64,000 nucleotides of DNA, from positions 1 to 64,000 of the forward strand of contig NZ_JACJST010000017.1 of the NCBI RefSeq assembly GCF_014698305.1, given 5' to 3'. This stretch comes from Anabaena lutea FACHB-196. Lineage in GTDB: Bacteria > Cyanobacteriota > Cyanobacteriia > Cyanobacteriales > Nostocaceae. How positions within the stretch are numbered: position 1 is the first letter of the stretch; each line of letters opens with the position of its first letter. Of this stretch, positions 1-64,000 are shown one piece after another. Position numbers and translations under genes: made by a program. The notes below the pieces were generated by a model. That model worked only from the letters and a program-made list of their open reading frames with translations. It had not been told where the DNA came from and made no database searches.

Positions 1-4
1 CCCC

Positions 5-76
5 TCCCCATCTCCCCATCTCCCCATCTCCCCATCTCCCCATCTCCCCATCTCCCCATCTCCCCATCTCCCCATC
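5..76. repeat. 8-bp perfect tandem repeat (TCCCCATC x9)
   Basis: Nine uninterrupted copies of TCCCCATC, followed by a partial copy. The unit is too short and lacks spacers, so it is not CRISPR. It lies downstream of the minus-strand R3H/ATPase gene and is typical of short tandem repeats between cyanobacterial genes. The array may extend beyond the window's left edge. Confidence 0.95.
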
Positions 77-142
77 TCCGCATAAAAGCCCACACTGGAT
101 TAGAAATCTCCAAATACAGTGTGGGTAGTTGACGTTTTGAAA

Positions 143-1879
143 TTATGCCGGATAAATCCTTAACCGACGATTTGGTTCTTCCCCAAAACTGTCAGACTTG
201 AGTCGATAATGTTCTACCAACTCATGCTGCATTTTTCTAACTTGAGAAGAACGAGGTAATAACTCAACAGGCTGACCTTTAGGAATAACAATTTGCTCAA
301 CTGCAAGTCTTGCTTCTTCCAAAGCGTCCATTTCGTCATCACTGCCATTGTGAAGTAACAATTGTAATTCTCGGTCATCGCCCAATTCGGGATCATCCAT
401 GTTCAGCAAGCGCCGCAAACCACGAGTAATTTGGGGAATGGTGCTGGACTTAATCACATGAATTGGCACGTGACGAGCTTTTGCCATTTGTCTTAACTTA
501 GCGTGATTTTTGACGTGCGATCGCAATGCCAAAATTGCATCAGCACTATCTATATCTTTTGTTAATGCCACAGGCAAAGTGAGAACATTAATCACCTGTT
601 CCAATTGGTGACGACTCACCCCATAGGGGTAAATATGTAATGGTAAATCTTCCCCATTGGGCCCCGCTAGTTTAGGAGTACTGAAATCAATACTGTCTGA
701 ATAATTGAAAGATTCATCCAACAAGCGGTCAAATTCACTGCGCCCAGTCAGACGTTCCCGTTCTAGAGACAAAGGCGGCAGAGCTACCATTTGTCCAGAA
801 GCACGCCAGCCATTGACCTGCCGAGCAGATGGGAAAGATTCTTCATCACTAGCCAACTGTCCACCGCGACCATTAACCACAGATAGCTGTCTGGTAATCG
901 CCACCTTTCCCTGTTCATCAACAGTTCTCGTTTGTGGGCTAGCTTGCCGACCTCGCAACAGAGTATCAACTGTGTCAGCTACACTTTCATGTACTACCCA
1001 GCGCTGTCGTTCTAGCATTTCCACAGCAATCTCAAAAGTGGGAGGAGCTTTGCGTTCCAAAACCGTCTTTTGAGAACCCCTTCTTCTGGCTTCATCATCT
1101 CCTAACGTCACAGCTTGAATACCCCCAACCAAATCGGAAAGGGTAGGGTTTTTAATCAGGTTTTCAATCTGATTTCCGTGAGCAGTACCTACCAATTGCA
1201 CACCCCTTTCTGCAATGGTACGCGCCGCTAAAGCTTCCAGTTCCGTACCAATTTCATCAATAACGATGACTTCTGGCATATGGTTTTCTACAGCTTCAAT
1301 CATCACTTGGTGCTGTAGTTCTGGTTTAGCCACTTGCATTCGTCTAGCACGACCAATTGCCGGGTGAGCAACATCACCATCTCCAGCGATTTCGTTAGAG
1401 GTGTCAATAATTACCACGCGCTTATGTAAATCATCCGCCAACACACGAGCAATTTCTCGTAAGGCGGTAGTCTTACCCACACCTGGACGACCGAGCATGA
1501 GAATCGATTGACCAGTTTCGACCAAATCGCGGATCATGGCAATTGTGCCGAATACTGCCCGACCGACACGACAGGTTAAGCCAATAATTTTACCCGTGCG
1601 GTTGCGGATAGCACTAATCCGATGCAAAGTTTGCTCAATTCCCGCCCGATTATCTCCGCCAAAGGTTCCAACTCGTTGAATGCAATCATCTATTTGTGCT
1701 TGAGTAACCGGTGTTTCGCTCAGATACTCAGCTTCATGAGGAAAGCGAGCTTCGGGGCGACGACCTAAATCCAAGACCACTTCCACTAAACTATCTCGTT
1801 TGGGATGATTCTCTAGTACGTTTCGCAGGTCTTGGGGCAAAATGTCTAACAACTTCTGGAGATCTTCTGTAATCGTCAT
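143..1879 (-). CDS. AAA ATPase with C-terminal R3H domain (Ycf45-like)
   Basis: A 578-residue protein of the cyanobacterial/plastid Ycf45 type: an ATPase resembling stage III sporulation protein AA plus an R3H single-stranded nucleic-acid-binding domain. Its cellular role is not established. The sequence shows a Walker A GRPGVGKTT at residues 130-138 (counted from the chosen start), a Walker B-like VIVIDEIG, and a C-terminal R3H stretch (RKMQHELVEHYRL) before the end RRLRIYPA. The frame is open 29 codons further upstream, but ATG at 1879 (MTITEDLQKLL) is preferred because conserved sequence starts there and it clears the ldpA stop by 40 bp. It probably forms an operon with ldpA upstream. Confidence 0.85.
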   Translation of the reverse strand: MTITEDLQKLLDILPQDLRNVLENHPKRDSLVEVVLDLGRRPEARFPHEAEYLSETPVTQAQIDDCIQRVGTFGGDNRAGIEQTLHRISAIRNRTGKIIGLTCRVGRAVFGTIAMIRDLVETGQSILMLGRPGVGKTTALREIARVLADDLHKRVVIIDTSNEIAGDGDVAHPAIGRARRMQVAKPELQHQVMIEAVENHMPEVIVIDEIGTELEALAARTIAERGVQLVGTAHGNQIENLIKNPTLSDLVGGIQAVTLGDDEARRRGSQKTVLERKAPPTFEIAVEMLERQRWVVHESVADTVDTLLRGRQASPQTRTVDEQGKVAITRQLSVVNGRGGQLASDEESFPSARQVNGWRASGQMVALPPLSLERERLTGRSEFDRLLDESFNYSDSIDFSTPKLAGPNGEDLPLHIYPYGVSRHQLEQVINVLTLPVALTKDIDSADAILALRSHVKNHAKLRQMAKARHVPIHVIKSSTIPQITRGLRRLLNMDDPELGDDRELQLLLHNGSDDEMDALEEARLAVEQIVIPKGQPVELLPRSSQVRKMQHELVEHYRLKSDSFGEEPNRRLRIYPA

Positions 1880-1919
1880 GCTTTCTATGGTGACGTTTTT
1901 AGAGATAACGAATGAGCGA

Positions 1920-3143
1920 TTAGGGTGACCGCTGTGACTTGAGTTGGGAAACGAGAGAATGGGCAAGCTCTACAGCCTGCCAGAGTAATTCTGGTTCTTC
2001 TTCCAGACGGCCTGTTGCCTTAATACTAGTTTGACTCACCTCCTGATTCTCTAATTTTTCAAGAATAGGTGACAGCAATACACGAGCGTAGCTACCGTAA
2101 GCAATGCCAGAGATGTAGTTGTGAGTACTGAGTACCAAATGCTGAGTCCTGAGTCCTAAGTTCTGACTCCTAACTCCTGAGTCCTGAGCAGTAAAGTCCC
2201 ACTCGGTACTCGGTACTCGGTACGGGCTAAACGCCCCGCTACCGCTAACGGTACTCTTCAACAGTCCCATTGCTTTTAATTTGGGGACGGTGTAGCTATT
2301 AGTACCGCCTGCTAACTGCACATATCCTGGTAGGTTTGCTGCCAAAACTTTTTGCCCTAATTTTATGGCTGCTATAGTGGTTCCATCGCCAATATCACCA
2401 CTCATAGAGCGCCCGTCTGTTTGCCAAATTACCACTTGGGGACGGGGGGCAATGATTTTATAAATTGCTTGCAGGTAATCAATTAGTCCTTCATGATCGT
2501 TACAGCTGATAGCTATTACCTTTAATTTATCTACTCCCGATGCCAATGCTGACCATAAGCGCTGGAAGGAAGCCAAACGCCCTACTTGTGTATGAATTTC
2601 TATCGCATCTATTCCCGTTGACATGATCAGTGGTGCGATTGCTGCCGGAGTTGATACATATGATACTGTATCAATTATCTCATAGGGACAAGTTGGGATG
2701 CAACGACCGCAGCCATAACACTTTTGAGCAACAATTCCTGAAAAACTATCTTTTATATTGTTAAACACAATCGCTTGTGCTGGACAAGTTTTTTCACAGG
2801 GTCTAGGGCAATCCGGGGGACAATGACTAGAATTAAACTCTGCTTTTCTAAAATGGGGGTCTTCTCCATCGTTGAGGCTGACCATTAACAAGGGTAAATC
2901 GCCTTGAAAGCCAAAGCCTCGCTCCTGGGCATCCCTCACCAAATCCTTGGCTGCTAGTAAACCTGCTTGCGCTGCGGCAATCACAGCTGGATCAGCTGCC
3001 ACATCTATGCAGTCAGCGCCCGCCAAAGTGTAGGCTAATGTTAAGCTTCTGACCGCAGGTAAATGTTGGTAACTGGCTCCACAGATTAATTTGAACCAGC
3101 GACCTTGTTGTAGGGATTGTAAAGGGGCTAACAGATTAGTCAC
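1920..3143 (-). CDS. ldpA: LdpA-like iron-sulfur protein (light-dependent period)
   Basis: 407 residues. LdpA is known in Synechococcus as a redox-sensing iron-sulfur protein that feeds light input into the circadian clock. The sequence has two [4Fe-4S] ferredoxin-type clusters: C108/C112/C116/C120 and C142/C145/C148/C152, the second ending CIPTCP. The N-terminus MTNLLAPLQSLQQGRWFKLI and the domain order fit the family. Residues about 298-342 are low-complexity and are encoded by tandem-repeat DNA at about 2115-2250. The frame is kept, so this looks like an in-frame repeat insertion. The next gene on the strand is the ycf45-like ATPase, 40 bp downstream. Confidence 0.85.
   Translation of the reverse strand: MTNLLAPLQSLQQGRWFKLICGASYQHLPAVRSLTLAYTLAGADCIDVAADPAVIAAAQAGLLAAKDLVRDAQERGFGFQGDLPLLMVSLNDGEDPHFRKAEFNSSHCPPDCPRPCEKTCPAQAIVFNNIKDSFSGIVAQKCYGCGRCIPTCPYEIIDTVSYVSTPAAIAPLIMSTGIDAIEIHTQVGRLASFQRLWSALASGVDKLKVIAISCNDHEGLIDYLQAIYKIIAPRPQVVIWQTDGRSMSGDIGDGTTIAAIKLGQKVLAANLPGYVQLAGGTNSYTVPKLKAMGLLKSTVSGSGAFSPYRVPSTEWDFTAQDSGVRSQNLGLRTQHLVLSTHNYISGIAYGSYARVLLSPILEKLENQEVSQTSIKATGRLEEEPELLWQAVELAHSLVSQLKSQRSP
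2115..2250. repeat. Short tandem repeats inserted in frame in ldpA
   Basis: Runs built from CTGAGTCCTGAGTCCTAAG-like and CGGTACTCGGTACTCGG units lie inside the ldpA frame. They resemble the heptamer repeats normally found between genes in Nostocales. They encode about 45 residues between the conserved core (ending near STVSG) and the C-terminal helical part (YISGIAYGSYARVLL). The insertion is continuous with the reading frame and contains no stop. Confidence 0.75.
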
Positions 3144-3311
3144 TCTTCTATTATGCGTTGATCGGCCGGAAAATTACACCCTGTAATCTAAAAGCTCCCA
3201 TTTATATTTTTTTATGTCATTATTTTTGATTTGCACCAGGTTATAAAAGTGCAATTCCTCAGCATTCGCTGCGCTACTTGACATTTTGCAGCATGATCTA
3301 TCAACTATATA

Positions 3312-4649
3312 TCAAAGAATTTTTCTACCTGTTAAAATTTCTCTCACTTCTAACATGGCGGAATAGGTGGGGAGAATGTGTAAGGTTTCATTGACTGGTG
3401 TCTGTGCCAATGCTGTAGCGATCGCTTGCTGCAAGTCTTCTTCTACAATCAAGTTGAGGTTACTATGGGCGGATTTTTGGCTATAACGTAGACGTAAGGC
3501 CATATCATACACGCGATCGCCACTCACAACCAAAGTCCCACCTCTTTCTACTAATTTCTCAGTATCTACATCCCAAATCCATGATACATCAGTACCATCG
3601 GGGGTGCGGTCATTCAATACCAACAAAGTTGTTTTATCTGTACTTTCAGTAACAACACGAATAGTTTCATTCGTTCCCACAGGATTTTTAGATAATAATA
3701 TCCTCACCCGTTTTCCATCAATTACTAAATCTTCTGCCCGACCAAAAGCAGCTTGGAAACTATTAATTGTTTCTCTAATTGTTTCTTCATCAATTCCTAA
3801 CTCTTTGGCTGCGGTGGCTGCGGCTAAAGTATTATATTTGTTGTATAAACCAACCAGAATTTGTGACCATTCACCACTTTCTAAAGCTGGTTTACTCTTA
3901 GTAAAACCGCAACTTGGACAGGTGAAATCTCCTAAATGGGATAGGTAAACCCCTTGATAATCAAGAGAATGTCCACATCTTGGACAATAGATAGAATCTA
4001 CAGCGTGAGGAATTGCTTCTAAATAATGTTCTGGTTCATTTAACCCAAAGAATAACACCTTTTGGAGTAATTGCTGACCGAGATTTGATAAAGTTGGATC
4101 ATCAGCATTGGGAATAACTACCGTTGCTTCTGGTAATGTAGAAATAACCTTTGTCCACCGCTTGCTAATGGTGTCAACTTCCCCATATCTATCGAGTTGG
4201 TCTCGGAACAAGTTTAAACAGAGAATTATCCTTGGTTGGAGAGGTTTTAATACCTTAGGGACAATATTTTCATCAACTTCCAAAATGGCGTAATCTACAT
4301 TTAGAGAACCTAGTAAGTTAGCGTTGTCTATTAAAGCTGTTGCTAAACCATTTTCTAGATTTGCTCCAGTAGCATTATGGGCAATTTTGTAACCTTTGTG
4401 TTCTAAAATCGTAGATAATAACAGGGCTGTAGTGGTTTTTCCATTGGTTCCCGCAATCAAAATTATCCCGTTTTTAACTTGCTGACTCAATAATTGTAAA
4501 ATTCGGGGTTCAATGCGTCGCGCAATAGACCCTGGTAATACACTAGCAGCACCAAGACGTAGAGAGCGTACTAAAAATGTGACACTTTTAGCGATTGATA
4601 CCGCTAAACCCAGTTGTAGTCTATCTATAAGTTCTATTTTCTTTCCCAC
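3312..4649 (-). CDS. murT: Mur ligase family protein MurT (lipid II isoglutaminyl synthase subunit)
   Basis: 445 residues. MurT with GatD amidates the D-Glu of lipid II in peptidoglycan synthesis. Visible features are a Mur-ligase P-loop GTNGKTT at 67-73, a zinc-ribbon insertion with C222, C225, C244 and C247 that is diagnostic of MurT, and a C-terminal DUF1727-type domain from about 330 (LLSKNPVGTNE). Length is normal. The glutaminase partner GatD is usually next to murT; here the downstream neighbour is ldpA (168 bp away) and no gatD is seen, so GatD must be encoded outside the window if the pair is functional. Confidence 0.85.
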   Translation of the reverse strand: MGKKIELIDRLQLGLAVSIAKSVTFLVRSLRLGAASVLPGSIARRIEPRILQLLSQQVKNGIILIAGTNGKTTTALLLSTILEHKGYKIAHNATGANLENGLATALIDNANLLGSLNVDYAILEVDENIVPKVLKPLQPRIILCLNLFRDQLDRYGEVDTISKRWTKVISTLPEATVVIPNADDPTLSNLGQQLLQKVLFFGLNEPEHYLEAIPHAVDSIYCPRCGHSLDYQGVYLSHLGDFTCPSCGFTKSKPALESGEWSQILVGLYNKYNTLAAATAAKELGIDEETIRETINSFQAAFGRAEDLVIDGKRVRILLSKNPVGTNETIRVVTESTDKTTLLVLNDRTPDGTDVSWIWDVDTEKLVERGGTLVVSGDRVYDMALRLRYSQKSAHSNLNLIVEEDLQQAIATALAQTPVNETLHILPTYSAMLEVREILTGRKIL

Positions 4650-5142
4650 AGCAGTAGCTAATTAATAGTCTTTAATTACAAATTTAATCTTGCAAGTGTA
4701 GCGAATCTTGGCACAAAAAGCCACACATTAATGATTCAATATTTATGAGTCATTGATAATAGGGGGACTGGGGACTGGGTAATAGTTTTTCCCAATTACC
4801 AATTACAGGGTATCTTAAAAAATGGTGCGTAGATGTAATTATATATCTAGGCTACTATATCTAGGCTACTCCCTTGCCATCAGAATAATCTTGATTAAAT
4901 GTATCCCTGACGGGAGCCGGAGGCATACCGCAAAGACGCGTATCGCTAAAGCGAAAACTCCGCTAACGCGCAGCGTCTCCGACAGGAGAAGGAAAGAACG
5001 CGTAAAGCCTACGGCATAGCTTCGCTTACCACGTAGTGTCCCGTAGGGATAGGAAGAAGGAAGAAGATAAGTAATCTTAAAGTGGGAAGAGTTGAATTCA
5101 GCACAAACTTAGACAAAATAGTGGCTTAAAAGGTTCTCGTTG
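4650..5142. other. Intergenic region with dispersed palindromic repeats
   Basis: A 493-bp gap between the divergent murT and the thioredoxin-fold gene. About 4905-5060 is a mosaic of GC-rich palindromic repeats (GACGGGAGCCGGAGGC, AACGCGCAGCGTCTCC, TTCGCTTACCACG) of the kind scattered through Nostocales genomes. An open frame runs through this repeat (4822-5019) but encodes only repeat-derived sequence. Promoters for both flanking genes must lie here; none is clear enough to call. Confidence 0.6.
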
Positions 5143-5733
5143 ATGAATAGCATGAAGTGGCTTTTTTTACAAACTAAAATAATTGCTAACTGGCAACGGT
5201 TGGTTTCAAAATGCTTATTGTTGGTGATTTGTCTACTTATCATCAGTATACAGCCAGCTTCGGCAGGTATGAAAGATGATAGATACGAAGGGAATATTTT
5301 CGTAATTTATGCTGGGAACGGTTCTCTAGTTCCTCCCAGACAAACCCTAGCCCAGACTTTAGCACAACATAAACCCGCATTGCTGGCATTTTATGTCGAT
5401 GATAGCAAGGATTGTAAACAGTATGCGGTATTTATTTCCCAAACTCAGGCATTCTATGGAAAAGGTGCGGAGATTATCCCCATAAATGTGGATACAATGC
5501 CCATTAAGGCAAGCTACGACCCCACGGAACCAGGATACTACTACTCAGGGGGTGTACCGCAAGTTGTCATCTTTGACAAGTCGGGTAAGGTAGTCTTGAA
5601 TAAAAAGGGTCAAGTTCCTTTTGAAGAAATAGACGACAAATTTCGAGAAGTGTTTGATTTTTTACCCCGTGACCAGTCTATTGAGTTCAAGCAACGCTCA
5701 TTTAATGAATTCAGCAGCGAGTTGAGTCAGTAA
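5143..5733 (+). CDS. Thioredoxin-fold thylakoid protein, candidate photosystem I accumulation factor
   Basis: 196 residues from ATG 5143; an in-frame TTG sits just before it. An N-terminal hydrophobic segment (about residues 20-42, ending QPASA) looks like a signal peptide or anchor. The rest has a thioredoxin-like layout: LAFYVDDSKDCKQY, then IIPINVDTMP, then GGVPQVVIFDKSGKVV with the cis-Pro-like VPQ. The usual CxxC is absent; only one cysteine occurs near the expected position, so it is probably not a dithiol oxidoreductase. From memory it resembles a cyanobacterial family annotated as a thylakoid photosystem I accumulation factor. That functional name is recalled, not shown by the sequence. 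Confidence 0.65.
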   Translation: MNSMKWLFLQTKIIANWQRLVSKCLLLVICLLIISIQPASAGMKDDRYEGNIFVIYAGNGSLVPPRQTLAQTLAQHKPALLAFYVDDSKDCKQYAVFISQTQAFYGKGAEIIPINVDTMPIKASYDPTEPGYYYSGGVPQVVIFDKSGKVVLNKKGQVPFEEIDDKFREVFDFLPRDQSIEFKQRSFNEFSSELSQ

Positions 5734-5812
5734 ACTATGTCGTCTTTGAAAACAAGGCGATAGCGTACAGCGCGACCTAGGAATCGCCTTTGGGTTAAAC
5801 TGCATGAGAATC

Positions 5813-8800
5813 TTAGTTTAGCTGTTTGCGCCACTGGCGTTTTTGCACAGATGTTTGCCAAGATTCCATATATGTGTAAAAAACAGGTGTCAAATACAAT
5901 GTCAAGAACTGGGAAAATAGTAACCCTCCCACTACTGCTAAACCAAGGGGGCGACGTGTATCTGCGCCTGCACCCAGCCCAAGGGCGATAGGTAAAGTTC
6001 CCATGAGTGCAGCCATTGTGGTCATCATGATCGGGCGAAATCTGACAACGCAAGCTTCATAGATAGCATCGTAAGGATTTTTACCACCTTTTCGGGCTTC
6101 AATGGCGAAGTCAACCATCATGATGCCGTTCTTTTTCACAATCCCAATCAACAGGATAATGCCAACAAAGGCGTAGATATTCAAATCAACGTTGAATATC
6201 AACAAAGTCAACAGCGCTCCGAATCCAGCTGATGGCAAACTAGAGAGAATTGTCAAAGGGTGAATAAAGTTTTCGTAGAGAATTCCTAACACAATGTAAA
6301 TTACTAAAATCGCTACCAGCAGCAGCAATCCTAAGCCTTGCAACGAAGACTGGAACGCCTGTGCCGAACCTTGGAAACCTGTACTGATGCTGGCTGGCAG
6401 TGTTTGACGGGCGAGTTGTTCAATTTTGTCAGTAACGCTACCTAGTGATACTCCTGGTTTGAGATTAAAGGAGATGGTGACAGCAGCTAACTGTCCTGAG
6501 TGGTTAATAGTTAATGGCCCAACACCTTTAGAGATAGTTGCGACTGCATTCAAGGGTACTAATTGTGCGTTAGGGGAGCGAATTGAAAGCAGTTCCAAAG
6601 CACTAGGATCTCTCTGATACTTGGGTTCGACTCCCATAATCACTTGATATTGGCTATCCGAGGCATAAATTGTGGAAACTTGGCGAGTACCATAGGCATT
6701 ACTCAATGCAGTTTCAATTTGCTCGGCTGTTAGTCCTAGAGATGCAGCTTGATCACGGTTAATTTCTACTTTGACTTGGGGATTTTTAATTTGTAAGTCA
6801 CTGTTAACATCTTGTAAATCAGGTAAACTGCGGAGTTTTTCTTCTAAAGTGGGAGCGTACTGATATAACTCTTGAATATTCGGACTTTGTAATGTGAATT
6901 GATACTCGGCTTTGGTTTGTTGTCCGCCGATATTAATTGCTGGTGGGTTTTGCAAGAAAACCTTCATGCCTGGGACTTTTGATAGTTTGGGTCGCAGTTC
7001 TTGGACAATTTCATCAGCGTTGAGTTTACGTTCTTCACGGGGTTTGAGACTGATAAATAAGCGTCCGGCGTTACTGGAAGCATTCGACCCTCCTGCACCT
7101 ACACTGGAGTTAATAGCAGCTATATTAGGGTCACGTTGAGCGATCGCTGCTACTGCCTGTTGATGTTTTACCATTTCCTCAAAGGAAATATCCTCTGCGG
7201 CTTGGGTTGAAGCTGTGATTTGTCCAACATCAGCAGTGGGAATAAACCCTTTCGGTACAACCATAAATAGATATACCGTAGCGACAACAATTGCCCCAGA
7301 GATAAACATTGTCGTGCGATGATATTTGAGCGATCGCTTTAAACTCCATTCGTATCCGCTCAAAATCACATCGAAAAATTTTTCGGAAGTATTGTAAAGT
7401 CCACGGTTAAATCTTTGAATTCTCGATTTTATATTTGTCGTTGGTTCGGCTTCAGAATCTACCTCTTCTTCTTGCTGGTGATGCGGTTCCAAGAATAGAG
7501 AACACAGCATAGGTGTCAAACTGAGAGAAATTACTCCCGATACCAGGATAGCCACGCTGATAGTAACGGCAAACTCCCGAAACAATCGTCCTAAAATCCC
7601 TTCCATAAACAGTACAGGAATAAAGACGGCGACTAAAGAAATAGTCATGGACAGAATTGTAAAACCAATTTCTCGTGAGCCATTCAACGCCGCCTGCAAG
7701 CGGGTTTCGCCCATCTCCATGTGTCGGACGATGTTTTCTAGCATGACTACAGCATCATCCACCACGAACCCAACTGAAAGTGTCAACGCCATTAGCGATA
7801 GGTTATCGAGGGAGAAACCCAGTAATAGCATCACGCCACAGGTGGCAACTAAGGATAGGGGTACTGCCAAACTGGGAATGATTGTGGCTCGGATATTGCG
7901 GAGAAACACAAAAATTACTAATACCACCAAACCAATAGTCAGTAACAGCGTGAACTGCACATCATCGATTGACTCGCGGATGGCTTGGGAGCGATCGTAG
8001 AGAATATCCATATTCACTGCCGCCGGAATTTGTTCGCGGAATTGTGGTAGCAGTTTTTTAATAGCTTCCACGACTTCGACTGTATTGCTTCCCGGTTGCT
8101 TTTGAACTGCAAGGACGATCGCTCGCACACCAGAATTATGCGTTTTTTCTGGGGAATTTTTCGACTTTTCTCTCTTCGTAAAAAACCAACTGGCAATTTT
8201 GTCGTTTTCTACACTATCCAATACTTGAGCAACTTCTCCTAGTTGGACTGGCGCACCGCCTTGATAACTGACAATTAGTGAACGATAGCCAGCAGCATCA
8301 TTGAGTTGACCGTTGGCTTGAATTGTATAATTTTGTTCTTTACCGTAAAGTGTCCCCGTCGGTAAGTTGGCATTACCTTTGCTAATTGCATCTGCGACTT
8401 CATCCACACCTATGCCTTTGGCACTCAAAGATTCAGGGTCAAGCAAAACTCTCACGGCGTACTTTTGAGAACCGTAGACTTGTACCTGCGCCACCCCGTT
8501 GACCATTGACAGGCGTTGGGCGAGTTGCGTTTCTGCATACTTATCTACCGTGGCCAGAGGGAGAACAGCAGAATTCAGGGATATGTAGAGAATGGGCTGA
8601 TCTGCCGGATTTACCTTGCGATAGGATGGGGGACTGGGCATATTCGCCGGTAATTGCCTGGTAGCTTTAGCGATCGCAGCTTGCACATCTTGGGCTGCCC
8701 CATCTATATCTCGACTCAAATCAAATTGCAGTGTAATCTGACTACTACCCAAGGAACTAGTAGAGTTCATGGAACTCAAGCCAGCAATACTAGAAAATTG

Positions 8801-9007
8801 CTGTTCTAATGGTGTAGCAACCGATGCTGCCATTGTTTCGGGATTCGCTCCAGGTAAGTTAGCTGTTACCTGAATTGAGGGGAAATCTACGTTTGGTAAA
8901 TCGCTTACAGGCAGCATTCCGTAACTCATTAGCCCGAAAATCAAAACGCCAACCATTACTAAGGTCGTCATGATTGGGCGACGAATAAATAACTCGGAAA
9001 TATTCAT
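5813..9007 (-). CDS. RND multidrug efflux transporter (HAE1/AcrB family)
   Basis: 1064 residues, full length for a proton-driven inner-membrane RND pump. It starts MNISELFIRRPIMTTLVMVG, the classic HAE1 N-terminus. It has the paired aspartates of the proton relay (GFVVDDAVVMLEN), two large periplasmic loops and a conserved C-terminal half (IVKKNGIMMVDFA). Two hydrophilic insertions (SWFFTKREKSKNS and EPHHQQEEEVDSEAE) are longer than in E. coli AcrB as recalled. Such pumps work with a periplasmic adaptor and an outer-membrane channel. The adaptor gene upstream is only a 3' remnant, so any partner must come from elsewhere. Confidence 0.92.
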   Translation of the reverse strand: MNISELFIRRPIMTTLVMVGVLIFGLMSYGMLPVSDLPNVDFPSIQVTANLPGANPETMAASVATPLEQQFSSIAGLSSMNSTSSLGSSQITLQFDLSRDIDGAAQDVQAAIAKATRQLPANMPSPPSYRKVNPADQPILYISLNSAVLPLATVDKYAETQLAQRLSMVNGVAQVQVYGSQKYAVRVLLDPESLSAKGIGVDEVADAISKGNANLPTGTLYGKEQNYTIQANGQLNDAAGYRSLIVSYQGGAPVQLGEVAQVLDSVENDKIASWFFTKREKSKNSPEKTHNSGVRAIVLAVQKQPGSNTVEVVEAIKKLLPQFREQIPAAVNMDILYDRSQAIRESIDDVQFTLLLTIGLVVLVIFVFLRNIRATIIPSLAVPLSLVATCGVMLLLGFSLDNLSLMALTLSVGFVVDDAVVMLENIVRHMEMGETRLQAALNGSREIGFTILSMTISLVAVFIPVLFMEGILGRLFREFAVTISVAILVSGVISLSLTPMLCSLFLEPHHQQEEEVDSEAEPTTNIKSRIQRFNRGLYNTSEKFFDVILSGYEWSLKRSLKYHRTTMFISGAIVVATVYLFMVVPKGFIPTADVGQITASTQAAEDISFEEMVKHQQAVAAIAQRDPNIAAINSSVGAGGSNASSNAGRLFISLKPREERKLNADEIVQELRPKLSKVPGMKVFLQNPPAINIGGQQTKAEYQFTLQSPNIQELYQYAPTLEEKLRSLPDLQDVNSDLQIKNPQVKVEINRDQAASLGLTAEQIETALSNAYGTRQVSTIYASDSQYQVIMGVEPKYQRDPSALELLSIRSPNAQLVPLNAVATISKGVGPLTINHSGQLAAVTISFNLKPGVSLGSVTDKIEQLARQTLPASISTGFQGSAQAFQSSLQGLGLLLLVAILVIYIVLGILYENFIHPLTILSSLPSAGFGALLTLLIFNVDLNIYAFVGIILLIGIVKKNGIMMVDFAIEARKGGKNPYDAIYEACVVRFRPIMMTTMAALMGTLPIALGLGAGADTRRPLGLAVVGGLLFSQFLTLYLTPVFYTYMESWQTSVQKRQWRKQLN

Positions 9008-9133
9008 AGATTTTCCTATTTTTGGCGTTGCTGATTAAGAGTATGATTTTGTTTCACGCAGAGGCGCAGAGGCTCAGAGAGTAAGAGTTTGAAATCATTG
9101 ATTTTTCAATTTCATACTTCGATTCAGCAATGC

Positions 9134-9277
9134 TAGGACTTACGCACGAGTCACGGAATATCGTATCCCTTACGGGAGTCGATAGCTTGCGTGGCGACGC
9201 AGGAGCCATAGGCAGACCGCAGAGGACGCAGAGGACACAGAGAAATAAGAGTTTGAGGTTTTTTTGCGTAAGTCCTA
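9134..9277. mobile_element. MITE family A, copy 1
   Basis: A 144-bp element bounded by perfect 13-bp terminal inverted repeats TAGGACTTACGCA (9134-9146) and TGCGTAAGTCCTA (9265-9277). It has no coding capacity. The interior carries the common repeat motif CGCAGAGGACGCAGAGGACA. A second element with the same termini lies at 60445-60634. This copy sits between the efflux pump gene and the adaptor remnant. Confidence 0.8.
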
Positions 9278-9283
9278 AATGCC

Positions 9284-9803
9284 CTATTTTTTACTTCCTA
9301 ATCCTTTCGTAACCTGCACTTTTGCCCCAGGTACGAGGTTGAATTGTCCGTCAATGACTACTTGCTCACCTGGTTTGATGCCTTGAGCGATCGCTATTTC
9401 GTTATTCACTGTCTCTCCTACAGCTACGGTACGCATTTCTACTGTGTTGTCGGGTTTGACTACATACACAAATTGTTGTTGCTGTCCAGCTTGCACTGCC
9501 TTAGCAGGTACAGTCACAGCATTTGGTGTCTCTGCTAATTTGAGAACGACATTAACAAACTGTCCCGGTAACAGTCGCTCGTCATTATTGCTAAATGTGC
9601 CTTTAAGTTGAATTGTCCCAGTTTGGGTATTCACTCCACTGTCGATAAAGGTGAGGAAACCACTGACTGGATTACCTGAATCTTTGGGAGGTATGACATC
9701 AACTTCTAATTTGTGACCAGTACTGTATTTTTTTAGGTCTGGCAGCATTCTTTGCGGAATGGAATTCAATACTTCGCTGATGTTGCCTACAAAGCCAAAA
9801 TAA
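9284..9803 (-). pseudogene. 3' remnant of an RND/HlyD-type periplasmic adaptor gene
   Basis: The frame encodes only the C-terminal part of a membrane-fusion protein: beta-barrel and membrane-proximal domains (SVLPGQFVNVVLKLAE-like region, VTVPAKAVQAGQQQQFVYVV, GEQVVIDGQFNLVPGAKVQV). The homologous frame continues upstream of any start codon (FGFVGNISEVLNS) and ends exactly where MITE B begins at 9807. The signal peptide, hairpin and lipoyl parts are absent, and no continuation was found beyond the MITE (9975-10213), so it is deleted rather than merely interrupted. It once formed an adaptor-pump pair with the RND gene downstream. Confidence 0.8.
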
Positions 9804-9806
9804 ATT

Positions 9807-9974
9807 TACAGCAGAATTCAGGAGTCAGGAGACGCTTCGCAGACCTATGGCTTACGCCACGCTGCGCTATCGGTTCAGGAGACGCTTCGCAGACCTCCGG
9901 TTCAGGAGTAAAACTGGCTTGGTGTCTAGGTTTCAATTTTGATTCTGTACCTCATTGATCTGCAATCTGCTGTA
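9807..9974. mobile_element. MITE family B, copy 1 (168 bp)
   Basis: A 168-bp element with termini TACAGCAGA (9807) and TCTGCTGTA (9966-9974). Inside is the repeated motif GGAGACGCTTCGCAGACC in two direct copies. The element at 49516-49683 is the same length and nearly identical. Terminal TA on both ends suggests TA-target insertion as in IS630/mariner-type elements; this is inference. It abuts the broken adaptor gene. Confidence 0.85.
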
Positions 9975-10213
9975 TCTTAATAAAGACATCTGGATGAAAA
10001 GCCTACTGGTTAAGATAGTTTAACCACAGTTGTATTATCGACTACCAAATTGGAGAGTTCATTCTTGAGGAAAAATTTTTCTATTTACTGAGGTGAAAAT
10101 TTTTAGTTTGATCTGATACTGCATTTTTATTACTGCCAAGAGATAATAGTTAAATCACGCTTCACCAATGACTAATAACTAATAACTCATAACTACTAAT
10201 TAGGTTTGTTCCG

Positions 10214-10822
10214 ATGTCAAAAGTTTATACTACCCAGGAACTCATCCAAATTTTAGCAGATGAACGCCAAGCTTGTCTGAAAGGAGAACGTCTCAAGTTA
10301 GAGGTGACACCCTCTGGCAATCCCGTTCTCGACCAGTTTATCACCAGTGAAGGGCTACAAAAATTCACGGCATATCAAGATTTTAAAGCATCGATTCATG
10401 AATATCAACGAGAACATGAAGTTTCTGGGATTGTCTGGAAAGATTTGACAGTTAAGGGGAAAACCCTGCATTATCCAGAAGTTGACGCGCAGTTAATTTC
10501 ATTAAACAGTGATTTAGAAATATTAAAAACTTCAAAAAATTATATTCTGGAATTTTGGAATGCAGTTACAGCAGAAATGGAGTTATATTTGAGTTTGAGT
10601 AATGGTAAATTACACGAAAAAATTAATATTTTAGATGTTGATAGAATTGCCAAAAGAACAGAATGGGCAAGTTTGTTAAAATGGGAAAATACAAACTTTT
10701 TAGAATTAATTTTGCAGTTGGGTTGGGGTCAACCAGAAGAAGCTGCTTATAAACGAGGAAGACCGCATTCAGGTAGTGAATTTATTCATGCAGTCAAGCC
10801 TGGTAATTATCCCATTGGTTAA
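10214..10822 (+). CDS. Conserved hypothetical protein (202 aa)
   Basis: Not recognised. It begins MSKVYTTQELIQILADERQA after an AT-rich leader with CTAATAACTAATAACT repeats. It is soluble, mixed alpha/beta in character, with no signal peptide or membrane segment. The middle (GIVWKDLTVKGKTLHYPEVD) and the end (YKRGRPHSGSEFIHAVKPGN) look conserved-domain-like. It stands alone between a MITE and convergent cobL. Codon use matches the neighbours. Confidence 0.65.
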   Translation: MSKVYTTQELIQILADERQACLKGERLKLEVTPSGNPVLDQFITSEGLQKFTAYQDFKASIHEYQREHEVSGIVWKDLTVKGKTLHYPEVDAQLISLNSDLEILKTSKNYILEFWNAVTAEMELYLSLSNGKLHEKINILDVDRIAKRTEWASLLKWENTNFLELILQLGWGQPEEAAYKRGRPHSGSEFIHAVKPGNYPIG

Positions 10823-10946
10823 GTACAGGGAATAGGGAACAGGAGAGGGAGAGACGCGGGGACGCGGAGATGGAGAAAAAGAAGAATAACTTAATTACGA
10901 ATTACGTTGGCGGTAGCCTGCCGGAGGCATTATTACGAATTACGAA

Positions 10947-12173
10947 TTATTTTACTGCTACCCATTGTGTAACTTGAGACATTCCCTTCCAACCTAAAAA
11001 TTTACCAATTGGTTCTGCGCGTTGAATAGAAATGCGTGTGAAATTTCCTCCCACTTTTTCATACCATTGAAATAAGGTTTGTTCACCTTCTAAGGTGACA
11101 ACATTTGCAACCATTCTCCCCCCAGGACGTAAAGCATTCCAACAAATATCAAATAGTCCTGGTGCGGTGACTCCACCACCGATAAAAATCGCGTCGGGTG
11201 TGGGTAAGTTGTGAATTATTTCCGGTGCTTTCCCGGTGATGATTTGTAAATTCGGTGTACCTAAAGCTGTGGCATTATCGATTATATAATTTATTCTAGT
11301 TTCGTTTTGTTCAATAGCGATCGCACGACAGCGAAAATTACTCCGCATCCATTCTATCGAAATTGAACCACAACCAGCACCGATATCCCAAAGCAACTCC
11401 CCCGGTAAAGGTGCTAAACTCGATAAAGTAATCGCTCTAACTTCCCTTTTAGTTAATTGTCCATCATGGTGAAAAGCACTATCAGGTAAACCGGGAAATC
11501 TTGATAAAGGCTTTACCCCCACATCTGCGATACAATCAACTGCAATGGTATTTAAAGCTGCGATTTCTGTTTCTTGCCAAGATGCGGCGACACCTTCTAA
11601 ATTACGTTCGTGAATACCGCCCATTCTTTCTAAAACGGTAATTTTGCTACCACCATAACCGCGATTTGTCAATAGTTCAGCAACTATTCCCGGTGTTTCC
11701 TTTCCTGCACTCAAAATTAATAACTTCGCACCTGGGTAGATGTAAGATTGGAGAAGAGAAGCTGGACGACCGCATAAACTCAAGGTTTCCACTTCGGGTA
11801 ATGACCATCCTAATCGGGAACAAGCGAGACTAAAAGCCGAAGGTGCAGGAATAATCGTAATTTCAGAAATAGGAATATGCTTTGTAATAGTTGCACCCAC
11901 ACCGTAACACATCGGGTCGCCACTAGCTAACACGCAAATTGCTTGACCACGCCGTTGAATAATTTCTGTGATAGAAGTGCTAAAGGGAGATTTCCAGAGA
12001 ATTTTTTCGCGGTTATCGTTTGGGGGTAACATAGCCAGATGACGTTCCCCACCGACAATAATTGTAGCTTGGTTCAGGAGAGAAAGAGCGATCGCGAAGC
12101 GCGACCTAGGAATCGCACTTAACCCCTGTAAACCATCTTCGCCTATACCGACTATTGATAGCCATTTATTCAT
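10947..12173 (-). CDS. cobL: Bifunctional cobalt-precorrin-7 C5 / precorrin-6B C15 methyltransferase (CobL/CbiET)
   Basis: 408 residues, a fusion of CbiE (residues about 1-205) and CbiT (about 225-400). The enzyme methylates C5 and C15 of the corrin ring and decarboxylates the C12 acetate in cobalamin synthesis. The N-terminal half has the tetrapyrrole-methylase GDPMCYGVG loop, and the C-terminal half a Rossmann SAM site (LLWDIGAGCGSISIEWMR). It is convergent with the 202-aa gene and lies 2 kb from the riboswitch-controlled cobGHIJ genes, but on the other strand and so under separate control. A short palindromic repeat (AGCGCGACCTAGGAATCGCA) lies within its 5' region. Confidence 0.9.
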   Translation of the reverse strand: MNKWLSIVGIGEDGLQGLSAIPRSRFAIALSLLNQATIIVGGERHLAMLPPNDNREKILWKSPFSTSITEIIQRRGQAICVLASGDPMCYGVGATITKHIPISEITIIPAPSAFSLACSRLGWSLPEVETLSLCGRPASLLQSYIYPGAKLLILSAGKETPGIVAELLTNRGYGGSKITVLERMGGIHERNLEGVAASWQETEIAALNTIAVDCIADVGVKPLSRFPGLPDSAFHHDGQLTKREVRAITLSSLAPLPGELLWDIGAGCGSISIEWMRSNFRCRAIAIEQNETRINYIIDNATALGTPNLQIITGKAPEIIHNLPTPDAIFIGGGVTAPGLFDICWNALRPGGRMVANVVTLEGEQTLFQWYEKVGGNFTRISIQRAEPIGKFLGWKGMSQVTQWVAVK

Positions 12174-12250
12174 AAATAAAAAATACGTTTAAAAAATTCA
12201 GAAAATATTATTTATATCTGCTTAAATTCATTAATTTATTTTGTTTTTAT

Positions 12251-12478
12251 TTAAAATAAATTTTTAGTACATTCATGAGTTGCTCGGAATTGTATCCACA
12301 AACTGAGAGGTAAGAATAAAATTATCCAACATTTAAAAATTAAAATTTTCATATAAGAGTCATATTCTTTCTGGTTCATACCTTGAACCTTGTCAAAATC
12401 TAAAAAATGACCTAAAAATAAAGCTAGTGGAATTAGAAAAACACCTGCAATAAGGCTTTCAGCAATAAACTGACCCAT
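12251..12478 (-). CDS. Small two-helix membrane protein, unknown
   Basis: 75 residues starting MGQFIAESLIAGVFLIPLAL. Two hydrophobic stretches (about 7-25 and 46-62) are separated by a charged loop containing DKVQGMNQKEYDSYMK. The C-terminus (HECTKNLF) is short and polar. No family is recognised. The surrounding DNA is AT-rich. The gene may be translated together with the 93-aa gene upstream on the same strand. Confidence 0.5.
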   Translation of the reverse strand: MGQFIAESLIAGVFLIPLALFLGHFLDFDKVQGMNQKEYDSYMKILIFKCWIILFLPLSLWIQFRATHECTKNLF

Positions 12479-12534
12479 AATATATATTTATTAATAAAAC
12501 AATAAATGCTTGACAATTTACATAGGAACAAAAA

Positions 12535-12816
12535 TCAAATCCGCTCAGGACATGAACCAAATTTATCTAAAAGCTCAGATATAAGCTGATGATTTGAACA
12601 ACGCCAAATAATACTAACATTACTGGATTGATTAAAGCCTGGTTCACCATAACCCGATAATGCCATAGCATCCGGAGCTATAGTCTCTTTATAAATACAG
12701 GTCAGTACTTTATTGTCAGGTGATGAAATCTGATTCCGTCCACTATCGTGTTGCAATGTTCCAGCAACCCATCCATTGGGGGTTAAATGCCATTCTCTCC
12801 ATTCTTTACTTGACAT
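12535..12816 (-). CDS. Hypothetical protein (93 aa)
   Basis: Not recognised. It starts MSSKEWREWHLTPNGWVAGT and reads as a small soluble protein with several tryptophans and cysteines (TCIYKE, IIWRCSNHQ, FGSCPERI). It lies upstream of the 75-aa membrane protein on the same strand, 57 bp apart. The two together could be a small accessory unit, but nothing in the sequence shows a role. Confidence 0.5.
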   Translation of the reverse strand: MSSKEWREWHLTPNGWVAGTLQHDSGRNQISSPDNKVLTCIYKETIAPDAMALSGYGEPGFNQSSNVSIIWRCSNHQLISELLDKFGSCPERI

Positions 12817-13134
12817 ATTTTTATTTTTCTGTGTCTACCTTGTCCTATATCTGTAATATATTGTACAATCTTAGTGAAAATACTTATTTTTTCCTTGAAA
12901 AATTCACTTCTTGTATAAGAATACAACAATATTTCAATAGATTGATAATTTTTTCCTGTTCCCACTTTAAATTAAGCATATTAGTAGGGCGCTTCAGATG
13001 TAGAAAATCTGTTAATTGTGCTAAATTATTGAGTCTGACGCACCCTACAAGAGATTGAAACCCCTACTCTATATTTCGTATTTTCCGTCAATAAGTCTGT
13101 CCTAAAATTGTCATTTGTAGTAACGCTACACGCC

Positions 13135-13461
13135 TTATAGCAATATCACAGTTTCAGCAGATTGGTTTAGCGTATGATGAGGACGAAGATGCAAAGTGAT
13201 TTCTGTATCGAGACGCTTGAGGAAAATCAGGAGTTTACCCTCGCTGAAACGTTGAAACTCTCCTTTCATTAAATGAGATACTTCTGGCTGAGGAATGCCA
13301 AGAAGTTCACTGATTTCACGCTGTTTGAGGTTGCGTTGTTTCAGGACACGGAGTACCTGAAGCCCTATCTTACCCCGCGTCAAAAGTTCATCTGCATTCG
13401 ACAAACCGAGGTCAGCAAATACGTTGCCACTGCTTTCTTCAAAAATGGGTTCCTGTGTCAT
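13135..13461 (-). CDS. HigA-type XRE-family antitoxin
   Basis: 108 residues with a helix-turn-helix: LKQREISELLGIPQPEVSHLMKG fits the XRE fold of HigA-like antitoxins encoded behind a Gp49/HigB toxin. It should neutralise the toxin and repress the promoter in front of the pair. Its ATG overlaps the toxin stop by 4 bp (ATGA), which indicates translational coupling in a toxin-first order, as is normal for higBA. Confidence 0.85.
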   Translation of the reverse strand: MTQEPIFEESSGNVFADLGLSNADELLTRGKIGLQVLRVLKQRNLKQREISELLGIPQPEVSHLMKGEFQRFSEGKLLIFLKRLDTEITLHLRPHHTLNQSAETVILL

Positions 13462-13832
13462 TGTTGTTTCTCCCTTGCTATCGCATCCTTATAGCGTTGT
13501 TTAATCAGGTCAACATCAGCCTGTGGAGTTTTAATCCCCTGCTTTGATTTCTTCTGAAAAGCGTGCAGAACATAAATTTTATCCCCAACCTTTACCGCGT
13601 AGACTGCCCTGTAAGTATCGGTATCGTAGCGTTTGACGATTTCATACACACCGTTTCCAACCCCTTTAAAAGGCTTGGCATCCATTGGTGTTTCGCCTAA
13701 TTGCACCAGTTGTAGCGCATAGCCTAATGAAGCACGCACATCTTCAGGAAATGAGCGGATATTTTTGAGAGAGTCTCCCATCCAAACAAGAGGTCGTAAA
13801 CGAATGTCTATAATATCTTCATCATCGTCCAT
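13458..13832 (-). CDS. HigB/RelE-type toxin (phage Gp49-like)
   Basis: 124 residues. The C-terminal half (YRAVYAVKVGDKIYVLHAFQ then KKSKQGIKTPQADVDLIKQR) is the Gp49-like RelE/ParE-superfamily core, with the basic lysines expected of ribosome-dependent mRNA interferases. Residues 1-14 are acidic and less conserved; the conserved start may be at or near RPLVWMGDSLKNI. It is first in an operon with the antitoxin. The divergent neighbour is the cobalamin riboswitch, 120 bp away. Confidence 0.85.
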   Translation of the reverse strand: MDDDEDIIDIRLRPLVWMGDSLKNIRSFPEDVRASLGYALQLVQLGETPMDAKPFKGVGNGVYEIVKRYDTDTYRAVYAVKVGDKIYVLHAFQKKSKQGIKTPQADVDLIKQRYKDAIAREKQQ

Positions 13833-13954
13833 TTTATATGAAATTTCCTATAAAAACAAGTCAGACAATAGCACGAAATATCCCCTGTGCAAAGTCTGAA
13901 GGATAAATTTCAAATTTATCTATTTCGCTCCTATTGATTCAAAGCGATCCGCAA

Positions 13955-14130
13955 AATACCTCCTTGTGCTAAACTACTAAATCTTAGAGTTGGGAAACTT
14001 CGGTGAAATTCCGGGACTGTGCCGCAGCTGTGAGGCAATTTTAGATTTCCGAACCATAGATTTTAGATTGTTGGGGGTTGACTCAGAACCCCAGACTCGG
14101 AAAAACACGGGTAAGAAAATAATCCAAAAT
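13955..14130 (+). promoter_or_regulatory. Cobalamin riboswitch
   Basis: The leader of cobG contains GGTGAAATTCCGGGACTGTG followed by the B12-box-like GCCGCAGCTGTGAGGC, the conserved J6/3 and P6 core of adenosylcobalamin riboswitches. Downstream are a hairpin (GGGGTTGACTCAGAACCCC) and GACTCGGAAAAACACGGGTA. The family represses cobalamin genes when B12 is plentiful. Exact ends are estimated. Confidence 0.85.
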
Positions 14131-14164
14131 CCAAAATTCAAAATCCAAAATTGAGTAAGTCAGA

Positions 14165-15691
14165 ATGCCAACTATAAGGAGTTTATCAAGTTCTGTCTCT
14201 GCGAAGCACAGAGAAGGAGTTTTAATTTTGCTGTCCGCATTTACCGCCTGCCCAGGCTTATTTTACACTACACCTGCCCAAGATGGCATATTGTCTCGCA
14301 TCAGAATACCGGGCGGGAACATGGAGAGTGAACAGTGTTCATTGATCGCAAACATAGCCGATAATTATGGTGGTGGCTATGTAGATGTGACAAATCGAGC
14401 CAATTTGCAAATCCGAGAAATCAAAACCGGGATAAATATTGAAGTTCTCCAGCATTTACAGCAATTGGGTTTAGGTTCTGCCAATCCCAATGTAGACCAT
14501 ATCCGCAACATTATGACCAGTCCCACTGCGGGTATTGATTCCCAAGAATTAATCGATACTCGTCCTTTAGTGAAAGCTTGGGATAATTATATTACAGCAC
14601 ATCCTCATTTAGGCGGACTATCTGCTAAATTTAGTGTTGGCTTTGATGGTGGTGGTAAAGTTTCGGTATTGAATCAGCTTAATGATATTACCTTTGCGGC
14701 TGTGTTGGTTGATGGTAATATTTACTTCCGCCTTTATTTGACTATTGGTGGAAAAGGAGAACCAGCTAGAAATACAGGAATTTTATTAAAACCAGAGGAA
14801 TGTTTACCAGTTTTAGCAGCTTTAGCAGATGTTTATTTACAAAATATAGATTCTCAACGTCAACGTAAACCACGTTTGCGGGAAGTTATCAATAATTTAG
14901 GGATAGAGAATTATCTGCGTTTAGCTTTTACAAGCAAATCCCTTACTTCCCAACCCCTAGTTTGTCATAGCTTTTCCCAATTACCAGCCCAAACAGATAT
15001 GATAACTGTTCCCGCAGACTCAATTGGTATTCATCCCCAAAAACAAGTAGGATTATTTTATATTGGTGTCGTGTTGCCCCTAGGAAGGGTGGAAAGTTCG
15101 CAAATGAGAGGTTTGGGTGATTTAGCAGAAAAATATGGTAGTGGTAATATTAGGCTAACACCTTGGCAAAATTTGCTGATTACCGATATTCCCCAACCAC
15201 AAGTCGTCGAAGTAGAAAGAGAAATTAGCAACTTAGGACTAAGTTATTCTCAGACTAACATTAAAAGTGCATTAGTGGCTTGTTCTGGTAAACGAGGTTG
15301 TGCTGCTTCCGTAACCGAAACTAAAGATCATGCCTTAAAATTAGCAAAATATCTCGAAAATCGGATTACCCTAGATTATCCAGTTAATATTCATTTTAGC
15401 GGTTGTGCGAAATCTTGCGCCCAACATAATCAAGCTGACATTACCTTGCTTGGTGTCAGCATTGAGTCAGAAAATGAAACTTTAGAAGGATATCAAGTTT
15501 ATGTCAGTGACAGTACCTTACAAAAATTTGGACATCAACTTTATGAATATGTAAATTTTAGCGAACTTCCGGCACTAATTGAGCAGATGTTAAAAACGTA
15601 TAAAATACAACGTCTAAATCCTAAAGAAACCTTTAGAGATTTTACCCAACGTGATGCTACCCAACTCAAACAAACAATACATCATAGTTAA
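14165..15691 (+). CDS. cobG: Precorrin-3B synthase
   Basis: 508 residues of the nitrite/sulfite-reductase-like CobG family, which uses a [4Fe-4S] centre and O2 to convert precorrin-3A to precorrin-3B in the aerobic cobalamin route. The sequence has two ferredoxin-like and sulfite-reductase repeats and the cluster cysteines ACSGKRGC and SGCAKSCAQ about 40 residues apart. It is the first gene behind the cobalamin riboswitch. The ATG at 14165 follows the riboswitch by about 35 bp. cobH follows after 50 bp. Its presence argues for an O2-dependent pathway. Confidence 0.9.
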   Translation: MPTIRSLSSSVSAKHREGVLILLSAFTACPGLFYTTPAQDGILSRIRIPGGNMESEQCSLIANIADNYGGGYVDVTNRANLQIREIKTGINIEVLQHLQQLGLGSANPNVDHIRNIMTSPTAGIDSQELIDTRPLVKAWDNYITAHPHLGGLSAKFSVGFDGGGKVSVLNQLNDITFAAVLVDGNIYFRLYLTIGGKGEPARNTGILLKPEECLPVLAALADVYLQNIDSQRQRKPRLREVINNLGIENYLRLAFTSKSLTSQPLVCHSFSQLPAQTDMITVPADSIGIHPQKQVGLFYIGVVLPLGRVESSQMRGLGDLAEKYGSGNIRLTPWQNLLITDIPQPQVVEVEREISNLGLSYSQTNIKSALVACSGKRGCAASVTETKDHALKLAKYLENRITLDYPVNIHFSGCAKSCAQHNQADITLLGVSIESENETLEGYQVYVSDSTLQKFGHQLYEYVNFSELPALIEQMLKTYKIQRLNPKETFRDFTQRDATQLKQTIHHS

Positions 15692-15741
15692 ATATCCGCC
15701 TTATCTGCGGTTGAAAATCCAAAATATCAAATCCAGAAAAA

Positions 15742-16368
15742 ATGTCAAACTATATACGCGATGCTAATGAAATATACAGAAATTCCTTTGCTATTATCCG
15801 GTCAGAAGCGAACCTAGATCTCCTGCCTCCAGATGTAGCACAAGTAGCAGTACGCCTGATTCATGCCTGTGGAATGACGGATATAGTCACAGACTTGGGA
15901 TATTCAGCAGATGCGGTAGAGTCAGGTAGAAAAGCCTTAGCAGCTGGCGCACCAATTTTGTGTGATTGCCGTATGGTAGCTGAAGGTGTTACCAGAAAAA
16001 GATTACCTGCCAATAACAACGTTATCTGTACTCTCAACGACCCAGAAGTGCCACAAATAGCCAAACGGTTAAGAAATACGCGGTCAGCAGCAGCGTTAGA
16101 ATTATGGCGTTTTCATCTAGACGGGGCAGTAGTAGCGATTGGAAATGCACCTACAGCCCTGTTTAGGTTATTAGAAATGCTTGATACTGGCGTTCCACGT
16201 CCAGCCATAATTTTAGGCTTTCCCGTGGGGTTTGTGGGTGCAGCCGAATCAAAAGCAGCATTGGCAGCGGATAGCCGCAATGTCCCATTCTTAACTTTAC
16301 ATGGAAGACGGGGCGGAAGTGCGATCGCAGCAGCTGCCATTAACGCCTTAGCAACCGAGGAAGAATAA
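15742..16368 (+). CDS. cobH: Precorrin-8X methylmutase
   Basis: 208 residues, the normal length for CobH/CbiC, which moves the C11 methyl group to C12 to form hydrogenobyrinate. Family features are the N-terminal IYRNSFAIIRSEANL, the IHACGMTDI motif with the catalytic histidine, and the C-terminal GFPVGFVGAAESKAAL with HGRRGGSAIAAAAINALA. It lies between cobG and cobI, with 2 bp between its stop and the cobI ATG, so it is tightly coupled in the operon. Confidence 0.95.
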   Translation: MSNYIRDANEIYRNSFAIIRSEANLDLLPPDVAQVAVRLIHACGMTDIVTDLGYSADAVESGRKALAAGAPILCDCRMVAEGVTRKRLPANNNVICTLNDPEVPQIAKRLRNTRSAAALELWRFHLDGAVVAIGNAPTALFRLLEMLDTGVPRPAIILGFPVGFVGAAESKAALAADSRNVPFLTLHGRRGGSAIAAAAINALATEEE

Positions 16369-16370
16369 TC

Positions 16371-17075
16371 ATGAAAACGGGAGGTCGTCTGTATGGAATT
16401 GGTGTAGGGCCTGGAGATCCAGAACTATTGACCCTAAAAGCATTGCGGCTATTACAATCGGCCCCCGTCATCGCTTATCAATCAGCCACAGACCGGGAAA
16501 GTATCGCCAGAAAAATAGTGTCGCAATATTTACCAGGCAATCAAATCGAAGTTTTGTATCATCTCCCCCGTGCCTTAGAACCCGAAAAAGCCAAATCCAT
16601 CTACGACCAAGAAGTTGAACCGATAGCCGACCATCTCGCATCTGGTCGGGATGTGGTTGTTTTATGTGAAGGAGATCCGTTTTTTTACGGTTCCTTCATG
16701 TATATCTTCACACGTTTATCTGATAAATACCAAACGGAAGTTGTCCCCGGTATATCTTCACTCATGGCCTGTCCAGTCTCCCTAGGCGTACCGTTCACCT
16801 ACTACAACGATATTCTCACAGTTCTACCTGCCACACTGCCCACAGAAATGCTAATTACACATCTATTAGCCACAGACGCAGCTGCAATCATGAAACTGGG
16901 TCGCCATTTTACCAAAGTCCGCGATATCCTCCATCAATTAGGAATAGCATCACGGGCAAAATATATTGAACGGGCAACAACGACACAACAGCGAATTTTA
17001 CCACTCGATGAAGTAAATCCCGAAGAAGTTCCATATTTTTCGATGATTGTCATACCGACTAAACAGAAACTCTAA
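16371..17075 (+). CDS. cobI: Precorrin-2 C20-methyltransferase
   Basis: 234 residues of the tetrapyrrole SAM methylase family. The N-terminal LYGIGVGPGDPELLTLKAL and the VVLCEGDPFFYGSFMYI loop are the two hallmark SAM-binding motifs, and the ISSLMACPVSLGVPF segment fits CobI/CbiL. It follows cobH by 2 bp and precedes cobJ by 10 bp. The order cobG-H-I-J is typical of cyanobacteria. Confidence 0.93.
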   Translation: MKTGGRLYGIGVGPGDPELLTLKALRLLQSAPVIAYQSATDRESIARKIVSQYLPGNQIEVLYHLPRALEPEKAKSIYDQEVEPIADHLASGRDVVVLCEGDPFFYGSFMYIFTRLSDKYQTEVVPGISSLMACPVSLGVPFTYYNDILTVLPATLPTEMLITHLLATDAAAIMKLGRHFTKVRDILHQLGIASRAKYIERATTTQQRILPLDEVNPEEVPYFSMIVIPTKQKL

Positions 17076-17085
17076 AATCTAAAAT

Positions 17086-18495
17086 ATGAACACAAGGGTT
17101 GCAACTGCCGTTGTTATATTGGGTCAAAATAGTGTAGCAGTAGGGCGGAAAATTACCAATATTTTACCAGGGGCGAAATTATACGGTTTAGCAAATCGCA
17201 CCTCAGATGTTGATGTTAGTTTTACAAATTTTGGCGAAACATTACGGGAATTATTCGCTACCGGCACGCCATTAATTGGTATTTGTGCAGCTGGTATTCT
17301 CATCAGAACTTTAGCACCCCTAATTACAGATAAAAGTCAAGAACCCCCAGTATTAGCCGTAGCTGAAGATGGTAGCGCAGTAGTCCCGCTTTTAGGTGGA
17401 CTGAGTGGAGTCAATGATTTAGCCCGTCAAATTGCAGAAGTGCTAAATGTCAAACCAGCAATTACGACCACAGGTGATTTGCGTTTTCGCACAGCTTTGT
17501 TATCTCCTCCTCCTGGATATCATTTAGCTAACCCAGAAGATGGAAAAAAATTTATTGCTGACTTATTAGCCGGGGCAAAAGTTAAATTAGAAGGAACAGC
17601 CCCTTGGTTGAGTGAAAGTCAATTACCAATAGACCCCAATGGAGAGTTAACAATTCAGATTACTGAAAATTTGGGAACTCCTCAACCTAACTGTTTAGTT
17701 TATCACCTGGACAAGCCCGAAACCGTTGAACAACAACGGGGAAAATTAGCCATAATTGGGACTGGCCCAGGTGCATCAAAATGGATGTCTCCCCAAGTCA
17801 AAGAAATTCTCAATGCTGCTACTGATTTAGTCGGTTATAAAACTTATATAAATTTAATCGGTTCTCTTGCTGATGGTAAACACATTCATGAGTCCGACAA
17901 CCGAGAAGAAGAAGCACGGGCAAAAATGGCGCTAGACTTAGCAGCCCAGGGAAGATATGTAGCAGTGGTTTCATCAGGCGACCCCGGTATCTATGCAATG
18001 GCAGCCGCAGTATTTGAAGTTCTAGACCACTACAACAAACCAGAATGGCAAAACATCGAAATCCAAGTCGCCCCTGGAATATCCGCCATGCAAGCCACAG
18101 CAGCAACCATTGGCGCACCATTAGGACATGACTTCTGTGCGATTTCCCTATCTGACATTTTAAAACCTTGGGAAATTATCACCCAACGCATTACCGCAGC
18201 AGCCCAAGCTGATTTTGTCATTGCCTTTTATAATCCTGTTTCCAAAGAACGCACTTGGCAATTAGCAGAAGCTAAAAATATCTTGCTACAGTACAGAAAA
18301 CCAGATACTCCGGTAGTATTAGGGCGGAATCTTGGTAGACCTGGAGAAGCTGTTAAAGTCATCACTCTTGACCAGTTAGAAGCAGCATCAGCCGATATGC
18401 GAACTTTGATTCTCATTGGTTCCTCTCAAACTCGCCAGATTCAACAGGGTGATGATCAAGTCTGGGTTTATACACCGCGCCGTTATCAAGCCTGA
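17086..18495 (+). CDS. cobJ: Precorrin-3B C17-methyltransferase with N-terminal CbiG-like domain
   Basis: 469 residues. The C-terminal half (from about 225: KLAIIGTGPGASKWMSPQVK, then VVSSGDPGIYAMAAAVFE, VAPGISAMQATAATIGAP) is a CobJ/CbiH methyltransferase. It catalyses ring contraction with C17 methylation. Residues about 1-200 resemble the N-terminal and central parts of CbiG (GICAAGILIRTLAPL, LLGGLSGVNDLARQIAEVL), without the CbiG C-terminal domain. This fusion is common in cyanobacteria. It is the last gene of the riboswitch operon, and a hairpin follows at 18519. Confidence 0.92.
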   Translation: MNTRVATAVVILGQNSVAVGRKITNILPGAKLYGLANRTSDVDVSFTNFGETLRELFATGTPLIGICAAGILIRTLAPLITDKSQEPPVLAVAEDGSAVVPLLGGLSGVNDLARQIAEVLNVKPAITTTGDLRFRTALLSPPPGYHLANPEDGKKFIADLLAGAKVKLEGTAPWLSESQLPIDPNGELTIQITENLGTPQPNCLVYHLDKPETVEQQRGKLAIIGTGPGASKWMSPQVKEILNAATDLVGYKTYINLIGSLADGKHIHESDNREEEARAKMALDLAAQGRYVAVVSSGDPGIYAMAAAVFEVLDHYNKPEWQNIEIQVAPGISAMQATAATIGAPLGHDFCAISLSDILKPWEIITQRITAAAQADFVIAFYNPVSKERTWQLAEAKNILLQYRKPDTPVVLGRNLGRPGEAVKVITLDQLEAASADMRTLILIGSSQTRQIQQGDDQVWVYTPRRYQA

Positions 18496-18518
18496 TTAGC
18501 TATTTCATCCATAAATAA

Positions 18519-18550
18519 AGCCCCAACAATAAAAGCTTATCCTTGGGGCT
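18519..18550 (+). terminator. Hairpin after cobJ
   Basis: The arms AGCCCCAA (18519-18526) and TTGGGGCT (18543-18550) enclose a 16-nt loop 24 bp after the cobJ stop. The following T-run is weak, so termination may be inefficient. Confidence 0.6.
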
Positions 18551-19359
18551 GTTATACCTGACCACCTTTACCTTTTTAATTTAAAAATACCAAGAAATCT
18601 GAAGACTCAAAGACATAAATAAGGGAATTATGTCTAAAAATAATTTGTTGATTTTAGTAATTGACTATATGGCAATCCTTGTGGTGAGTGTAAGTACAAA
18701 TAACCTAGGTTCGGGCTTTATTTGGGCATGATTTTTATTTAATTCCCGATAATTAACCGCAGATTAAGGCAGATAAAACTGATTCATTCAACAGGTATAA
18801 TGTCTTTTATTAAGCTGAGATTTGAAGATTAAAAATCTTGATAAAAAAGATATAATTCAAGTGATTATGTCTGGTTAATTAGTTTAAAAGGCTTGATTTT
18901 TTAGTTCTAATCATCAACAATAAAAACAGCATCTTCCATACATGATTGTAGCCTATACAAGTAAAAAGCCCTTATAAATGTCTGCTAACGCGGGCATTTT
19001 TTTATATCATTTTTTTTATATCAGCAGATTACAAGTTGCAGGAGGTAAAACTGAAAATTTTAAGATAAATTAAAATATGGCTAAGGCTGTCAAATATCAA
19101 GCAGCTTCTACTGCTGATTCCTGAAAAAATTCCATATCATATCAATTCACTTCATTAAAGCTACAAATGAATCTCCTTCCACGTCTGTCAATGTGTATCA
19201 ATCTTCAAGTGAAATGGTATGAGGCTGCGCTTTATGGGCGTAGAGGTAATTCATGAATTGCCCCTGTCTTTTGATTAGGTGAGAATGCAGAAATAAAAAG
19301 ACATAACTAATAGAGTTATGTCCAAAAATTTTATTTATAGCAACTGCGTCTCCAGAGAA
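18551..19359. other. Long intergenic region with hairpins, no gene seen
   Basis: 809 bp, AT-rich. It holds two copies of a GACATAA...TTATGTC hairpin (18611-18635 and 19300-19322), related to hairpins at 40893 and 46615. It also holds a terminator-like structure at 18963-19003 (GCCC/GGGC stem with A/T flanks and a T7 run) that has no gene in front and could end a small RNA. A 29-codon frame at 19167 has no ribosome-binding site and is not called. Confidence 0.5.
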
Positions 19360-19908
19360 TTAGTAACTCCCAGCCCAAGTTATCCATTGATGGGATAAAC
19401 CGATATGCAAAATTTCCTCGGTCATCTCTACTTCAGTGATGATTGCTCCTGCTAAATCTGCACTATTAAATTCTGATTCATTGATATTACTACCAATTAA
19501 ATTGGCTTTGTCGAGATTAGCACCAGTGAAAACAGCACCACTCATTTCTGCTTCACTGAGGTTTGCACCCAGTAAGTTTGCCAACATTAAATTTGCACCA
19601 CGCAAATCGGCACGACTCAGGTTACTTTCTTTGAGATTGGCTTTCATTAAATCAGCGCCAATGAAGTTAACTTCACTCAAATTGGTATATTGCAAATTTG
19701 CTCCATTTAAGTCAGCATTAGTCAAATTTGCTCTGGTTAAGTTACATCCACTCAAGTTAGCTTGACTTAAGTCAGCACCACTCAAGTCAGCTTCAGCTAA
19801 ATTAACCCCACTCAAGTTAGCCTGATTTAAATTAGCCTGATGTAGAGTTATGCCCTGAAAATTCCGCTCTCCTGATTTATATTGACTCAGGAGTTTTTTA
19901 GTATCCAT
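19360..19908 (-). CDS. Pentapeptide-repeat protein
   Basis: 182 residues. Residues about 22-155 are almost wholly A(N/D)LxxA-type pentapeptides (ANLNQANLSGVNLAEADLSG and onward), which predict a right-handed quadrilateral beta-helix of roughly six to seven coils. A short non-repeat N-terminus (MDTKKLLSQYKSGERNFQG) and a C-terminal tail (HQWITWAGSY) cap it. No catalytic domain or signal peptide is present. Such proteins are abundant in cyanobacteria, and most have no known function. It stands alone; its promoter must lie in the region above 19909. Confidence 0.9.
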   Translation of the reverse strand: MDTKKLLSQYKSGERNFQGITLHQANLNQANLSGVNLAEADLSGADLSQANLSGCNLTRANLTNADLNGANLQYTNLSEVNFIGADLMKANLKESNLSRADLRGANLMLANLLGANLSEAEMSGAVFTGANLDKANLIGSNINESEFNSADLAGAIITEVEMTEEILHIGLSHQWITWAGSY

Positions 19909-20257
19909 ATTTCACCTCGTTATACCTATAGGTGAGTTAGATATTCCTCAAACCACACCAAAAACTATTTGGTAATTCTATTGTGCTAATGTTTTTGGTG
20001 TTTTAAACCATGTCTTAATGGAAAGATACTTAACTTAATGGTAATGTCATGTACAGGCAATCTGAATATCTATAGCAATCCGATTTGATGCTTGAAGAAA
20101 TCTCAGTATTTGTAGGGTGAGTAATATAAGCTGGGCAATGCCCACCCTACGTGTGTTTCAAAAATCAAAAAATCAAATATGAGTCCTAGATGTTCATTGG
20201 TATTGAGATCAACGTTAAAATCTATCAAGACTATGGGAACAGCAAAAAATTATTAAC
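19909..20257. other. Intergenic region with dispersed repeat
   Basis: 349 bp between divergent genes. Around 20093-20200 lies a repeat with GTAGGGTGAGT...GGGCAATGCCCACCCTACG hairpin units flanked by AATCCGATTTGATGC and rows of ATCAAAAAATCAAATA. These are pieces of the same dispersed family seen at 22310 and 60196. No gene is seen. Confidence 0.6.
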
Positions 20258-20878
20258 ATGAAGGCTGATTTGACATCTACCACTACACCTGATTTTGTCA
20301 GCACCCTATCCCAAGCTGCTGCTGCGTATCGAGAGGGAAGCAAACTTCCGGCTGCTGAGGTACTAGTAAATGCCTTACTACAAGCAGAAAAAACTGCTAA
20401 ACAGCAACGGCTGAATTATCCTTTTGATTCTCTGATTGGTAAATGGCGGCTTTGTTTTGCGACTGGGACAAAAAAAGTTAGAAAGCGCGGGGGAATTATA
20501 TTGGGTAAAGGTTTTTATTTACCCAAATTTGCAGCAGCCCATATTTCCTTTAGTCCCAGTTTAGAACAGGCTTCAGGTAGGGGGGAAATTGGTAATCAGG
20601 TTGAATTTGGTCAGGTGTCGTTGAAGTTGACGGGGCCAGCACAATATTTAGGTAAAAAAAATTTATTGGCTTTTGACTTTACCCAGATGCAATTTAGTTT
20701 ATTTAATCGTGTTGTTTACAATCAACCAATTCGTTCTGGTAAAGTTGACACTGAGGATTTCTACAACCAGCCTATAGCTAAATTAGCTTTTTTTGCCTTC
20801 TTTTTAGTCACGGAAGATTTCATTGCAGCCCGTGGCCGTGGTGGAGGTTTAGCAATCTGGATTAGGAATTTAGATTGA
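20258..20878 (+). CDS. Fibrillin/PAP-like conserved protein
   Basis: 206 residues. An N-terminal helical part (FVSTLSQAAAAYREGSKLPA) precedes a beta-rich domain with FDSLIGKWRLCFATGTKKVR and AAHISFSPSLEQASGRGEIG. The LxGKWRLxFATG pattern resembles the lipocalin-like plastid-lipid-associated (fibrillin) proteins of thylakoids, but this is recognition by style only. No signal peptide is evident. The gene is monocistronic. Confidence 0.55.
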   Translation: MKADLTSTTTPDFVSTLSQAAAAYREGSKLPAAEVLVNALLQAEKTAKQQRLNYPFDSLIGKWRLCFATGTKKVRKRGGIILGKGFYLPKFAAAHISFSPSLEQASGRGEIGNQVEFGQVSLKLTGPAQYLGKKNLLAFDFTQMQFSLFNRVVYNQPIRSGKVDTEDFYNQPIAKLAFFAFFLVTEDFIAARGRGGGLAIWIRNLD

Positions 20879-21257
20879 ATTGCAATTTTCATATTTTGGG
20901 GCAGGATATTAGTAAGAGGATGTTTTAAAAGTGGTGGGTGATGTATTAAAAACTTTAGATCCTCCTAAATCCTCCTTAAATAAGGAGGACAAAGCTCAAT
21001 ATCCTGTTCATCCTTTAATCCTAGAAATCCTGATTCAGACAGATGATGTGAATGTCAAGTGTTTGCTAATGTTGGCTTGTTGGGTTTCGTTCCTCAACCC
21101 AACCTACGATTAACCTGACGCTAAGAGAGGAAGAGAAGTGTTGACATTGAGTTTTAGATGTGTTATGATGGAATTGACAAGGAAGAACTATGCTATTAAT
21201 CAAAGATTGAGAGTTTCTTTGTAGGAGTTTAGCAATGTTAAACCCCTTGCGTAAGAT
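20879..21257. other. Intergenic repeats (CCTCCTTAAATAAGGAGG hairpin and TTGGGTT family)
   Basis: 379 bp. It contains TCCTCCTTAAATAAGGAGGA (a perfect palindrome) and GTTGGGTTTCGTTCCTCAACCCAACCTACG, another dispersed hairpin related to ones near 40240, 46800 and 49380. A 60-codon frame (20931-21113) is repeat-derived. No gene is seen. Confidence 0.6.
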
Positions 21258-22211
21258 TCATACCAATTGCAATTTTTCTAAAAGCAATTTCTCGATTTCT
21301 TGACTCACAAATTTATTTCCTTTCGTGTTCATGTGAATATGGTCTTGATATAAGGCTTGTGGGTTAGCAATTGAATTAAATTTTGGTAAAAAATCTATAT
21401 AATTAATTTGTTGTTCCTTAGTAAAATCACTGAGGCGTTTACGGGCGACAATTTCATAGTCATGGGAACCTGGTTCGCCGATTTCTCTGAGTAAAGGAGT
21501 CATAACCAGTAGGAATTGACTATTATTTTCTTGAGCGAAATTCTGAATTTTACTAATTGCTTCTAAATTTATACCGACGCGATCGCCTGTTTCATTCTGC
21601 AATGCTTGAAGTTCAGGAATCGATTTTTGTTTAAAAACGTAACGCTGTAACACTTCCGCAATTGCTAATGGCGGTTTATGATTTGGGTAGTTGCGATCGC
21701 GCCCCACAGGTAAAGAACTAGGCGCAGTAGCAAATAAATCATCAGTATTAATTAGTAAAATCAGCACCTGAGCTTGAAAATTGCCAAAACGCTGTAAATA
21801 AGCTAATTCATTTCTTGGACCCCAAGAGTTAGCTGAAGCATTTAGCACTTCTACTTGTTGGTAATGACTCTGTGATGACAAAGAAGCCATCAGCAAACTA
21901 GAAATAGTATTCTTTTGATCTGTCCACCAACCGCCATTAGCAATAGAATCGCCTAAAAGCAAAACTCTTAAGGTTCCAGATGTAGGTATTTTGGAGATTT
22001 TTCCACTCCGCATGGAAAATTCATTAATTTCAATCTGATTTCCCAGGCGACGGGTGCTTTGGTTAGGTGCTAATAAATAACCAATTTGCTCATCACCAAT
22101 GTAAATCAGGGGATTACCAAAACCAAAGAGCGATCGCAATCCTAACTCTATCACCACCAATAATCCCACCGATACCGCCAAAATGACGATTAGTACCTCT
22201 TTCACTGACAA
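21258..22211 (-). CDS. SGNH/GDSL-family hydrolase, membrane anchored
   Basis: 317 residues. An N-terminal hydrophobic anchor (about residues 5-28, VLIVILAVSVGLLVVIELGL) precedes an SGNH hydrolase domain. Block I is LLLGDSIANGG with the nucleophile serine, an asparagine block is NASANSWGPRNE, and block V is QDHIHMNTKGNKF with the Asp-His pair. The fold acts on esters such as acyl or acetyl groups of polysaccharides; the substrate is unknown. It is probably oriented to the periplasm. No operon partner is near. Confidence 0.85.
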   Translation of the reverse strand: MSVKEVLIVILAVSVGLLVVIELGLRSLFGFGNPLIYIGDEQIGYLLAPNQSTRRLGNQIEINEFSMRSGKISKIPTSGTLRVLLLGDSIANGGWWTDQKNTISSLLMASLSSQSHYQQVEVLNASANSWGPRNELAYLQRFGNFQAQVLILLINTDDLFATAPSSLPVGRDRNYPNHKPPLAIAEVLQRYVFKQKSIPELQALQNETGDRVGINLEAISKIQNFAQENNSQFLLVMTPLLREIGEPGSHDYEIVARKRLSDFTKEQQINYIDFLPKFNSIANPQALYQDHIHMNTKGNKFVSQEIEKLLLEKLQLV

Positions 22212-22309
22212 TTTCCTCGAAAATAATATAGTAATAAATTATACAAGTTTATACAAAATTCATCAAAAAGCAGCCAACAGATTACAAAAGTAGCTATTAC
22301 CTATAGGAC

Positions 22310-22395
22310 TAATATTTGATTTTTGAAATATACGTAGGTGGGCAATGCCCACCGTATCATGGTTTTGGTGGGCTTCGATCTATTCAAATCGGATG
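22310..22395. repeat. Dispersed repeat sharing a 30-bp block with 60196-60225
   Basis: Bases 22310-22339 are identical to 60196-60225 (TAATATTTGATTTTTGAAAT followed by ATACGTAGGT). Here the block continues into a GTGGGCAATGCCCAC hairpin and ends near TTCAAATCGGATGCC, the inverse of ATCCGATTTGATGC at 20093. Confidence 0.75.
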
Positions 22396-22538
22396 CCTAT
22401 ATGAAAAAGTGCTTTTACTTAAAAAACCGTTGCAAAGCTTAAAGAAAATAATAATGTAAATTTAACATCATCGTCCAACAGAAAGACTACAATCAAGACG
22501 GACAGATTAGCACTGTAACAAAGGAGGTTTACAAAGCT

Positions 22539-22679
22539 ATGTCTGACTTAAATCGCGGAATTATGAAATTTGAAGGTGCAGATTCCCCAAAAGTAGTGAC
22601 TATCTCTACTGTTTTGCTGTTGGGGTCGATAGCAGCGCTCATTCTATGGGCGTTACAATCTGCCTATGCTCTAAACTAG
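22539..22679 (+). CDS. 46-residue single-span membrane protein
   Basis: A short gene with an ideal ribosome-binding site: AAAGGAGG at about 22520-22527, 11 bp before ATG 22539. The product starts MSDLNRGIMKFEGADSPKVV, followed by one transmembrane helix (ISTVLLLGSIAALILWALQ) and a short tail SAYALN. The soluble N-terminus, single helix and strong ribosome-binding site are typical of small thylakoid or photosystem subunits, but I do not recognise it as a named Psb, Psa, Pet or Ndh subunit. A strong hairpin follows at 22700-22739, consistent with a monocistronic highly expressed gene. Confidence 0.8.
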   Translation: MSDLNRGIMKFEGADSPKVVTISTVLLLGSIAALILWALQSAYALN

Positions 22680-22699
22680 AATCATTAAGTAAGCTACAA

Positions 22700-22739
22700 G
22701 GACACTAGCAGCAAGGTTTTCCATCGCTGTCTAGTGTCC
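22700..22739 (+). terminator. Hairpin after the 46-residue membrane protein
   Basis: The arms GGACACTAG (22700-22708) and CTAGTGTCC (22731-22739) pair perfectly, with an inner CAGC/GCTG extension. It starts 21 bp after the stop codon. No T-run follows. Confidence 0.65.
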
Positions 22740-23072
22740 ATAAAGCAAATAATCAAACTAGCGAAAAAAAATTAATTAAAATTTTGATTTGCGATTTGCG
22801 ATTTTAGATGGAATCCCCAATCGGAAGTCAGAGGTAACTCATAGTTAAGTCGGAGTACATTTTTACTAGAGCGTGCTAAGAACTGGTGCTTTGGCACAGC
22901 ACGTTCTCATTAATTCTCAATAAGGAAAGAGTCACCGCGACACAGCTTCCCGCGTCCAGGTGCAGATGCTTTCAAGAGGTGAAAGTATTGATAAATCAAG
23001 CTTCTTAAAAATCAACCGCACCAGCTTGATAAAAGTTCATCCAGACTCTATTGATATTAGTTAGCAATAGAG
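22740..23072. other. Left border region of the 23-37 kb element
   Basis: A hairpin at 22868-22907 (GAGCGTGCT/AGCACGTTC). The stretch after it (about 22920-23070) has no repeats or genes and is where the element's left end must lie. No direct repeat matching the right side (37329-37359) was found by eye. Confidence 0.4.
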
Positions 23073-23297
23073 TTAATTTTCACTAGACGAGTTGGCAGTT
23101 TTTGCCCCTTCAAGCTCGTCCAGGCGATAATTCTGAATTTCATTCTGTGCGACTATCTCAGACCTGAGTAACTTAATTTCAGCACCCATATCAGAAACCT
23201 TGCTACCAATGGAAAAGCCACCAGTGATTAAATAAAGTCCTGACTGTGTGGCAATAGTCAGGACGGTGATCAACATCGTCAATCGTTCAGTACTCAT
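23073..23297 (-). CDS. Small membrane protein with coiled-coil tail (holin-like size)
   Basis: 74 residues: an N-terminal hydrophobic span (LTMLITVLTIATQSGLYLIT), then an amphipathic heptad region (MGAEIKLLRSEIVAQNEIQN) and a polar end. It is the last gene of the nine-gene minus-strand operon. The size and layout resemble phage holins or small tail-associated proteins, but nothing proves that role. Confidence 0.6.
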   Translation of the reverse strand: MSTERLTMLITVLTIATQSGLYLITGGFSIGSKVSDMGAEIKLLRSEIVAQNEIQNYRLDELEGAKTANSSSEN

Positions 23298-23337
23298 GAT
23301 TCTGGAAAAGGTGAAAGTGCGATCGCTCGCTAATTGC

Positions 23338-23820
23338 CTATGACACTAGCTGGTCTAGCTTAAAGTTCAAATTAGCGAATTCTTGAGTAAGTAAAATTTC
23401 CTCGGAAGTATCATCAATCCCCGTGTACCGCCAAACAATAATTTGTGCATCCAGAAACCAGCGCGGTAAATTAATGCTCAAGCTGTAAGTAGCACTTACT
23501 TTCGGGAACATCACCAAATTATTCTGATCTAAAAATAATGCTTGGGACTTATTGAAAGTTGCATCCTGAGAGCCACCCAAGACCACACCAGTTGATATCT
23601 TTTGATTGACGTATCCCGCAAAACGCCATGTAGCGTCTTCTGGTACTGTCGTTGCAACACTAATCGCAAAAATGAAAGATTCTAGCAAAAAAGGTATATC
23701 TACGGGGGGAATTGGTACAGGGACGGGCTTACCCTCTTCAGTGTAAAGAACCGCCCCTGTAACGCTTGTGGTGTAAATACTTTCCCAATTTGCATTATTA
23801 GAAAGCTCTACAACTCTCAT
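23338..23820 (-). CDS. Element operon hypothetical protein (160 aa)
   Basis: Not recognised. It starts MRVVELSNNANWESIYTTSV and is beta-rich with no signal peptide. The middle contains PVPVPIPPVDIPFLLESF and the end LLTQEFANLNFKLDQLVS. It could be a structural or fibre-like subunit from its strand-rich composition; this is inference. Its start overlaps the stop of the 80-aa gene by 4 bp, showing coupled translation. Confidence 0.65.
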   Translation of the reverse strand: MRVVELSNNANWESIYTTSVTGAVLYTEEGKPVPVPIPPVDIPFLLESFIFAISVATTVPEDATWRFAGYVNQKISTGVVLGGSQDATFNKSQALFLDQNNLVMFPKVSATYSLSINLPRWFLDAQIIVWRYTGIDDTSEEILLTQEFANLNFKLDQLVS

Positions 23821-24059
23821 GGCAGAAGTAACGGTGATAATTGTCCGTCAAGAATGTCCTCAACTGGCTCAACATGATCAAAGGGGTCAACACCATACTC
23901 ATCTAGAATGTCAAAGTATGTCCCCGTATCAATCTTGCCTTGCAGCCAATCGACTGAAGCCTGATTAATCGTGAGCATACCCTGGATGCTGCGCTCGTCA
24001 GGTGCAGAGACAAAAAGTAAATCCCGGTAGTCTTTGGGAAGTATTAATTGACTAGACAT
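23817..24059 (-). CDS. Element operon hypothetical protein (80 aa)
   Basis: Not recognised. A small acidic protein, MSSQLILPKDYRDLLFVSAP, with an acidic centre (DILDEYGVDPFDHVEPVEDI). It overlaps both neighbours (1 bp with the 193-aa gene, 4 bp with the 160-aa gene), so it is translated within the operon. Confidence 0.65.
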   Translation of the reverse strand: MSSQLILPKDYRDLLFVSAPDERSIQGMLTINQASVDWLQGKIDTGTYFDILDEYGVDPFDHVEPVEDILDGQLSPLLLP

Positions 24060-24640
24060 TAGATAATCTCAGGAGCAAAATAAATTCGATTGCCTTCGGA
24101 TGCCAAAAAAGTTTTTACGTTGGCAATATCTTTAATTTCAGATACAGCCGTGGCGTAAGCTTCATTTCCTGCCTGCTGAGATCCAAACGGCGAAGAAGTT
24201 GATTTGTTGTCGTAGCGTGCATACTGAATATCGGTCACACGTGACTCATTGTCAGCGACCGCCGCACCACGCTTCACAACGCCAAATCTTGCCGCTTTAA
24301 AACCAGTCAACCCATCCAGCAAGACCCCGCCCTGGGGAACGGTAAAGCCTACAGCTATCGTTCGCCCTGTAGTTGCAGCTGCTTCTCTTACCAAGGTAGT
24401 AATATCTGTGTTTCCAGACTGAGTATCAGAGAGCAATCTCACAGGTAAATATATCCGACCAGCTAAATTGAAGGATTCCACAAATCCTTTAACCTTATTT
24501 GGCTTAACCTTCACAGAAGTACCCCGTTGAGCCTTGTAAGCAGCTTGTTTTTGCGCCCTGGTCAGGTCTTCATATGCTCGTAATTTGGTCAACGCTGCAT
24601 TTAATTCAACGCCGCGTCTGATGTCTGTATATCTTCCCAC
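24059..24640 (-). CDS. Element operon hypothetical protein (193 aa)
   Basis: Not recognised. It starts at GTG 24640 with a good site (AAGGAG 8 bp before). The N-terminal 50 residues are basic and helical (LTRAQKQAAYKAQRGTSVKV); the rest is a compact beta-rich domain (GRIYLPVRLLSDTQSGNTDI, GFTVPQGGVLLDGLTGFKAA). A basic arm plus a beta domain is a layout used by capsid-type and nucleic-acid-binding proteins, which is only suggestive. The 108-bp gap in front of it is the largest inside the operon. Confidence 0.65.
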   Translation of the reverse strand: MGRYTDIRRGVELNAALTKLRAYEDLTRAQKQAAYKAQRGTSVKVKPNKVKGFVESFNLAGRIYLPVRLLSDTQSGNTDITTLVREAAATTGRTIAVGFTVPQGGVLLDGLTGFKAARFGVVKRGAAVADNESRVTDIQYARYDNKSTSSPFGSQQAGNEAYATAVSEIKDIANVKTFLASEGNRIYFAPEII

Positions 24641-24748
24641 GTGAATTTCTCCTTATTTCTTGAAACCCACTCTAGCACCGTGTTTTGGGAAGGTTTAAAC
24701 CAGCGACAAGTTAACTTGTCGAAAAAGAAGCGCGAAGAATTGAAAATG

Positions 24749-25564
24749 CTAGACCTCCACAATGGCATTGCGTAACCGCCCCGCCACGGACACTAGGTTA
24801 ACTGGCTTGATTTGCCCCGGAATGATTAATTGGGCGTGGGTGAATTTCACATCAGCCGTTGGACGTTGGCGCGGCTTCCTGACCGTTTTTCCATATACCA
24901 GATGTGTACCAGGCAGCGCTGGGTAAGTTTTGGTATTTTCTATAAACTGAAAAAAATCATCATTGTAAGTCTTGTCTAAAATTTTCAAACAACTTTGGAT
25001 AATAGAAATCCCCTCTGCCTTGCTAATAGTTAATACCCTAAAATCAAAGCCATTCTCCAAGTCAATGTAAGTGCATTTGTATTTCCCCTTCTTCCACACC
25101 AAGGGAGGTGTCGCAAACTCAGCTTTTATCTCATTGGCATATTCCAAAGAATCCGCATACTTGATGGTTTCGGCTGTTCTGTTCATTACATGAAAAGTAA
25201 TTTCGCCGCGAACCTGTTCCGTGCCAGAGCCGTGCTTTTCAAAGTCGTACGACTCTTTGAAATAGAGCCGTATCTGTGGCTTAAATTTGCTATCTCTTTG
25301 AAATTCCTGTACCGGAATTCCGTAAATAGGTGTTTGTATAGACTGTGCGTGTCCAGCCGTAATTTCAAACAACCACATTCTTAGTAGTACTAAAATTACC
25401 GTATCCTTGGACTGGATAAGGCAGGCAACCTTCAACGACCTTTTAGGTGTTGAAATGTCATCATCAGGCTGATTTTTATAGAATGCCCTTACCCGACGAT
25501 TATGTACAAGCTCTACTGTCTCTCTTAAATGTTTCCAACTATTGAATCCTTCTGGTAAAGCCAT
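24749..25564 (-). CDS. Element operon hypothetical protein (271 aa)
   Basis: Not recognised. MALPEGFNSWKHLRETVELV opens a soluble alpha/beta protein with DKTYNDDFFQFIENTKTYPA and TRLR-like basic patches near VRKPRQRPTADVKFTHAQ. There is no Walker motif, protease triad or HTH that I can see. It lies 2 bp after the stop of the 896-residue protein, so it is expressed with it. Confidence 0.7.
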   Translation of the reverse strand: MALPEGFNSWKHLRETVELVHNRRVRAFYKNQPDDDISTPKRSLKVACLIQSKDTVILVLLRMWLFEITAGHAQSIQTPIYGIPVQEFQRDSKFKPQIRLYFKESYDFEKHGSGTEQVRGEITFHVMNRTAETIKYADSLEYANEIKAEFATPPLVWKKGKYKCTYIDLENGFDFRVLTISKAEGISIIQSCLKILDKTYNDDFFQFIENTKTYPALPGTHLVYGKTVRKPRQRPTADVKFTHAQLIIPGQIKPVNLVSVAGRLRNAIVEV

Positions 25565-25566
25565 AA

Positions 25567-28257
25567 TTATTCATCAGCCTCCAAATCAGCCTCTGGTGTT
25601 TCTTTCCCCGCGCTTGCTGCGGCTGCGGCTGCTTCATCAGCTTTTAATTTATCCGGTTCAGGAATAGGCGCAGCCTTGTTTTCGGGCTTATCATCTTCCT
25701 TCCATACTTTCAATAATTCAGTTGTTGAATTAGTTAATTCAGTTGTTTGAGAAATAATATCTAGCGGTACTTGAGTTACCTGTTGAATTGTTGAAGCGCC
25801 TTGCTGCAATCCTTCCAGAAAATTAGTAATTCTATTTATTTTAGGTTGAGGATTCATCCAGCCATAAGCGTCATCAAGAACTTGTCCAGCCTTTCTTAAT
25901 GCATTACCTATCTTGCCATTCTGTCCGGCCACTAATTCCAGTCCATTTAATATTGAGCTTGCCAATCCTTGAAAACTATTTAATATATTTGTCGATGCTT
26001 GGTATATTCGATTAGCCTTAGACCAGGCAAGTGATAAAGTTGCATAATTTTCAGTTCCCACAATACCTTTGATAATGTTCTCAATTGTGTTACCAATAAT
26101 TTCCCCTACATTAACTGCTTGACCTTTATCGTCTTTAATACCAATCAATTGCAAGATATTATTGAATGCACCCAACAAGGTTTGTCCAATGTCATTTGAC
26201 AACATCAAGTGATTTTGAACTGTAGCCGCAAATGTTAAAACATTTAGAACTCTATCCAATTGCAACCACTTAAAACCATCAACTAACTTCCCTCCAATAC
26301 CACCAACAATCTGCGCTCCTAACTTATTATCAATCTTCGTGAGCAGTGCCAATTGTCCAGCGTTTGCCCCAGCATTTAATTTATTCAACAAGTCATTATT
26401 GTTAGCCTTATCCGCACTATTAATGTCTGCACTTTGCTTATCTAGGGATTGTTTACCACACCCACCATTAAATGATTTGCAAATAGCCTTTCCTACCTCA
26501 GTATTAATCTGAGGAAGGGTAGGGATAGAGGGTTTAATGGTATCGGCTACCTTGCCAGGAATTAGAGGAATACTAGATATCAAAGGTATCATTTTATCGA
26601 GTTTTTGATTGGCTTCGATATCCACCTTTTCTCTCTCCTTAATCTTGGTATCTAGACCATTGATTTCAGTTCCAACTTTTTTCAATTCTTGTTTTAACCC
26701 ATTAATATCTAGCTTCAGTGATGCATCAACCTTTTCTAACTCACTACCTTTCAACCCTAAAGCAATTGCATTTTCTTTCTGAAATTCCTTAAACCGCTGG
26801 TCAGCCGAAAGATCAGAAAGCTTTTCAAAGTCAGCTATCTTCTTGTCGAATTCCTTGGACAGTTCAGATTGAACCAAGTCCTTTGAATTTTGCTTTTTAA
26901 ACTCTTGAAAACGCTGTTCACTTGTTAGATTTGACAGCTTCTCAAAATCAGCTATCCTCTTGTCAAATTCTTTGGATAACTCCGACTTAGCTAAGTCCTT
27001 GGTTTTCAAATCTCGGATATTCAAATCTTTGTTATTCTTAGTAACAAAAGCATTGAATTTGTCATCTAATTCTTTTTGTAATGGCGATAGATCCGGTGTG
27101 TTAACTTTATTATTTGCTTTATCAATTGACGCTGCTAATTTTGCATCATTTGCAGCGAGATTGTTAATGCTTCCTGCTAAAGCTGCATCTCTAGCGGTCA
27201 ATGCATCTAATTGATATTGATTTGTTTGACGTAATAAATCAACCTCACTCCGTACTTGAAAAAGGTCTGATGCTTTAGGAACTGCGTCAAATGCACGAGC
27301 TAAGGCTTTGGTTTGTTCAACTGCTGCATTTATTGATGCATCTTGCAAACCATTTTTAGTTTCTGCCTTTTGAGCAATAGCTTTTGCAGATTGTATATCT
27401 GCTTTTAAAGCAGCGATAGTGCTACTAATTGAATCGCCCAAGCCTTGCTTGAATTTCAAAGACAATTCGTTGTACTGCTTTGAGAGGGTGTCTAACAACG
27501 TTCTACCCTGCCTTGTCTCGTAAAGGGCATCATTCCCTAATTTACGGGCTTCTGATACCTTCGCCTCTAAGATATCTCTACCTGCACGAACTTCATATAA
27601 GGCATCATTTCCTAATTTACGGGACTCCGCTATTTTCCCCTCTAGAATCTGCCTACCTGCACGAACTTCATACAAGGCATCATTTGCTTGTTTTTTACTT
27701 TCTGATATTTTCCCTTCTAAAATCTCTCTACCCTTACGAGTTTCATACAAAGCATCATTTGCATCTTTTTTGATTGAGGGAATTTGCTTTTCAAGGGCAT
27801 AAGCTCTATCTCTGGTCCGTTGATCGCTCAATTCAAGTTGTTTAATTTTTGACCTATTAATTGTTATCTGTGTTAATGCTTTTGATAAGTCTTTCGCAAG
27901 AGAATTGTTAAAGCTTTCCTGTGCTTTTTGAAGCATAGGACGCAGCCAATACAAATCAATCATGAGAATCCCAAAAGTGCCTAAACCGATAACGATTCCA
28001 CCCAAAGCCAAGCTTGCCTTGCCAGCTTTTGCAACTGCGGTTGAACCCGGTACTTTCTCCAATACCTTATCAGAAACTTTTTTTAAGTCTTTAGTTAATT
28101 TAATGTTTTCAAGCCTTTGCTTGTTGACTAATCTGGTCGTATTTCTAACATCATTTATTGAACTACTTAAAACCTTTCTAGACGTTCTGTACCCTTTAAG
28201 TAGTTCCTGTACAGTATTAGGAATTCGCACAAACGAAGGGTCGGACGGTATACTCAT
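25567..28257 (-). CDS. Large coiled-coil membrane protein (896 aa), tape-measure-like
   Basis: The central gene of the element. A single hydrophobic span lies at residues about 82-103 (SLALGGIVIGLGTFGILMID). It is followed by long heptad-rich helix. Four 25-residue repeats start at residues 167, 192, 217 and 242 with NDALYE(T/V)R(x)GR(x)(I/L)L. A second repeat of about 39 residues (SKEFDKRIADFEKL / SKEFDKKIADFEKL) follows near 410-480. The C-terminal third (about 640-830) is helical and moderately hydrophobic. The tail is acidic and Ala-rich. The architecture recalls phage tape-measure proteins or other length-determining coiled coils, but no tail gene is recognisable nearby, so the role is open. 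It overlaps the 95-aa gene by 4 bp. Confidence 0.8.
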   Translation of the reverse strand: MSIPSDPSFVRIPNTVQELLKGYRTSRKVLSSSINDVRNTTRLVNKQRLENIKLTKDLKKVSDKVLEKVPGSTAVAKAGKASLALGGIVIGLGTFGILMIDLYWLRPMLQKAQESFNNSLAKDLSKALTQITINRSKIKQLELSDQRTRDRAYALEKQIPSIKKDANDALYETRKGREILEGKISESKKQANDALYEVRAGRQILEGKIAESRKLGNDALYEVRAGRDILEAKVSEARKLGNDALYETRQGRTLLDTLSKQYNELSLKFKQGLGDSISSTIAALKADIQSAKAIAQKAETKNGLQDASINAAVEQTKALARAFDAVPKASDLFQVRSEVDLLRQTNQYQLDALTARDAALAGSINNLAANDAKLAASIDKANNKVNTPDLSPLQKELDDKFNAFVTKNNKDLNIRDLKTKDLAKSELSKEFDKRIADFEKLSNLTSEQRFQEFKKQNSKDLVQSELSKEFDKKIADFEKLSDLSADQRFKEFQKENAIALGLKGSELEKVDASLKLDINGLKQELKKVGTEINGLDTKIKEREKVDIEANQKLDKMIPLISSIPLIPGKVADTIKPSIPTLPQINTEVGKAICKSFNGGCGKQSLDKQSADINSADKANNNDLLNKLNAGANAGQLALLTKIDNKLGAQIVGGIGGKLVDGFKWLQLDRVLNVLTFAATVQNHLMLSNDIGQTLLGAFNNILQLIGIKDDKGQAVNVGEIIGNTIENIIKGIVGTENYATLSLAWSKANRIYQASTNILNSFQGLASSILNGLELVAGQNGKIGNALRKAGQVLDDAYGWMNPQPKINRITNFLEGLQQGASTIQQVTQVPLDIISQTTELTNSTTELLKVWKEDDKPENKAAPIPEPDKLKADEAAAAAASAGKETPEADLEADE

Positions 28258-28541
28258 TTTAATAATCCCGCTATAAAGCCCTCTACGATCAACTGCACAA
28301 AACCGATTACTTCTTCTTTGACAACAGGTATTAAATCAACAATCTTTTGCCCCGCAGTATCAAGCTTACTAATATAAGCTTCGATTTTGTCCAAGCGTTT
28401 GTATATGCCTGATAAATTTGGACTGCTATCCGGGTCATTAGGATTGGGCTTAGATTTATCGGAATCAAGTTTATTTTTTAAAGCCGCTACTTGAGCAGCT
28501 AAATTAGCTATTTCACCAGAAATCTCATTACAGCTACTCAT
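28254..28541 (-). CDS. Coiled-coil protein (95 aa)
   Basis: Heptad-rich N-terminus (IANLAAQVAALKNKLDSDKS), a proline/serine linker (PNPNDPDSSPN) and a second helix with LDKIEAYISKLDTAGQKIVD. The hydrophobic end (VIGFVQLIVEGFIAGLLK) may contact membrane. Its ATG directly follows the TAA of the 172-aa gene and its end overlaps the 896-residue gene. A complex with that protein is plausible. Confidence 0.7.
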   Translation of the reverse strand: MSSCNEISGEIANLAAQVAALKNKLDSDKSKPNPNDPDSSPNLSGIYKRLDKIEAYISKLDTAGQKIVDLIPVVKEEVIGFVQLIVEGFIAGLLK

Positions 28542-29060
28542 TTATTTAATCCCTGATATTGACTTCCTGATAGCAGAAATAGCGTTAAAAATCGTCGCGC
28601 AGTCAAGACAGCAGTCACCACAGTCAAGCGTATTTTCTGGGCAACAATCTTTCACTTCTACAGAGTTGACATCTATTATGCTGTAGGTGAAAAGTTGCCC
28701 ATTGTCGGTGATTTCTAAAATATTGCCCGTAACCGTGAAAGTTGCTTCTGTAATAACAAAAGAGCCGCGACTGTTGCAAAGTACATTTCTTGTATTAGGA
28801 TATAGCGGTGGTTCTGGTTGTCCATTTCTGGTCAAGTGTCTCCAACCATAATCGCAATTTCCTAAAGGCAAGGTTGTACTACCCCAAACATCGGTGGGTA
28901 GTCCTGAGAAATTTTCAATGTAAATCGTAGTTTCCCCACTGCCTTTAAAACCTATCCGCCAATTTCCCTGTTGTTTGATTTCGTAAGAGTAATTTTTGGG
29001 ATTGTTAATAATATGTTCACCGACTTCATCCCAAATTATTCTGCATGGGTCGCTCATCAT
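28542..29060 (-). CDS. Cysteine-containing hypothetical protein (172 aa)
   Basis: Not recognised. MMSDPCRIIWDEVGEHIINN is followed by a beta-rich middle (GSFVITEATFTVTGNILEIT) and a dense cysteine cluster near the end (KDCCPENTLDCGDCCLDC), which could bind metal or form disulfides. No signal peptide is visible. It is the second gene of the operon. Confidence 0.65.
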   Translation of the reverse strand: MMSDPCRIIWDEVGEHIINNPKNYSYEIKQQGNWRIGFKGSGETTIYIENFSGLPTDVWGSTTLPLGNCDYGWRHLTRNGQPEPPLYPNTRNVLCNSRGSFVITEATFTVTGNILEITDNGQLFTYSIIDVNSVEVKDCCPENTLDCGDCCLDCATIFNAISAIRKSISGIK

Positions 29061-29124
29061 CTATTGCCCGTAATTTTCAAATCAAGAGGGCAATGCCCGC
29101 CCTCCTAACAACAACAGATGTTGA

Positions 29125-29448
29125 TTAATAATCGTTGGGGTCTAAAGTTGCAGCACTATCTACCTTGGAGAAGGTTATTGATATTTCATCATTTCGATAC
29201 TGAATACTGTCTTCCCCCCGATTTGCAAAGCCGGGGAAGCCTTCTGCTATAACAATTGACTGGTCAATATTTGCGTCGTAGTTGGTTTGGGTTAAATAAT
29301 CTTTAGCCTTGAGAGTCATACCAGCCAAAATCGCCTCACCTGATGCAGCGGACGCGGTGACTCCAATGTCAGATTTGAGTATGGTTACTGTGGTAGCGTC
29401 TTGTGATGCGCCTGCACCAAAAATTTGGATTAATGTTGGTTCAGCCAT
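29125..29448 (-). CDS. First gene of element operon, hypothetical (107 aa)
   Basis: Not recognised. MAEPTLIQIFGAGASQDATT is followed by an alternating small-residue/hydrophobic sequence (ASGEAILAGMTLKAKDYLTQ). It is small, acidic and free of cysteine. It is the promoter-proximal gene of the nine-gene set and so may be the most abundant product. The promoter must lie between 29449 and the divergent recombinase gene. Confidence 0.65.
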   Translation of the reverse strand: MAEPTLIQIFGAGASQDATTVTILKSDIGVTASAASGEAILAGMTLKAKDYLTQTNYDANIDQSIVIAEGFPGFANRGEDSIQYRNDEISITFSKVDSAATLDPNDY

Positions 29449-29511
29449 GTTAGTTAATTAATCTTCAATAGTTTCTAAACCATTAATAAATCCCTATCAA
29501 TTAAATGTAAA

Positions 29512-29539
29512 TATTCCACTTTTATGTAAAAACGGAATG
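29512..29539. promoter_or_regulatory. Inverted repeat upstream of the recombinase (site 1)
   Basis: TATTCCACTTTTA (29512-29524) faces TAAAAACGGAATG (29527-29539) around a 2-bp centre; 10 of 13 positions are symmetric. The half-site is the same as in site 2, 98 bp downstream, so both probably bind the same protein. Confidence 0.5.
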
Positions 29540-29609
29540 TTAAAGAATTAGTCACAAACCTTGCTATATATAGAACACAGGGTATTATAGATAGTGGGTA
29601 ATCAAAGAA

Positions 29610-29650
29610 CTATTCCAGATTTACCGCCCTTCAAGGTAAAACCGGAATAG
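29610..29650. promoter_or_regulatory. Near-perfect inverted repeat, candidate recombination core or operator (site 2)
   Basis: CTATTCCAGATTTACC (29610-29625) and GGTAAAACCGGAATAG (29635-29650) are inverted repeats matching at 14 of 16 positions, with a 9-bp spacer GCCCTTCAA. It ends 20 bp before the recombinase ATG. The arms and spacer are of the size used by tyrosine-recombinase core sites. Regulation of the divergent operons is the alternative. Confidence 0.55.
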
Positions 29651-29670
29651 CTAAGGGTAAATATTTTTCA

Positions 29671-30249
29671 ATGAAAAATGACCGATGTGGAAAAGCTGCA
29701 ATTCTAACAGAAAGTGATTATTCCAAACTAAGACGAAATATTAAAACGATTAAGTACAAATTACTATTGGACTTGGCATGGTACACAGGTGAACGGTGGG
29801 GCGCTCTGGTGCAGTTGCGGGTAAGCGATGTGTACGACTCGAACGGTACACCCAGAGATGTGATCACTTTTCGCGCTGCCACCAGAAAAAAGCGGCCAGA
29901 TGGAAGTGCTGAAACGAGGCAAGTGCCGGTTCACCCAATTCTGTTTGAAAATTTGCGGTCATTCGCTCCTGGTGCTAGTCCCTGGTTATTCCCAAACCGT
30001 GACGGTGACAAGTTCGTCACTTGGAGAAATGTGTACGCGGTATTTATGAAAGCGGTGGAAAAATCAGGTCTGACCGCCAAGGGTATCAGCACTCATTCCA
30101 CCCGCCGGAGTTTTATCACCAAGCTACACAATAATGGTGTGGCCACTGCGACTATCAAAAAAATCACCGGGCATCGTGACTTCAAAGCTTTGGAAGGTTA
30201 CATAGAAATTAGTGGCAATGAAATTAGAGGAGCGATCGCAACACTATGA
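29671..30249 (+). CDS. Tyrosine recombinase, catalytic domain only
   Basis: 192 residues of the phage-integrase family. The active-site set is visible: R42 in TGERWGALVQL, H142 and R145 in STHSTRRSF, H168 in ITGHRDF, and nucleophile Y177 in LEGYIEIS. The protein starts about where the catalytic domain begins, so the SAM-like core-binding domain and the arm-binding domain are missing; upstream the frame closes at about 29600. This is unusually small and may reflect truncation or a minimal recombinase. It overlaps the 61-aa gene by 4 bp and is divergent from the nine-gene operon. Confidence 0.85.
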   Translation: MKNDRCGKAAILTESDYSKLRRNIKTIKYKLLLDLAWYTGERWGALVQLRVSDVYDSNGTPRDVITFRAATRKKRPDGSAETRQVPVHPILFENLRSFAPGASPWLFPNRDGDKFVTWRNVYAVFMKAVEKSGLTAKGISTHSTRRSFITKLHNNGVATATIKKITGHRDFKALEGYIEISGNEIRGAIATL

Positions 30250-30431
30250 CCATCCCCAAGAAAATCCATAAGCGATTACTACAACTGGCAACTTTTCCAG
30301 AAAAGTACACTCTTCCAGAATTGGCTGAGGAATTATTCAAGCTTTCACTCAAATGTTCTGATAGGAGTAACGGAGAATTTCGATATGTGGTTTTTTATAA
30401 TCCTGCGTACCTTGGAATCAAAAAAGAATAA
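30246..30431 (+). CDS. Small hypothetical protein coupled to the recombinase (61 aa)
   Basis: MTIPKKIHKRLLQLATFPEK begins in an ATGA overlap with the recombinase stop. It is basic at the N-terminus and has no recognised domain. It could act as a directionality or accessory factor given its size, charge and coupling; this is inference. It contains two of the clustered TTCCAGAA octamers. A strong hairpin follows at 30531. Confidence 0.6.
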   Translation: MTIPKKIHKRLLQLATFPEKYTLPELAEELFKLSLKCSDRSNGEFRYVVFYNPAYLGIKKE

Positions 30432-30530
30432 TTATGATATATTTGTACTTGCGGTGTTCCAATCGGAACTGGTAGAGTCGATTAGCGCCGCACCAGTTAA
30501 ATTAGCTAGATGATGATGTACAAGCCCCCT

Positions 30531-30570
30531 AATAGGTATGTCCCAGCGAGTGGGAGACATACCTATTTTT
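30531..30570. terminator. Bidirectional terminator hairpin
   Basis: AATAGGTATGTC (30531-30542) pairs perfectly with GACATACCTATT (30556-30567), followed by a T-run. It lies between the convergent 61-aa gene (plus) and the 339-aa gene (minus), so it can serve both. Confidence 0.85.
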
Positions 30571-31590
30571 TTATGCACTCTTGATTAATTGTTGGATTTG
30601 TTCTGGAAGATGTCCGAGTGCGATCGCATTTTCAACTCTCTCTTTCAAACCATCACTACCAGGAATATGAATATGTTTAATTTTCTTCTGGTAGTAGCAA
30701 TACCTGTCATACCAATACTTTTTACCTGACCTCGTGACGTAATAACGCTCTACCCACTGGTTAATTGTAGACTTTTCCAGAACACTATTAACTTGTTCTG
30801 GAAGAGTTGTCACTTCATCGGACTCTGCACCTAACTCCGTAGGTGATGAGGAAGTACTTACCTTTGTAGCGCAGTCCTTGAGTAAAGAAGGCGAAGAGGA
30901 AGTACTTACCTTTGTAGCGCAGTCTTTGAGTAAAGAAGGCGAAGTAGATATTTCCAGAAGAGGTGATAATTCGCATAACAAAATTTTCTCCTTGACGATT
31001 TCACCGGCAAAATATCCCTGAGCTTTAGAAACTGATGCGAGCAGCCTGGTAATTTTGAATTTACAGTTTCTGGAAGAATGCCAGTAAGCTTTACCCTCTT
31101 CAAAATGGAAACCCTTGACTGGCTTTTCCAGAACATCATCAACAAAATCCTGGTCTGACTCTTCCAGAAATTCTTGCTCAACATCTTTAATTAGTTCCAA
31201 CTCTGACCAGTGGAAAACTCCAGCCGTTCCCCGGAGTTCAGTCTGCACAGAACACCTAAGAATTTTCTTGACTGTGGTGATGGCTCCAAAATATTTAGAA
31301 TCGGACTTTAAAACCGCAACTTTCTGTCCAACCTTGAATTTAAATTTAATTTCTTCGGCAATTTCTGGGAACTGCTTTTCCCATTTATCCCATGCCTGCT
31401 GGAAGTCATAAGGTGTTTCGTAGTCATCTGGGTCTGGTGGTTCACTTGATGAATCATAAAACAATGTAGCCTGACCGTTAGATTCTACTTTTCCAGAACA
31501 ATCTAAAACAATTTCATCCCAAGTTGGATCTATCAACCTAGGAGTCTCTGGTAATGAGGTGTACTCATCAAGGTTAAATAAGGTGGACAT
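30571..31590 (-). CDS. Element hypothetical protein with internal 16-residue duplication (339 aa)
   Basis: Not recognised. ATG 31590 (MSTLFNLDEYTSL) is preferred over a GTG three codons upstream. Around residues 85-125 is a KOW/SH3-like stretch (FKVGQKVAVLKSDSKYFGAI). A perfect tandem duplication SPSLLKDCATKVSTSS (48-bp period at about 30845-30945) lies in the C-terminal half. A basic aromatic C-terminus (YYVTRSGKKYWYDRYCYYQK) suggests nucleic-acid contact. The DNA contains eight copies of the octamer TTCCAGAA or its complement, in different frames. Confidence 0.65.
   Translation of the reverse strand: MSTLFNLDEYTSLPETPRLIDPTWDEIVLDCSGKVESNGQATLFYDSSSEPPDPDDYETPYDFQQAWDKWEKQFPEIAEEIKFKFKVGQKVAVLKSDSKYFGAITTVKKILRCSVQTELRGTAGVFHWSELELIKDVEQEFLEESDQDFVDDVLEKPVKGFHFEEGKAYWHSSRNCKFKITRLLASVSKAQGYFAGEIVKEKILLCELSPLLEISTSPSLLKDCATKVSTSSSPSLLKDCATKVSTSSSPTELGAESDEVTTLPEQVNSVLEKSTINQWVERYYVTRSGKKYWYDRYCYYQKKIKHIHIPGSDGLKERVENAIALGHLPEQIQQLIKSA
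30845..30945. repeat. 48-bp tandem duplication inside the 339-aa gene
   Basis: AGTACTTACCTTTGTAGCGC occurs at 30853 and again at 30901, period 48 bp, with one base difference over the unit. It duplicates 16 codons in frame. Confidence 0.85.
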
Positions 31591-31613
31591 GGTAATCACT
31601 TGGTATTCAGATA

Positions 31614-31790
31614 TTATCTACCACTGCCAGGACGACGAAACGGAACTATCTCATGACGCATTAAATCAGACATCTCTCTCATGACCTCACACCAACACAG
31701 TGCTAAATCTGTAGGCATACTGTAAAGTTCAGCTTCTGTAATAAAGCGTTGGCGTATCCAATTCTTGAACAGTTCTCTCTGGTTATTCAT
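31614..31790 (-). CDS. Small hypothetical protein (58 aa)
   Basis: The start MNNQRELFKNWIRQRFITEA at ATG 31790 overlaps the end of the upstream gene by 8 bp; the frame is open 10 codons further. It is helical and basic at the end (FRRPGSGR). Not recognised. It is translated between the 221-aa and 339-aa genes. Confidence 0.55.
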   Translation of the reverse strand: MNNQRELFKNWIRQRFITEAELYSMPTDLALCWCEVMREMSDLMRHEIVPFRRPGSGR

Positions 31791-32448
31791 AGTTTTGCAC
31801 TTGGTAAAAGTAATCCTCAATTTTCATCACTGCACCGCCAAAGTGCTGACAGATGGCTGAGTAGTTCCTTGGCTGTTCCCAATAACGCCGTCTTAAACAG
31901 TGCCTTACCCATCCCTCTGGGTTGTTAATTTTCTCGGTTGCTCCACGCAGTTTAAACAGGAGCAGTGCAGCTTTAATTTCAAAATTGGGACGGTTTAAAA
32001 CTTCTGTTTCTTCAGTGTCAAAATGAATACCCTCTTCAGACATCAGTTGTTGATTAGATAAGATATGCTGCTGCTGAACATCTTGGTCAACGGAATTAGT
32101 AGGGTTTGGGGTGGGTGTTTTGTAAGTTGAGTTAGGATTGTGTAACTTTTGTTTTTTGCGTGGTTTCAACCATTCCAGTGGTCTAACTATTAACTTGAAT
32201 ACTTTCCATGAGTACTGCTTAATTGTCTGTATTACGCGGTTTTCTACTAAGACGTTGAACATCTGTTTGAGGTAATTGTGGGCATAACCTTTACCTCTAT
32301 GTTTCTCTACCCAGTGGTTGAACTCTGATAAGTCGGGTTCTACTTCCTCTGCCACTCCTTCCCTGATTAGCCACTGCCATAGAAGTTTTGCAGCCGGTGG
32401 GATGGAGTTCTTTAAACAAAATTGGTCGTGTTTTTCTGTCCAAGTCAT
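31783..32448 (-). CDS. Element hypothetical protein (221 aa), possible replication or DNA-binding role
   Basis: Not recognised. The N-terminal about 100 residues (AAKLLWQWLIREGVAEEVEP, then HNYLKQMFNVLVENRVIQTI) read as a winged-helix-like helical domain. A Pro/Asn/Gln-rich linker follows, then a C-terminal helical domain (FEIKAALLLFKLRGATEKIN, GWVRHCLRRRYWEQ). This resembles DnaD/initiator-style layouts in plasmids and phages, without a motif that proves it. Confidence 0.55.
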   Translation of the reverse strand: MTWTEKHDQFCLKNSIPPAAKLLWQWLIREGVAEEVEPDLSEFNHWVEKHRGKGYAHNYLKQMFNVLVENRVIQTIKQYSWKVFKLIVRPLEWLKPRKKQKLHNPNSTYKTPTPNPTNSVDQDVQQQHILSNQQLMSEEGIHFDTEETEVLNRPNFEIKAALLLFKLRGATEKINNPEGWVRHCLRRRYWEQPRNYSAICQHFGGAVMKIEDYFYQVQNYE

Positions 32449-32467
32449 ATTTTTGAATGCAAGAATG

Positions 32468-32767
32468 TCAATTGCGATCGCGCTCCAAATCCCAAATCGC
32501 TTTTTCCCAGCACCACTGATCTGATTGATTCGGAAACGAAGCTTTTACGTGTCCGACTAGTCTGTAAGCTAAATCCTCATCTCCCTGTACCATCCTCAAC
32601 AACTTGCCTCTCGTTGATGAATTAACCCGTTGCTTGCGTTTGGGACTCTTTCTAGTAGTCCGCCTGTAACGCCGCTGTGCTGATTTACCCGCGTCGATAA
32701 CTAGCCAAGCGAGATACAAAGACCCTGCCAACATTGCCAGTAACAGTATTAGAATTGGATGGCTCAT
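32468..32767 (-). CDS. Membrane-anchored basic protein (99 aa)
   Basis: The N-terminal span MSHPILILLLAMLAGSLYLA is followed by a strongly basic stretch (RRYRRTTRKSPKRKQR) and a C-terminal domain (GHVKASFPNQSDQWCWEKAI). Single anchor plus basic cytoplasmic segment. Not recognised. Confidence 0.6.
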   Translation of the reverse strand: MSHPILILLLAMLAGSLYLAWLVIDAGKSAQRRYRRTTRKSPKRKQRVNSSTRGKLLRMVQGDEDLAYRLVGHVKASFPNQSDQWCWEKAIWDLERDRN

Positions 32768-32846
32768 GATGAGTTAATAAGGTTAGTGGTATTAATTCAT
32801 CATGTAGCTTTTAAGTGTTTCCCTTCAGTGATGCCAGTCATAAGCA

Positions 32847-32886
32847 TTAAAAAACCGTCCTGACCTGTGGGCATAGGTGGACGGTT
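32847..32886 (-). terminator. Intrinsic terminator for the minus-strand regulator unit
   Basis: On the minus strand AAACCGTCC pairs with GGACGGTTT and is followed by T6. It lies directly downstream of the coiled-coil frame ending at 32886, separating it from the 99-aa gene. Confidence 0.8.
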
Positions 32887-32999
32887 TAATCATTAAATTC
32901 AAGCTGTTTTGACAACTCTTCTAGTTCTCTCAGTTGATTCCTCAGTTCAGATAAATTATTTTCCGCATCGTTGATCTGAATTTGAGTTTTAGTGATCAA
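32886..32999 (-). CDS. Coiled-coil frame coupled to the RHH regulator by a TTGA overlap
   Basis: 37 codons from a TTG at 32999 that overlaps the regulator's TGA (TTGA): a clean heptad helix (NNLSELRNQLRELEELSKQL). The same frame is also open upstream to an ATG at 33212, but that part is Gly/Arg-rich antiparallel nonsense relative to the RHH gene and looks like a shadow. It could be a coupled short protein, or the C-terminal part of the regulator after a frameshift, whether programmed or mutational. Confidence 0.45.
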   Translation of the reverse strand: MITKTQIQINDAENNLSELRNQLRELEELSKQLEFND

Positions 33000-33202
33000 C
33001 TGAGACAGGATTCCCCCAATAATTGCGTATCCGCCGGGTTTATTGGTATCTCCCGTCTGCCTATCATCTCGATTAAGTGGGAGCGACTGACACCCATCGC
33101 TGTGGCCATCGAATCCAGCCCCACTATAGCCGTGTCCGTAAGTGCTATCCCTACGTTCTTCTTGAGTTCGCCGTTTTCGCGGTGCTTCGCTTTTTTCACC
33201 AA
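32996..33202 (-). CDS. Ribbon-helix-helix transcriptional regulator (CopG-like)
   Basis: 68 residues (66-67 depending on TTG or GTG start). KNVGIALTDTAIVGLDSMAT followed by AMGVSRSHLIEMIGR is the beta strand, helix 1 and helix 2 of the RHH fold. The start is a non-ATG codon (TTG 33202 or GTG 33199) with GAGGG in front. It is probably the element's repressor: two identical-type palindromes lie at 33253 and 33284 just upstream. Confidence 0.7.
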   Translation of the reverse strand: MVKKAKHRENGELKKNVGIALTDTAIVGLDSMATAMGVSRSHLIEMIGRREIPINPADTQLLGESCLS

Positions 33203-33252
33203 TTTCCCTCATGCTGCTTTCCTATATAAGATACCAAAATCTTCTACAGAAT

Positions 33253-33296
33253 ATCCTAATAGGATACTTGACTTTTGTCTACTATCCTATTAGGAT
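33253..33296. promoter_or_regulatory. Paired palindromic operators
   Basis: ATCCTAATAGGAT (33253-33265) and ATCCTATTAGGAT (33284-33296) are two 13-bp palindromes with centres 31 bp apart, about three helical turns. A TTGACT lies between them. They sit in the divergent promoter region of the RHH regulator, which makes them its likely binding sites. Confidence 0.75.
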
Positions 33297-33484
33297 TGTT
33301 CTTGGATAAACTTCGCTCCCACCCCACATCGGGGGAATACCACATGGAGCAAGCACCCACGCCTAGACCTCGCGTGGACAAACTGCAATCACCGGAGACA
33401 TAGGCGCTGCTCACGAGTTGACAGCGCGGTGATATTTTCTCTCGTTTAATGTTCAGTCAACATAACAACAACCAACAAAAAACC
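33297..33484. other. GC-richer non-coding region with inverted repeats, possible origin or regulatory DNA
   Basis: Between the operators and the 58-aa gene. It contains GGCGCTGCTCACGAGTTGAC followed by AGCGC, and several short palindromes. Its composition differs from the AT-rich flanks. Its position in the divergent centre of the element would suit a replication or transfer origin, but no iterons are seen. Confidence 0.35.
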
Positions 33485-33661
33485 ATGACATTAACAGTTC
33501 AAGAGCTAACAGCGAAACTCGAACAGTTCCAAGACAGCGCAACTGTTCAAGTAGAAGATACTGACGGCATCTATTACCATGCCATCGAAGTCAAAGAAGA
33601 AAACGGTCACGCAATTTTAGTCATCAAATCTGAAGATGAATCTGATGAAGGTGACGAATAA
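33485..33661 (+). CDS. Small acidic protein (58 aa)
   Basis: ATG 33485 (MTLTVQELTAKLEQFQDSAT) is preferred over an open frame 12 codons longer. It reads as a small alpha/beta domain with an acidic tail (VIKSEDESDEGDE). Such small acidic proteins are common in mobile elements; no function is recognised. First plus-strand gene of the early-like block. Confidence 0.6.
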   Translation: MTLTVQELTAKLEQFQDSATVQVEDTDGIYYHAIEVKEENGHAILVIKSEDESDEGDE

Positions 33662-33787
33662 CTAATTCTTGATTCTTGATGTGTTCCTGACCTGATGACT
33701 TATTAGTGATGAGGAAATTGCCTCATCACTAATCACCAACTACCAATCACTCATGATTGAAATTCCCTTGATGGTTTAACTAATTGC

Positions 33788-34081
33788 GTGAGCGACCTAA
33801 TTAACGAAACTAGTCCCGAATATCCGTTACTAAAGCAGTCGCGGATGTTTGGAATCATATCTAGTCCTACGGATGAAATTGCTTTTGATAATCTAAACAC
33901 TTACGTAGGCGAACTCATTGACAAAATCAGGTGCAAGTACCCGTCCCTAAGACAGTGGCAAGTATACGTAATTGTGTCTGGACTTATCAATAACGTAAAG
34001 AATGGTATTGATGAACCAGAATACGAGAAGAGTCTATCTATCGCTGTTTTACTGCTAAATGAAGCACCTAATATCCAATGA
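33788..34081 (+). CDS. Hypothetical protein (97 aa)
   Basis: Starts at GTG 33788. Helical (YVGELIDKIRCKYPSLRQWQ, then SLSIAVLLLNEAPNIQ), soluble, not recognised. It ends in the short tandem repeat at 34077. Confidence 0.55.
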   Translation: MSDLINETSPEYPLLKQSRMFGIISSPTDEIAFDNLNTYVGELIDKIRCKYPSLRQWQVYVIVSGLINNVKNGIDEPEYEKSLSIAVLLLNEAPNIQ

Positions 34082-34117
34082 CTAATGACCAATGACTAAT
34101 GACCAATGACTAATGAT
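34077..34117. repeat. Heptamer-type short tandem repeat
   Basis: CAATGACTAATGAC repeated nearly three times, covering the stop codon of the 97-aa gene. Typical cyanobacterial STRR. Confidence 0.9.
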
Positions 34118-34167
34118 GCCTAGACGCAAATAAAATTAATTTCGTGTAATTACAACTGTCTTCTGTA

Positions 34168-34195
34168 AACGCCGACAGAGTGTAGCTGTCGGCAT
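34168..34195 (+). terminator. Hairpin between the two plus-strand blocks
   Basis: GCCGACAG and CTGTCGGC pair around AGTGTAG. It separates the 97-aa gene from the following overlapping operon. Confidence 0.6.
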
Positions 34196-34211
34196 TATTT
34201 ACCATCTACCT

Positions 34212-34403
34212 ATGAACTACCGTAATACTCTTAGCCCTTGGTGTGTATTTCGCAAAGAGGCTTCACTTTTTAATGTCTGCGTTGCGAGATTTCGCAGACG
34301 TGATGATGCTTGTGCCTATGCCCGACTACTTGAAAACAACAACAATGGATTTTATGAGGTAGCTTTTGATGCTGACCAAAACTCAACTATTAGCCCTAGC
34401 TGA
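34212..34403 (+). CDS. Small basic protein (63 aa)
   Basis: MNYRNTLSPWCVFRKEASLF with RFRRRDDACAYARLL, a short WGR-like/beta-hairpin style sequence, not recognised. It overlaps the next gene by 35 bp. Confidence 0.5.
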   Translation: MNYRNTLSPWCVFRKEASLFNVCVARFRRRDDACAYARLLENNNNGFYEVAFDADQNSTISPS

Positions 34404-34599
34404 TTACATCATCGGCTTAGAAAGAGGTGTCCGCTTTGAGCCAGATGCAGAACAAGCGCTAATCCTAGAATCAATCATACCTAAAGTCAACCGGATGAAT
34501 TCATTGACAAGATTTCAAGCGCTCAAGTATGCGGCTATTGGTCTTAAAAGGGATTTAGAAATCGAGCAAGCTGTTAATAAATTACGTGGAGAACTATGA
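34369..34599 (+). CDS. Helical hypothetical protein (76 aa)
   Basis: ATG 34369 lies inside the previous gene. MLTKTQLLALADYIIGLERG is followed by LTRFQALKYAAIGLKRDLEI. Wholly helical, not recognised. ATGA overlap with the next gene shows coupling. Confidence 0.55.
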   Translation: MLTKTQLLALADYIIGLERGVRFEPDAEQALILESIIPKVNRMNSLTRFQALKYAAIGLKRDLEIEQAVNKLRGEL

Positions 34600-34910
34600 C
34601 AATTAAAACTATCACTTACAAGCGTATCTTGAATTTAGGTAACTACGAAAGTAAGCACCTAGAGATGACTTACGAAATTGAGGAACATGATGACCCGTTG
34701 GTTGAAGCATCCCGTCTCATGACAACTGTTGAGTACAAACTGAGAGAAGATCAATCAGAAGCAATCAGGCAAGAAATCAACTCACTTCGTCAGGAACTGC
34801 GGGTACTAAAAGGTGAGCAGCGCGAACTGCTTAAGCAAACCGCCAAAGAATCTGATGTTGAAGATTTTTTGAACGCACGTGAAGATGTATCCGAAGGGGG
34901 GCTTTTTTGA
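34596..34910 (+). CDS. Coiled-coil hypothetical protein (104 aa)
   Basis: A beta-rich start (TIKTITYKRILNLGNYESKH) and a coiled coil (INSLRQELRVLKGEQRELLK), ending EGGLF. The same plan (strands, then heptads, then acidic end) occurs in the 139-aa protein at 35490, suggesting a distant duplication. Confidence 0.6.
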   Translation: MTIKTITYKRILNLGNYESKHLEMTYEIEEHDDPLVEASRLMTTVEYKLREDQSEAIRQEINSLRQELRVLKGEQRELLKQTAKESDVEDFLNAREDVSEGGLF

Positions 34911-35194
34911 TGTCTAAAAAATCCTTGGTTCCCTATAGTGAGGATTATGTTTTGATACACAAACGCGCATTGTTTGTTAATCAATTCACCATGTCACTCA
35001 TGGCTCAGTTCCTGGGTGATAAATTGAAGATGTCCGAAGCTAATTATGAGCAAATTTTAAATAGTTTTGCTCAAATCGCTATTGCCGAAGCAAGCGAACT
35101 AAGTGATGAGAAAATCTCCGAAGTAATCCTAGATAGTATTATTGCAGGCGAAAAAGCGGATTGTTCACAGGTGATCAAAACTAATTTTCAGTAA
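34910..35194 (+). CDS. Small paralogue 1 of a tandem pair (94 aa)
   Basis: ATG 34910 sits in a TGATG overlap with the previous stop; the upstream TTG is not needed. LVPYSEDYVLIHKRALFVNQ matches LKPFDEQYLLVSKRNILASN-style sequence in the next gene, so the two are tandem paralogues. Helical, not recognised. Confidence 0.6.
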   Translation: MSKKSLVPYSEDYVLIHKRALFVNQFTMSLMAQFLGDKLKMSEANYEQILNSFAQIAIAEASELSDEKISEVILDSIIAGEKADCSQVIKTNFQ

Positions 35195-35200
35195 ACAAAC

Positions 35201-35476
35201 ATGACTTCATCCCAATCGATAAAACCATTTGATGAACAGTATTTGCTCGTTAGTAAGCGAAATATTTTAGCATCAAATTTAGCAGTAGCCAGCCTAGCTA
35301 ATTATGTATCTCTCGTTGCTGGTAAGCCAGTTGATCAAATCATTGTTGGTGTCGGCGTGGAGTCAAGAAAATTAGCTGAAAAATTCACCCAAGAAGAAGT
35401 TGACTCTCATGTTCAAACTATCTTAGACACCTATGAAGACGAATCAAGCAGCACCCCAATCAATAATACTCTTTAA
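35201..35476 (+). CDS. Small paralogue 2 of a tandem pair (91 aa)
   Basis: MTSSQSIKPFDEQYLLVSKR shares the P-x-x-E-x-Y-x-L-x-x-KR start and overall length with the preceding 94-aa protein. The C-terminus is acidic and variable (DTYEDESSSTPINNTL). No function is recognised. Confidence 0.6.
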   Translation: MTSSQSIKPFDEQYLLVSKRNILASNLAVASLANYVSLVAGKPVDQIIVGVGVESRKLAEKFTQEEVDSHVQTILDTYEDESSSTPINNTL

Positions 35477-35489
35477 TTTCACATAAATC

Positions 35490-35909
35490 ATGAACATCAA
35501 ATTAATTCACACTCATTTCACAATTCCCACTGGCAATGGCGGTAGAGAAAGAATTGGTTTTACCGCTGAATTAGAACCAGGTGAAACCATTGAACAAGTC
35601 GTTACAGAGTTAAGAGAAAAAGCAGCAAAGCAAGTGGGTAAAACCTACCAAACTTATTACAGCGAAAGATACGAATTACGCAACGAAGTCATAGAACTTG
35701 AAGACAAACTGAAAAAACTTCGCGCAGAATGGGATGCAACCGCAGAGTTTTTACGTTCTCAAGGTATCAACCCCAAAGCCCCATCTATGCCTCAGTTTGA
35801 ACGACTTCTCAAAGCAGCAAGTGGTGAGATGACTGTTGAAGTTGAAGTGGTTGAAGAGGAGGAGGACTGCTACCAGGATGAGGATGACGATGATGATGAC
35901 TATATATAA
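35490..35909 (+). CDS. Coiled-coil protein with acidic tail (139 aa)
   Basis: A beta-rich N-terminus (FTIPTGNGGRERIGFTAELE), a central coiled coil (ELRNEVIELEDKLKKLRAEW) and a poly-acidic end (EEEDCYQDEDDDDDDYI). Not recognised. Acidic tails of this sort occur on DNA mimics and histone-like partners; this is only a resemblance. Last gene before the IS110-type leader. Confidence 0.6.
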   Translation: MNIKLIHTHFTIPTGNGGRERIGFTAELEPGETIEQVVTELREKAAKQVGKTYQTYYSERYELRNEVIELEDKLKKLRAEWDATAEFLRSQGINPKAPSMPQFERLLKAASGEMTVEVEVVEEEEDCYQDEDDDDDDYI

Positions 35910-35914
35910 CCGCC

Positions 35915-36146
35915 TGATGATGGCTGCTTGACCCAGCAGCCGAAACACACCCCTCGGTGTGTCGCGGATTGGGTCCAAACCAATCTTGCAACCAGCAAAG
36001 TAACTTAAGGCTTTGAGATGGAATTAAGCTTTGGCTTTTTTATCTTCGTAAGCTTGGTTACTTTTGCTGCTTTGAGACTGAATTAGGCTGTTATGGCCTT
36101 TGGGTGATTCTTAAGCGTAATTAGTTCACACCCCCTTACAAATTAT
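35915..36146 (+). ncRNA. Hairpin-rich leader of the IS110-type gene, candidate bridge RNA
   Basis: 232 bp with at least four stems. GGCTGCT/AGCAGCC (35922-35941), ACACACC/GGTGTGT (35945-35962) and GATTGG/CCAATC (35967-35985) come first. Then a long stem of CAGCAAAGTAAC (35993-36004) with GTTACTTTTGCTG (36057-36069) encloses about 50 nt. Two similar segments GCTTTGAGATGGAATTAAGC and GCTTTGAGACTGAATTAGGC (36010 and 36069) occur one inside and one after the stem. IS110-group elements encode a bridge RNA of about this size upstream of the transposase. The ends and role are inferred. Confidence 0.45.
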
Positions 36147-37328
36147 ATGAGAATAGTTGGTTTAGATGTCTCTAAATCATCGGTTTCGTGCTGCTTACTT
36201 GAAAGCAAACCGAGTGATGTTAGGGAATTTTATTATGACTGCAAGTTTTACCACTTCCAGAACAATCAAGCTGGGATATCTGGGCTTTTGGCACTTAAAC
36301 CAGATGTGGCTGTACTTGAACCCACCGGGGTCAATTACTCTAAATTTTGGACTCAACTTTTAGCCCGCGCCGGGGTGGAAATTAGGCTAGTTGGTCACAA
36401 AGAACTGAGACGTTACCGCGAAAACCATCTGGGACTACCCGACAAAGATGATGATGCTGATTCACTGGCCATAGCCTGTTATTACTTTGATTACTGTAGC
36501 GATCGCTCTCGATTTGTTCGAGTTTTAGACCCTGTGGTTTCCAGGATTAGGGAATTGGTGCTTAGACTAAATCATCTCAATAAGGTTCAATCACCAATCA
36601 TCAACCGCGCCAGACAAGATTTAGCTTGGCAGTTTCCAGAGGTCGCCTTAGTAACATCTAAGCGCGGTGTTTCTGGAAAAGTTCCGTTACTCTGGGGTTG
36701 GTTAGCTGGTGAGCGTGAGTCAAAAAAATATGATCTGCGCTACTCAAAGACAGCCGGCTTGGGATTGAACGACTCAGTAAAATTTCACGCGCAGCGCATT
36801 TGTAGCTTGCAGCGCGAGGAACAATTGATAGAGGACGAGTTGGCTGTGTTGCTGAAGGATGCTAGATTTGAAAAATATATACAAGCATTTCAAGAGTTCA
36901 ATTTTGGCGATCGCTTACAGGCTGTTATTATCTCCCAGATTTTCCCACTGGAAAACTTTTTAGGGGAAGACGGTAGACCAGTGGTGAAAATCCGCAAGGG
37001 CAGAATTTCTGGAAAACCTACCAAACGTTATCTAAGCTTGAGGAAATTTCAAAAAGCTTTAGGCTATGCCCCCACCCAAGAGTCATCTGGTGATATCTCT
37101 AAAAATAAAGTATCCGGTGGTAGCTCCATTTGCAGAAAAGCGATCTGGCAGTGGGTGTTTGGCGCGATAGAACCCGCCCGCCGCCGCAGCAATCCAGTAA
37201 CTCAAGACCTGGGGCGGTGGCTTGATCAGGAAAAAGCCTCTGGCAGGCCAGTTGCATTAGCAAGAAGCAGGGTAGCGGTAAAAGCTGTTAAGCTTTTGTT
37301 TAAAAAATTAGTCAGTTTCTTAGACTGA
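36147..37328 (+). CDS. IS110-family DEDD transposase/recombinase
   Basis: 393 residues. The N-terminal RuvC-like DEDD domain shows D7 (IVGLDVSK), E58 (AVLEPTG), and D102 and D105 in DKDDDADSLAIA. The C-terminal IS110-type domain contains the serine region QESSGDISKNKVSGGSSICR (S313/S314 are candidates for the nucleophile). Such enzymes insert DNA using a bridge RNA, without classic terminal inverted repeats. The leader at 35915 could encode it. No element ends could be identified; the next gene starts only 31 bp downstream. It may mobilise itself alone or belong to the larger element. Confidence 0.85.
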   Translation: MRIVGLDVSKSSVSCCLLESKPSDVREFYYDCKFYHFQNNQAGISGLLALKPDVAVLEPTGVNYSKFWTQLLARAGVEIRLVGHKELRRYRENHLGLPDKDDDADSLAIACYYFDYCSDRSRFVRVLDPVVSRIRELVLRLNHLNKVQSPIINRARQDLAWQFPEVALVTSKRGVSGKVPLLWGWLAGERESKKYDLRYSKTAGLGLNDSVKFHAQRICSLQREEQLIEDELAVLLKDARFEKYIQAFQEFNFGDRLQAVIISQIFPLENFLGEDGRPVVKIRKGRISGKPTKRYLSLRKFQKALGYAPTQESSGDISKNKVSGGSSICRKAIWQWVFGAIEPARRRSNPVTQDLGRWLDQEKASGRPVALARSRVAVKAVKLLFKKLVSFLD

Positions 37329-37359
37329 AGATAGGTCTAAAATTCATAATCAAAAATAG

Positions 37360-40230
37360 ATGTTTCAGCTTTGGGGTGTCTTAGTTATTTTAATTGCTTG
37401 TCCCCTCGTAGGGGCAATGCCCATAATTGCCTGGATTACCTATGTACTCAAGGGTAAGCGATTGGCACAAATCGGTACAGGTAATATTAGTGTCTCCGCA
37501 GCTTTCTATCACGGTGGCAAACTAGTGGGTATTCTGGCAGTGATGTCAGAAGCTTTGAAAGGAATAGCAGCGGTATTAATTGCTCGTGCTTTCTTTCCCA
37601 GCGGCTCGTTTTGGGAATTGATAGCTTTAATTGCTTTAGTGATAGGTAGATATTCTTTAGGAAAAGGTGCAGGAACAACAAACGTTGCTTGGGGATTTTT
37701 GATGCATGATCCCCTGGTAGCAGGATTTGTCAGTTTAGTAGCAGTCATTGGCTTTATAATTCTGCGTTCTAGACAGACAATCAAATATGGGGTATTGGTG
37801 CTATTTCCCCTATTGGTGGCACTCATGCACGCTGAAGATTTCCCCAGAATCGTGGCAGCGTTTGGATTAGCAGGGTTACTCGGCTGGATTTATAAACAAA
37901 TTCCCGATGACATGGACTTATCAGTCGAAGAAGCCGAAACCCAAGCCCAAGCGATGATGGAATATTTAAGCGGTAGTGAACAAGGGATTGTCACTCTAGA
38001 TGATGAATTGGATGCAGCCATATTTGGAGCCAAGGCAGCCACATTATCTCAAATTAAACGCTGGGGTTATCCAGTGCCAAAAGGATGGATTTTATCCCCC
38101 TTTGATGATCCTGCCCTATTGATTGATTTTCTGCAACCATCGGCATTGTCACCCTTCGTAGTGCGTTCCTCAGCCATTGGGGAAGACTCAGCACAAGCCT
38201 CAGCCGCTGGACAATACGAAACAATATTGAATGTTACCAGCCAACAAGGTTTACTGGAAGCGATCGCACAAGTCCAAGCTTCTTATCATCATCCCAGCGC
38301 TGTCCAATATCGGCGTGATCTCGGTGCCAAAGATGCCGCAATGGCGGTACTCATTCAACCCCAAGTCCAGAGTGTATTCTCCGGTGTGGCTTTCAGCCGT
38401 GATCCCATGGCCCAACAAGGTGATGCTGTCGTCATTGAAGCCCTCTCTGGTAGCCCTGTGCAAGTCGTTTCTGGAAAAATTACCCCAGAACAATATCGGG
38501 TGTTTATCGTCGGTGAAGAAAAATTATCTTGTCTCCAATTTGAGGGTGAAGGGAAAATTCCCCCAGCATTAATTAAGCAAGTAGCATACTTAGCCCGCCG
38601 ATTAGAAAACCGTTATTATGGCATTCCCCAAGATGTCGAATGGAGTTACGATGGGCAAACTATCTGGGTATTGCAATCACGCCCGATTACGACTCTCTTA
38701 CCGATTTGGACCAGGAAAATCGCCGCCGAAGTGATTCCCGGAGTGATTCACCCCTTAACTTGGTCGATTAATTTACCCTTAACCTGTGGAATGTGGGGAG
38801 AACTTTTTACTTTAGTACTGGGCGATAGCGTGCGTGAGTTGGATTTTACCAACATGGCAACGTTGCACTATTCTAGAGCCTACTTTAATGCTACTTTTTT
38901 AGGAGAGATTTTCCTAGAAATGGGTTTACCGCCAGAAAGTCTGGATTTTTTAACCAGAGGCGCAAAAATGAGTAAACCTCCCCTTGCTTCTACTTGGGAA
39001 AACTTGCCAGGATTAACAAAGTTATTCCAACGGGAAATCAGTTTAGAAAAAGAATTTAAGCGGGATTATCGGCGACGCTTCATTCCTGGGTTGACAAAGT
39101 TGGCGAATGAACTAATTGAGGAATTAACGCCATCTCAGTTGTTAGTCAGAGTGGACTTAATTCTAGATTTACTCAACCAAGGTACTTATTACAGCATTTT
39201 ATCCCCTTTGAGTGCTGCCATCCGTCAAGCAATTTCCGGGGTGAAAGAGGAGCAAATTGATCATAGTATTACTCCAGAAGTCGCATCATTGCGATCGCTC
39301 CACATCTTAGCCGCAGATGCCAAAGAAATTCTCCCGGAGTTTGAGCCGGAGAGCGTTTTTGAACAGTTGGCGCAAACCCCAGAAGGGGAAAAGATTTTGT
39401 ACGACTTTGAAGAACTCCTAGAAGACTATGGTTATTTAAGCGAAGTCGGGACTGATATTTCCGTTCCCACCTGGCGAGAACAGCCGCAGTTAGTCAAACA
39501 ATTGTTTGTCCAGTTGATGCAGGGAAATGAACTCCCAAATCAAGATGAGTCTAGAAAGCGCCCTGAAGGTTTTGTGCAAAGACGCGTGGATCTCAAAGGA
39601 CGAGTCACAGAAGTTTATTCTCGCTTGTTAGCCGAACTGCGCTGGACTTTTTTGGCTTTAGAAAAGATTTGGCTGCAAACCGGTTTATTGCCACAAACAG
39701 GAGATATCTTCTTTTTGAAATTGGGGGAAATACGGCGTTTAGCAGCAAATGCCGATGTAGTGCTGAGGAATCAGTTACCGGAATTATTGCAAAATCGGCG
39801 ATCGCAATTTCTGGAACATAGCCAGATTATCGAAATCCCTCCTCTAGTTTATGGCAACAATCCTCCCCACCCCATCGCCTCTCCTATTGATACTTCTGAC
39901 AACATCCTACTCGGCATTCCCGCCAGTCAAGGACAAGCCGAAGGACGAGTAAAGGTGTTGCGAAATTTACAAGAAGTCGGTGAAATTAACAAGGGTACAA
40001 TTCTCGTCGTCCCCTACACAGACTCTGGCTGGGCCCCTTTCTTAGTCAGGGCTGGAGGAGTAATTGCTGAAGCCGGCGGTAAACTTTCTCATGGTGCAAT
40101 CGTCGCCCGTGAATACGGTATACCCGCAGTCATGGATGTACGCGGTGCTACATATTTACTCCAAGACGGTCAACAAGTCAAGATTGATGGATCTAAAGGT
40201 ATTGTGGAACTACAGGAATTTTTAGCGTAA
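37360..40230 (+). CDS. PlsY-like membrane domain fused to PEP-synthase/rifampicin-phosphotransferase-type domains
   Basis: 956 residues. Residues about 1-185 are a multi-span membrane domain with the PlsY-like GTGNISVSAAFYHGGK. This resembles acyl-phosphate:glycerol-3-phosphate acyltransferase, although the first lysine/arginine motifs are altered. Residues about 215-460 are a PPDK/PEP-synthase ATP-grasp domain (VVRSSAIGEDSAQASAAGQY and LQSRPITTL). A middle helical region follows. The C-terminal swivelling phosphohistidine domain has H911 in GGKLSHGAIVAREYGIPAV. The order ATP-binding, substrate, His domain matches rifampicin phosphotransferase-like enzymes. The substrate is unknown. The gene lies just outside the mobile element. 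Confidence 0.8.
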   Translation: MFQLWGVLVILIACPLVGAMPIIAWITYVLKGKRLAQIGTGNISVSAAFYHGGKLVGILAVMSEALKGIAAVLIARAFFPSGSFWELIALIALVIGRYSLGKGAGTTNVAWGFLMHDPLVAGFVSLVAVIGFIILRSRQTIKYGVLVLFPLLVALMHAEDFPRIVAAFGLAGLLGWIYKQIPDDMDLSVEEAETQAQAMMEYLSGSEQGIVTLDDELDAAIFGAKAATLSQIKRWGYPVPKGWILSPFDDPALLIDFLQPSALSPFVVRSSAIGEDSAQASAAGQYETILNVTSQQGLLEAIAQVQASYHHPSAVQYRRDLGAKDAAMAVLIQPQVQSVFSGVAFSRDPMAQQGDAVVIEALSGSPVQVVSGKITPEQYRVFIVGEEKLSCLQFEGEGKIPPALIKQVAYLARRLENRYYGIPQDVEWSYDGQTIWVLQSRPITTLLPIWTRKIAAEVIPGVIHPLTWSINLPLTCGMWGELFTLVLGDSVRELDFTNMATLHYSRAYFNATFLGEIFLEMGLPPESLDFLTRGAKMSKPPLASTWENLPGLTKLFQREISLEKEFKRDYRRRFIPGLTKLANELIEELTPSQLLVRVDLILDLLNQGTYYSILSPLSAAIRQAISGVKEEQIDHSITPEVASLRSLHILAADAKEILPEFEPESVFEQLAQTPEGEKILYDFEELLEDYGYLSEVGTDISVPTWREQPQLVKQLFVQLMQGNELPNQDESRKRPEGFVQRRVDLKGRVTEVYSRLLAELRWTFLALEKIWLQTGLLPQTGDIFFLKLGEIRRLAANADVVLRNQLPELLQNRRSQFLEHSQIIEIPPLVYGNNPPHPIASPIDTSDNILLGIPASQGQAEGRVKVLRNLQEVGEINKGTILVVPYTDSGWAPFLVRAGGVIAEAGGKLSHGAIVAREYGIPAVMDVRGATYLLQDGQQVKIDGSKGIVELQEFLA

Positions 40231-40445
40231 AAACTTGTGTTGGGTGGCGCTCTGGCTGAACCCAACCTCCAATTTTCTTACGTCTGTATTTTGGCTTGAG
40301 CGGACAAATTTGTTCTATTGGAGTTTACAAGCATCTTTCCAGAGAAAGATGAAGTGAGTTTACAGACCTATCAATGGGTGGATAGAATTCAACTAGCAGA
40401 ACCATCTATAATTCCTGAGCTAGAGAAGAACTACTTTAAAAGATA

Positions 40446-40529
40446 ATGGAAGATCCTCAATATTACCAACTCCGTAACTATGCCTTAAACTTCTTGTTTA
40501 ACCGCTTTGCCTATGATGATGTCGGTTAG
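40446..40529 (+). pseudogene. cmpD/nrtD 3'-end fragment (copy 1)
   Basis: Encodes MEDPQYYQLRNYALNFLFNR then FAYDDVG and a stop, which is the C-terminus of the CmpD/NrtD ATPase, without the rest of the gene. Differences from the intact cmpD end (46416-46499) are mostly synonymous, so this end probably came from another functional paralogue. Confidence 0.85.
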
Positions 40530-40531
40530 TT

Positions 40532-40580
40532 AAGTGTTGAGATCCCTGACTTTTCTAAAAATTCGCGGATCTCAACACTT
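40532..40580 (+). terminator. Long hairpin after cmpD fragment 1
   Basis: AAGTGTTGAGATCC (40532-40545) and GGATCTCAACACTT (40567-40580) form a perfect 14-bp stem with a 21-nt loop. No T-run follows. It appears to be the old terminator of the lost gene. Confidence 0.7.
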
Positions 40581-41204
40581 GAACACGCCTAATGCCATTT
40601 GTAATAAAACAGTTTAGCCAAAGAACAATTCCAAATAGAGCCTACAGCACGCTGCGCGAACAAAATTAAACAAAATTAATTAGATGTTAAATCTTATGAT
40701 TCATATCAATAATTATCTATAGCACTTTCAACACAGTAGAACAATCCAAAATTAATTAGATGTTAAATCCTATGATTCATATCATTAATTACCTATAACA
40801 CTTTTAACCTTGTTCCCTGTTCCCTATACCCTGTTATGGTAATCATAGATTTTTAGATATATATTAGAGACTTTGCACAGATTTAAGGCAAAGACATAAG
40901 TTTTTACTTATATGTCCAATATAATATTTATTTAATAATTAGAGTTGAGAATTGATCACTTTCATCCGAAAGACTGTAAACTAGTTTTCACTAGCTGAGT
41001 GATACCCATTAATCACACCAAGTTAAGAAATTAAACCACGTTTGTCACCAAGTATACAAATTAACCATTTTCTGCGAGAATGGTTGATTTTTAATACCTA
41101 GATATAGCTGGAAATTTCAATAGCAAAGCAAAGACATTATTTATTTATTTCTTTGCCTTAATTTTCATGTGTAAAAAATTTAAATGGTGATTTAAGGAGA
41201 TGTT

Positions 41205-42581
41205 ATGACAGAATTCTTTAATCAAGTTTCTCGCCGTAAATTCATTGTTACAGCAGGAGTTTCAGCAGGTGCAGTATTACTCAAAGGTTGTTTAGGAAAT
41301 CCACCTGAAACTGTTGGTAATTCTACACAACCTGCTGTTCAACCAGTAGCAGCTAACATTAGCCCAGAACAAAAACCAGAAACAACAAAAGCCAAACTGG
41401 GATATATTCCCATTGTTGAATCTGCACCATTAATTATTGCTTTAGAAAAAGGATTCTTTGCTAAATATGGAATGTCCGAAGTAGAACTTTCTAAACAAGC
41501 TTCTTGGGGTTCAGCAAGAGATAACGTAGAAATTGGTTCCGCTGGTGGTGGTATTGATGGTGGTCAATGGCAAATGCCCATGCCACACTTAATTACAGAA
41601 GGAAAAATTACCAAAGGGAATCAACCAATTCCCATGTATGTCTTGGCGCAGTTAATTACACATGGTAACGGAATTGCGATCGCCAACAAACATCTAGGAA
41701 AAGGTATTAGCTTAAAACTCGATACTGCTAAACCCTTATTAGCCCAACTCAAATCCTCCACACCCTTCACCGCTGCCTTTACCTTCCCCCATGTTAACCA
41801 AGACTTATGGATTCGTTACTGGTTAGCAGCAAGTGGAATTGACCCAGATGCAGATGTCAAATTGCTGACAGTACCAGCGGCGCAAACCGTCGCTAACATG
41901 AAAACCGGCACAATGGATGCTTTCAGCACTGGCGACCCTTGGCCATTTCGCCTCGTTAACGACAAAATTGGCTTCATGGCCGCATTAACCGCCGAAATTT
42001 GGAAAAATCACCCAGAAGAATATTTTGCCATGAGAGGAGATTGGGTTGACCAACATCCCAAAGCCACAAAAGCCCTACTCAAAGGCATCATGGAAGCCCA
42101 GCAATGGTTAGATAACTTTGACAATCGTAAAGAAGCAGCGCAAATTCTATCTGCTAAAAAGTATTTTGGCTTATCTTCACCAGAGGTTCTTAACGACCCA
42201 TATCAAGGTAAATATGACATGGGTGATGGTCGCAAAATTGATGATAAATCAATGGCTGCTTATTACTGGAAAGATGAAAAAGGTAGTGTTTCTTATCCTT
42301 ACCAAAGTCATGATTTATGGTTCATCACAGAAAATGTGCGTTGGGGATTCTTGCCCAAAGATTATATTGCTAATGGTGCAGCCAAAGCCAAAGAATTAAT
42401 CAAAAAAGTTAACCGCGAAGATATTTGGAAAGAAGCCGCTAAAGAATTAGGAATACCTGCTGCTGACATCCCCACCAGTACATCTCGTGGAGTAGAAACA
42501 TTCTTTGATGGCGTTAAATTCGACCCTGAGAAGCCAGAAGAATATCTCAAAAGTCTGAAAATAAAGAAAGCCAGTATTTAG
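41205..42581 (+). CDS. cmpA: Bicarbonate (or nitrate) ABC transporter substrate-binding lipoprotein CmpA
   Basis: 458 residues. It starts at ATG 41205 behind AAGGAGA. The twin-arginine start [10 protein letters not shown] and lipobox LLKGC (C29) show an exported lipoprotein. The mature part is of the NrtA/CmpA family ([51 protein letters not shown]). The four-gene order A-B-C-D with a CmpC-type fusion protein is shared by nitrate and bicarbonate transporters. The adjacent sbtAB and lack of nirA/narB favour bicarbonate, but ligand specificity cannot be read with certainty from residues I recall. Confidence 0.75.
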
Positions 42582-42614
42582 TCATTAATCATTAACAAAA
42601 TTGAGGAAAAATTC

Positions 42615-43454
42615 ATGACAGTAGCCCAAAAACGTTCCACAACTCCTAAATTTGATAACAGCTTTTTATCAAGTTTGCAAAAGCAATTTCCTGAACTTGT
42701 CCCTCCAGCTATTGCATTAGTTATCTTTTTAGCTATTTGGCAATTATTTTCTTGGACTCCAGGTGCTACACTACCAGGCCCAATCAAAGTTATTCAAGAC
42801 ACTTGGATCTTAATTTTGTATCCATTCTATGATAAAGGTGGCACTGATAAAGGACTGTTTTGGCAAATCTGGGCTAGTTTACAACGGGTTGCTATTAGCT
42901 ATACATTAGCGGCAGTTGTCGGTATTGGCTTGGGAGTTTTGATTGGTGTCAATAAAACCATGTCCAAGGCTTTAGATCCTTTGTTTCAGTTACTCAGAAC
43001 TGTACCGCCTTTGGCTTGGGTTCCTATTTCCTTAGCAGCTTTACGCCAAAACGAACCAGCAGCATTATTTGTGATTTTCATCACCGCAATTTGGCCGATT
43101 CTCATTAATACTGCTGTAGGTGTAACTCAAATTCCCCAAGATTACAACAACGTTGCTAAAGTTCTGCAACTCAGCCGCAAAGAATACTTTTTTAACATTC
43201 TCATTCCTTCAGCATTACCCTACATTTTCACAGGTTTGAGAATTGCCATTGGTTTAGCTTGGTTAGCGATTATCGCCGCAGAAATCGTGATGTCCGGTAT
43301 TGTGGGAATTGGCTTTTTCATCTGGGATGCTTATCAAAATAACAACGTTAGTGAAGTTATTTTGGCTCTAGTTTATATCGGTGTTGTTGGTCTAATCCTA
43401 GATAAACTTATGGCAGCGCTACAAAACTGGATTCTCCCCACAGAACAAAAATAG
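42615..43454 (+). CDS. cmpB: ABC transporter permease CmpB
   Basis: 279 residues, a NrtB/CmpB/SsuC-type inner-membrane permease with about six transmembrane spans. The EAA-like coupling motif region is FITAIWPILINTAVGVTQIP. It lies 33 bp after cmpA. It forms the translocation pore together with the ATPases CmpC and CmpD. Ribosome-binding site GAGGAAAAATTC precedes the ATG. Confidence 0.82.
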   Translation: MTVAQKRSTTPKFDNSFLSSLQKQFPELVPPAIALVIFLAIWQLFSWTPGATLPGPIKVIQDTWILILYPFYDKGGTDKGLFWQIWASLQRVAISYTLAAVVGIGLGVLIGVNKTMSKALDPLFQLLRTVPPLAWVPISLAALRQNEPAALFVIFITAIWPILINTAVGVTQIPQDYNNVAKVLQLSRKEYFFNILIPSALPYIFTGLRIAIGLAWLAIIAAEIVMSGIVGIGFFIWDAYQNNNVSEVILALVYIGVVGLILDKLMAALQNWILPTEQK

Positions 43455-43537
43455 GGATTTAATTCGTAATTCGTAGTTCGTAATTAAAAAACTTTTACTC
43501 CTAATTACCAATCACCAATCACCCATTACCAAATAAT
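43455..43537. repeat. Short repeats between cmpB and cmpC
   Basis: AATTCGTAATTCGTAGTTCG followed by TAATTACCAATCACCAATCA, two kinds of heptamer-like tandem repeat inside the operon. They separate the two genes by 83 bp without an evident terminator. Confidence 0.8.
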
Positions 43538-45541
43538 ATGTCTGTATTTGTTGGCGTTGATCAAATTGATAAAGTTTTTGAATTAACTGGTGGCGGTCAA
43601 TATATTGCTCTCAAAGGTATTGACCTCCAAATTAAAAAAGGCGAATTTGTTTCTTTAATTGGTCACTCTGGTTGCGGTAAATCCACTCTTTTAAACATGA
43701 TAGCTGGGTTAGATTTACCAACAGAAGGTTTAGTGACTTTAGAAGGGCAAAGGATTAAAAAACCAGGGCCAGATCGAATGGTAGTATTTCAAAACTATTC
43801 TCTCTTACCTTGGCGAACTGTTAGAGAAAATATCGCCTTAGCGGTAGATTCAGTCTTAAATGGGATGCCGGCAGCAGAACGCAAAGCCATAATCGAAAAA
43901 CATATAGATATGGTGGGTTTGCGTCCCCATGCAGACAAGCAACCGGGAATGTTATCGGGTGGACAAAAACAACGGGTAGCGATCGCACGCGCTTTGGCAA
44001 TTCGTCCTAAACTATTACTATTAGACGAACCTTTCGGTGCTTTAGACGCACTCACTCGTGGTAACTTGCAAGAACAACTCATGCAAATCTGCGAAGAAAA
44101 CGAAGTCACCGCAGTCATGGTGACACACGACGTAGACGAAGCCGTGTTGTTATCTGACAGAATCGTCATGTTAACCAACGGCCCCGAATCGAAAATTGGT
44201 GACATTTTAGAAGTTGATATTCCTCGTCCTCGCAAACGCATGGAAGTAGTAAAACATCCCAGTTACTACACCTTGCGGAGTGAAATGATTTACTTCCTCA
44301 ACCAACAAAAACGCATCAAGAAAATTCGGGCGCGGAAAACCACTGCTATTGTCCGACATGGTTTAGAAAAAGTTAATTTAGACATTGGCTTCTTACCCCT
44401 CACCGCTTGCGCCCCATTAGCTATAGCCAAAGAAAAAGGCTTTTTCATCAAACATGGCTTAGATGAAGTTAATTTAGTTCGGGAAAGCAGTTGGCGAGGA
44501 ATTGTGGATGGGATGACAGGCGGTTATTTAGATGCCGCACAAATGCCATCAGGAATGCCAATGTGGTTAAGTTTGGGAGGCAATAAAAACGAACCCTTAC
44601 CCGTTGTCACGTCCCTAACCATGACCCGCAACGGCAACGCCATCACCTTAGCTAAACGCTTTTATGATCAAGGTGTACACAGTTTATCCGACTTCAAAAA
44701 TTACCTTCTCCAAACCCGCGAACAACAACACCGAATGGGCGTAGTTCATCCAGCATCAATGCACAACTTACTGCTACGTTATTGGTTAGCAGCAGGTGGG
44801 ATTGACCCCGACATTGATGTGGCTATGAAAAATATTCCCCCTGCCCAGATGGTAGTAGACTTAAAAGGCGCAACCATTGACGGTTATTGTGTTGGTGAAC
44901 CTTGGAATTATCGCGCAGCAGTTGAAGGTTCAGGCTTTACCATTGCCACAGATTTAGAAGTTTGGTTAGGACACCCAGGTAAAGTTTTGGGTGTGCGAGA
45001 AGATTGGGCAGAAACTTATCCTAATACCCATATTGCCTTAACCAAAGCCTTACTAGAAGCTTGCCAATATTGTGCAGATCCTGCAAACGCCCAAGAAGTT
45101 CGCCAAATTTTAGCAAGTCGGGAATATGTCAGCACAGATATTGACTATATCCAAATTGAAGATGTCAATGGTGCAAGCTGTGACTTAGATCATCCCATGC
45201 GGGAATATGCTCATCACCAATTTTATTCTGAGTCTGCCATTAACCGCCCCAGTCGCACCGAACAAATTTGGATTATGACTCAATTAGCGCGTTGGGGTGA
45301 CACTCCCTTCCCCAGAAATTGGGTAGAAATTGTCGAACGAGTTTGTCGAGTGCGTGTTTTCAGTACAGCAGCCAGAGAACTAGGTTTAGATATTAGTTAC
45401 ACCCGTCAACCAATCCAATTATTTGATGGTAAACCCTTCAATGCCGATGACCCCATTAGCTATCTTAACGATTTAGAAATTAAACGCGACTTCTCCATTG
45501 CCGAAGTCGTTTTAGATACCCCCAGAAGAACAGCAGCTTAA
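43538..45541 (+). CDS. cmpC: ABC transporter ATPase fused to a substrate-binding domain, CmpC
   Basis: 667 residues. Residues about 1-260 are an ABC ATPase (Walker A GHSGCGKST, signature LSGGQKQRVAIARAL, Walker B LLLLDEPFGALDA). Residues about 285-660 are a CmpA/NrtA-like domain without a signal peptide (IGFLPLTACAPLAIAKEKGF, PAQMVVDLKGATIDGYCVGE). In the family this cytoplasmic domain regulates transport (by nitrate/ammonium in NrtC). Length fits CmpC/NrtC. A repeat block separates it from cmpD. Confidence 0.85.
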   Translation: MSVFVGVDQIDKVFELTGGGQYIALKGIDLQIKKGEFVSLIGHSGCGKSTLLNMIAGLDLPTEGLVTLEGQRIKKPGPDRMVVFQNYSLLPWRTVRENIALAVDSVLNGMPAAERKAIIEKHIDMVGLRPHADKQPGMLSGGQKQRVAIARALAIRPKLLLLDEPFGALDALTRGNLQEQLMQICEENEVTAVMVTHDVDEAVLLSDRIVMLTNGPESKIGDILEVDIPRPRKRMEVVKHPSYYTLRSEMIYFLNQQKRIKKIRARKTTAIVRHGLEKVNLDIGFLPLTACAPLAIAKEKGFFIKHGLDEVNLVRESSWRGIVDGMTGGYLDAAQMPSGMPMWLSLGGNKNEPLPVVTSLTMTRNGNAITLAKRFYDQGVHSLSDFKNYLLQTREQQHRMGVVHPASMHNLLLRYWLAAGGIDPDIDVAMKNIPPAQMVVDLKGATIDGYCVGEPWNYRAAVEGSGFTIATDLEVWLGHPGKVLGVREDWAETYPNTHIALTKALLEACQYCADPANAQEVRQILASREYVSTDIDYIQIEDVNGASCDLDHPMREYAHHQFYSESAINRPSRTEQIWIMTQLARWGDTPFPRNWVEIVERVCRVRVFSTAARELGLDISYTRQPIQLFDGKPFNADDPISYLNDLEIKRDFSIAEVVLDTPRRTAA

Positions 45542-45544
45542 TAA

Positions 45545-45640
45545 ACATCTCCGCGTACCTCTGCGCTAACCTCTGCGCGACGGCAGTCCGCTCAAGTCGG
45601 GAAACCCACCCACGCGGCTGCCTCCCCTCTGCGTTTAAAC
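45545..45640. repeat. GC-rich dispersed repeat between cmpC and cmpD
   Basis: CTCCGCGTACCTCTGCGCTA followed by ACCTCTGCGCGACGGCAGTC and a CCCACCCACGCGGCTGCCTC part. It is the common Nostocales repeat (CGCAGAGG units). It fills most of the 115-bp gap. Confidence 0.8.
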
Positions 45641-45656
45641 TCATATTCCTCCCACC

Positions 45657-46499
45657 ATGCAAAACCGTAACTTGAGAACTACCAACACCGCTACCAGCAC
45701 AATCAGCCGGCAGCCTTTCCTAGAAATTAAGGACGTTTCCAAAGTCTATCCCACCAAAAAAGGACCATTTACCGTCCTTGATGGTGTTAACCTCAATGTT
45801 GAACAAGGTGAATTTCTTTGCGTTATCGGCCACTCTGGTTGCGGTAAATCGACGTTGCTAAATATGGTTTCTGGTTTTAACTTTCCCACCACTGGACAAG
45901 TGCTGTTAGAAGGAGAACCAATTACTAAGCCTGGCCCAGACAGAATGGTGGTTTTCCAAAACTATGCCTTATTACCTTGGAGAACTGCTTTTGAAAATAT
46001 CTATTTAGCTGTAAATGCTGTTTACCCCACCAAGCCAGAAGCCGAAAAACGTTCTATTGTTAGAGAACATTTGGCAATGGTGGGTTTAGGTGACGCAATG
46101 GAAAAGAAACCCATGCAAATGTCTGGGGGAATGAGACAGCGGGTTTCTATTGCCCGTGCTTTGGCTATTCGTCCAAAAGTGTTGATTTTAGATGAACCTT
46201 TTGGTGCATTAGATGCAATTACCAAAGAAGAATTGCAAGAGGAATTGCTGAAAATTTGGGGTGATAATCGTTGTACAGTTTTGATGATTACCCATGATAT
46301 TGATGAGGCACTATTTTTGGCTGATAAGTTGGTAATGATGACCAATGGACCTCATGCCAAAATTGGGGAAGTGATGGAAATTCCTTTTTCTCGTCCACGC
46401 GATCGCGCCCTCATTATGGAAGATCCCCAATATTATCAACTGCGGAATTATGCGTTAGATTTCTTGTTTAACCGTTTTGCCCATGATGATGTCGGTTAA
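45657..46499 (+). CDS. cmpD: ABC transporter ATPase CmpD
   Basis: 280 residues with Walker A GHSGCGKST, signature MSGGMRQRVSIARAL and Walker B VLILDEPFGALDA. It pairs with the CmpC ATPase domain. The C-terminal 28 residues (from IMEDPQYYQLRNYALDFLFN) are repeated as gene fragments at 40446 and 49120. A short terminator follows at 46509. As in the whole operon, NrtD is the alternative name if the substrate is nitrate. Confidence 0.82.
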   Translation: MQNRNLRTTNTATSTISRQPFLEIKDVSKVYPTKKGPFTVLDGVNLNVEQGEFLCVIGHSGCGKSTLLNMVSGFNFPTTGQVLLEGEPITKPGPDRMVVFQNYALLPWRTAFENIYLAVNAVYPTKPEAEKRSIVREHLAMVGLGDAMEKKPMQMSGGMRQRVSIARALAIRPKVLILDEPFGALDAITKEELQEELLKIWGDNRCTVLMITHDIDEALFLADKLVMMTNGPHAKIGEVMEIPFSRPRDRALIMEDPQYYQLRNYALDFLFNRFAHDDVG

Positions 46500-46508
46500 T
46501 TTAAAAAA

Positions 46509-46528
46509 AGGCGAAGTTTAATTCGCCT
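46509..46528 (+). terminator. Terminator hairpin after cmpD
   Basis: AGGCGAA (46509-46515) and TTCGCCT (46522-46528), preceded by A7. It shares the GGCGAA/TTCGCC core with the hairpin after the sbtB-side fragment at 49212. Confidence 0.7.
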
Positions 46529-47005
46529 CTTCCCTATTACTATTACCCAGTGAAAAAATAATAGTTTTCATAGAAAACAAATTATACATTGACAAAAACA
46601 GCCAATTTTGAGCTGACATATAAGCTTTTCTTTATATGAGGTATATAATATTTATTTAATAATTGAGTCTTTGGGTTAATTTTTTAGACCTAAAGGCTGT
46701 ATGCTATTTGTAATGAAACAGTTGATTCCCGGTTTCAACTGCAACAAATAAAACTGGGTAGATAGTCAATACTTTTCGGTTAAGCTCAAAAAATTCAACC
46801 ATGTAGGTTGGGCTGACGTTCTTGTTACCCAACATTGACAAGGGTTTGTTGGGTTTCACTTTGTTCAACCCAACCTACGAAAATCCTTAACCGAACAGTA
46901 TTGGGTAGATAGTTTTGCATGATTGTGTTTTAAGGTAACTAAGATTACTCCTTGAGTAGAACCTTAATTCACAGTTCATGTAAGTTGTCAAACATAATCA
47001 CAAAT

Positions 47006-47035
47006 CAGCAAGATATTTTATACTTGCTGTTTTTT
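47006..47035 (+). terminator. Orphan intrinsic terminator
   Basis: CAGCAAG (47006-47012) and CTTGCTG (47023-47029) around a 10-nt loop, followed by T6. No gene lies between the cmpD terminator and this structure, so it may end a small RNA or a leader transcript. Confidence 0.7.
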
Positions 47036-47280
47036 GTACCTGGAAAACAGTTAAGCACTACTTGAGGAGTATTGACAGATGTACTTTGACAAACAAATTT
47101 TAATAAAACTTAAATGTTGAAATCAGATATTTAGATCAACATTAGTATATAGTTTACCGCAACATAAAACTGCAAAGGCTGTTAATAAACACTCTTTACT
47201 TTTTATTTTGACAGCCCAACTTCTGGAAATTCCATCAACAGAAATTAGCCAACATTAATATTTTCAACTAACAATAAACT

Positions 47281-47325
47281 AGGTAACTAAATTTTTAATT
47301 GTTACCAAAGTTTATTGTTACCAAA
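47281..47325. promoter_or_regulatory. Candidate operator cluster upstream of sbtA
   Basis: GGTAAC...GTTACC inverted arms (47282-47306) overlap a direct repeat of ATTGTTACCAAA (about 47297 and 47314, spacing 17 bp). Repeats of T/A-rich half-sites are the style of LysR-type regulators such as CmpR or NdhR/CcmR, but no exact consensus was matched. Confidence 0.45.
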
Positions 47326-47548
47326 TAATCATAGTTGCATTATTAGCAACAAAGTTTTTGGCAGTTGAAAATAGGTTTTTTGATGTGGCTAAATGCTTGT
47401 AATTTTAGTCTGCGGTAAAAATTCCTTCTTCAACCCACATCATTTAAAACCTGTGCTGTAGGGGTGAAGAGCCTCACTCTTACTTTCTTTAGTTCATTTA
47501 GTTCATTCATTCAATACTCCTCATCAGAGGAGACACAAGGAGGTATTC

Positions 47549-48658
47549 GTGGATTTTGTGTCCTTATTTATCACGGACTTTATTGCCCAGTTGCAGTCCC
47601 CAACACTGGCCTTTTTGATTGGTGGGATGATCATTGCTGCCCTTGGTAGCGAATTGGTAATTCCAGAGTCAATTTGTACGATCATCGTCTTCATGCTGCT
47701 GACCAAAATCGGTCTGACCGGTGGAATTGCGATTCGTAATTCCAACCTAGCGGACATGATTTTACCCGCCTTGTTTGCTGTAGTCACAGGTATTGCGGTT
47801 GTATTCATCGCCCGCTATACATTGGCCAAGCTGCCTAAGGTCAGAACTGTGGATGCGATCGCTACTGGGGGGTTGTTTGGAGCCGTGAGTGGTTCTACCA
47901 TGGCCGCCGGACTGACGGTACTGGAAGAACAAAAAATTCCATTTGAAGCATGGACTGGCGCACTCTATCCCTTTATGGATATCCCCGCGCTCGTAACTGC
48001 GATTGTTGTGGCGAATATTTACCTCAACAAGAAGAAGCTTAAAGAAGCAGGCGAATCTGCCATGCAGGAGTCTTACAGCAAGCAGCCCGTTGCGGCTGGT
48101 GATTATCCCAGCACCAGGCAGGAGTATCTCAGCCAGCACAAAGACCCTGGTGATAATCGGGTCAAGATATGGCCGATCATCGAGGAAAGCCTCCGGGGTC
48201 CTGCCTTATCGGCAATGTTGTTAGGAATGGCTCTTGGACTGTTCACCCAGCCGGAAAGTGTCTATAAAAGCTTCTACGATCCTGCCTTTCGCGGCTTGCT
48301 TTCGATCTTGATGCTGGTCATGGGGATGGAGGCTTGGTCAAGAATTGGCGAACTGCGTAAGGTGGCTCAATGGTATGTTGTCTATAGTGTGATAGCACCG
48401 TTTATACACGGGTTGATCGCCTTCGGTCTCGGCATGATTGCCCACTACACAATGAACTTCAGCATGGGCGGTGTCGTGGTACTGGCTGTCATCGCTTCCT
48501 CTAGTTCAGATATCTCCGGTCCTCCTACATTGCGAGCAGGTATCCCTTCGGCCAATCCATCGGCATATATAGGCGCGTCCACAGCCATCGGTACGCCAAT
48601 TGCGATTGGCGTGTGTATACCATTCTTTATCGGGCTTGCCCAGGCGATCGGCGGCTAA
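47549..48658 (+). CDS. sbtA: Sodium-dependent bicarbonate transporter SbtA
   Basis: 369 residues. It starts at GTG 47549 behind AAGGAGG. It is polytopic with about ten spans, with SbtA motifs LIGGMIIAALGSELVIPESI, GLFGAVSGSTMAAGLTVLEE and VIASSSSDISGPPTLRAGIP, the last with the Ser-rich bicarbonate/sodium site. SbtA is a high-affinity, inducible carbon importer of the cytoplasmic membrane. GC content and codon use are visibly higher than in cmpABCD, suggesting a different origin. sbtB follows after 97 bp. Confidence 0.9.
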   Translation: MDFVSLFITDFIAQLQSPTLAFLIGGMIIAALGSELVIPESICTIIVFMLLTKIGLTGGIAIRNSNLADMILPALFAVVTGIAVVFIARYTLAKLPKVRTVDAIATGGLFGAVSGSTMAAGLTVLEEQKIPFEAWTGALYPFMDIPALVTAIVVANIYLNKKKLKEAGESAMQESYSKQPVAAGDYPSTRQEYLSQHKDPGDNRVKIWPIIEESLRGPALSAMLLGMALGLFTQPESVYKSFYDPAFRGLLSILMLVMGMEAWSRIGELRKVAQWYVVYSVIAPFIHGLIAFGLGMIAHYTMNFSMGGVVVLAVIASSSSDISGPPTLRAGIPSANPSAYIGASTAIGTPIAIGVCIPFFIGLAQAIGG

Positions 48659-48707
48659 TTCCAGACGGGTCGGGGTCTGTCGGCGCTCCCTTGACCAGGC
48701 AGACTAA

Positions 48708-49088
<381 letters not shown>

Positions 49089-49119
49089 ATCGAATCTAAC
49101 AAGTCGGGGATCTGAGATC

Positions 49120-49203
49120 ATAAAAGAGCCTCAATATTATCAATTGCGGAACTATGATTTAGATTTCTTGTTTAACCGTTTCGCTCATCATGATGTAGGT
49201 TAG
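49120..49203 (+). pseudogene. cmpD/nrtD 3'-end fragment (copy 3)
   Basis: Encodes KEPQYYQLRNYDLDFLFNRF then AHHDVG and a stop, the C-terminus of CmpD/NrtD without a gene body. It is in frame with a short open frame but lacks a start site. It directly follows sbtB, where GC content drops back to the local value, which marks a recombination junction at about 49090-49120. Confidence 0.85.
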
Positions 49204-49211
49204 TATAGTTT

Positions 49212-49254
49212 GGGCGAACATTAATTAGTTAATTAGTTCGCCTATATCTTTTTT
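49212..49254 (+). terminator. Terminator after cmpD fragment 3
   Basis: GGGCGAAC (49212-49219) and GTTCGCCT (49236-49243), then CTTTTTT. Same core as the terminator behind the intact cmpD; it now terminates sbtAB. Confidence 0.8.
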
Positions 49255-49375
49255 AAATATTTCTTTCACTAATCAATTTTTAGTTGTGTCCGCAGATCAT
49301 CTAGTGGTGACTCTGGTAATTACGGTTTTATTCATAGTTGATATAAAATGCTGTAATTATTATCACTATAGTAAT

Positions 49376-49515
49376 GTAGGTTGGGTTAAGCGACAGCGCA
49401 ACCCAACAAAAATATTCATAATCAAGTTTAATAATGTTGGGTTTCCTGATGTCAAACGCCATTCGCCCTCAGCCGGGAAACCCATCCAAGGCGATGGCTC
49501 CCCAACCTATGGAAA
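49376..49515. repeat. TTGGGT-family and GC-rich dispersed repeats
   Basis: GTAGGTTGGGTTAAGCGACA, AGCGCAACCCAAC, and CATTCGCCCTCAGCCGGGAA: pieces of common Nostocales palindromic repeats, with no gene. They lie between the sbtAB terminator and MITE B. Confidence 0.7.
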
Positions 49516-49683
49516 TACAGCAGAATACATCCGTCAGGAGACGCTTCGCAGACCTATGGCTTACGCCACGCTGCGCTATCGGTTCAGGAGACGCTTCGCA
49601 GACCTCCGGTTCAGGAGTAAAAATGGTTTGGTGTCTAGGTTTCAATTTAGATTCTGTACCTCATTGATCTGCAATCTGCTGTA
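49516..49683. mobile_element. MITE family B, copy 2 (168 bp)
   Basis: Same termini (TACAGCAGA/TCTGCTGTA), same length and nearly the same sequence as 9807-9974, including two GGAGACGCTTCGCAGACC direct repeats. The close identity over 40 kb suggests recent mobility. The stretch 49684-49871 to the next gene contains only AATCCTGTAAATC tandem repeats. Confidence 0.85.
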
Positions 49684-49871
49684 AATATTAGCAATCTGAG
49701 AAATTTTTAATCAAGCTGTGAAAATGAAAGTGTCTGAATCAGGATGCCCAGGATTCAAGGATAAACAGGATAAAAAAATTAATGAATACAAAATCCTGTA
49801 AATCTTCAAATCCTGTAAATCCTGATATGGCTACGCCACGCTACGCTATCAGACAATAAAAAACTCAATAA

Positions 49872-51077
49872 TTACGCACTTCTAAGAGCGACAATTGGGT
49901 CTAACATAGCAGCTTGTCGGGCTGGAAATACACCAAAAATCAAGCCTATACTACCAGATATACCCACAGCGACAGCGATCGCATATAGAGGAAATTGAGG
50001 AGTCAAAGGCGTGAAAAATGCTAACGGTAGAGTTCCCCCAACTCCTAAAATTATTCCCAGTAAACAACCAGAAAGAGATAAAATAATTGCCTCAATCAAA
50101 AACTGCGCTAAAATATCATTCTGAGTTGCGCCAACAGCCTTGCGTAAACCAATTTCTTGAGTGCGTTCAGTCACAGAAACTAACATAATATTCATAATGC
50201 CAATTCCACCTACTAACAAAGAAATGGCAGCAATCAAGGCTAATAATAACGATAAAATACTAGTCACTTGCACCACTAATTCTTGAAACTTTTTATTAGC
50301 GAAAACAGCTATATCTTTTTTACCATGCAGTCGAGAAAGGACATTAGTAATTTGAAAACCTGCGGCACGAATACTCTCTCTATTTTTTGCCGTTACTAAA
50401 ATGTAACTGAGAGGAATATCAGATATTGATCTCCTGCCAACTAACCTATTAGCAAATGTTGTGAGTGGAACAATGACCGTTTGATCTAAATTATCCCCAG
50501 CAAATGCACCTTTTGATTGCAACAAGCCAATAACTTGAAACGATATATTATTAATCATCACTTCTTGCCCCACAGGATTATCATCGCCGAACAACTTCCG
50601 GCTAGTTTCTGCACCTAAAACAGTGACTTGAGCCTGTTGTTGCTGTTGTGTTTGATTAAACATTCTGCCAGTAGCAAGAGTAAGATTCTGGACAGCAAGC
50701 AAATCAGATGTAGTGCCTCTAACAGTTGTGGATGTTAATTTATTTTTAAAGCTAATTGACATTTTCTGCTCATCTACAGGAGCAACTTGGCTAACACTAG
50801 GAACTTGTGTTTTAATTGCTTCTGCGTCTGATAACACCAATTGAGCATCAGGAAATTTCATCCCCTCCTCATCTTCAAAATTACTATATACCGTGAGTTG
50901 ATTTGCTCCAAACGCCTCAAGTTTACCCAACACAAGATTCTGTGCGCCTTGTCCAATACCAATCATACTAATAACAGAAGCATTGCCAATAATTATTCCC
51001 AGCATAGTTAGTCCGCTACGAAGTTTATTAGCAGAAATAGTTGCAAAAGCCATGTTCACACTTTCTAATAAATTCAT
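49872..51077 (-). CDS. MacB-type ABC transporter permease
   Basis: 401 residues. One N-terminal span (NKLRSGLTMLGIIIGNASVI), a large periplasmic MacB_PCD domain (about 45-260) and three C-terminal spans with ERTQEIGLRKAVGATQNDIL form the FtsX/MacB permease fold. No ATPase domain is present; in cyanobacteria the MacB ATPase is usually a separate gene beside the permease, but none lies between 49684 and 52533. It probably acts with the adaptor upstream as a tripartite exporter. Its location suggests, but does not prove, a part in the RiPP cluster. Confidence 0.85.
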   Translation of the reverse strand: MNLLESVNMAFATISANKLRSGLTMLGIIIGNASVISMIGIGQGAQNLVLGKLEAFGANQLTVYSNFEDEEGMKFPDAQLVLSDAEAIKTQVPSVSQVAPVDEQKMSISFKNKLTSTTVRGTTSDLLAVQNLTLATGRMFNQTQQQQQAQVTVLGAETSRKLFGDDNPVGQEVMINNISFQVIGLLQSKGAFAGDNLDQTVIVPLTTFANRLVGRRSISDIPLSYILVTAKNRESIRAAGFQITNVLSRLHGKKDIAVFANKKFQELVVQVTSILSLLLALIAAISLLVGGIGIMNIMLVSVTERTQEIGLRKAVGATQNDILAQFLIEAIILSLSGCLLGIILGVGGTLPLAFFTPLTPQFPLYAIAVAVGISGSIGLIFGVFPARQAAMLDPIVALRSA

Positions 51078-51137
51078 AATTCAAAATCATAAAAAGAGAA
51101 ATTTCCTTCTTTATTTTTCTTTCCTTATTTCTTATTC

Positions 51138-51204
51138 CTCCTGACTCCTGAACCGATAGCGCAGCGTGGCGTAAGCCATAGGTCTGCGAAGCGTCTCCTG
51201 ACTC
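51138..51204. repeat. Dispersed palindromic repeat (MITE B internal unit)
   Basis: CCGATAGCGCAGCGTGGCGT, then AAGCCATAGGTCTGCGAAGC, then GTCTCCTGACTCC: the reverse complement of the internal unit of MITE B. It fills the gap between the adaptor and permease genes. Confidence 0.85.
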
Positions 51205-51210
51205 CTTGCA

Positions 51211-52533
51211 TTAAGATCCCATAGGACGATCAATACCATCAATTAATTGATTAGCTGGTGGTTGAATAAAAACTCGTTCACCTTCAGAAAGTCCGCCCAA
51301 AATTTGCGTTTTATCACCAGAGGTAATTCCTACCTGTATGGGATGAAATTTTGCTTGATTATCTTTGTCTGGTAACAGTACACCCACCTGCCCTCCCTTG
51401 CCAGAAACCACCGCAGCCGAAGGAATTACCAAAGCATTGCGAATTTCATTTACCAGAAAAGTTAACTTGACATTTAGCCCTACCTTGAGTTGATTTTGAC
51501 CTGTTAGTAAAGCTACTTTCACCCGCACAAATGTGACATTTTCTTCCTTAACTCCTCTAGGAGCAATCAAGCGAACTCGGCCTTGAAAAACTTGCTCAGG
51601 AAAAGCATCAAGCCGAATTTCTACAGGCTGATTTTGCTGAATCTGTGCCATATTCACTTCGGGAACTTTAGCTTCTATCTCTAACCCACTCGCTAATTCA
51701 GCAATGGAGGCACTAGTACCCCCTTCATTAGTAGAAACAGAAGTATTTGGTGTTACAAAGTCGCCTTCTTGAGCAAAACGCCGTGTAATTAAGCCAGAGA
51801 AAGGGGCGCGAATGAAAGTATTTTCTAGCTGATTTTCGTAAAATTGCAATTGGGCAGTTGCTTGAGCTACCTCAGCAGCGGCCTTAGTAATTTCTTCAGG
51901 AGGATAGCCAGAAAGTAGTTTTTTCAGTTGTTGTTGAGCCGATATCAGACTAAATTTAGCTTGTTGTAAGTTATCCTTGGCGCTTTGTTCTTCGTTCAAA
52001 GCAGCATCTAAATCATCACGGGATATTGCCCCTTGAGATACAGGATATTCCCTGCGCTTGACTCGTTGAGTGGCTAATGACAAGCGAGATTGAGCTTCCC
52101 GCACTTGGGCTGTGTATTTATTTACATCAGCTTGAGCGATCGCAATTTCTTCTGGTCTATAACCCTTACGCTTTTCTTCTAAATCGGCTTTTGCCTTCAA
52201 TAATAGTGCTTGATACTGATTCACCTGGGCTTGAAAGGCTTGACGCTCCATTTCTGCCAGCAATTTTCCTTTTTGGACAGAACTGCCTTCATCTATATAG
52301 AGTTTAGCAATTCGACCTGCTTCTCTCGGTCCGATATTAATTTTGCGGACTGGTTGCACGACTCCATTGGTTTTGATTTTAATGTTTAAATTGCTGGTAG
52401 TGACAGGGACTGTCAAATCTGTAATATCATCTTTGCCGGCTTGATACCAATGGCTGAAGTAAGCAATACCCATTCCAGATAAACTAAATACAGTCAGCCC
52501 GATTAGCCAAGGAATCGGATTTTTGATGTTCAT
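51211..52533 (-). CDS. Periplasmic adaptor (HlyD/MacA family)
   Basis: 440 residues. An N-terminal signal anchor (IPWLIGLTVFSLSGMGIAYF), a long helical hairpin (about 100-235, with AQATAQLQFYENQLENTF), lipoyl-like halves and a C-terminal beta-barrel (NALVIPSAAVVSGKGGQVGV). It is the MacA partner of the permease 133 bp downstream. A complete gene, in contrast to the remnant at 9284. Confidence 0.88.
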   Translation of the reverse strand: MNIKNPIPWLIGLTVFSLSGMGIAYFSHWYQAGKDDITDLTVPVTTSNLNIKIKTNGVVQPVRKINIGPREAGRIAKLYIDEGSSVQKGKLLAEMERQAFQAQVNQYQALLLKAKADLEEKRKGYRPEEIAIAQADVNKYTAQVREAQSRLSLATQRVKRREYPVSQGAISRDDLDAALNEEQSAKDNLQQAKFSLISAQQQLKKLLSGYPPEEITKAAAEVAQATAQLQFYENQLENTFIRAPFSGLITRRFAQEGDFVTPNTSVSTNEGGTSASIAELASGLEIEAKVPEVNMAQIQQNQPVEIRLDAFPEQVFQGRVRLIAPRGVKEENVTFVRVKVALLTGQNQLKVGLNVKLTFLVNEIRNALVIPSAAVVSGKGGQVGVLLPDKDNQAKFHPIQVGITSGDKTQILGGLSEGERVFIQPPANQLIDGIDRPMGS

Positions 52534-52557
52534 GGCTGATGAGTGTCCTACACCCCC

Positions 52558-52732
52558 ATTGGTGTCTACTTAACGAAAAACCCCCATCTCGCAAGGAACT
52601 CAAGTTCCTTGCTAATAGCGTAAGTCATCTAAAGATGACTAAACACTAGGAAAATTTATTAGTCCGTTTTAACGGACTTGAGCTATAAGACAGGGAATTC
52701 ATTCCCTGGCGGTTGCTTAAGTTGACACCAAT
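52558..52732. mobile_element. MITE family C
   Basis: A 175-bp element bounded by ATTGGTGTCTACTTAA (52558-52573) and TTAAGTTGACACCAAT (52717-52732), inverted repeats with one mismatch. It contains four consecutive hairpins: CAAGGAACTCAAGTTCCTTG, AGTCATCTAAAGATGACT, AGTCCGTTTTAACGGACT and CAGGGAATTCATTCCCTG. It ends 1 bp before the stop codon of the ABC transporter. It may act as that gene's terminator. Confidence 0.85.
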
Positions 52733-52733
52733 G

Positions 52734-54545
52734 CTAAACCCCATACTGTTCTACCTGCATATTCCACAGAGATGTATATTCACCTCCCAGTTGTAAAAGT
52801 TCTTGGTGAGTGCCATCTTCAATTAAATGACCATCTTTAAGGACTAAAATGCGGTCAGCCATTCGCACTGAGGCTAATCTGTGGGTAATCAGGATGGTAG
52901 TTTTGCCTTCAGCTAGTTCAATAAAGCGAAGGTAAAAATCACACTCGCTGCGGGGGTCAAGGGCTGCGGTAGGCTCATCCAGAAGTAGTAATTGAGCTTG
53001 TTTACGGACAAAAGCACGAGCTAGAGCTAACTTTTGCCACTGTCCTCCAGAAAGTTCTGTACCACCAAACTGTTTACCCAATTGTGTATCTTCCCCACTG
53101 GGAAAATCATCAACTAGTTTGACGATATCGGCTTTTTCTACCGCATATCTGAGAATCTCTCGATGTTCTAGGGCGGCTAGGTTCCCTAAGGCGATATTTT
53201 CCCCTACTGTGAGCGCATAGTGGCCAAAATCTTGGAAAACCCCCGCAATTTGCTGTCGCCACTGTTCTAAATTCAAATCTCTGAGGTCTATACCATCAAC
53301 GATAATCCGTCCTGTGGTGGGGTCATAGAGCCTCGTTAATAGCTTGACTAAAGTAGTTTTCCCCGCGCCATTTTCGCCAACTATGGCTACTGTTTGTCCT
53401 GGATAAAGGGTAAAAGAAATATCCTTGAGTGCTAATCTACCATCTGGGTAGTGAAAATCAACTTTCTCAAAAGTAATACCTGAACGAATCGGAGTGGGGA
53501 TTTTCTCTCCAGGTATGTTTAATACCATTGGGGTGGGGCTATCGAGAAAATTGAAAAACTGCTGCATATAAATCACATTTTCAAACAGATCCAGCCAATG
53601 AGTCACAAATCTTTCTAAATTATTCTGGAAGTAAGTTAATGATTGTACGAATAAAAGGACATTTCCTGGGCTTAACTGTCCTCTAAAAGCTTGCTTGACT
53701 ACCCAATAGAAAGAAAATCCGTTTCCTAATGTACTCAGAATAGCTAAACTAGATGACCAAAATGCTTGTTTGCCCCGCAGATGACGCATAGATTGATGTA
53801 ATGATTGAAAAGCTTGTCCGTAAAGCCCCATAAAAAACGCACCTAGCTGAAATAACCGGATTTCTTTGGCATAGGTGTCAGTGAGCATCACTGTAGTGTA
53901 ATACTCCATTCTTCGAGCTTGAGGACTGTTCTCAAATAAAGTTAGCCAAATAGCCCTGCCATATTGGGAAGAAACCACTATCTGGGGTATAGTTGCGATC
54001 GCAATCACTAGTGGTATCCAAACCGCTAGGGGAATTAGTAGCCCGACTATGACGATTAAAGTCACCAAAGATCGACCTAATTCCACCAAATTCTCCAGTA
54101 AGTTTAACGGTTTATAGCTAACTTGTTGTTGGAGAAGTTGTAGCTCATCATAAAACTCAGCATCTTCAAAACGACTCAGGTCGGAAAAAGTATCGGCTTT
54201 CCGCATTAATAATAAGCTAATGTGAGCCGTTAACTTGTCATTGAGATTTCCTTGAAGGGCGAATATCCAAGGATAGAGAAGCGTTTCTAATAACAAAGCT
54301 CCCACCCATGCTGCTACTAAAGGCCACAACATTGAATCGTCTAATGCTCTACCAGATGTCAAAGCTGTTGCTACAGTATCTACTACTAGTTTGGTAATCC
54401 AAACACTGATAGCAGGAAGAAACCCTTGTAATAAAGTCACAGCAATCAAAAAGACCATTTCTTGAGGTGCTGCTGTCCATAATAAGGGCAAAGAACGAAA
54501 TAAAGCTCTAGTATAGTCTTCAAACCAAACTCTTAAATCGCTCAT
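52734..54545 (-). CDS. ABC transporter with fused membrane and ATPase domains (candidate peptide exporter)
   Basis: 603 residues. Six-span exporter domain (about 1-320), then an ABC ATPase domain with Walker A GENGAGKTT, signature LSGGQWQKLALARAF and Walker B LLLLDEPTAALDP, and the H-loop THRLAS. No C39 peptidase domain is fused at the N-terminus, so it does not cleave a leader itself. It is divergent from the TOMM precursor across a 970-bp region, and exporters of this type are common in such clusters. Assignment to the peptide is by position. Confidence 0.88.
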   Translation of the reverse strand: MSDLRVWFEDYTRALFRSLPLLWTAAPQEMVFLIAVTLLQGFLPAISVWITKLVVDTVATALTSGRALDDSMLWPLVAAWVGALLLETLLYPWIFALQGNLNDKLTAHISLLLMRKADTFSDLSRFEDAEFYDELQLLQQQVSYKPLNLLENLVELGRSLVTLIVIVGLLIPLAVWIPLVIAIATIPQIVVSSQYGRAIWLTLFENSPQARRMEYYTTVMLTDTYAKEIRLFQLGAFFMGLYGQAFQSLHQSMRHLRGKQAFWSSSLAILSTLGNGFSFYWVVKQAFRGQLSPGNVLLFVQSLTYFQNNLERFVTHWLDLFENVIYMQQFFNFLDSPTPMVLNIPGEKIPTPIRSGITFEKVDFHYPDGRLALKDISFTLYPGQTVAIVGENGAGKTTLVKLLTRLYDPTTGRIIVDGIDLRDLNLEQWRQQIAGVFQDFGHYALTVGENIALGNLAALEHREILRYAVEKADIVKLVDDFPSGEDTQLGKQFGGTELSGGQWQKLALARAFVRKQAQLLLLDEPTAALDPRSECDFYLRFIELAEGKTTILITHRLASVRMADRILVLKDGHLIEDGTHQELLQLGGEYTSLWNMQVEQYGV

Positions 54546-55514
54546 TAATTAAACCTTATTTTTTATAAAATGTTAGATTATTGTCCGATTTCAAAAGATT
54601 TGATATTTTCTGACTAATAGCCGGGTTTCTCACTCTATAAGAGTCTATTTCTCAAGAGTAAAATATTCAGGCATCAAAATTCTCTCTCTCCTGGACTTTA
54701 GCAGCAATCAGTCGCGTCCAAGTTGATGAGAGTTTTTTTTGATTCTGCTATCTATTACTTTAATACTTTACTTTTGAAAAACTTTATTCTCCACTTCTTA
54801 GGGATGAATATATCAAAAATAGTAAAATTTCTTCTATACATAATTTTTACGTGTAAAAAAACACAATTAAGTCGATGTACGCTAGATCATTAAAGGATCA
54901 TGAGATACCTGACCTGGTATTTTTAGCTGTCTACTAAGAGGTAAGGTAGTATTACTACTTTACTATAGTAGTAACTATAAAGAAATAGAACCAAGCTTTT
55001 AAATCAGCCATAAGCATTATTTTAAATTGGCTTTAACTGTAAATTAACTTTTTATAACCAGAGATTTATTCATCCTTAAGACAATTGATTAAATGGCGTT
55101 CTACTCTATTAAAAGGACAATAATACTACTTAAGAAAGAAGTAAATCTGACAGTAAAAGATATTCTGATAAGAGTTAGATAAGTAAAAAAGACATAATTT
55201 ACGACGCTAACAAGAGCAAGATTTTTCTTAAAGACAAGGTTTGAAGGAATATAAATCCCCTCTGGGAGTTACCAGCACTGACCAGAAAGTGATTTTGACC
55301 TTTTATGAACTAGTGAAATTCTGAATATGAGACTTAGTGTTTTTGTTTAACTATACTTGGATGGGGATGATAGTTAGGCATTAACGGTTGTCTTCTTTTC
55401 TGGTAATTATTGACCTTCGCTCGTTCAAAAACTGATGCTTTAACGAAAAATAGTTAACTCAAAAACAGATTTGCAAACAGCTGATTGAATTCAAATTAAA
55501 AGGAGTAAGTGACA
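54546..55514. other. Long AT-rich promoter region between exporter and RiPP precursor
   Basis: 969 bp. No second precursor, no repeat and no gene were found. It is very AT-rich (TATAAAATGTTAGATTATTG, ACATAATTTACGACGC) and contains promoter-like TTGACC...-type elements, such as TATTGACC at 55407. It must hold the promoters for both the exporter and the precursor, so a long leader RNA of the precursor is possible. Confidence 0.5.
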
Positions 55515-55883
55515 ATGCTTGCAGAAAAAACATTAACCCAACCAACTATAGAAATGCATTTGGTAGATCAAGCAGACAAACTAGAACAACTTCTGTTGTC
55601 TGATGAGGAAATAGCAGCTTTAGAAAAATTAGCAATGTCAGGAGTATTTGACTCGGAAACCACCCAAAGATGGTTTGCTAATTGCGGCGGATGTGTTGGC
55701 TGTGTTGGCTGTGTTGGATGTCGTGGCTGCCGTGGATGTGGTGGATGTGGCTGCCGTGGATGTGGATGTCGTGGCTGCCGTGGATGTGGTGGATGTGGTG
55801 GATGTGGTGGATGTAAATTTAGCAGTGACGGAACAGTATCAGGCGTGATCGAGGAAACTGATGATTTCGGATTTGGATACTAA
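55515..55883 (+). CDS. Thiazole/oxazole-modified microcin precursor peptide with 16-Cys core
   Basis: 122 residues. ATG 55515 is chosen because AGGAG lies 9 bp before it; an in-frame GTG at 55509 is too close. Leader residues 1-56 are acidic and helical (LEQLLLSDEEIAALEKLAMS). The core 57-100 has 16 cysteines spaced C-x-G-C, with V, R or G at x and two shortened C-G-C steps (C78-C80, C83-C85). Every cysteine after the first is preceded by glycine. A follower of 22 residues ends DDFGFGY. The period-3 Cys core recalls heterocycloanthracin-type precursors. The DNA is a 9-bp tandem repeat. Confidence 0.85.
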   Translation: MLAEKTLTQPTIEMHLVDQADKLEQLLLSDEEIAALEKLAMSGVFDSETTQRWFANCGGCVGCVGCVGCRGCRGCGGCGCRGCGCRGCRGCGGCGGCGGCKFSSDGTVSGVIEETDDFGFGY

Positions 55884-55972
55884 CTAAACCTGGAGAAAGA
55901 ACTGCAATTGATTAATTTTAGAAACCGAGCTTTTTGAGTTTAGAGCCACAAAATCTGGCTGGAAAAGCTGAT

Positions 55973-56020
55973 AAAAACCCTGTTTTTACACTTTTTTTGG
56001 TTAGCAAAAACAGGGTTTTT
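55973..56020 (+). terminator. Strong hairpin between precursor and modification genes
   Basis: AAAAACCCTGTTTTT (55973-55987) and AAAAACAGGGTTTTT (56006-56020), a perfect 15-bp stem with an 18-nt loop, A-run before and T-run in the 3' arm. It should limit read-through from the precursor into the enzyme genes and so keep the peptide in excess. Confidence 0.85.
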
Positions 56021-56081
56021 AAATTTTCACCTTTTCACAAATTGCCACTTATAGCAGCATTCAACTCCTGAAACAAAGCCA

Positions 56082-57215
56082 ATGAAATTAAATGATGATA
56101 AGCGGCTACGTCTACTAGAACACGTCGTCATTAACGTGATACCGTCAGACTGCAATGGCGAAGAAAGTATGATCTTCAATACGACGCGACGAACCCTGAG
56201 AGTAAAGGGTCAAGCTCTGCATGATGTGGAAAGTCTTGTTTTACCTTTACTAGACGGCTCCCGAACAATAGGAGAAATCCGAGCTACGATTGGCGAAAAG
56301 TTGACAGATTCTTCAGTCAATCAATGTTTAGAGTTTTTGATGGACAATCGCTTAGTGGAAGAGTATCTAGAGGATACAAGCGATTTAGATAGTCGTGCTT
56401 ATTTACTTCCTCAAATCAGCCTTTATCATGAGTTAGGCTTTGACCAAAAGGATGCTCAGAAAAACTTAGCCAACGCTAGAATTGCTATTTTTGGACTGGG
56501 AGGTTCGGGACTGATAGCAGCAATCAACCTGGCTACTGCTGGGATCGGTTTTCTTCGTTTGTGCGATGATGCCTACACAATTCCGTCGGATTCCCTGATG
56601 ATGTCAAGCTCGGTATTGAATAAAAGCGGTGCATTTCGAGGTGTGGAAGCGGCTCGACAGATTGAGTCAATTGGCGGAGTAACCCGAACTGAGATTGTGA
56701 CAGAGCCTTTAACTGACGACGCAACAGTTAATCCTTTGCTGGATGACGTTGACCTTGTGATTGTTGCTACTGATGCCGTATCTGTGAATCTAGCCTATCG
56801 TCTGAACAGACTATGTCTGAAGATGCAGCGCCCATTGCTACCAGGTGGAGCGGCTGGTGTGGAGGGAACTGTTGGTCCGCTGGTTTTTTCCAAGGACAAA
56901 CCCTGCTATCTCTGCTATCGAATGCGGTCTATGGCCTGTTCCAAGCTGCCAGAAGCGGAATTGGCGGTTGAGCAGTTTCTGAACCGAGAACGGCGTTCTC
57001 AACCACGGCTGCGGGAAAATTTGCCCATAGCCCAGATGTTGGTGGGTAGTTATCTAGCTCTTGATGCCGTGAAGATGATCCTCGGTTTAGCGATCGCAAC
57101 TGATGGTAAATTACTACATCTAGACTTGCTCGGCACAAAGCTCACTCACAACGTTGTCCTCAAAAAACCAGGTTGTCCCCATTGTTCACCAAAACAGGTG
57201 ACAGGAAACAGGTGA
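56082..57215 (+). CDS. TOMM E1-like partner protein with N-terminal RRE (cyclodehydratase C-type protein)
   Basis: 377 residues. Residues 1-100 form a winged-helix-like domain (MIFNTTRRTLRVKG, IGEIRATIGEKL) that fits the RiPP recognition element. Residues about 130-330 are an E1/ThiF-like domain with GLGGSG at 138-143. Two CxxC pairs (C275/C278 and C365/C368) form the usual zinc site. In azoline biosynthesis this partner binds the leader and activates the YcaO enzyme. It lacks a fused YcaO domain. It is first of the three modification genes. Confidence 0.85.
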   Translation: MKLNDDKRLRLLEHVVINVIPSDCNGEESMIFNTTRRTLRVKGQALHDVESLVLPLLDGSRTIGEIRATIGEKLTDSSVNQCLEFLMDNRLVEEYLEDTSDLDSRAYLLPQISLYHELGFDQKDAQKNLANARIAIFGLGGSGLIAAINLATAGIGFLRLCDDAYTIPSDSLMMSSSVLNKSGAFRGVEAARQIESIGGVTRTEIVTEPLTDDATVNPLLDDVDLVIVATDAVSVNLAYRLNRLCLKMQRPLLPGGAAGVEGTVGPLVFSKDKPCYLCYRMRSMACSKLPEAELAVEQFLNRERRSQPRLRENLPIAQMLVGSYLALDAVKMILGLAIATDGKLLHLDLLGTKLTHNVVLKKPGCPHCSPKQVTGNR

Positions 57216-57271
57216 CAGGTGACAGTGTAAAAAGTCAAATCTCAGCACTGTTTATGATAGGAGTGAACAAA

Positions 57272-58582
57272 GTGAATACAGCAATTGCTAGTCCCCGCTG
57301 GCGCGATTTAGTCAGCCCCCATACTGGCATCATTCGAGCCATAGATAGATTCACCAAGCCTTATACAGAGTTCGAGTTTCCTGTTTTATGGCAAGCCGAA
57401 TTAGCAAATTTCCAACTTCGCAAACAACAGGATGATTTACGCTACGGTGTAGGCAGGGGCATGACTGATGAACAAGCAATTTTCGGTGCTGTTGGCGAAG
57501 CTATAGAGAGATACTGCGGTGGTATTGTTGATTATGGGCAATTGATTGTTAGTAGCTACGAAGAATTAGGTAATCGTGCCGTTCCTCCTTCAGTTTTTTC
57601 CTCTTTTTCTGACCAACAATACTCTGACCCAAATTTCCCTTTTCCAGCGTTCAATCCCACAACGCAGACTTCGTGGATGAATGCCCTTTCCTTAGTCAGC
57701 AACCAACCGGTTTTAGTCCCAACATTCTTGGTTTATTTGGACTGGGACGGTGATCAACCAGGAGATCATATTTTACCTGTTACTTCTAACGGCATGGCTA
57801 GTGGACCTTCTCTAGAGTTTGCTGCTTACCGTGGTTTGTGCGAGTTAATTGAGCGCGATGCTTTCATCATTACTTGGTTAAACCGCCTACCTGCTCCGCG
57901 TATCTATTTCGACCACCGACCAGGAATAGAGACAGAAATTGCCCGCCACTACGCTCGATTTGGAATTGAGTTAGTTGCCTTCGATTTAACTACTGATATT
58001 CAAGTCCCGGTTGTCATGGCTATGTTAATTGACCATTCGGGCAAAAGTCCGGCTGTGTCCACTGGTTTGGGATGTCATCTGGATGGGAAAACGGCTTTTC
58101 ACAAGGCGATATTTGAAGTTTGTCAAGCCCGCTTTGGTGACATAGAACGTATGGCTACCGGCGTTGGGGCTAATCTCCATCAATATAGTGATGTTAAGTA
58201 TTTGGATGATCACAACGCTTTTTTCTACACAACTGCTCGGCTGGGGGAGTTGGATTTCTTATTTCACCATGACCAATCCTGCAAAGTTGAAGATTTACTA
58301 ACTTACGAATCTGGGTCTGAAGCAGAAAAATTGCAATCAGTAATTAGCAGACTCCATTCAGTTGGTTCTGAACCCTATTTAGTAGAAATTACAACTCCTG
58401 ATATTGCGTCCCTTGGTTTCCGCGTAGTGCGGACTTTAGCCAGTGAGTTAGTGCCTATATATTTTGGTTATGGACAAGAGCCTCTGGGGACTCGGCGTTT
58501 ATTCGAGGTTCCAGAAAGGTTGGGTTATGGTGGCCGACGTACCGAAAATGACCTCAATCCTTGCCCACATCCTATGGCGTGA
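57272..58582 (+). CDS. YcaO-domain cyclodehydratase (D protein)
   Basis: 436 residues from GTG 57272, selected because AGGAG lies 8 bp in front; ATG 57254 is the alternative. YcaO ATP-binding and catalytic signatures are AIFGAVGEAIERYCGG, EFAAYRGLCELIERDAFI and TAFHKAIFEVCQARFGD. It ends NPCPHPMA, i.e. the PxPxP C-terminus characteristic of azoline-forming YcaO enzymes. The reaction is ATP-dependent cyclodehydration of Cys to thiazoline. With the Cys-only core, thiazoles are the expected product. It follows the E1-like gene by 56 bp. Confidence 0.9.
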   Translation: MNTAIASPRWRDLVSPHTGIIRAIDRFTKPYTEFEFPVLWQAELANFQLRKQQDDLRYGVGRGMTDEQAIFGAVGEAIERYCGGIVDYGQLIVSSYEELGNRAVPPSVFSSFSDQQYSDPNFPFPAFNPTTQTSWMNALSLVSNQPVLVPTFLVYLDWDGDQPGDHILPVTSNGMASGPSLEFAAYRGLCELIERDAFIITWLNRLPAPRIYFDHRPGIETEIARHYARFGIELVAFDLTTDIQVPVVMAMLIDHSGKSPAVSTGLGCHLDGKTAFHKAIFEVCQARFGDIERMATGVGANLHQYSDVKYLDDHNAFFYTTARLGELDFLFHHDQSCKVEDLLTYESGSEAEKLQSVISRLHSVGSEPYLVEITTPDIASLGFRVVRTLASELVPIYFGYGQEPLGTRRLFEVPERLGYGGRRTENDLNPCPHPMA

Positions 58583-58938
58583 ACTACCATGCCGTGAGAC
58601 GGACAGGGCTTCCCAATTCATCGGGAATAGCCTCCAGGACTTCGTAGTTCTATTGGTCTGACATTCCCTCCAAGGGCAGGAGTCCTGATTCCCAAGACCC
58701 AAATCTTTTTCTTGCGACACTTACCTATTAGCTTGGTTTTCGCTTACGGCATTGGTGGTCAAAATCTTAAATATCTTACCAGAAAATCCTGGGGATTCGT
58801 CATGTATCTGATATTTGTTTTTGCTGTGCAAAAAATCAATCCCAGATGCAATCCTCATCCTCCGCTCTCTATCTCCACCCTACGAGTACGTTGAGAGTAG
58901 GGACTTCCGCGATCCTTTAAAAAGAGGAAATTAGAGCA
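58583..58938. other. Intergenic region between YcaO and SagB genes, possible decayed insertion
   Basis: 356 bp with hairpin-like ATGCCGTGAGACGGACAGGG and CCAAGGGCAGGAGTCCTGAT. It looks like a piece of a dispersed element (perhaps the end of an IS200/IS605-type sequence), but no intact frame supports this. SagB has its own GAGGAA site at about 58924, so read-through from YcaO may be needed. Confidence 0.4.
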
Positions 58939-59682
58939 ATGCACAAAGCCAATGAACCCCTAGAGTTAGCTCTTCTCTATCATTTGAACTCTCCAGTCCC
59001 GAAAAGTTATGTCAAGCGTGTTCCGGCTACTGAACTGCGGTATCTGCCGGAGGCTCCTTTTCTAGAACTGCCGAAAGCACCACACGATAATCCGCTGTCT
59101 GAGCTTTTAGAGAGGCGTTCTTCTGTGCGATCATTTGAGAATCAGGTGATGCCACTCACCTCATTAGCTCAACTGCTCGACGCAGGATGTGGACTCAACG
59201 GGCTGCGTGAAGTGGATGGTCAATCCTATGAAGCTCGCAACTCTCCTTCTGCGGGAGGACTTTATCCCATTGAGATGTTCGTATCTACACAAGCGGTGGC
59301 AGGTCTGGCAGCCGGATTATATCACTATGAACCTCGCGGACACGGGCTTCATCGGGTTAGTGATGCAGTGCCGACAGATTTTTTAGAACCATTATTACAG
59401 CAGGATTACTTTGTGAATGCCAATGCTCTTTTTGTGTTGACATCGGTTTTTATGCGCTCAATGTCTAAATACGGTGCGCGGGGCTACCGCTTTGCGCTGT
59501 TGGAAGCTGGTCATCAAGCTGAAAATATATGTTTAATGGCTGTGCAATTGGGACTTGGCAGTCTTTGTATAGGTGGATTCCATGACATAAGTTTAAATAC
59601 TATTTTGGGTATTGACGGGGAACGTCATGCTGCTATTTACTGTGTTGCGGTCGGCACTAGTGCTATAAATATGAGCGCCTAA
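58939..59682 (+). CDS. SagB-type FMN-dependent azoline dehydrogenase
   Basis: 247 residues of the nitroreductase-like SagB family. LLERRSSVRSFENQVMPLTS is the FMN-binding start, RNSPSAGGLYPIEMFV and LYHYEPRGHGLHRV are typical, and the central RFALLEAGHQAENICLMAVQLGLG carries the catalytic Lys/Tyr-region equivalent. It oxidises thiazolines to thiazoles. AGAGGAAATTAGAGCA precedes ATG 58939. Third modification gene of the cluster. A bidirectional terminator follows. Confidence 0.9.
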   Translation: MHKANEPLELALLYHLNSPVPKSYVKRVPATELRYLPEAPFLELPKAPHDNPLSELLERRSSVRSFENQVMPLTSLAQLLDAGCGLNGLREVDGQSYEARNSPSAGGLYPIEMFVSTQAVAGLAAGLYHYEPRGHGLHRVSDAVPTDFLEPLLQQDYFVNANALFVLTSVFMRSMSKYGARGYRFALLEAGHQAENICLMAVQLGLGSLCIGGFHDISLNTILGIDGERHAAIYCVAVGTSAINMSA

Positions 59683-59684
59683 AA

Positions 59685-59715
59685 AGCAGGTATACATTTT
59701 TGTTGTATACCCGCT
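59685..59715. terminator. Bidirectional terminator after sagB-like gene
   Basis: AGCAGGTATACA (59685-59696) and TGTATACCCGCT (59704-59715) with one mismatch, A-run on the left. It separates the RiPP cluster from the convergent secreted-protein gene. Confidence 0.8.
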
Positions 59716-59725
59716 TCACTTGAAT

Positions 59726-60037
59726 TTATTTAGGGCTGGGTTTAGGTGTAGGAGTACCAAGAATGTAATCGCGGCAAGCTTTGGTATCAACAGGCGCTCC
59801 TTTTTTAGGATTACAAGGATTTGCCTTTTTATCAGCGTCAGTATTTCTATTTATGGGAGCCTTGATAGGTTTTTCCCAAGGACACCGGATAGGTCTGCCT
59901 TTGTCATTAAGACATGGTACCTGCTGTTCAACATTATCAACTTGTGTAGTTAATGATTGTTGTTGTGCTATGGCAACAGGGGAAAATAGCACGGTCGCTA
60001 AAAGTGTGGTACTCATTAATTTCTGAAGACGATGCAT
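59726..60037 (-). CDS. Small secreted protein with cysteine pairs (103 aa)
   Basis: A signal peptide (LMSTTLLATVLFSPVAIAQ) with a likely cleavage at AIAQ|Q. The mature part is short, hydrophilic and Pro-rich with four cysteines (VPCLNDKGRPIRCPW, ANPCNPKKG, TKACRDY). Not recognised. Convergent with the RiPP cluster; whether it has a role there (for example self-protection) cannot be told. Confidence 0.65.
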   Translation of the reverse strand: MHRLQKLMSTTLLATVLFSPVAIAQQQSLTTQVDNVEQQVPCLNDKGRPIRCPWEKPIKAPINRNTDADKKANPCNPKKGAPVDTKACRDYILGTPTPKPSPK

Positions 60038-61074
60038 AATAAAATTCTCTGTTTAAGTCCGTACTACTTTAAGTAGGATTCACCTTTCTGATTTATGCAT
60101 ATTCGTTACTGTGCTAGATCTGGATATCGGACAAAATATAATATTTATAAGTACGTAGGGTGGATTGAGAGTAGTTCTTGTAGATGATATAGAAATAATA
60201 TTTGATTTTTGAAATATACGTAGGTAGGGCTATGCCTTACAAACCATTGCTGCGGTGGGCAATGCCCACCCTACGAGACTTAAAATTTTATCGAAACAAT
60301 CGGGTCTAAAACCTCGCCTTTTAAGGCGAAAAGTTTTTGGAGCGGGGCATAAATCCCCGTTACAAAAACGGCCTTCTGCCTCCTGCCTCCTGCCTTCGTT
60401 AAGGCTACGCCACGCAAGCTATCAGATATCATTTATGATTCCTATAGGACTTACGCATTGACAGAAAATACAAAATATGAGTTATAAAAAAACCGATATG
60501 TCGTAGGGGTTTAGCATTGCTAAACCCCTACAGCACGGATCTATTTACCATCAAAGTAATCATTAATCAAAGCCTAAAACGACCTATTTTCGTAAAATCA
60601 TACCATGATTAATTTGTACAGTGCGTAAGTCCTACTCTAATCAGTCGGGTATCTGATAGCGCCGCGTGGAATAAGTCATACATAAGCGATTTTTACAAAT
60701 CAGGTAAAATTTCTATATCATCCATCAAAAATAAATAATAAACCTCAATTTTGTCATGCTAAGTTGAGGTTTCTTTATTTTTAAGAAATAAGGAATAAAT
60801 TCACAGCTACTAAAGCTAAACTAGATAAAACCTCACTTGTTTGTGGAAATCCCCAAAAAGAAGTCATCCAATTTCTGAGGATGCTTTATGAAGGCACTGG
60901 TGTGATTTAATCTATGACGGTGTTGTACTTTTGTCTAACATATCCTACAGGTTGGGATATCTTTTTAATTGGAAGTTACTGCAACTTTGATACTCATCTC
61001 ACTAAACTTTAAGATTAAATGCAAGGTTGAAAGACAGGGAGATATTGACATTTAAACTACAAAAGGTAGGCATT
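60038..61074. other. Repeat-rich intergenic region
   Basis: 1037 bp with no gene. It holds the 30-bp block shared with 22310 (60196-60225), a GGGCAATGCCCACCCTACG hairpin, a CTCCTGCCTCCTGCCTT tract, MITE A copy 2 (60445-60634), and about 440 bp of AT-rich sequence in front of the lipid kinase gene. Confidence 0.6.
60445..60634. mobile_element. MITE family A, copy 2
   Basis: 190 bp between TAGGACTTACGCA (60445-60457) and TGCGTAAGTCCTA (60622-60634). The termini are identical to copy 1 at 9134, and extend imperfectly for six more bases. The interior differs from copy 1. Confidence 0.8.
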
Positions 61075-61950
61075 ATGAATCCCCGCGCGCTGCTGTTAAT
61101 AAACCGTCATTCCCGTCAAGGAAAAGAACGCCTCTCGGAAGCTATTCATTGTCTGGAGACACTTGGTTTTCATGTGATTCCTGAATCTACAGAAAACCCA
61201 ACACATTTGGGTGATGTTATTAGGAACTACCAGCATGAGATAGATTTAGTGATAGTTGGAGGTGGTGATGGTACTCTCAATGCCGCAGTAGAGGCTATAG
61301 TTGATACTCAATTACCTTTGGGAATTTTGCCTTTGGGAACTGCTAATGATTTAGCCAGAACGTTGGGAATTCCCAATTCTCTACCGGAAGCTTGTCAAAT
61401 TATTGCCGGTGGACAGTTGCGACGTATTGATTTGGGTTGGGTAAATGGTAAGTACTTTTTTAATGTTGCCAGTTTGGGATTAAGTGTAAAAATTACCCAG
61501 CGATTAACCAAAGAAGTTAAACGTCGTTGGGGAATATTTGCTTATGCTGCCACTGCGTTACAAGTTATTTGGGAATCTCGCCCTTTTCATGCAGAAATTC
61601 GCATCAATAACCAATCAGTTCATGTCAAAACTGTCCAAATTGCTGTAGGCAATGGTCGCTATTATGGTGGTGGAATGGCTGTATTTCATGATGCTACAAT
61701 AGATGATCAAAGATTGGATCTGTATAGTTTGGAAATTAAGCATTGGTGGGAAATTATACCCTTACTCCCAGCCATGCGCCAAGGTAGACATATACATTGG
61801 CAGAATGTCCGCGCTATCCAAGGGCAGGAGATTGAAGTATATACTCGTAAACCACGCCCTATAAATACAGATGGGGAAATAACGACACATACTCCCGCTG
61901 TGTTTCGTGTGATTCCTAAAGCTATAGGTGTTTTGGTGCCACCACTATAA
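61075..61950 (+). CDS. Diacylglycerol-kinase-family lipid kinase (YegS/DagK-like)
   Basis: 291 residues from ATG 61075 (MNPRALLLINRHSRQGKERL); an upstream TTG would add 16 residues without homology. The nucleotide-binding GGGDGTLNAAVEA and the GTANDLARTLGIP motif place it in the DAGK catalytic family, which phosphorylates lipid alcohols such as diacylglycerol at the membrane. The substrate here is unknown. ExoD follows 39 bp downstream and may be co-transcribed. Confidence 0.88.
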   Translation: MNPRALLLINRHSRQGKERLSEAIHCLETLGFHVIPESTENPTHLGDVIRNYQHEIDLVIVGGGDGTLNAAVEAIVDTQLPLGILPLGTANDLARTLGIPNSLPEACQIIAGGQLRRIDLGWVNGKYFFNVASLGLSVKITQRLTKEVKRRWGIFAYAATALQVIWESRPFHAEIRINNQSVHVKTVQIAVGNGRYYGGGMAVFHDATIDDQRLDLYSLEIKHWWEIIPLLPAMRQGRHIHWQNVRAIQGQEIEVYTRKPRPINTDGEITTHTPAVFRVIPKAIGVLVPPL

Positions 61951-61989
61951 TCTATCTATGGTGGTCATTCCCTATCCCTTAGCACCAAA

Positions 61990-62601
61990 ATGCATTTGAG
62001 CTTTTCTCAAGACATTAAGTCTTTACTCCAACGTTTAGCCCAACAGCCACTGACTCTTGGTCATATTTTGGCGGAAACTTCCGAACGGGGTTTTAGCTTG
62101 GTGATTGCATTATTAGTTTTGCCGTTTTTGTTTCCGATGCCACCGGGGTTGACTGGCCCTTTTGGTGGTGCTTGCTTAATATTATCATTGCAAATGGTTT
62201 TGGGCAGGCGATCGCCTTGGTTGCCCAAAAAAATCGCTAACTACCAGTTTCCTCGCGCTTTTGCTCAGATCATCTTACACAATCTACATCGGGTAACTAG
62301 GGTGTTAGAGAAAATTGCCCGTCCCCGATTGGCAAGAATAGCGAATAATCATTGGACTTGGCAATTGAATGGGCTTTGTATCTCTTGGTTGACATTGTTA
62401 CTAATTTTACCAATTCCCTTTACCAATCCTATCCCCACCGTGGCTATATTACTTTTGGCTGTTGCCACTATTGAGTCTGACGGTTTGCTAATGTGCATTA
62501 GCTACGTTTTTACGGCCTTGATTACTTTGTTATTTGGGTTTATTGGTTATGCACTGTGGTTAGCCCCCAATTTGCTGCCTGCGATTTTTTCTCCTGGCTA
62601 A
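61990..62601 (+). CDS. ExoD-family membrane protein
   Basis: 203 residues with three to four hydrophobic segments. LVIALLVLPFLFPMPPGLTG and WLTLLLILPIPFTNPIPTVA are the signature of ExoD proteins, linked to exopolysaccharide production in rhizobia. The biochemical role is unknown. ATG 61990 lies 39 bp behind the lipid kinase stop. Confidence 0.85.
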   Translation: MHLSFSQDIKSLLQRLAQQPLTLGHILAETSERGFSLVIALLVLPFLFPMPPGLTGPFGGACLILSLQMVLGRRSPWLPKKIANYQFPRAFAQIILHNLHRVTRVLEKIARPRLARIANNHWTWQLNGLCISWLTLLLILPIPFTNPIPTVAILLLAVATIESDGLLMCISYVFTALITLLFGFIGYALWLAPNLLPAIFSPG

Positions 62602-63203
62602 TGTCATCCTCTAACAGGATTTTAGATTTTGGATTGATTCCACGGATAACTCCGCTGGCACTGTACCATTAAGAAATTATTGGTCAGTAGATCACAAAAT
62701 TATCTGTTGAGGCTGGGTGTTCCTTAACTCGGCTTTAGATCAATGAAATTTGTTACAAATATATATACTATTCTTAGTTGTAAGCTGCTAATGTAGACTA
62801 TATAAAATAAAACACTAAAAAAAATCGAGTTAGGCAAATCAGTCATCCTAATTTTTTGTCCTATTTTCACTCAATCTGGAAAGGTTCTGTTTTTTAGAAA
62901 ACTGTTTTTACTAATAGAAATACACAATTAAGCAATCCAGTATTGCGAAAATAAAACCCCCAGCCATAAGGTGAGGGATATAATATAATTAAGGTGCATC
63001 TACTATTTTCTTATCCGTCTGAGTTCTAACCATCTCCGGAAGATTTCGGTTAGTCAAAGGATTTTTTGTATAGAACTTAGAAAAAGGTTTAGTTAAACCC
63101 CCAGTTTCCACTCTGAGGGCAATTAGTCAATTAAGGTATATATACTTCCGCCTGTGTTTTGGCTGAATCAGGACGAATTTAGCCTCCTTGCATCCAAAAC
63201 CGA
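62602..63203. other. Intergenic region, no gene seen
   Basis: 602 bp between convergent exoD and aroB. AT-rich, with an AAATTTGTTACAAATATATA stretch and a CCCCCAGCCATAAGGTGAGG segment, but no convincing terminator, repeat family or reading frame. Confidence 0.5.
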
Positions 63204-64000
63204 TCATTGCATTTTCTGCAATACTAGTCGAACCGTATCTGATGTCACCTCGTCGGTAACTTTCACTTCACCAATTTGGGTTGGTAACACAAAGCGAACT
63301 TTACCGGATTTGACTTTTTTATCTAATTGCAAAGCATCAATAATCGCTTCAATATCTAAATCTGCTGGTAATTGTGTTGGTAAACCGGCTTTTTTAATTA
63401 AGGCGTTTTGACGTTCTGTGTCTACTTTTTGCCACAGACCCAATTCTACGGCAATTTCCCCTGCGGCTACCATACCAATTCCTACGGCTTCACCGTGTTT
63501 TAGCAGACGATAGCCTGTTAAGCTTTCTACTGCATGACCGATAGTATGACCATAGTTAAGAATTGCCCGTAATCCAGATTCTTTTTCATCTTTGCTGACA
63601 ACATCTGCTTTCGCTTGACAAGAATGGGTTATTATGTAATTTATCAGGTCGGATTTTACATAGCGGAGTTGGTCAAGGTGTTTACTCGCTTCCAATTGGG
63701 TGAACAATTCAGCGTTCCAAATTACGCCGTACTTGATTACCTCCGCCATTCCCGCCCGAAACTCTCGCACTGGCAGAGTTTTTAAGACTTCTGGGTCAAT
63801 TACAACCTGGCGCGGTTGATGAAATGCGCCAATTAAGTTTTTACCGTAGGGATGATTTACGCCGGTTTTACCGCCAATTGCCGAATCTACCATTGCTAAG
63901 AGACTGGTAGGAATTTGCACCACATTAATTCCTCTCAACCATGTAGCGGCGGCAAACCCAGTCATATCACCGATAACGCCTCCCCCCAAAGCCACCATTG
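63204..64000 (-). CDS. aroB: 3-dehydroquinate synthase, 5' end cut by the window
   Basis: The visible 264+ residues are the C-terminal two thirds of AroB, which makes 3-dehydroquinate from DAHP in the shikimate pathway with NAD+ and a metal. The NAD site [19 protein letters not shown] is at the cut edge. Next come the substrate segment [20 protein letters not shown] and the metal ligands in [16 protein letters not shown] and [11 protein letters not shown]. The C-terminus is complete (VRLVLQKMQ). The gene continues beyond base 64000. Confidence 0.95.

Follow-up and report, generated by a model that had tools for sequence, protein, structure and literature searches.

A putative azole RiPP gene cluster with a conserved leader and a variable cysteine-rich core in Anabaena lutea FACHB-196 and related cyanobacteria

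A group of five genes in Anabaena lutea FACHB-196 (52734-59682; table 1) probably encodes a linear azol(in)e RiPP (TOMM) pathway, a reading to which we attach a probability of roughly 0.86. It comprises an ABC exporter, a precursor peptide, an E1-like protein, a YcaO cyclodehydratase and a SagB dehydrogenase, and both these enzyme types and their architecture are of a kind already known for azole RiPP pathways. Positions refer to the window, i.e. the whole stretch of DNA analysed (64,000 nucleotides of contig NZ_JACJST010000017.1). A first-pass annotation had proposed this set of five, with the exporter divergent, and a TOMM identity; the predicted open reading frames agree with it, the C, D and B proteins pass curated cut-offs, and the sequences support the TOMM reading. 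The most likely product, as predicted from the precursor and enzymes, would be a polythiazole peptide built on Cys alone (-20 Da per ring).

Table 1. Features of the cluster, with positions in the window.
Feature	Position	Strand	Remarks
ABC exporter, 603 aa	52734..54545	-	divergent transcription; no C39 peptidase domain found
Precursor ribosome-binding site AAGGAG	55500..55505	+	AGGA invariant across 21 upstream rows
Precursor peptide, 122 aa	55515..55883	+	leader 1-56, core 57-100, tail 101-122
Conserved leader, codons 1-56	55515..55682	+	mean majority-residue frequency 0.84 in 23 rows
Cys/Gly/Arg core, predicted thiazole region	55683..55814	+	16 Cys, no Ser/Thr; 24-bp and 9-bp tandem units
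Acidic C-terminal tail	55815..55880	+	length and end (FG plus Y/H/N) kept, remainder less so
Inverted repeat, 16 bp, 18-nt loop, T-rich 3' arm	55972..56021	+	between precursor and E1
E1-like C protein, 377 aa	56082..57215	+	probable N-terminal RRE, ThiF/MoeB-like domain, two CxxC
YcaO cyclodehydratase (D protein), 436 aa	57272..58582	+	GTG start; C-terminal end NPCPHPMA
SagB-type dehydrogenase (B protein), 247 aa	58939..59682	+	Lys-Tyr pair K177/Y178

Distribution and limits of the cluster

A scan with the E1 profile, seeded by two short E1 motifs and therefore open to the escape of divergent members, retrieved 21 named loci, with titles including Anabaena, Trichormus, Dolichospermum, Nostoc, Sphaerospermopsis and others, all genera of filamentous cyanobacteria. 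When all open reading frames of at least 70 aa in the window and these 21 loci were clustered (shorter genes escape), the widespread families were E1 (22 of 22 loci, by construction, E1 being the search query), YcaO (22), SagB (21), the precursor (21 by leader search, 17 by clustering) and the ABC exporter (20). Both loci devoid of an ABC ortholog stop at contig ends, and one of them is also without a precursor. The cluster of Dendronalium phyllosphericum has no SagB; a strong ortholog lies on another contig of that genome (E 1.2e-144), and the dehydrogenase thus seems to be retained even when unlinked. In 10 of the 21 named loci, the E1 and YcaO genes share 1-8 bp.

All other families occur in at most 6 of the 22 loci, so that the conserved set holds no immunity or protease gene of at least 70 aa; indeed, no such family was consistently linked to the cluster in the window and the 21 named loci. 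This bears out the first-pass annotation, which had recognized neither gene, and the leader and YcaO, which it had suggested as queries for a neighbourhood search, recur in 21 and 22 of the 22 loci, respectively, together with E1, SagB and the ABC gene. TldD/PmbA is a type of protease known from microcin B17. Five matches of this type were found in the organism's own genome, and these proteins could act in trans on the leader.

Among 100 searched genomes of relatives (own included), a YcaO ortholog was detected in 13, at 73-100% identity, the other YcaO matches in these genomes reaching at most 39% identity and many being of the long fused type. In a sample of the phylum, E1 was retrieved at E <= 1e-30 from 16 of 386 genomes, all within the window's family, and in a sample of the order E1, precursor and YcaO (limits 1e-40, 1e-8 and 1e-80, respectively) were each found in 23 of 388 genomes, which are the same genomes according to a comparison of the lists by eye. 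Presence is patchy even at the level of a single genus (g28), seven genomes of which carry the cluster and four of those listed (G234, G294, G299 and G309) do not. The co-occurrence of these genes can thus be read from the genomes themselves, as can the gene set, the family assignments and the pairing of a conserved leader with a variable, all-Cys core.

Layout of the genes

The exporter gene faces away from the precursor and the three enzyme genes. The protein matches an MsbA-like model (272.6 bits, below that model's cut-off of 602); in Pfam, ABC_tran is matched at 118 bits and the transmembrane model only at E 0.57, and the Pfam scan found no peptidase domain. HlyD- and MacB-like genes (49872-52533) were considered as a further part of the export system and rejected, being present in 6 of the 22 loci, in one elsewhere.

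The inverted repeat downstream of the precursor is a possible terminator or attenuator. It is also present in four other loci (L045, L046, L050 and L051), the remaining loci having other or no inverted repeats, and it was not called by a consensus terminator scan.

YcaO and SagB are separated by 356 bp (58583-58938), and by 359 bp in Anabaena catenula. Just a 42-bp part of this spacer recurs elsewhere in the own genome (86%), and an insertion remnant is one possible origin of the spacer. The gap is only 18 bp in 7 of the 20 named loci in which SagB is linked (range 18-359), and from this difference one might suspect that the cluster is decayed or silent in Anabaena lutea FACHB-196. We regard this as highly improbable, as all five frames are intact and conserved, and as the leader differs from that of Anabaena catenula, which shares the wide gap, by 5 of 168 nucleotides and by no amino acid.

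Elsewhere in the window, a cobalamin riboswitch scores just over the gathering score (13950-14190), two repeats with the same consensus and a period of 27 lie 40 kb apart (9825-9908 and 49534-49617), and CTCCCCAT stands in ten tandem copies at positions 4-83.

Modifying enzymes

The E1-like protein exceeds the curated cut-off of TIGR03882 (50.2 versus 36.9 bits) and stays under that of the narrower SagC model (44 bits versus 188). The structure model of the full protein is poor (pLDDT 52.8). A second look with VIA at the model of its N-terminal part ranked RREs first, with that of the F protein PbtF as best structural match, and Foldseek on that same model gave no significant match. The N-terminus is probably a leader-binding RRE, its predicted fold being RRE-like; of the features initially ascribed to this protein, the two CxxC pairs are present and the RRE is best described as probable. 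The protein (56082-57215) also matches phrog_19840, a PHROG of unknown function, over residues 53-371 (E 3.4e-20), a similarity suggesting that E1-like proteins of this kind are encoded by some phages or prophages.

The YcaO protein scores 318 bits against a cut-off of 219 for TIGR03604, YcaO models for other functions remaining far under theirs, and its residues 8-434 align with LynD and TruD. The PxPxP motif with which it had been said to end is indeed there (PCPHP), followed by two further residues (MA) that make up the actual terminus. As for phylogeny, in which a non-azoline placement of the YcaO had been named as a refutation, a tree of 18 rows (E. coli and R. jaguaris removed as long branches, second own-genome YcaO absent) places the window YcaO apart from the TfuA-linked YcaOs and, with low support (70/95), next to Haloplanus, Nonomuraea and Paracoccus. 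The deep branching of this tree is weak, and a tree of 21 rows including E. coli and R. jaguaris gave no resolution. SagB is over its curated cut-off, and its Lys-Tyr pair (K177/Y178) is presumably catalytic.

Other YcaO genes were encountered in these genomes. The second YcaO of the own genome (C10:99414-100427) lies in a frame of 770 aa and belongs to the long fused type. In two related genomes, TfuA adjoins YcaO and similar genes lie upstream (L126, 1867-4525; L127, 1925-4538), TfuA being confirmed in the former and judged by eye in the latter; these are clusters of the thioamide type.

YcaO enzymes also install thioamides or other backbone changes, and the TfuA-YcaO pairs of related genomes (L126) are consistent with such a role for the window YcaO in place of azoline formation. 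Several observations nevertheless make this scarcely credible here: a scan of eight window proteins, among them the two neighbours of YcaO, found no TfuA, E1 and SagB are the kinds of partner that azole pathways have, the protein carries the PxPxP end, the models for other YcaO functions score far under their cut-offs, and in the weak tree it does not join the TfuA YcaOs. The TfuA-YcaO thioamide RiPP identity was rejected for want of TfuA in that same scan.

Precursor peptide and predicted product

The precursor has the leader and the Cys/Ser/Thr-rich core that characterize TOMMs. In an alignment of 23 rows (the window and the named loci supplying 22, a further genome one), a leader of 51 or 56 aa is followed by a core of 32-52 aa with 9-20 Cys and a net charge of +4 to +8, and then by a tail of 19-27 aa (22 aa in 17 of the 23 rows) with a net charge of -2 to -6. 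The pooled cores (961 residues) consist mainly of Gly (406), Cys (344) and Arg (121), with 4 Ser and no Thr; Gly precedes 272 of the 344 Cys, and the spacing between Cys is 3 in 272 of 321 intervals. Within this set of sequences, the composition of the core is maintained while its length and order change. Mean column conservation, highest in the leader, is 0.76 in the core, where Gly and Cys dominate, and 0.62 in the tail. As its columns are less conserved than those of the core, the tail offers no evidence for a strict recognition site; it retains its length, its acidity and its end (FG followed by Y, H or N, with F120 and G121 invariant in 23 of 23 rows) rather than its letters.

Compared with Anabaena catenula, 27 of 132 nucleotides and 9 amino acids differ in the core, and 4 of 66 nucleotides and 3 amino acids in the tail; some of the changes in the core could stem from repeat slippage. 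Each of the 13 cluster-bearing genomes searched has a precursor, next to the cluster in all but G031, where it lies on a short separate contig, and second matches were limited to a piece of the same gene in G042 and a weak, stop-bearing stretch in G037. One named locus (L052, 6752-7629) has two precursors in tandem, with 20 and 12 core Cys.

The leader had been described as unlike NHLP and Nif11 leaders, and indeed neither model was matched by the precursor in NCBIfam or Pfam up to E 1; an NHLP/Nif11 RiPP identity was accordingly rejected. Within the same limit, TIGR03601 was not matched either, the thiocillin model alone appearing in NCBIfam (E 0.43).

In the azol(in)e pathway, the E1-like C protein would bind the leader through its RRE and present the core to YcaO. 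Using ATP, YcaO would cyclize each Cys onto the preceding carbonyl to give a thiazoline (-18 Da), and SagB would oxidize the rings to thiazoles, with a loss of 20 Da in all per Cys, for up to 16 here. The leader would then be cut off by a protease encoded elsewhere, the TldD/PmbA type being a candidate, and the peptide would leave via the ABC exporter, a protein that may confer self-protection as well. Heterocyclization, leader removal and export are predictions from sequence, as would be any bioactive or antibacterial role. The calculated mass of the full-length peptide is 12551.48 Da unmodified, 12263.32 Da with every Cys as thiazoline and 12231.06 Da with every Cys as thiazole; fully modified peptides starting at residue 56 or 57 would have 6015.95 or 5901.91 Da.

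The same enzymes might instead yield a partly cyclized or thiazoline-only peptide, whose free Cys would bind metal, making it a metal binder and not a bacteriocin. The very high density of Cys, their CxxC-like spacing and the absence of a widely shared immunity-type gene of at least 70 aa are compatible with this, and the first core Cys, which follows Asn in 20 of the 23 rows, may differ from the others. However, the presence of SagB in 21 of the 22 loci, and elsewhere in the last genome, argues for full oxidation, and we judge this alternative unlikely. For the polythiazole pathway, a small gene set with limits drawn from 22 loci and a core made mostly of Gly, Cys and Arg would provide a clean series of substrates for the study of YcaO on long repeats.

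A related cluster in Paracoccus

Searching plasmids by tblastn with the YcaO protein pointed to Paracoccus denitrificans (39% identity over 97%). On the plasmid of strain HAMBI_2443, a single record in which the genes are open reading frames read from unannotated sequence, an ABC gene, a 130-aa precursor, a radical-SAM C-methyltransferase, E1, YcaO and SagB follow the gene order of the window cluster, the added methyltransferase (TIGR03975, 780 bits) being inserted. The leaders are homologous, E1 is 33% identical end to end, YcaO 39% and SagB 38%, and the Paracoccus YcaO ends in PCPHP-LA; the ABC gene stands in the same divergent place, a likeness of placement. By contrast, the Paracoccus core has abundant Ile, Val and Gln and sparser Cys, and by eye the two cores are unrelated.

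The two leaders align in hhalign with E 8.2e-9 and a score of 52.8, as high a score being obtained in 0 of 200 shuffles (best 22.0) and the next best of 64 small open reading frames scoring 20.2. No leader homolog was found among the small open reading frames of seven YcaO loci (L114, L115, L119-L122 and L125), nor among 43 in Nonomuraea, where E1 and YcaO are fused. The new element is a set of leader, E1, YcaO and SagB with homologs, on sequence comparison, in a Paracoccus cluster whose core is unrelated. Accordingly, the same module for leader recognition seems to be combined with different cores in the two phyla, and the Paracoccus relative offers a natural system in which to ask if a given leader-E1 pair can work with cores that are unrelated.

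A broader proposal would be that a single module of leader, E1, YcaO, SagB and exporter operates in two phyla with unrelated cores, and that the cyanobacterial product, a chain of up to 20 thiazoles, all derived from Cys, with an acidic, fixed-end tail, serves its producer in metal handling or signalling rather than in killing competitors. This we find rather doubtful as a whole.

Comparison with known systems

Cyanobactin enzymes resemble the window cluster in a YcaO domain that aligns end to end with LynD and TruD, and in an N-terminal RRE-like fold found among the VIA rows; they differ in that C and D are fused. Identity between the window YcaO and the long-frame YcaOs of related genomes is only approximately 27-32%. 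A cyanobactin identity was rejected, the C and D proteins being separate open reading frames and not a fused heterocyclase; no PatA or PatG protease was found in the eight window proteins scanned, and there is no further widely shared family. Cyanobacterial bacteriocins of groups I-VII are reported with a C39-peptidase ABC transporter (Wang 2011, PMC3140520), unlike the window exporter, in which no peptidase domain was found.

Heterocycloanthracins, as reported (Haft 2009, PMC2674419; Cox 2015), share with the window precursor a long Cys-Xaa-Xaa, Gly-rich core that varies by repeat units, together with a conserved leader and a conserved extreme C-terminal motif. Their enzyme, however, is a fused, truncated C-D protein acting with an F protein, and the precursor is often distant, whereas the window encodes C and D separately and has its precursor gene next to them. 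Among structures, the putative RRE of the window E1 is nevertheless best matched by that of an F protein, PbtF. A heterocycloanthracin identity was rejected on account of the separate C and D frames and the lack of a TIGR03601 match.

The closest counterpart is anabaenasin, a TOMM family that was named in a genome-mining study of 2015 and left uncharacterized there (Cox, Doroghazi and Mitchell 2015, PMC4603692), the only work on this family among the literature matches listed. Sequence features suggest that the window cluster probably belongs to it: the discrete C and D proteins and Gly/Cys-rich precursor given there for anabaenasin are found here, along with the unusual C protein and the cyanobacterial host. 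The anabaenasin D protein is reported to be most similar to those of haloazolisin and mobilisin, and in Anabaena sp. 90 a transposase, said not to be conserved in the family, is reported between C and D (PMC4603692). No record titled Anabaena sp. 90 is among the 21 named loci; in these, by contrast, the gap between E1 and YcaO is at most 293 bp, and in six loci of one related genus, at least two of which are named-locus contigs, there is no room for a transposase between the two genes. With the cluster placed there, a family so far named yet uncharacterized would gain gene limits and predicted masses.
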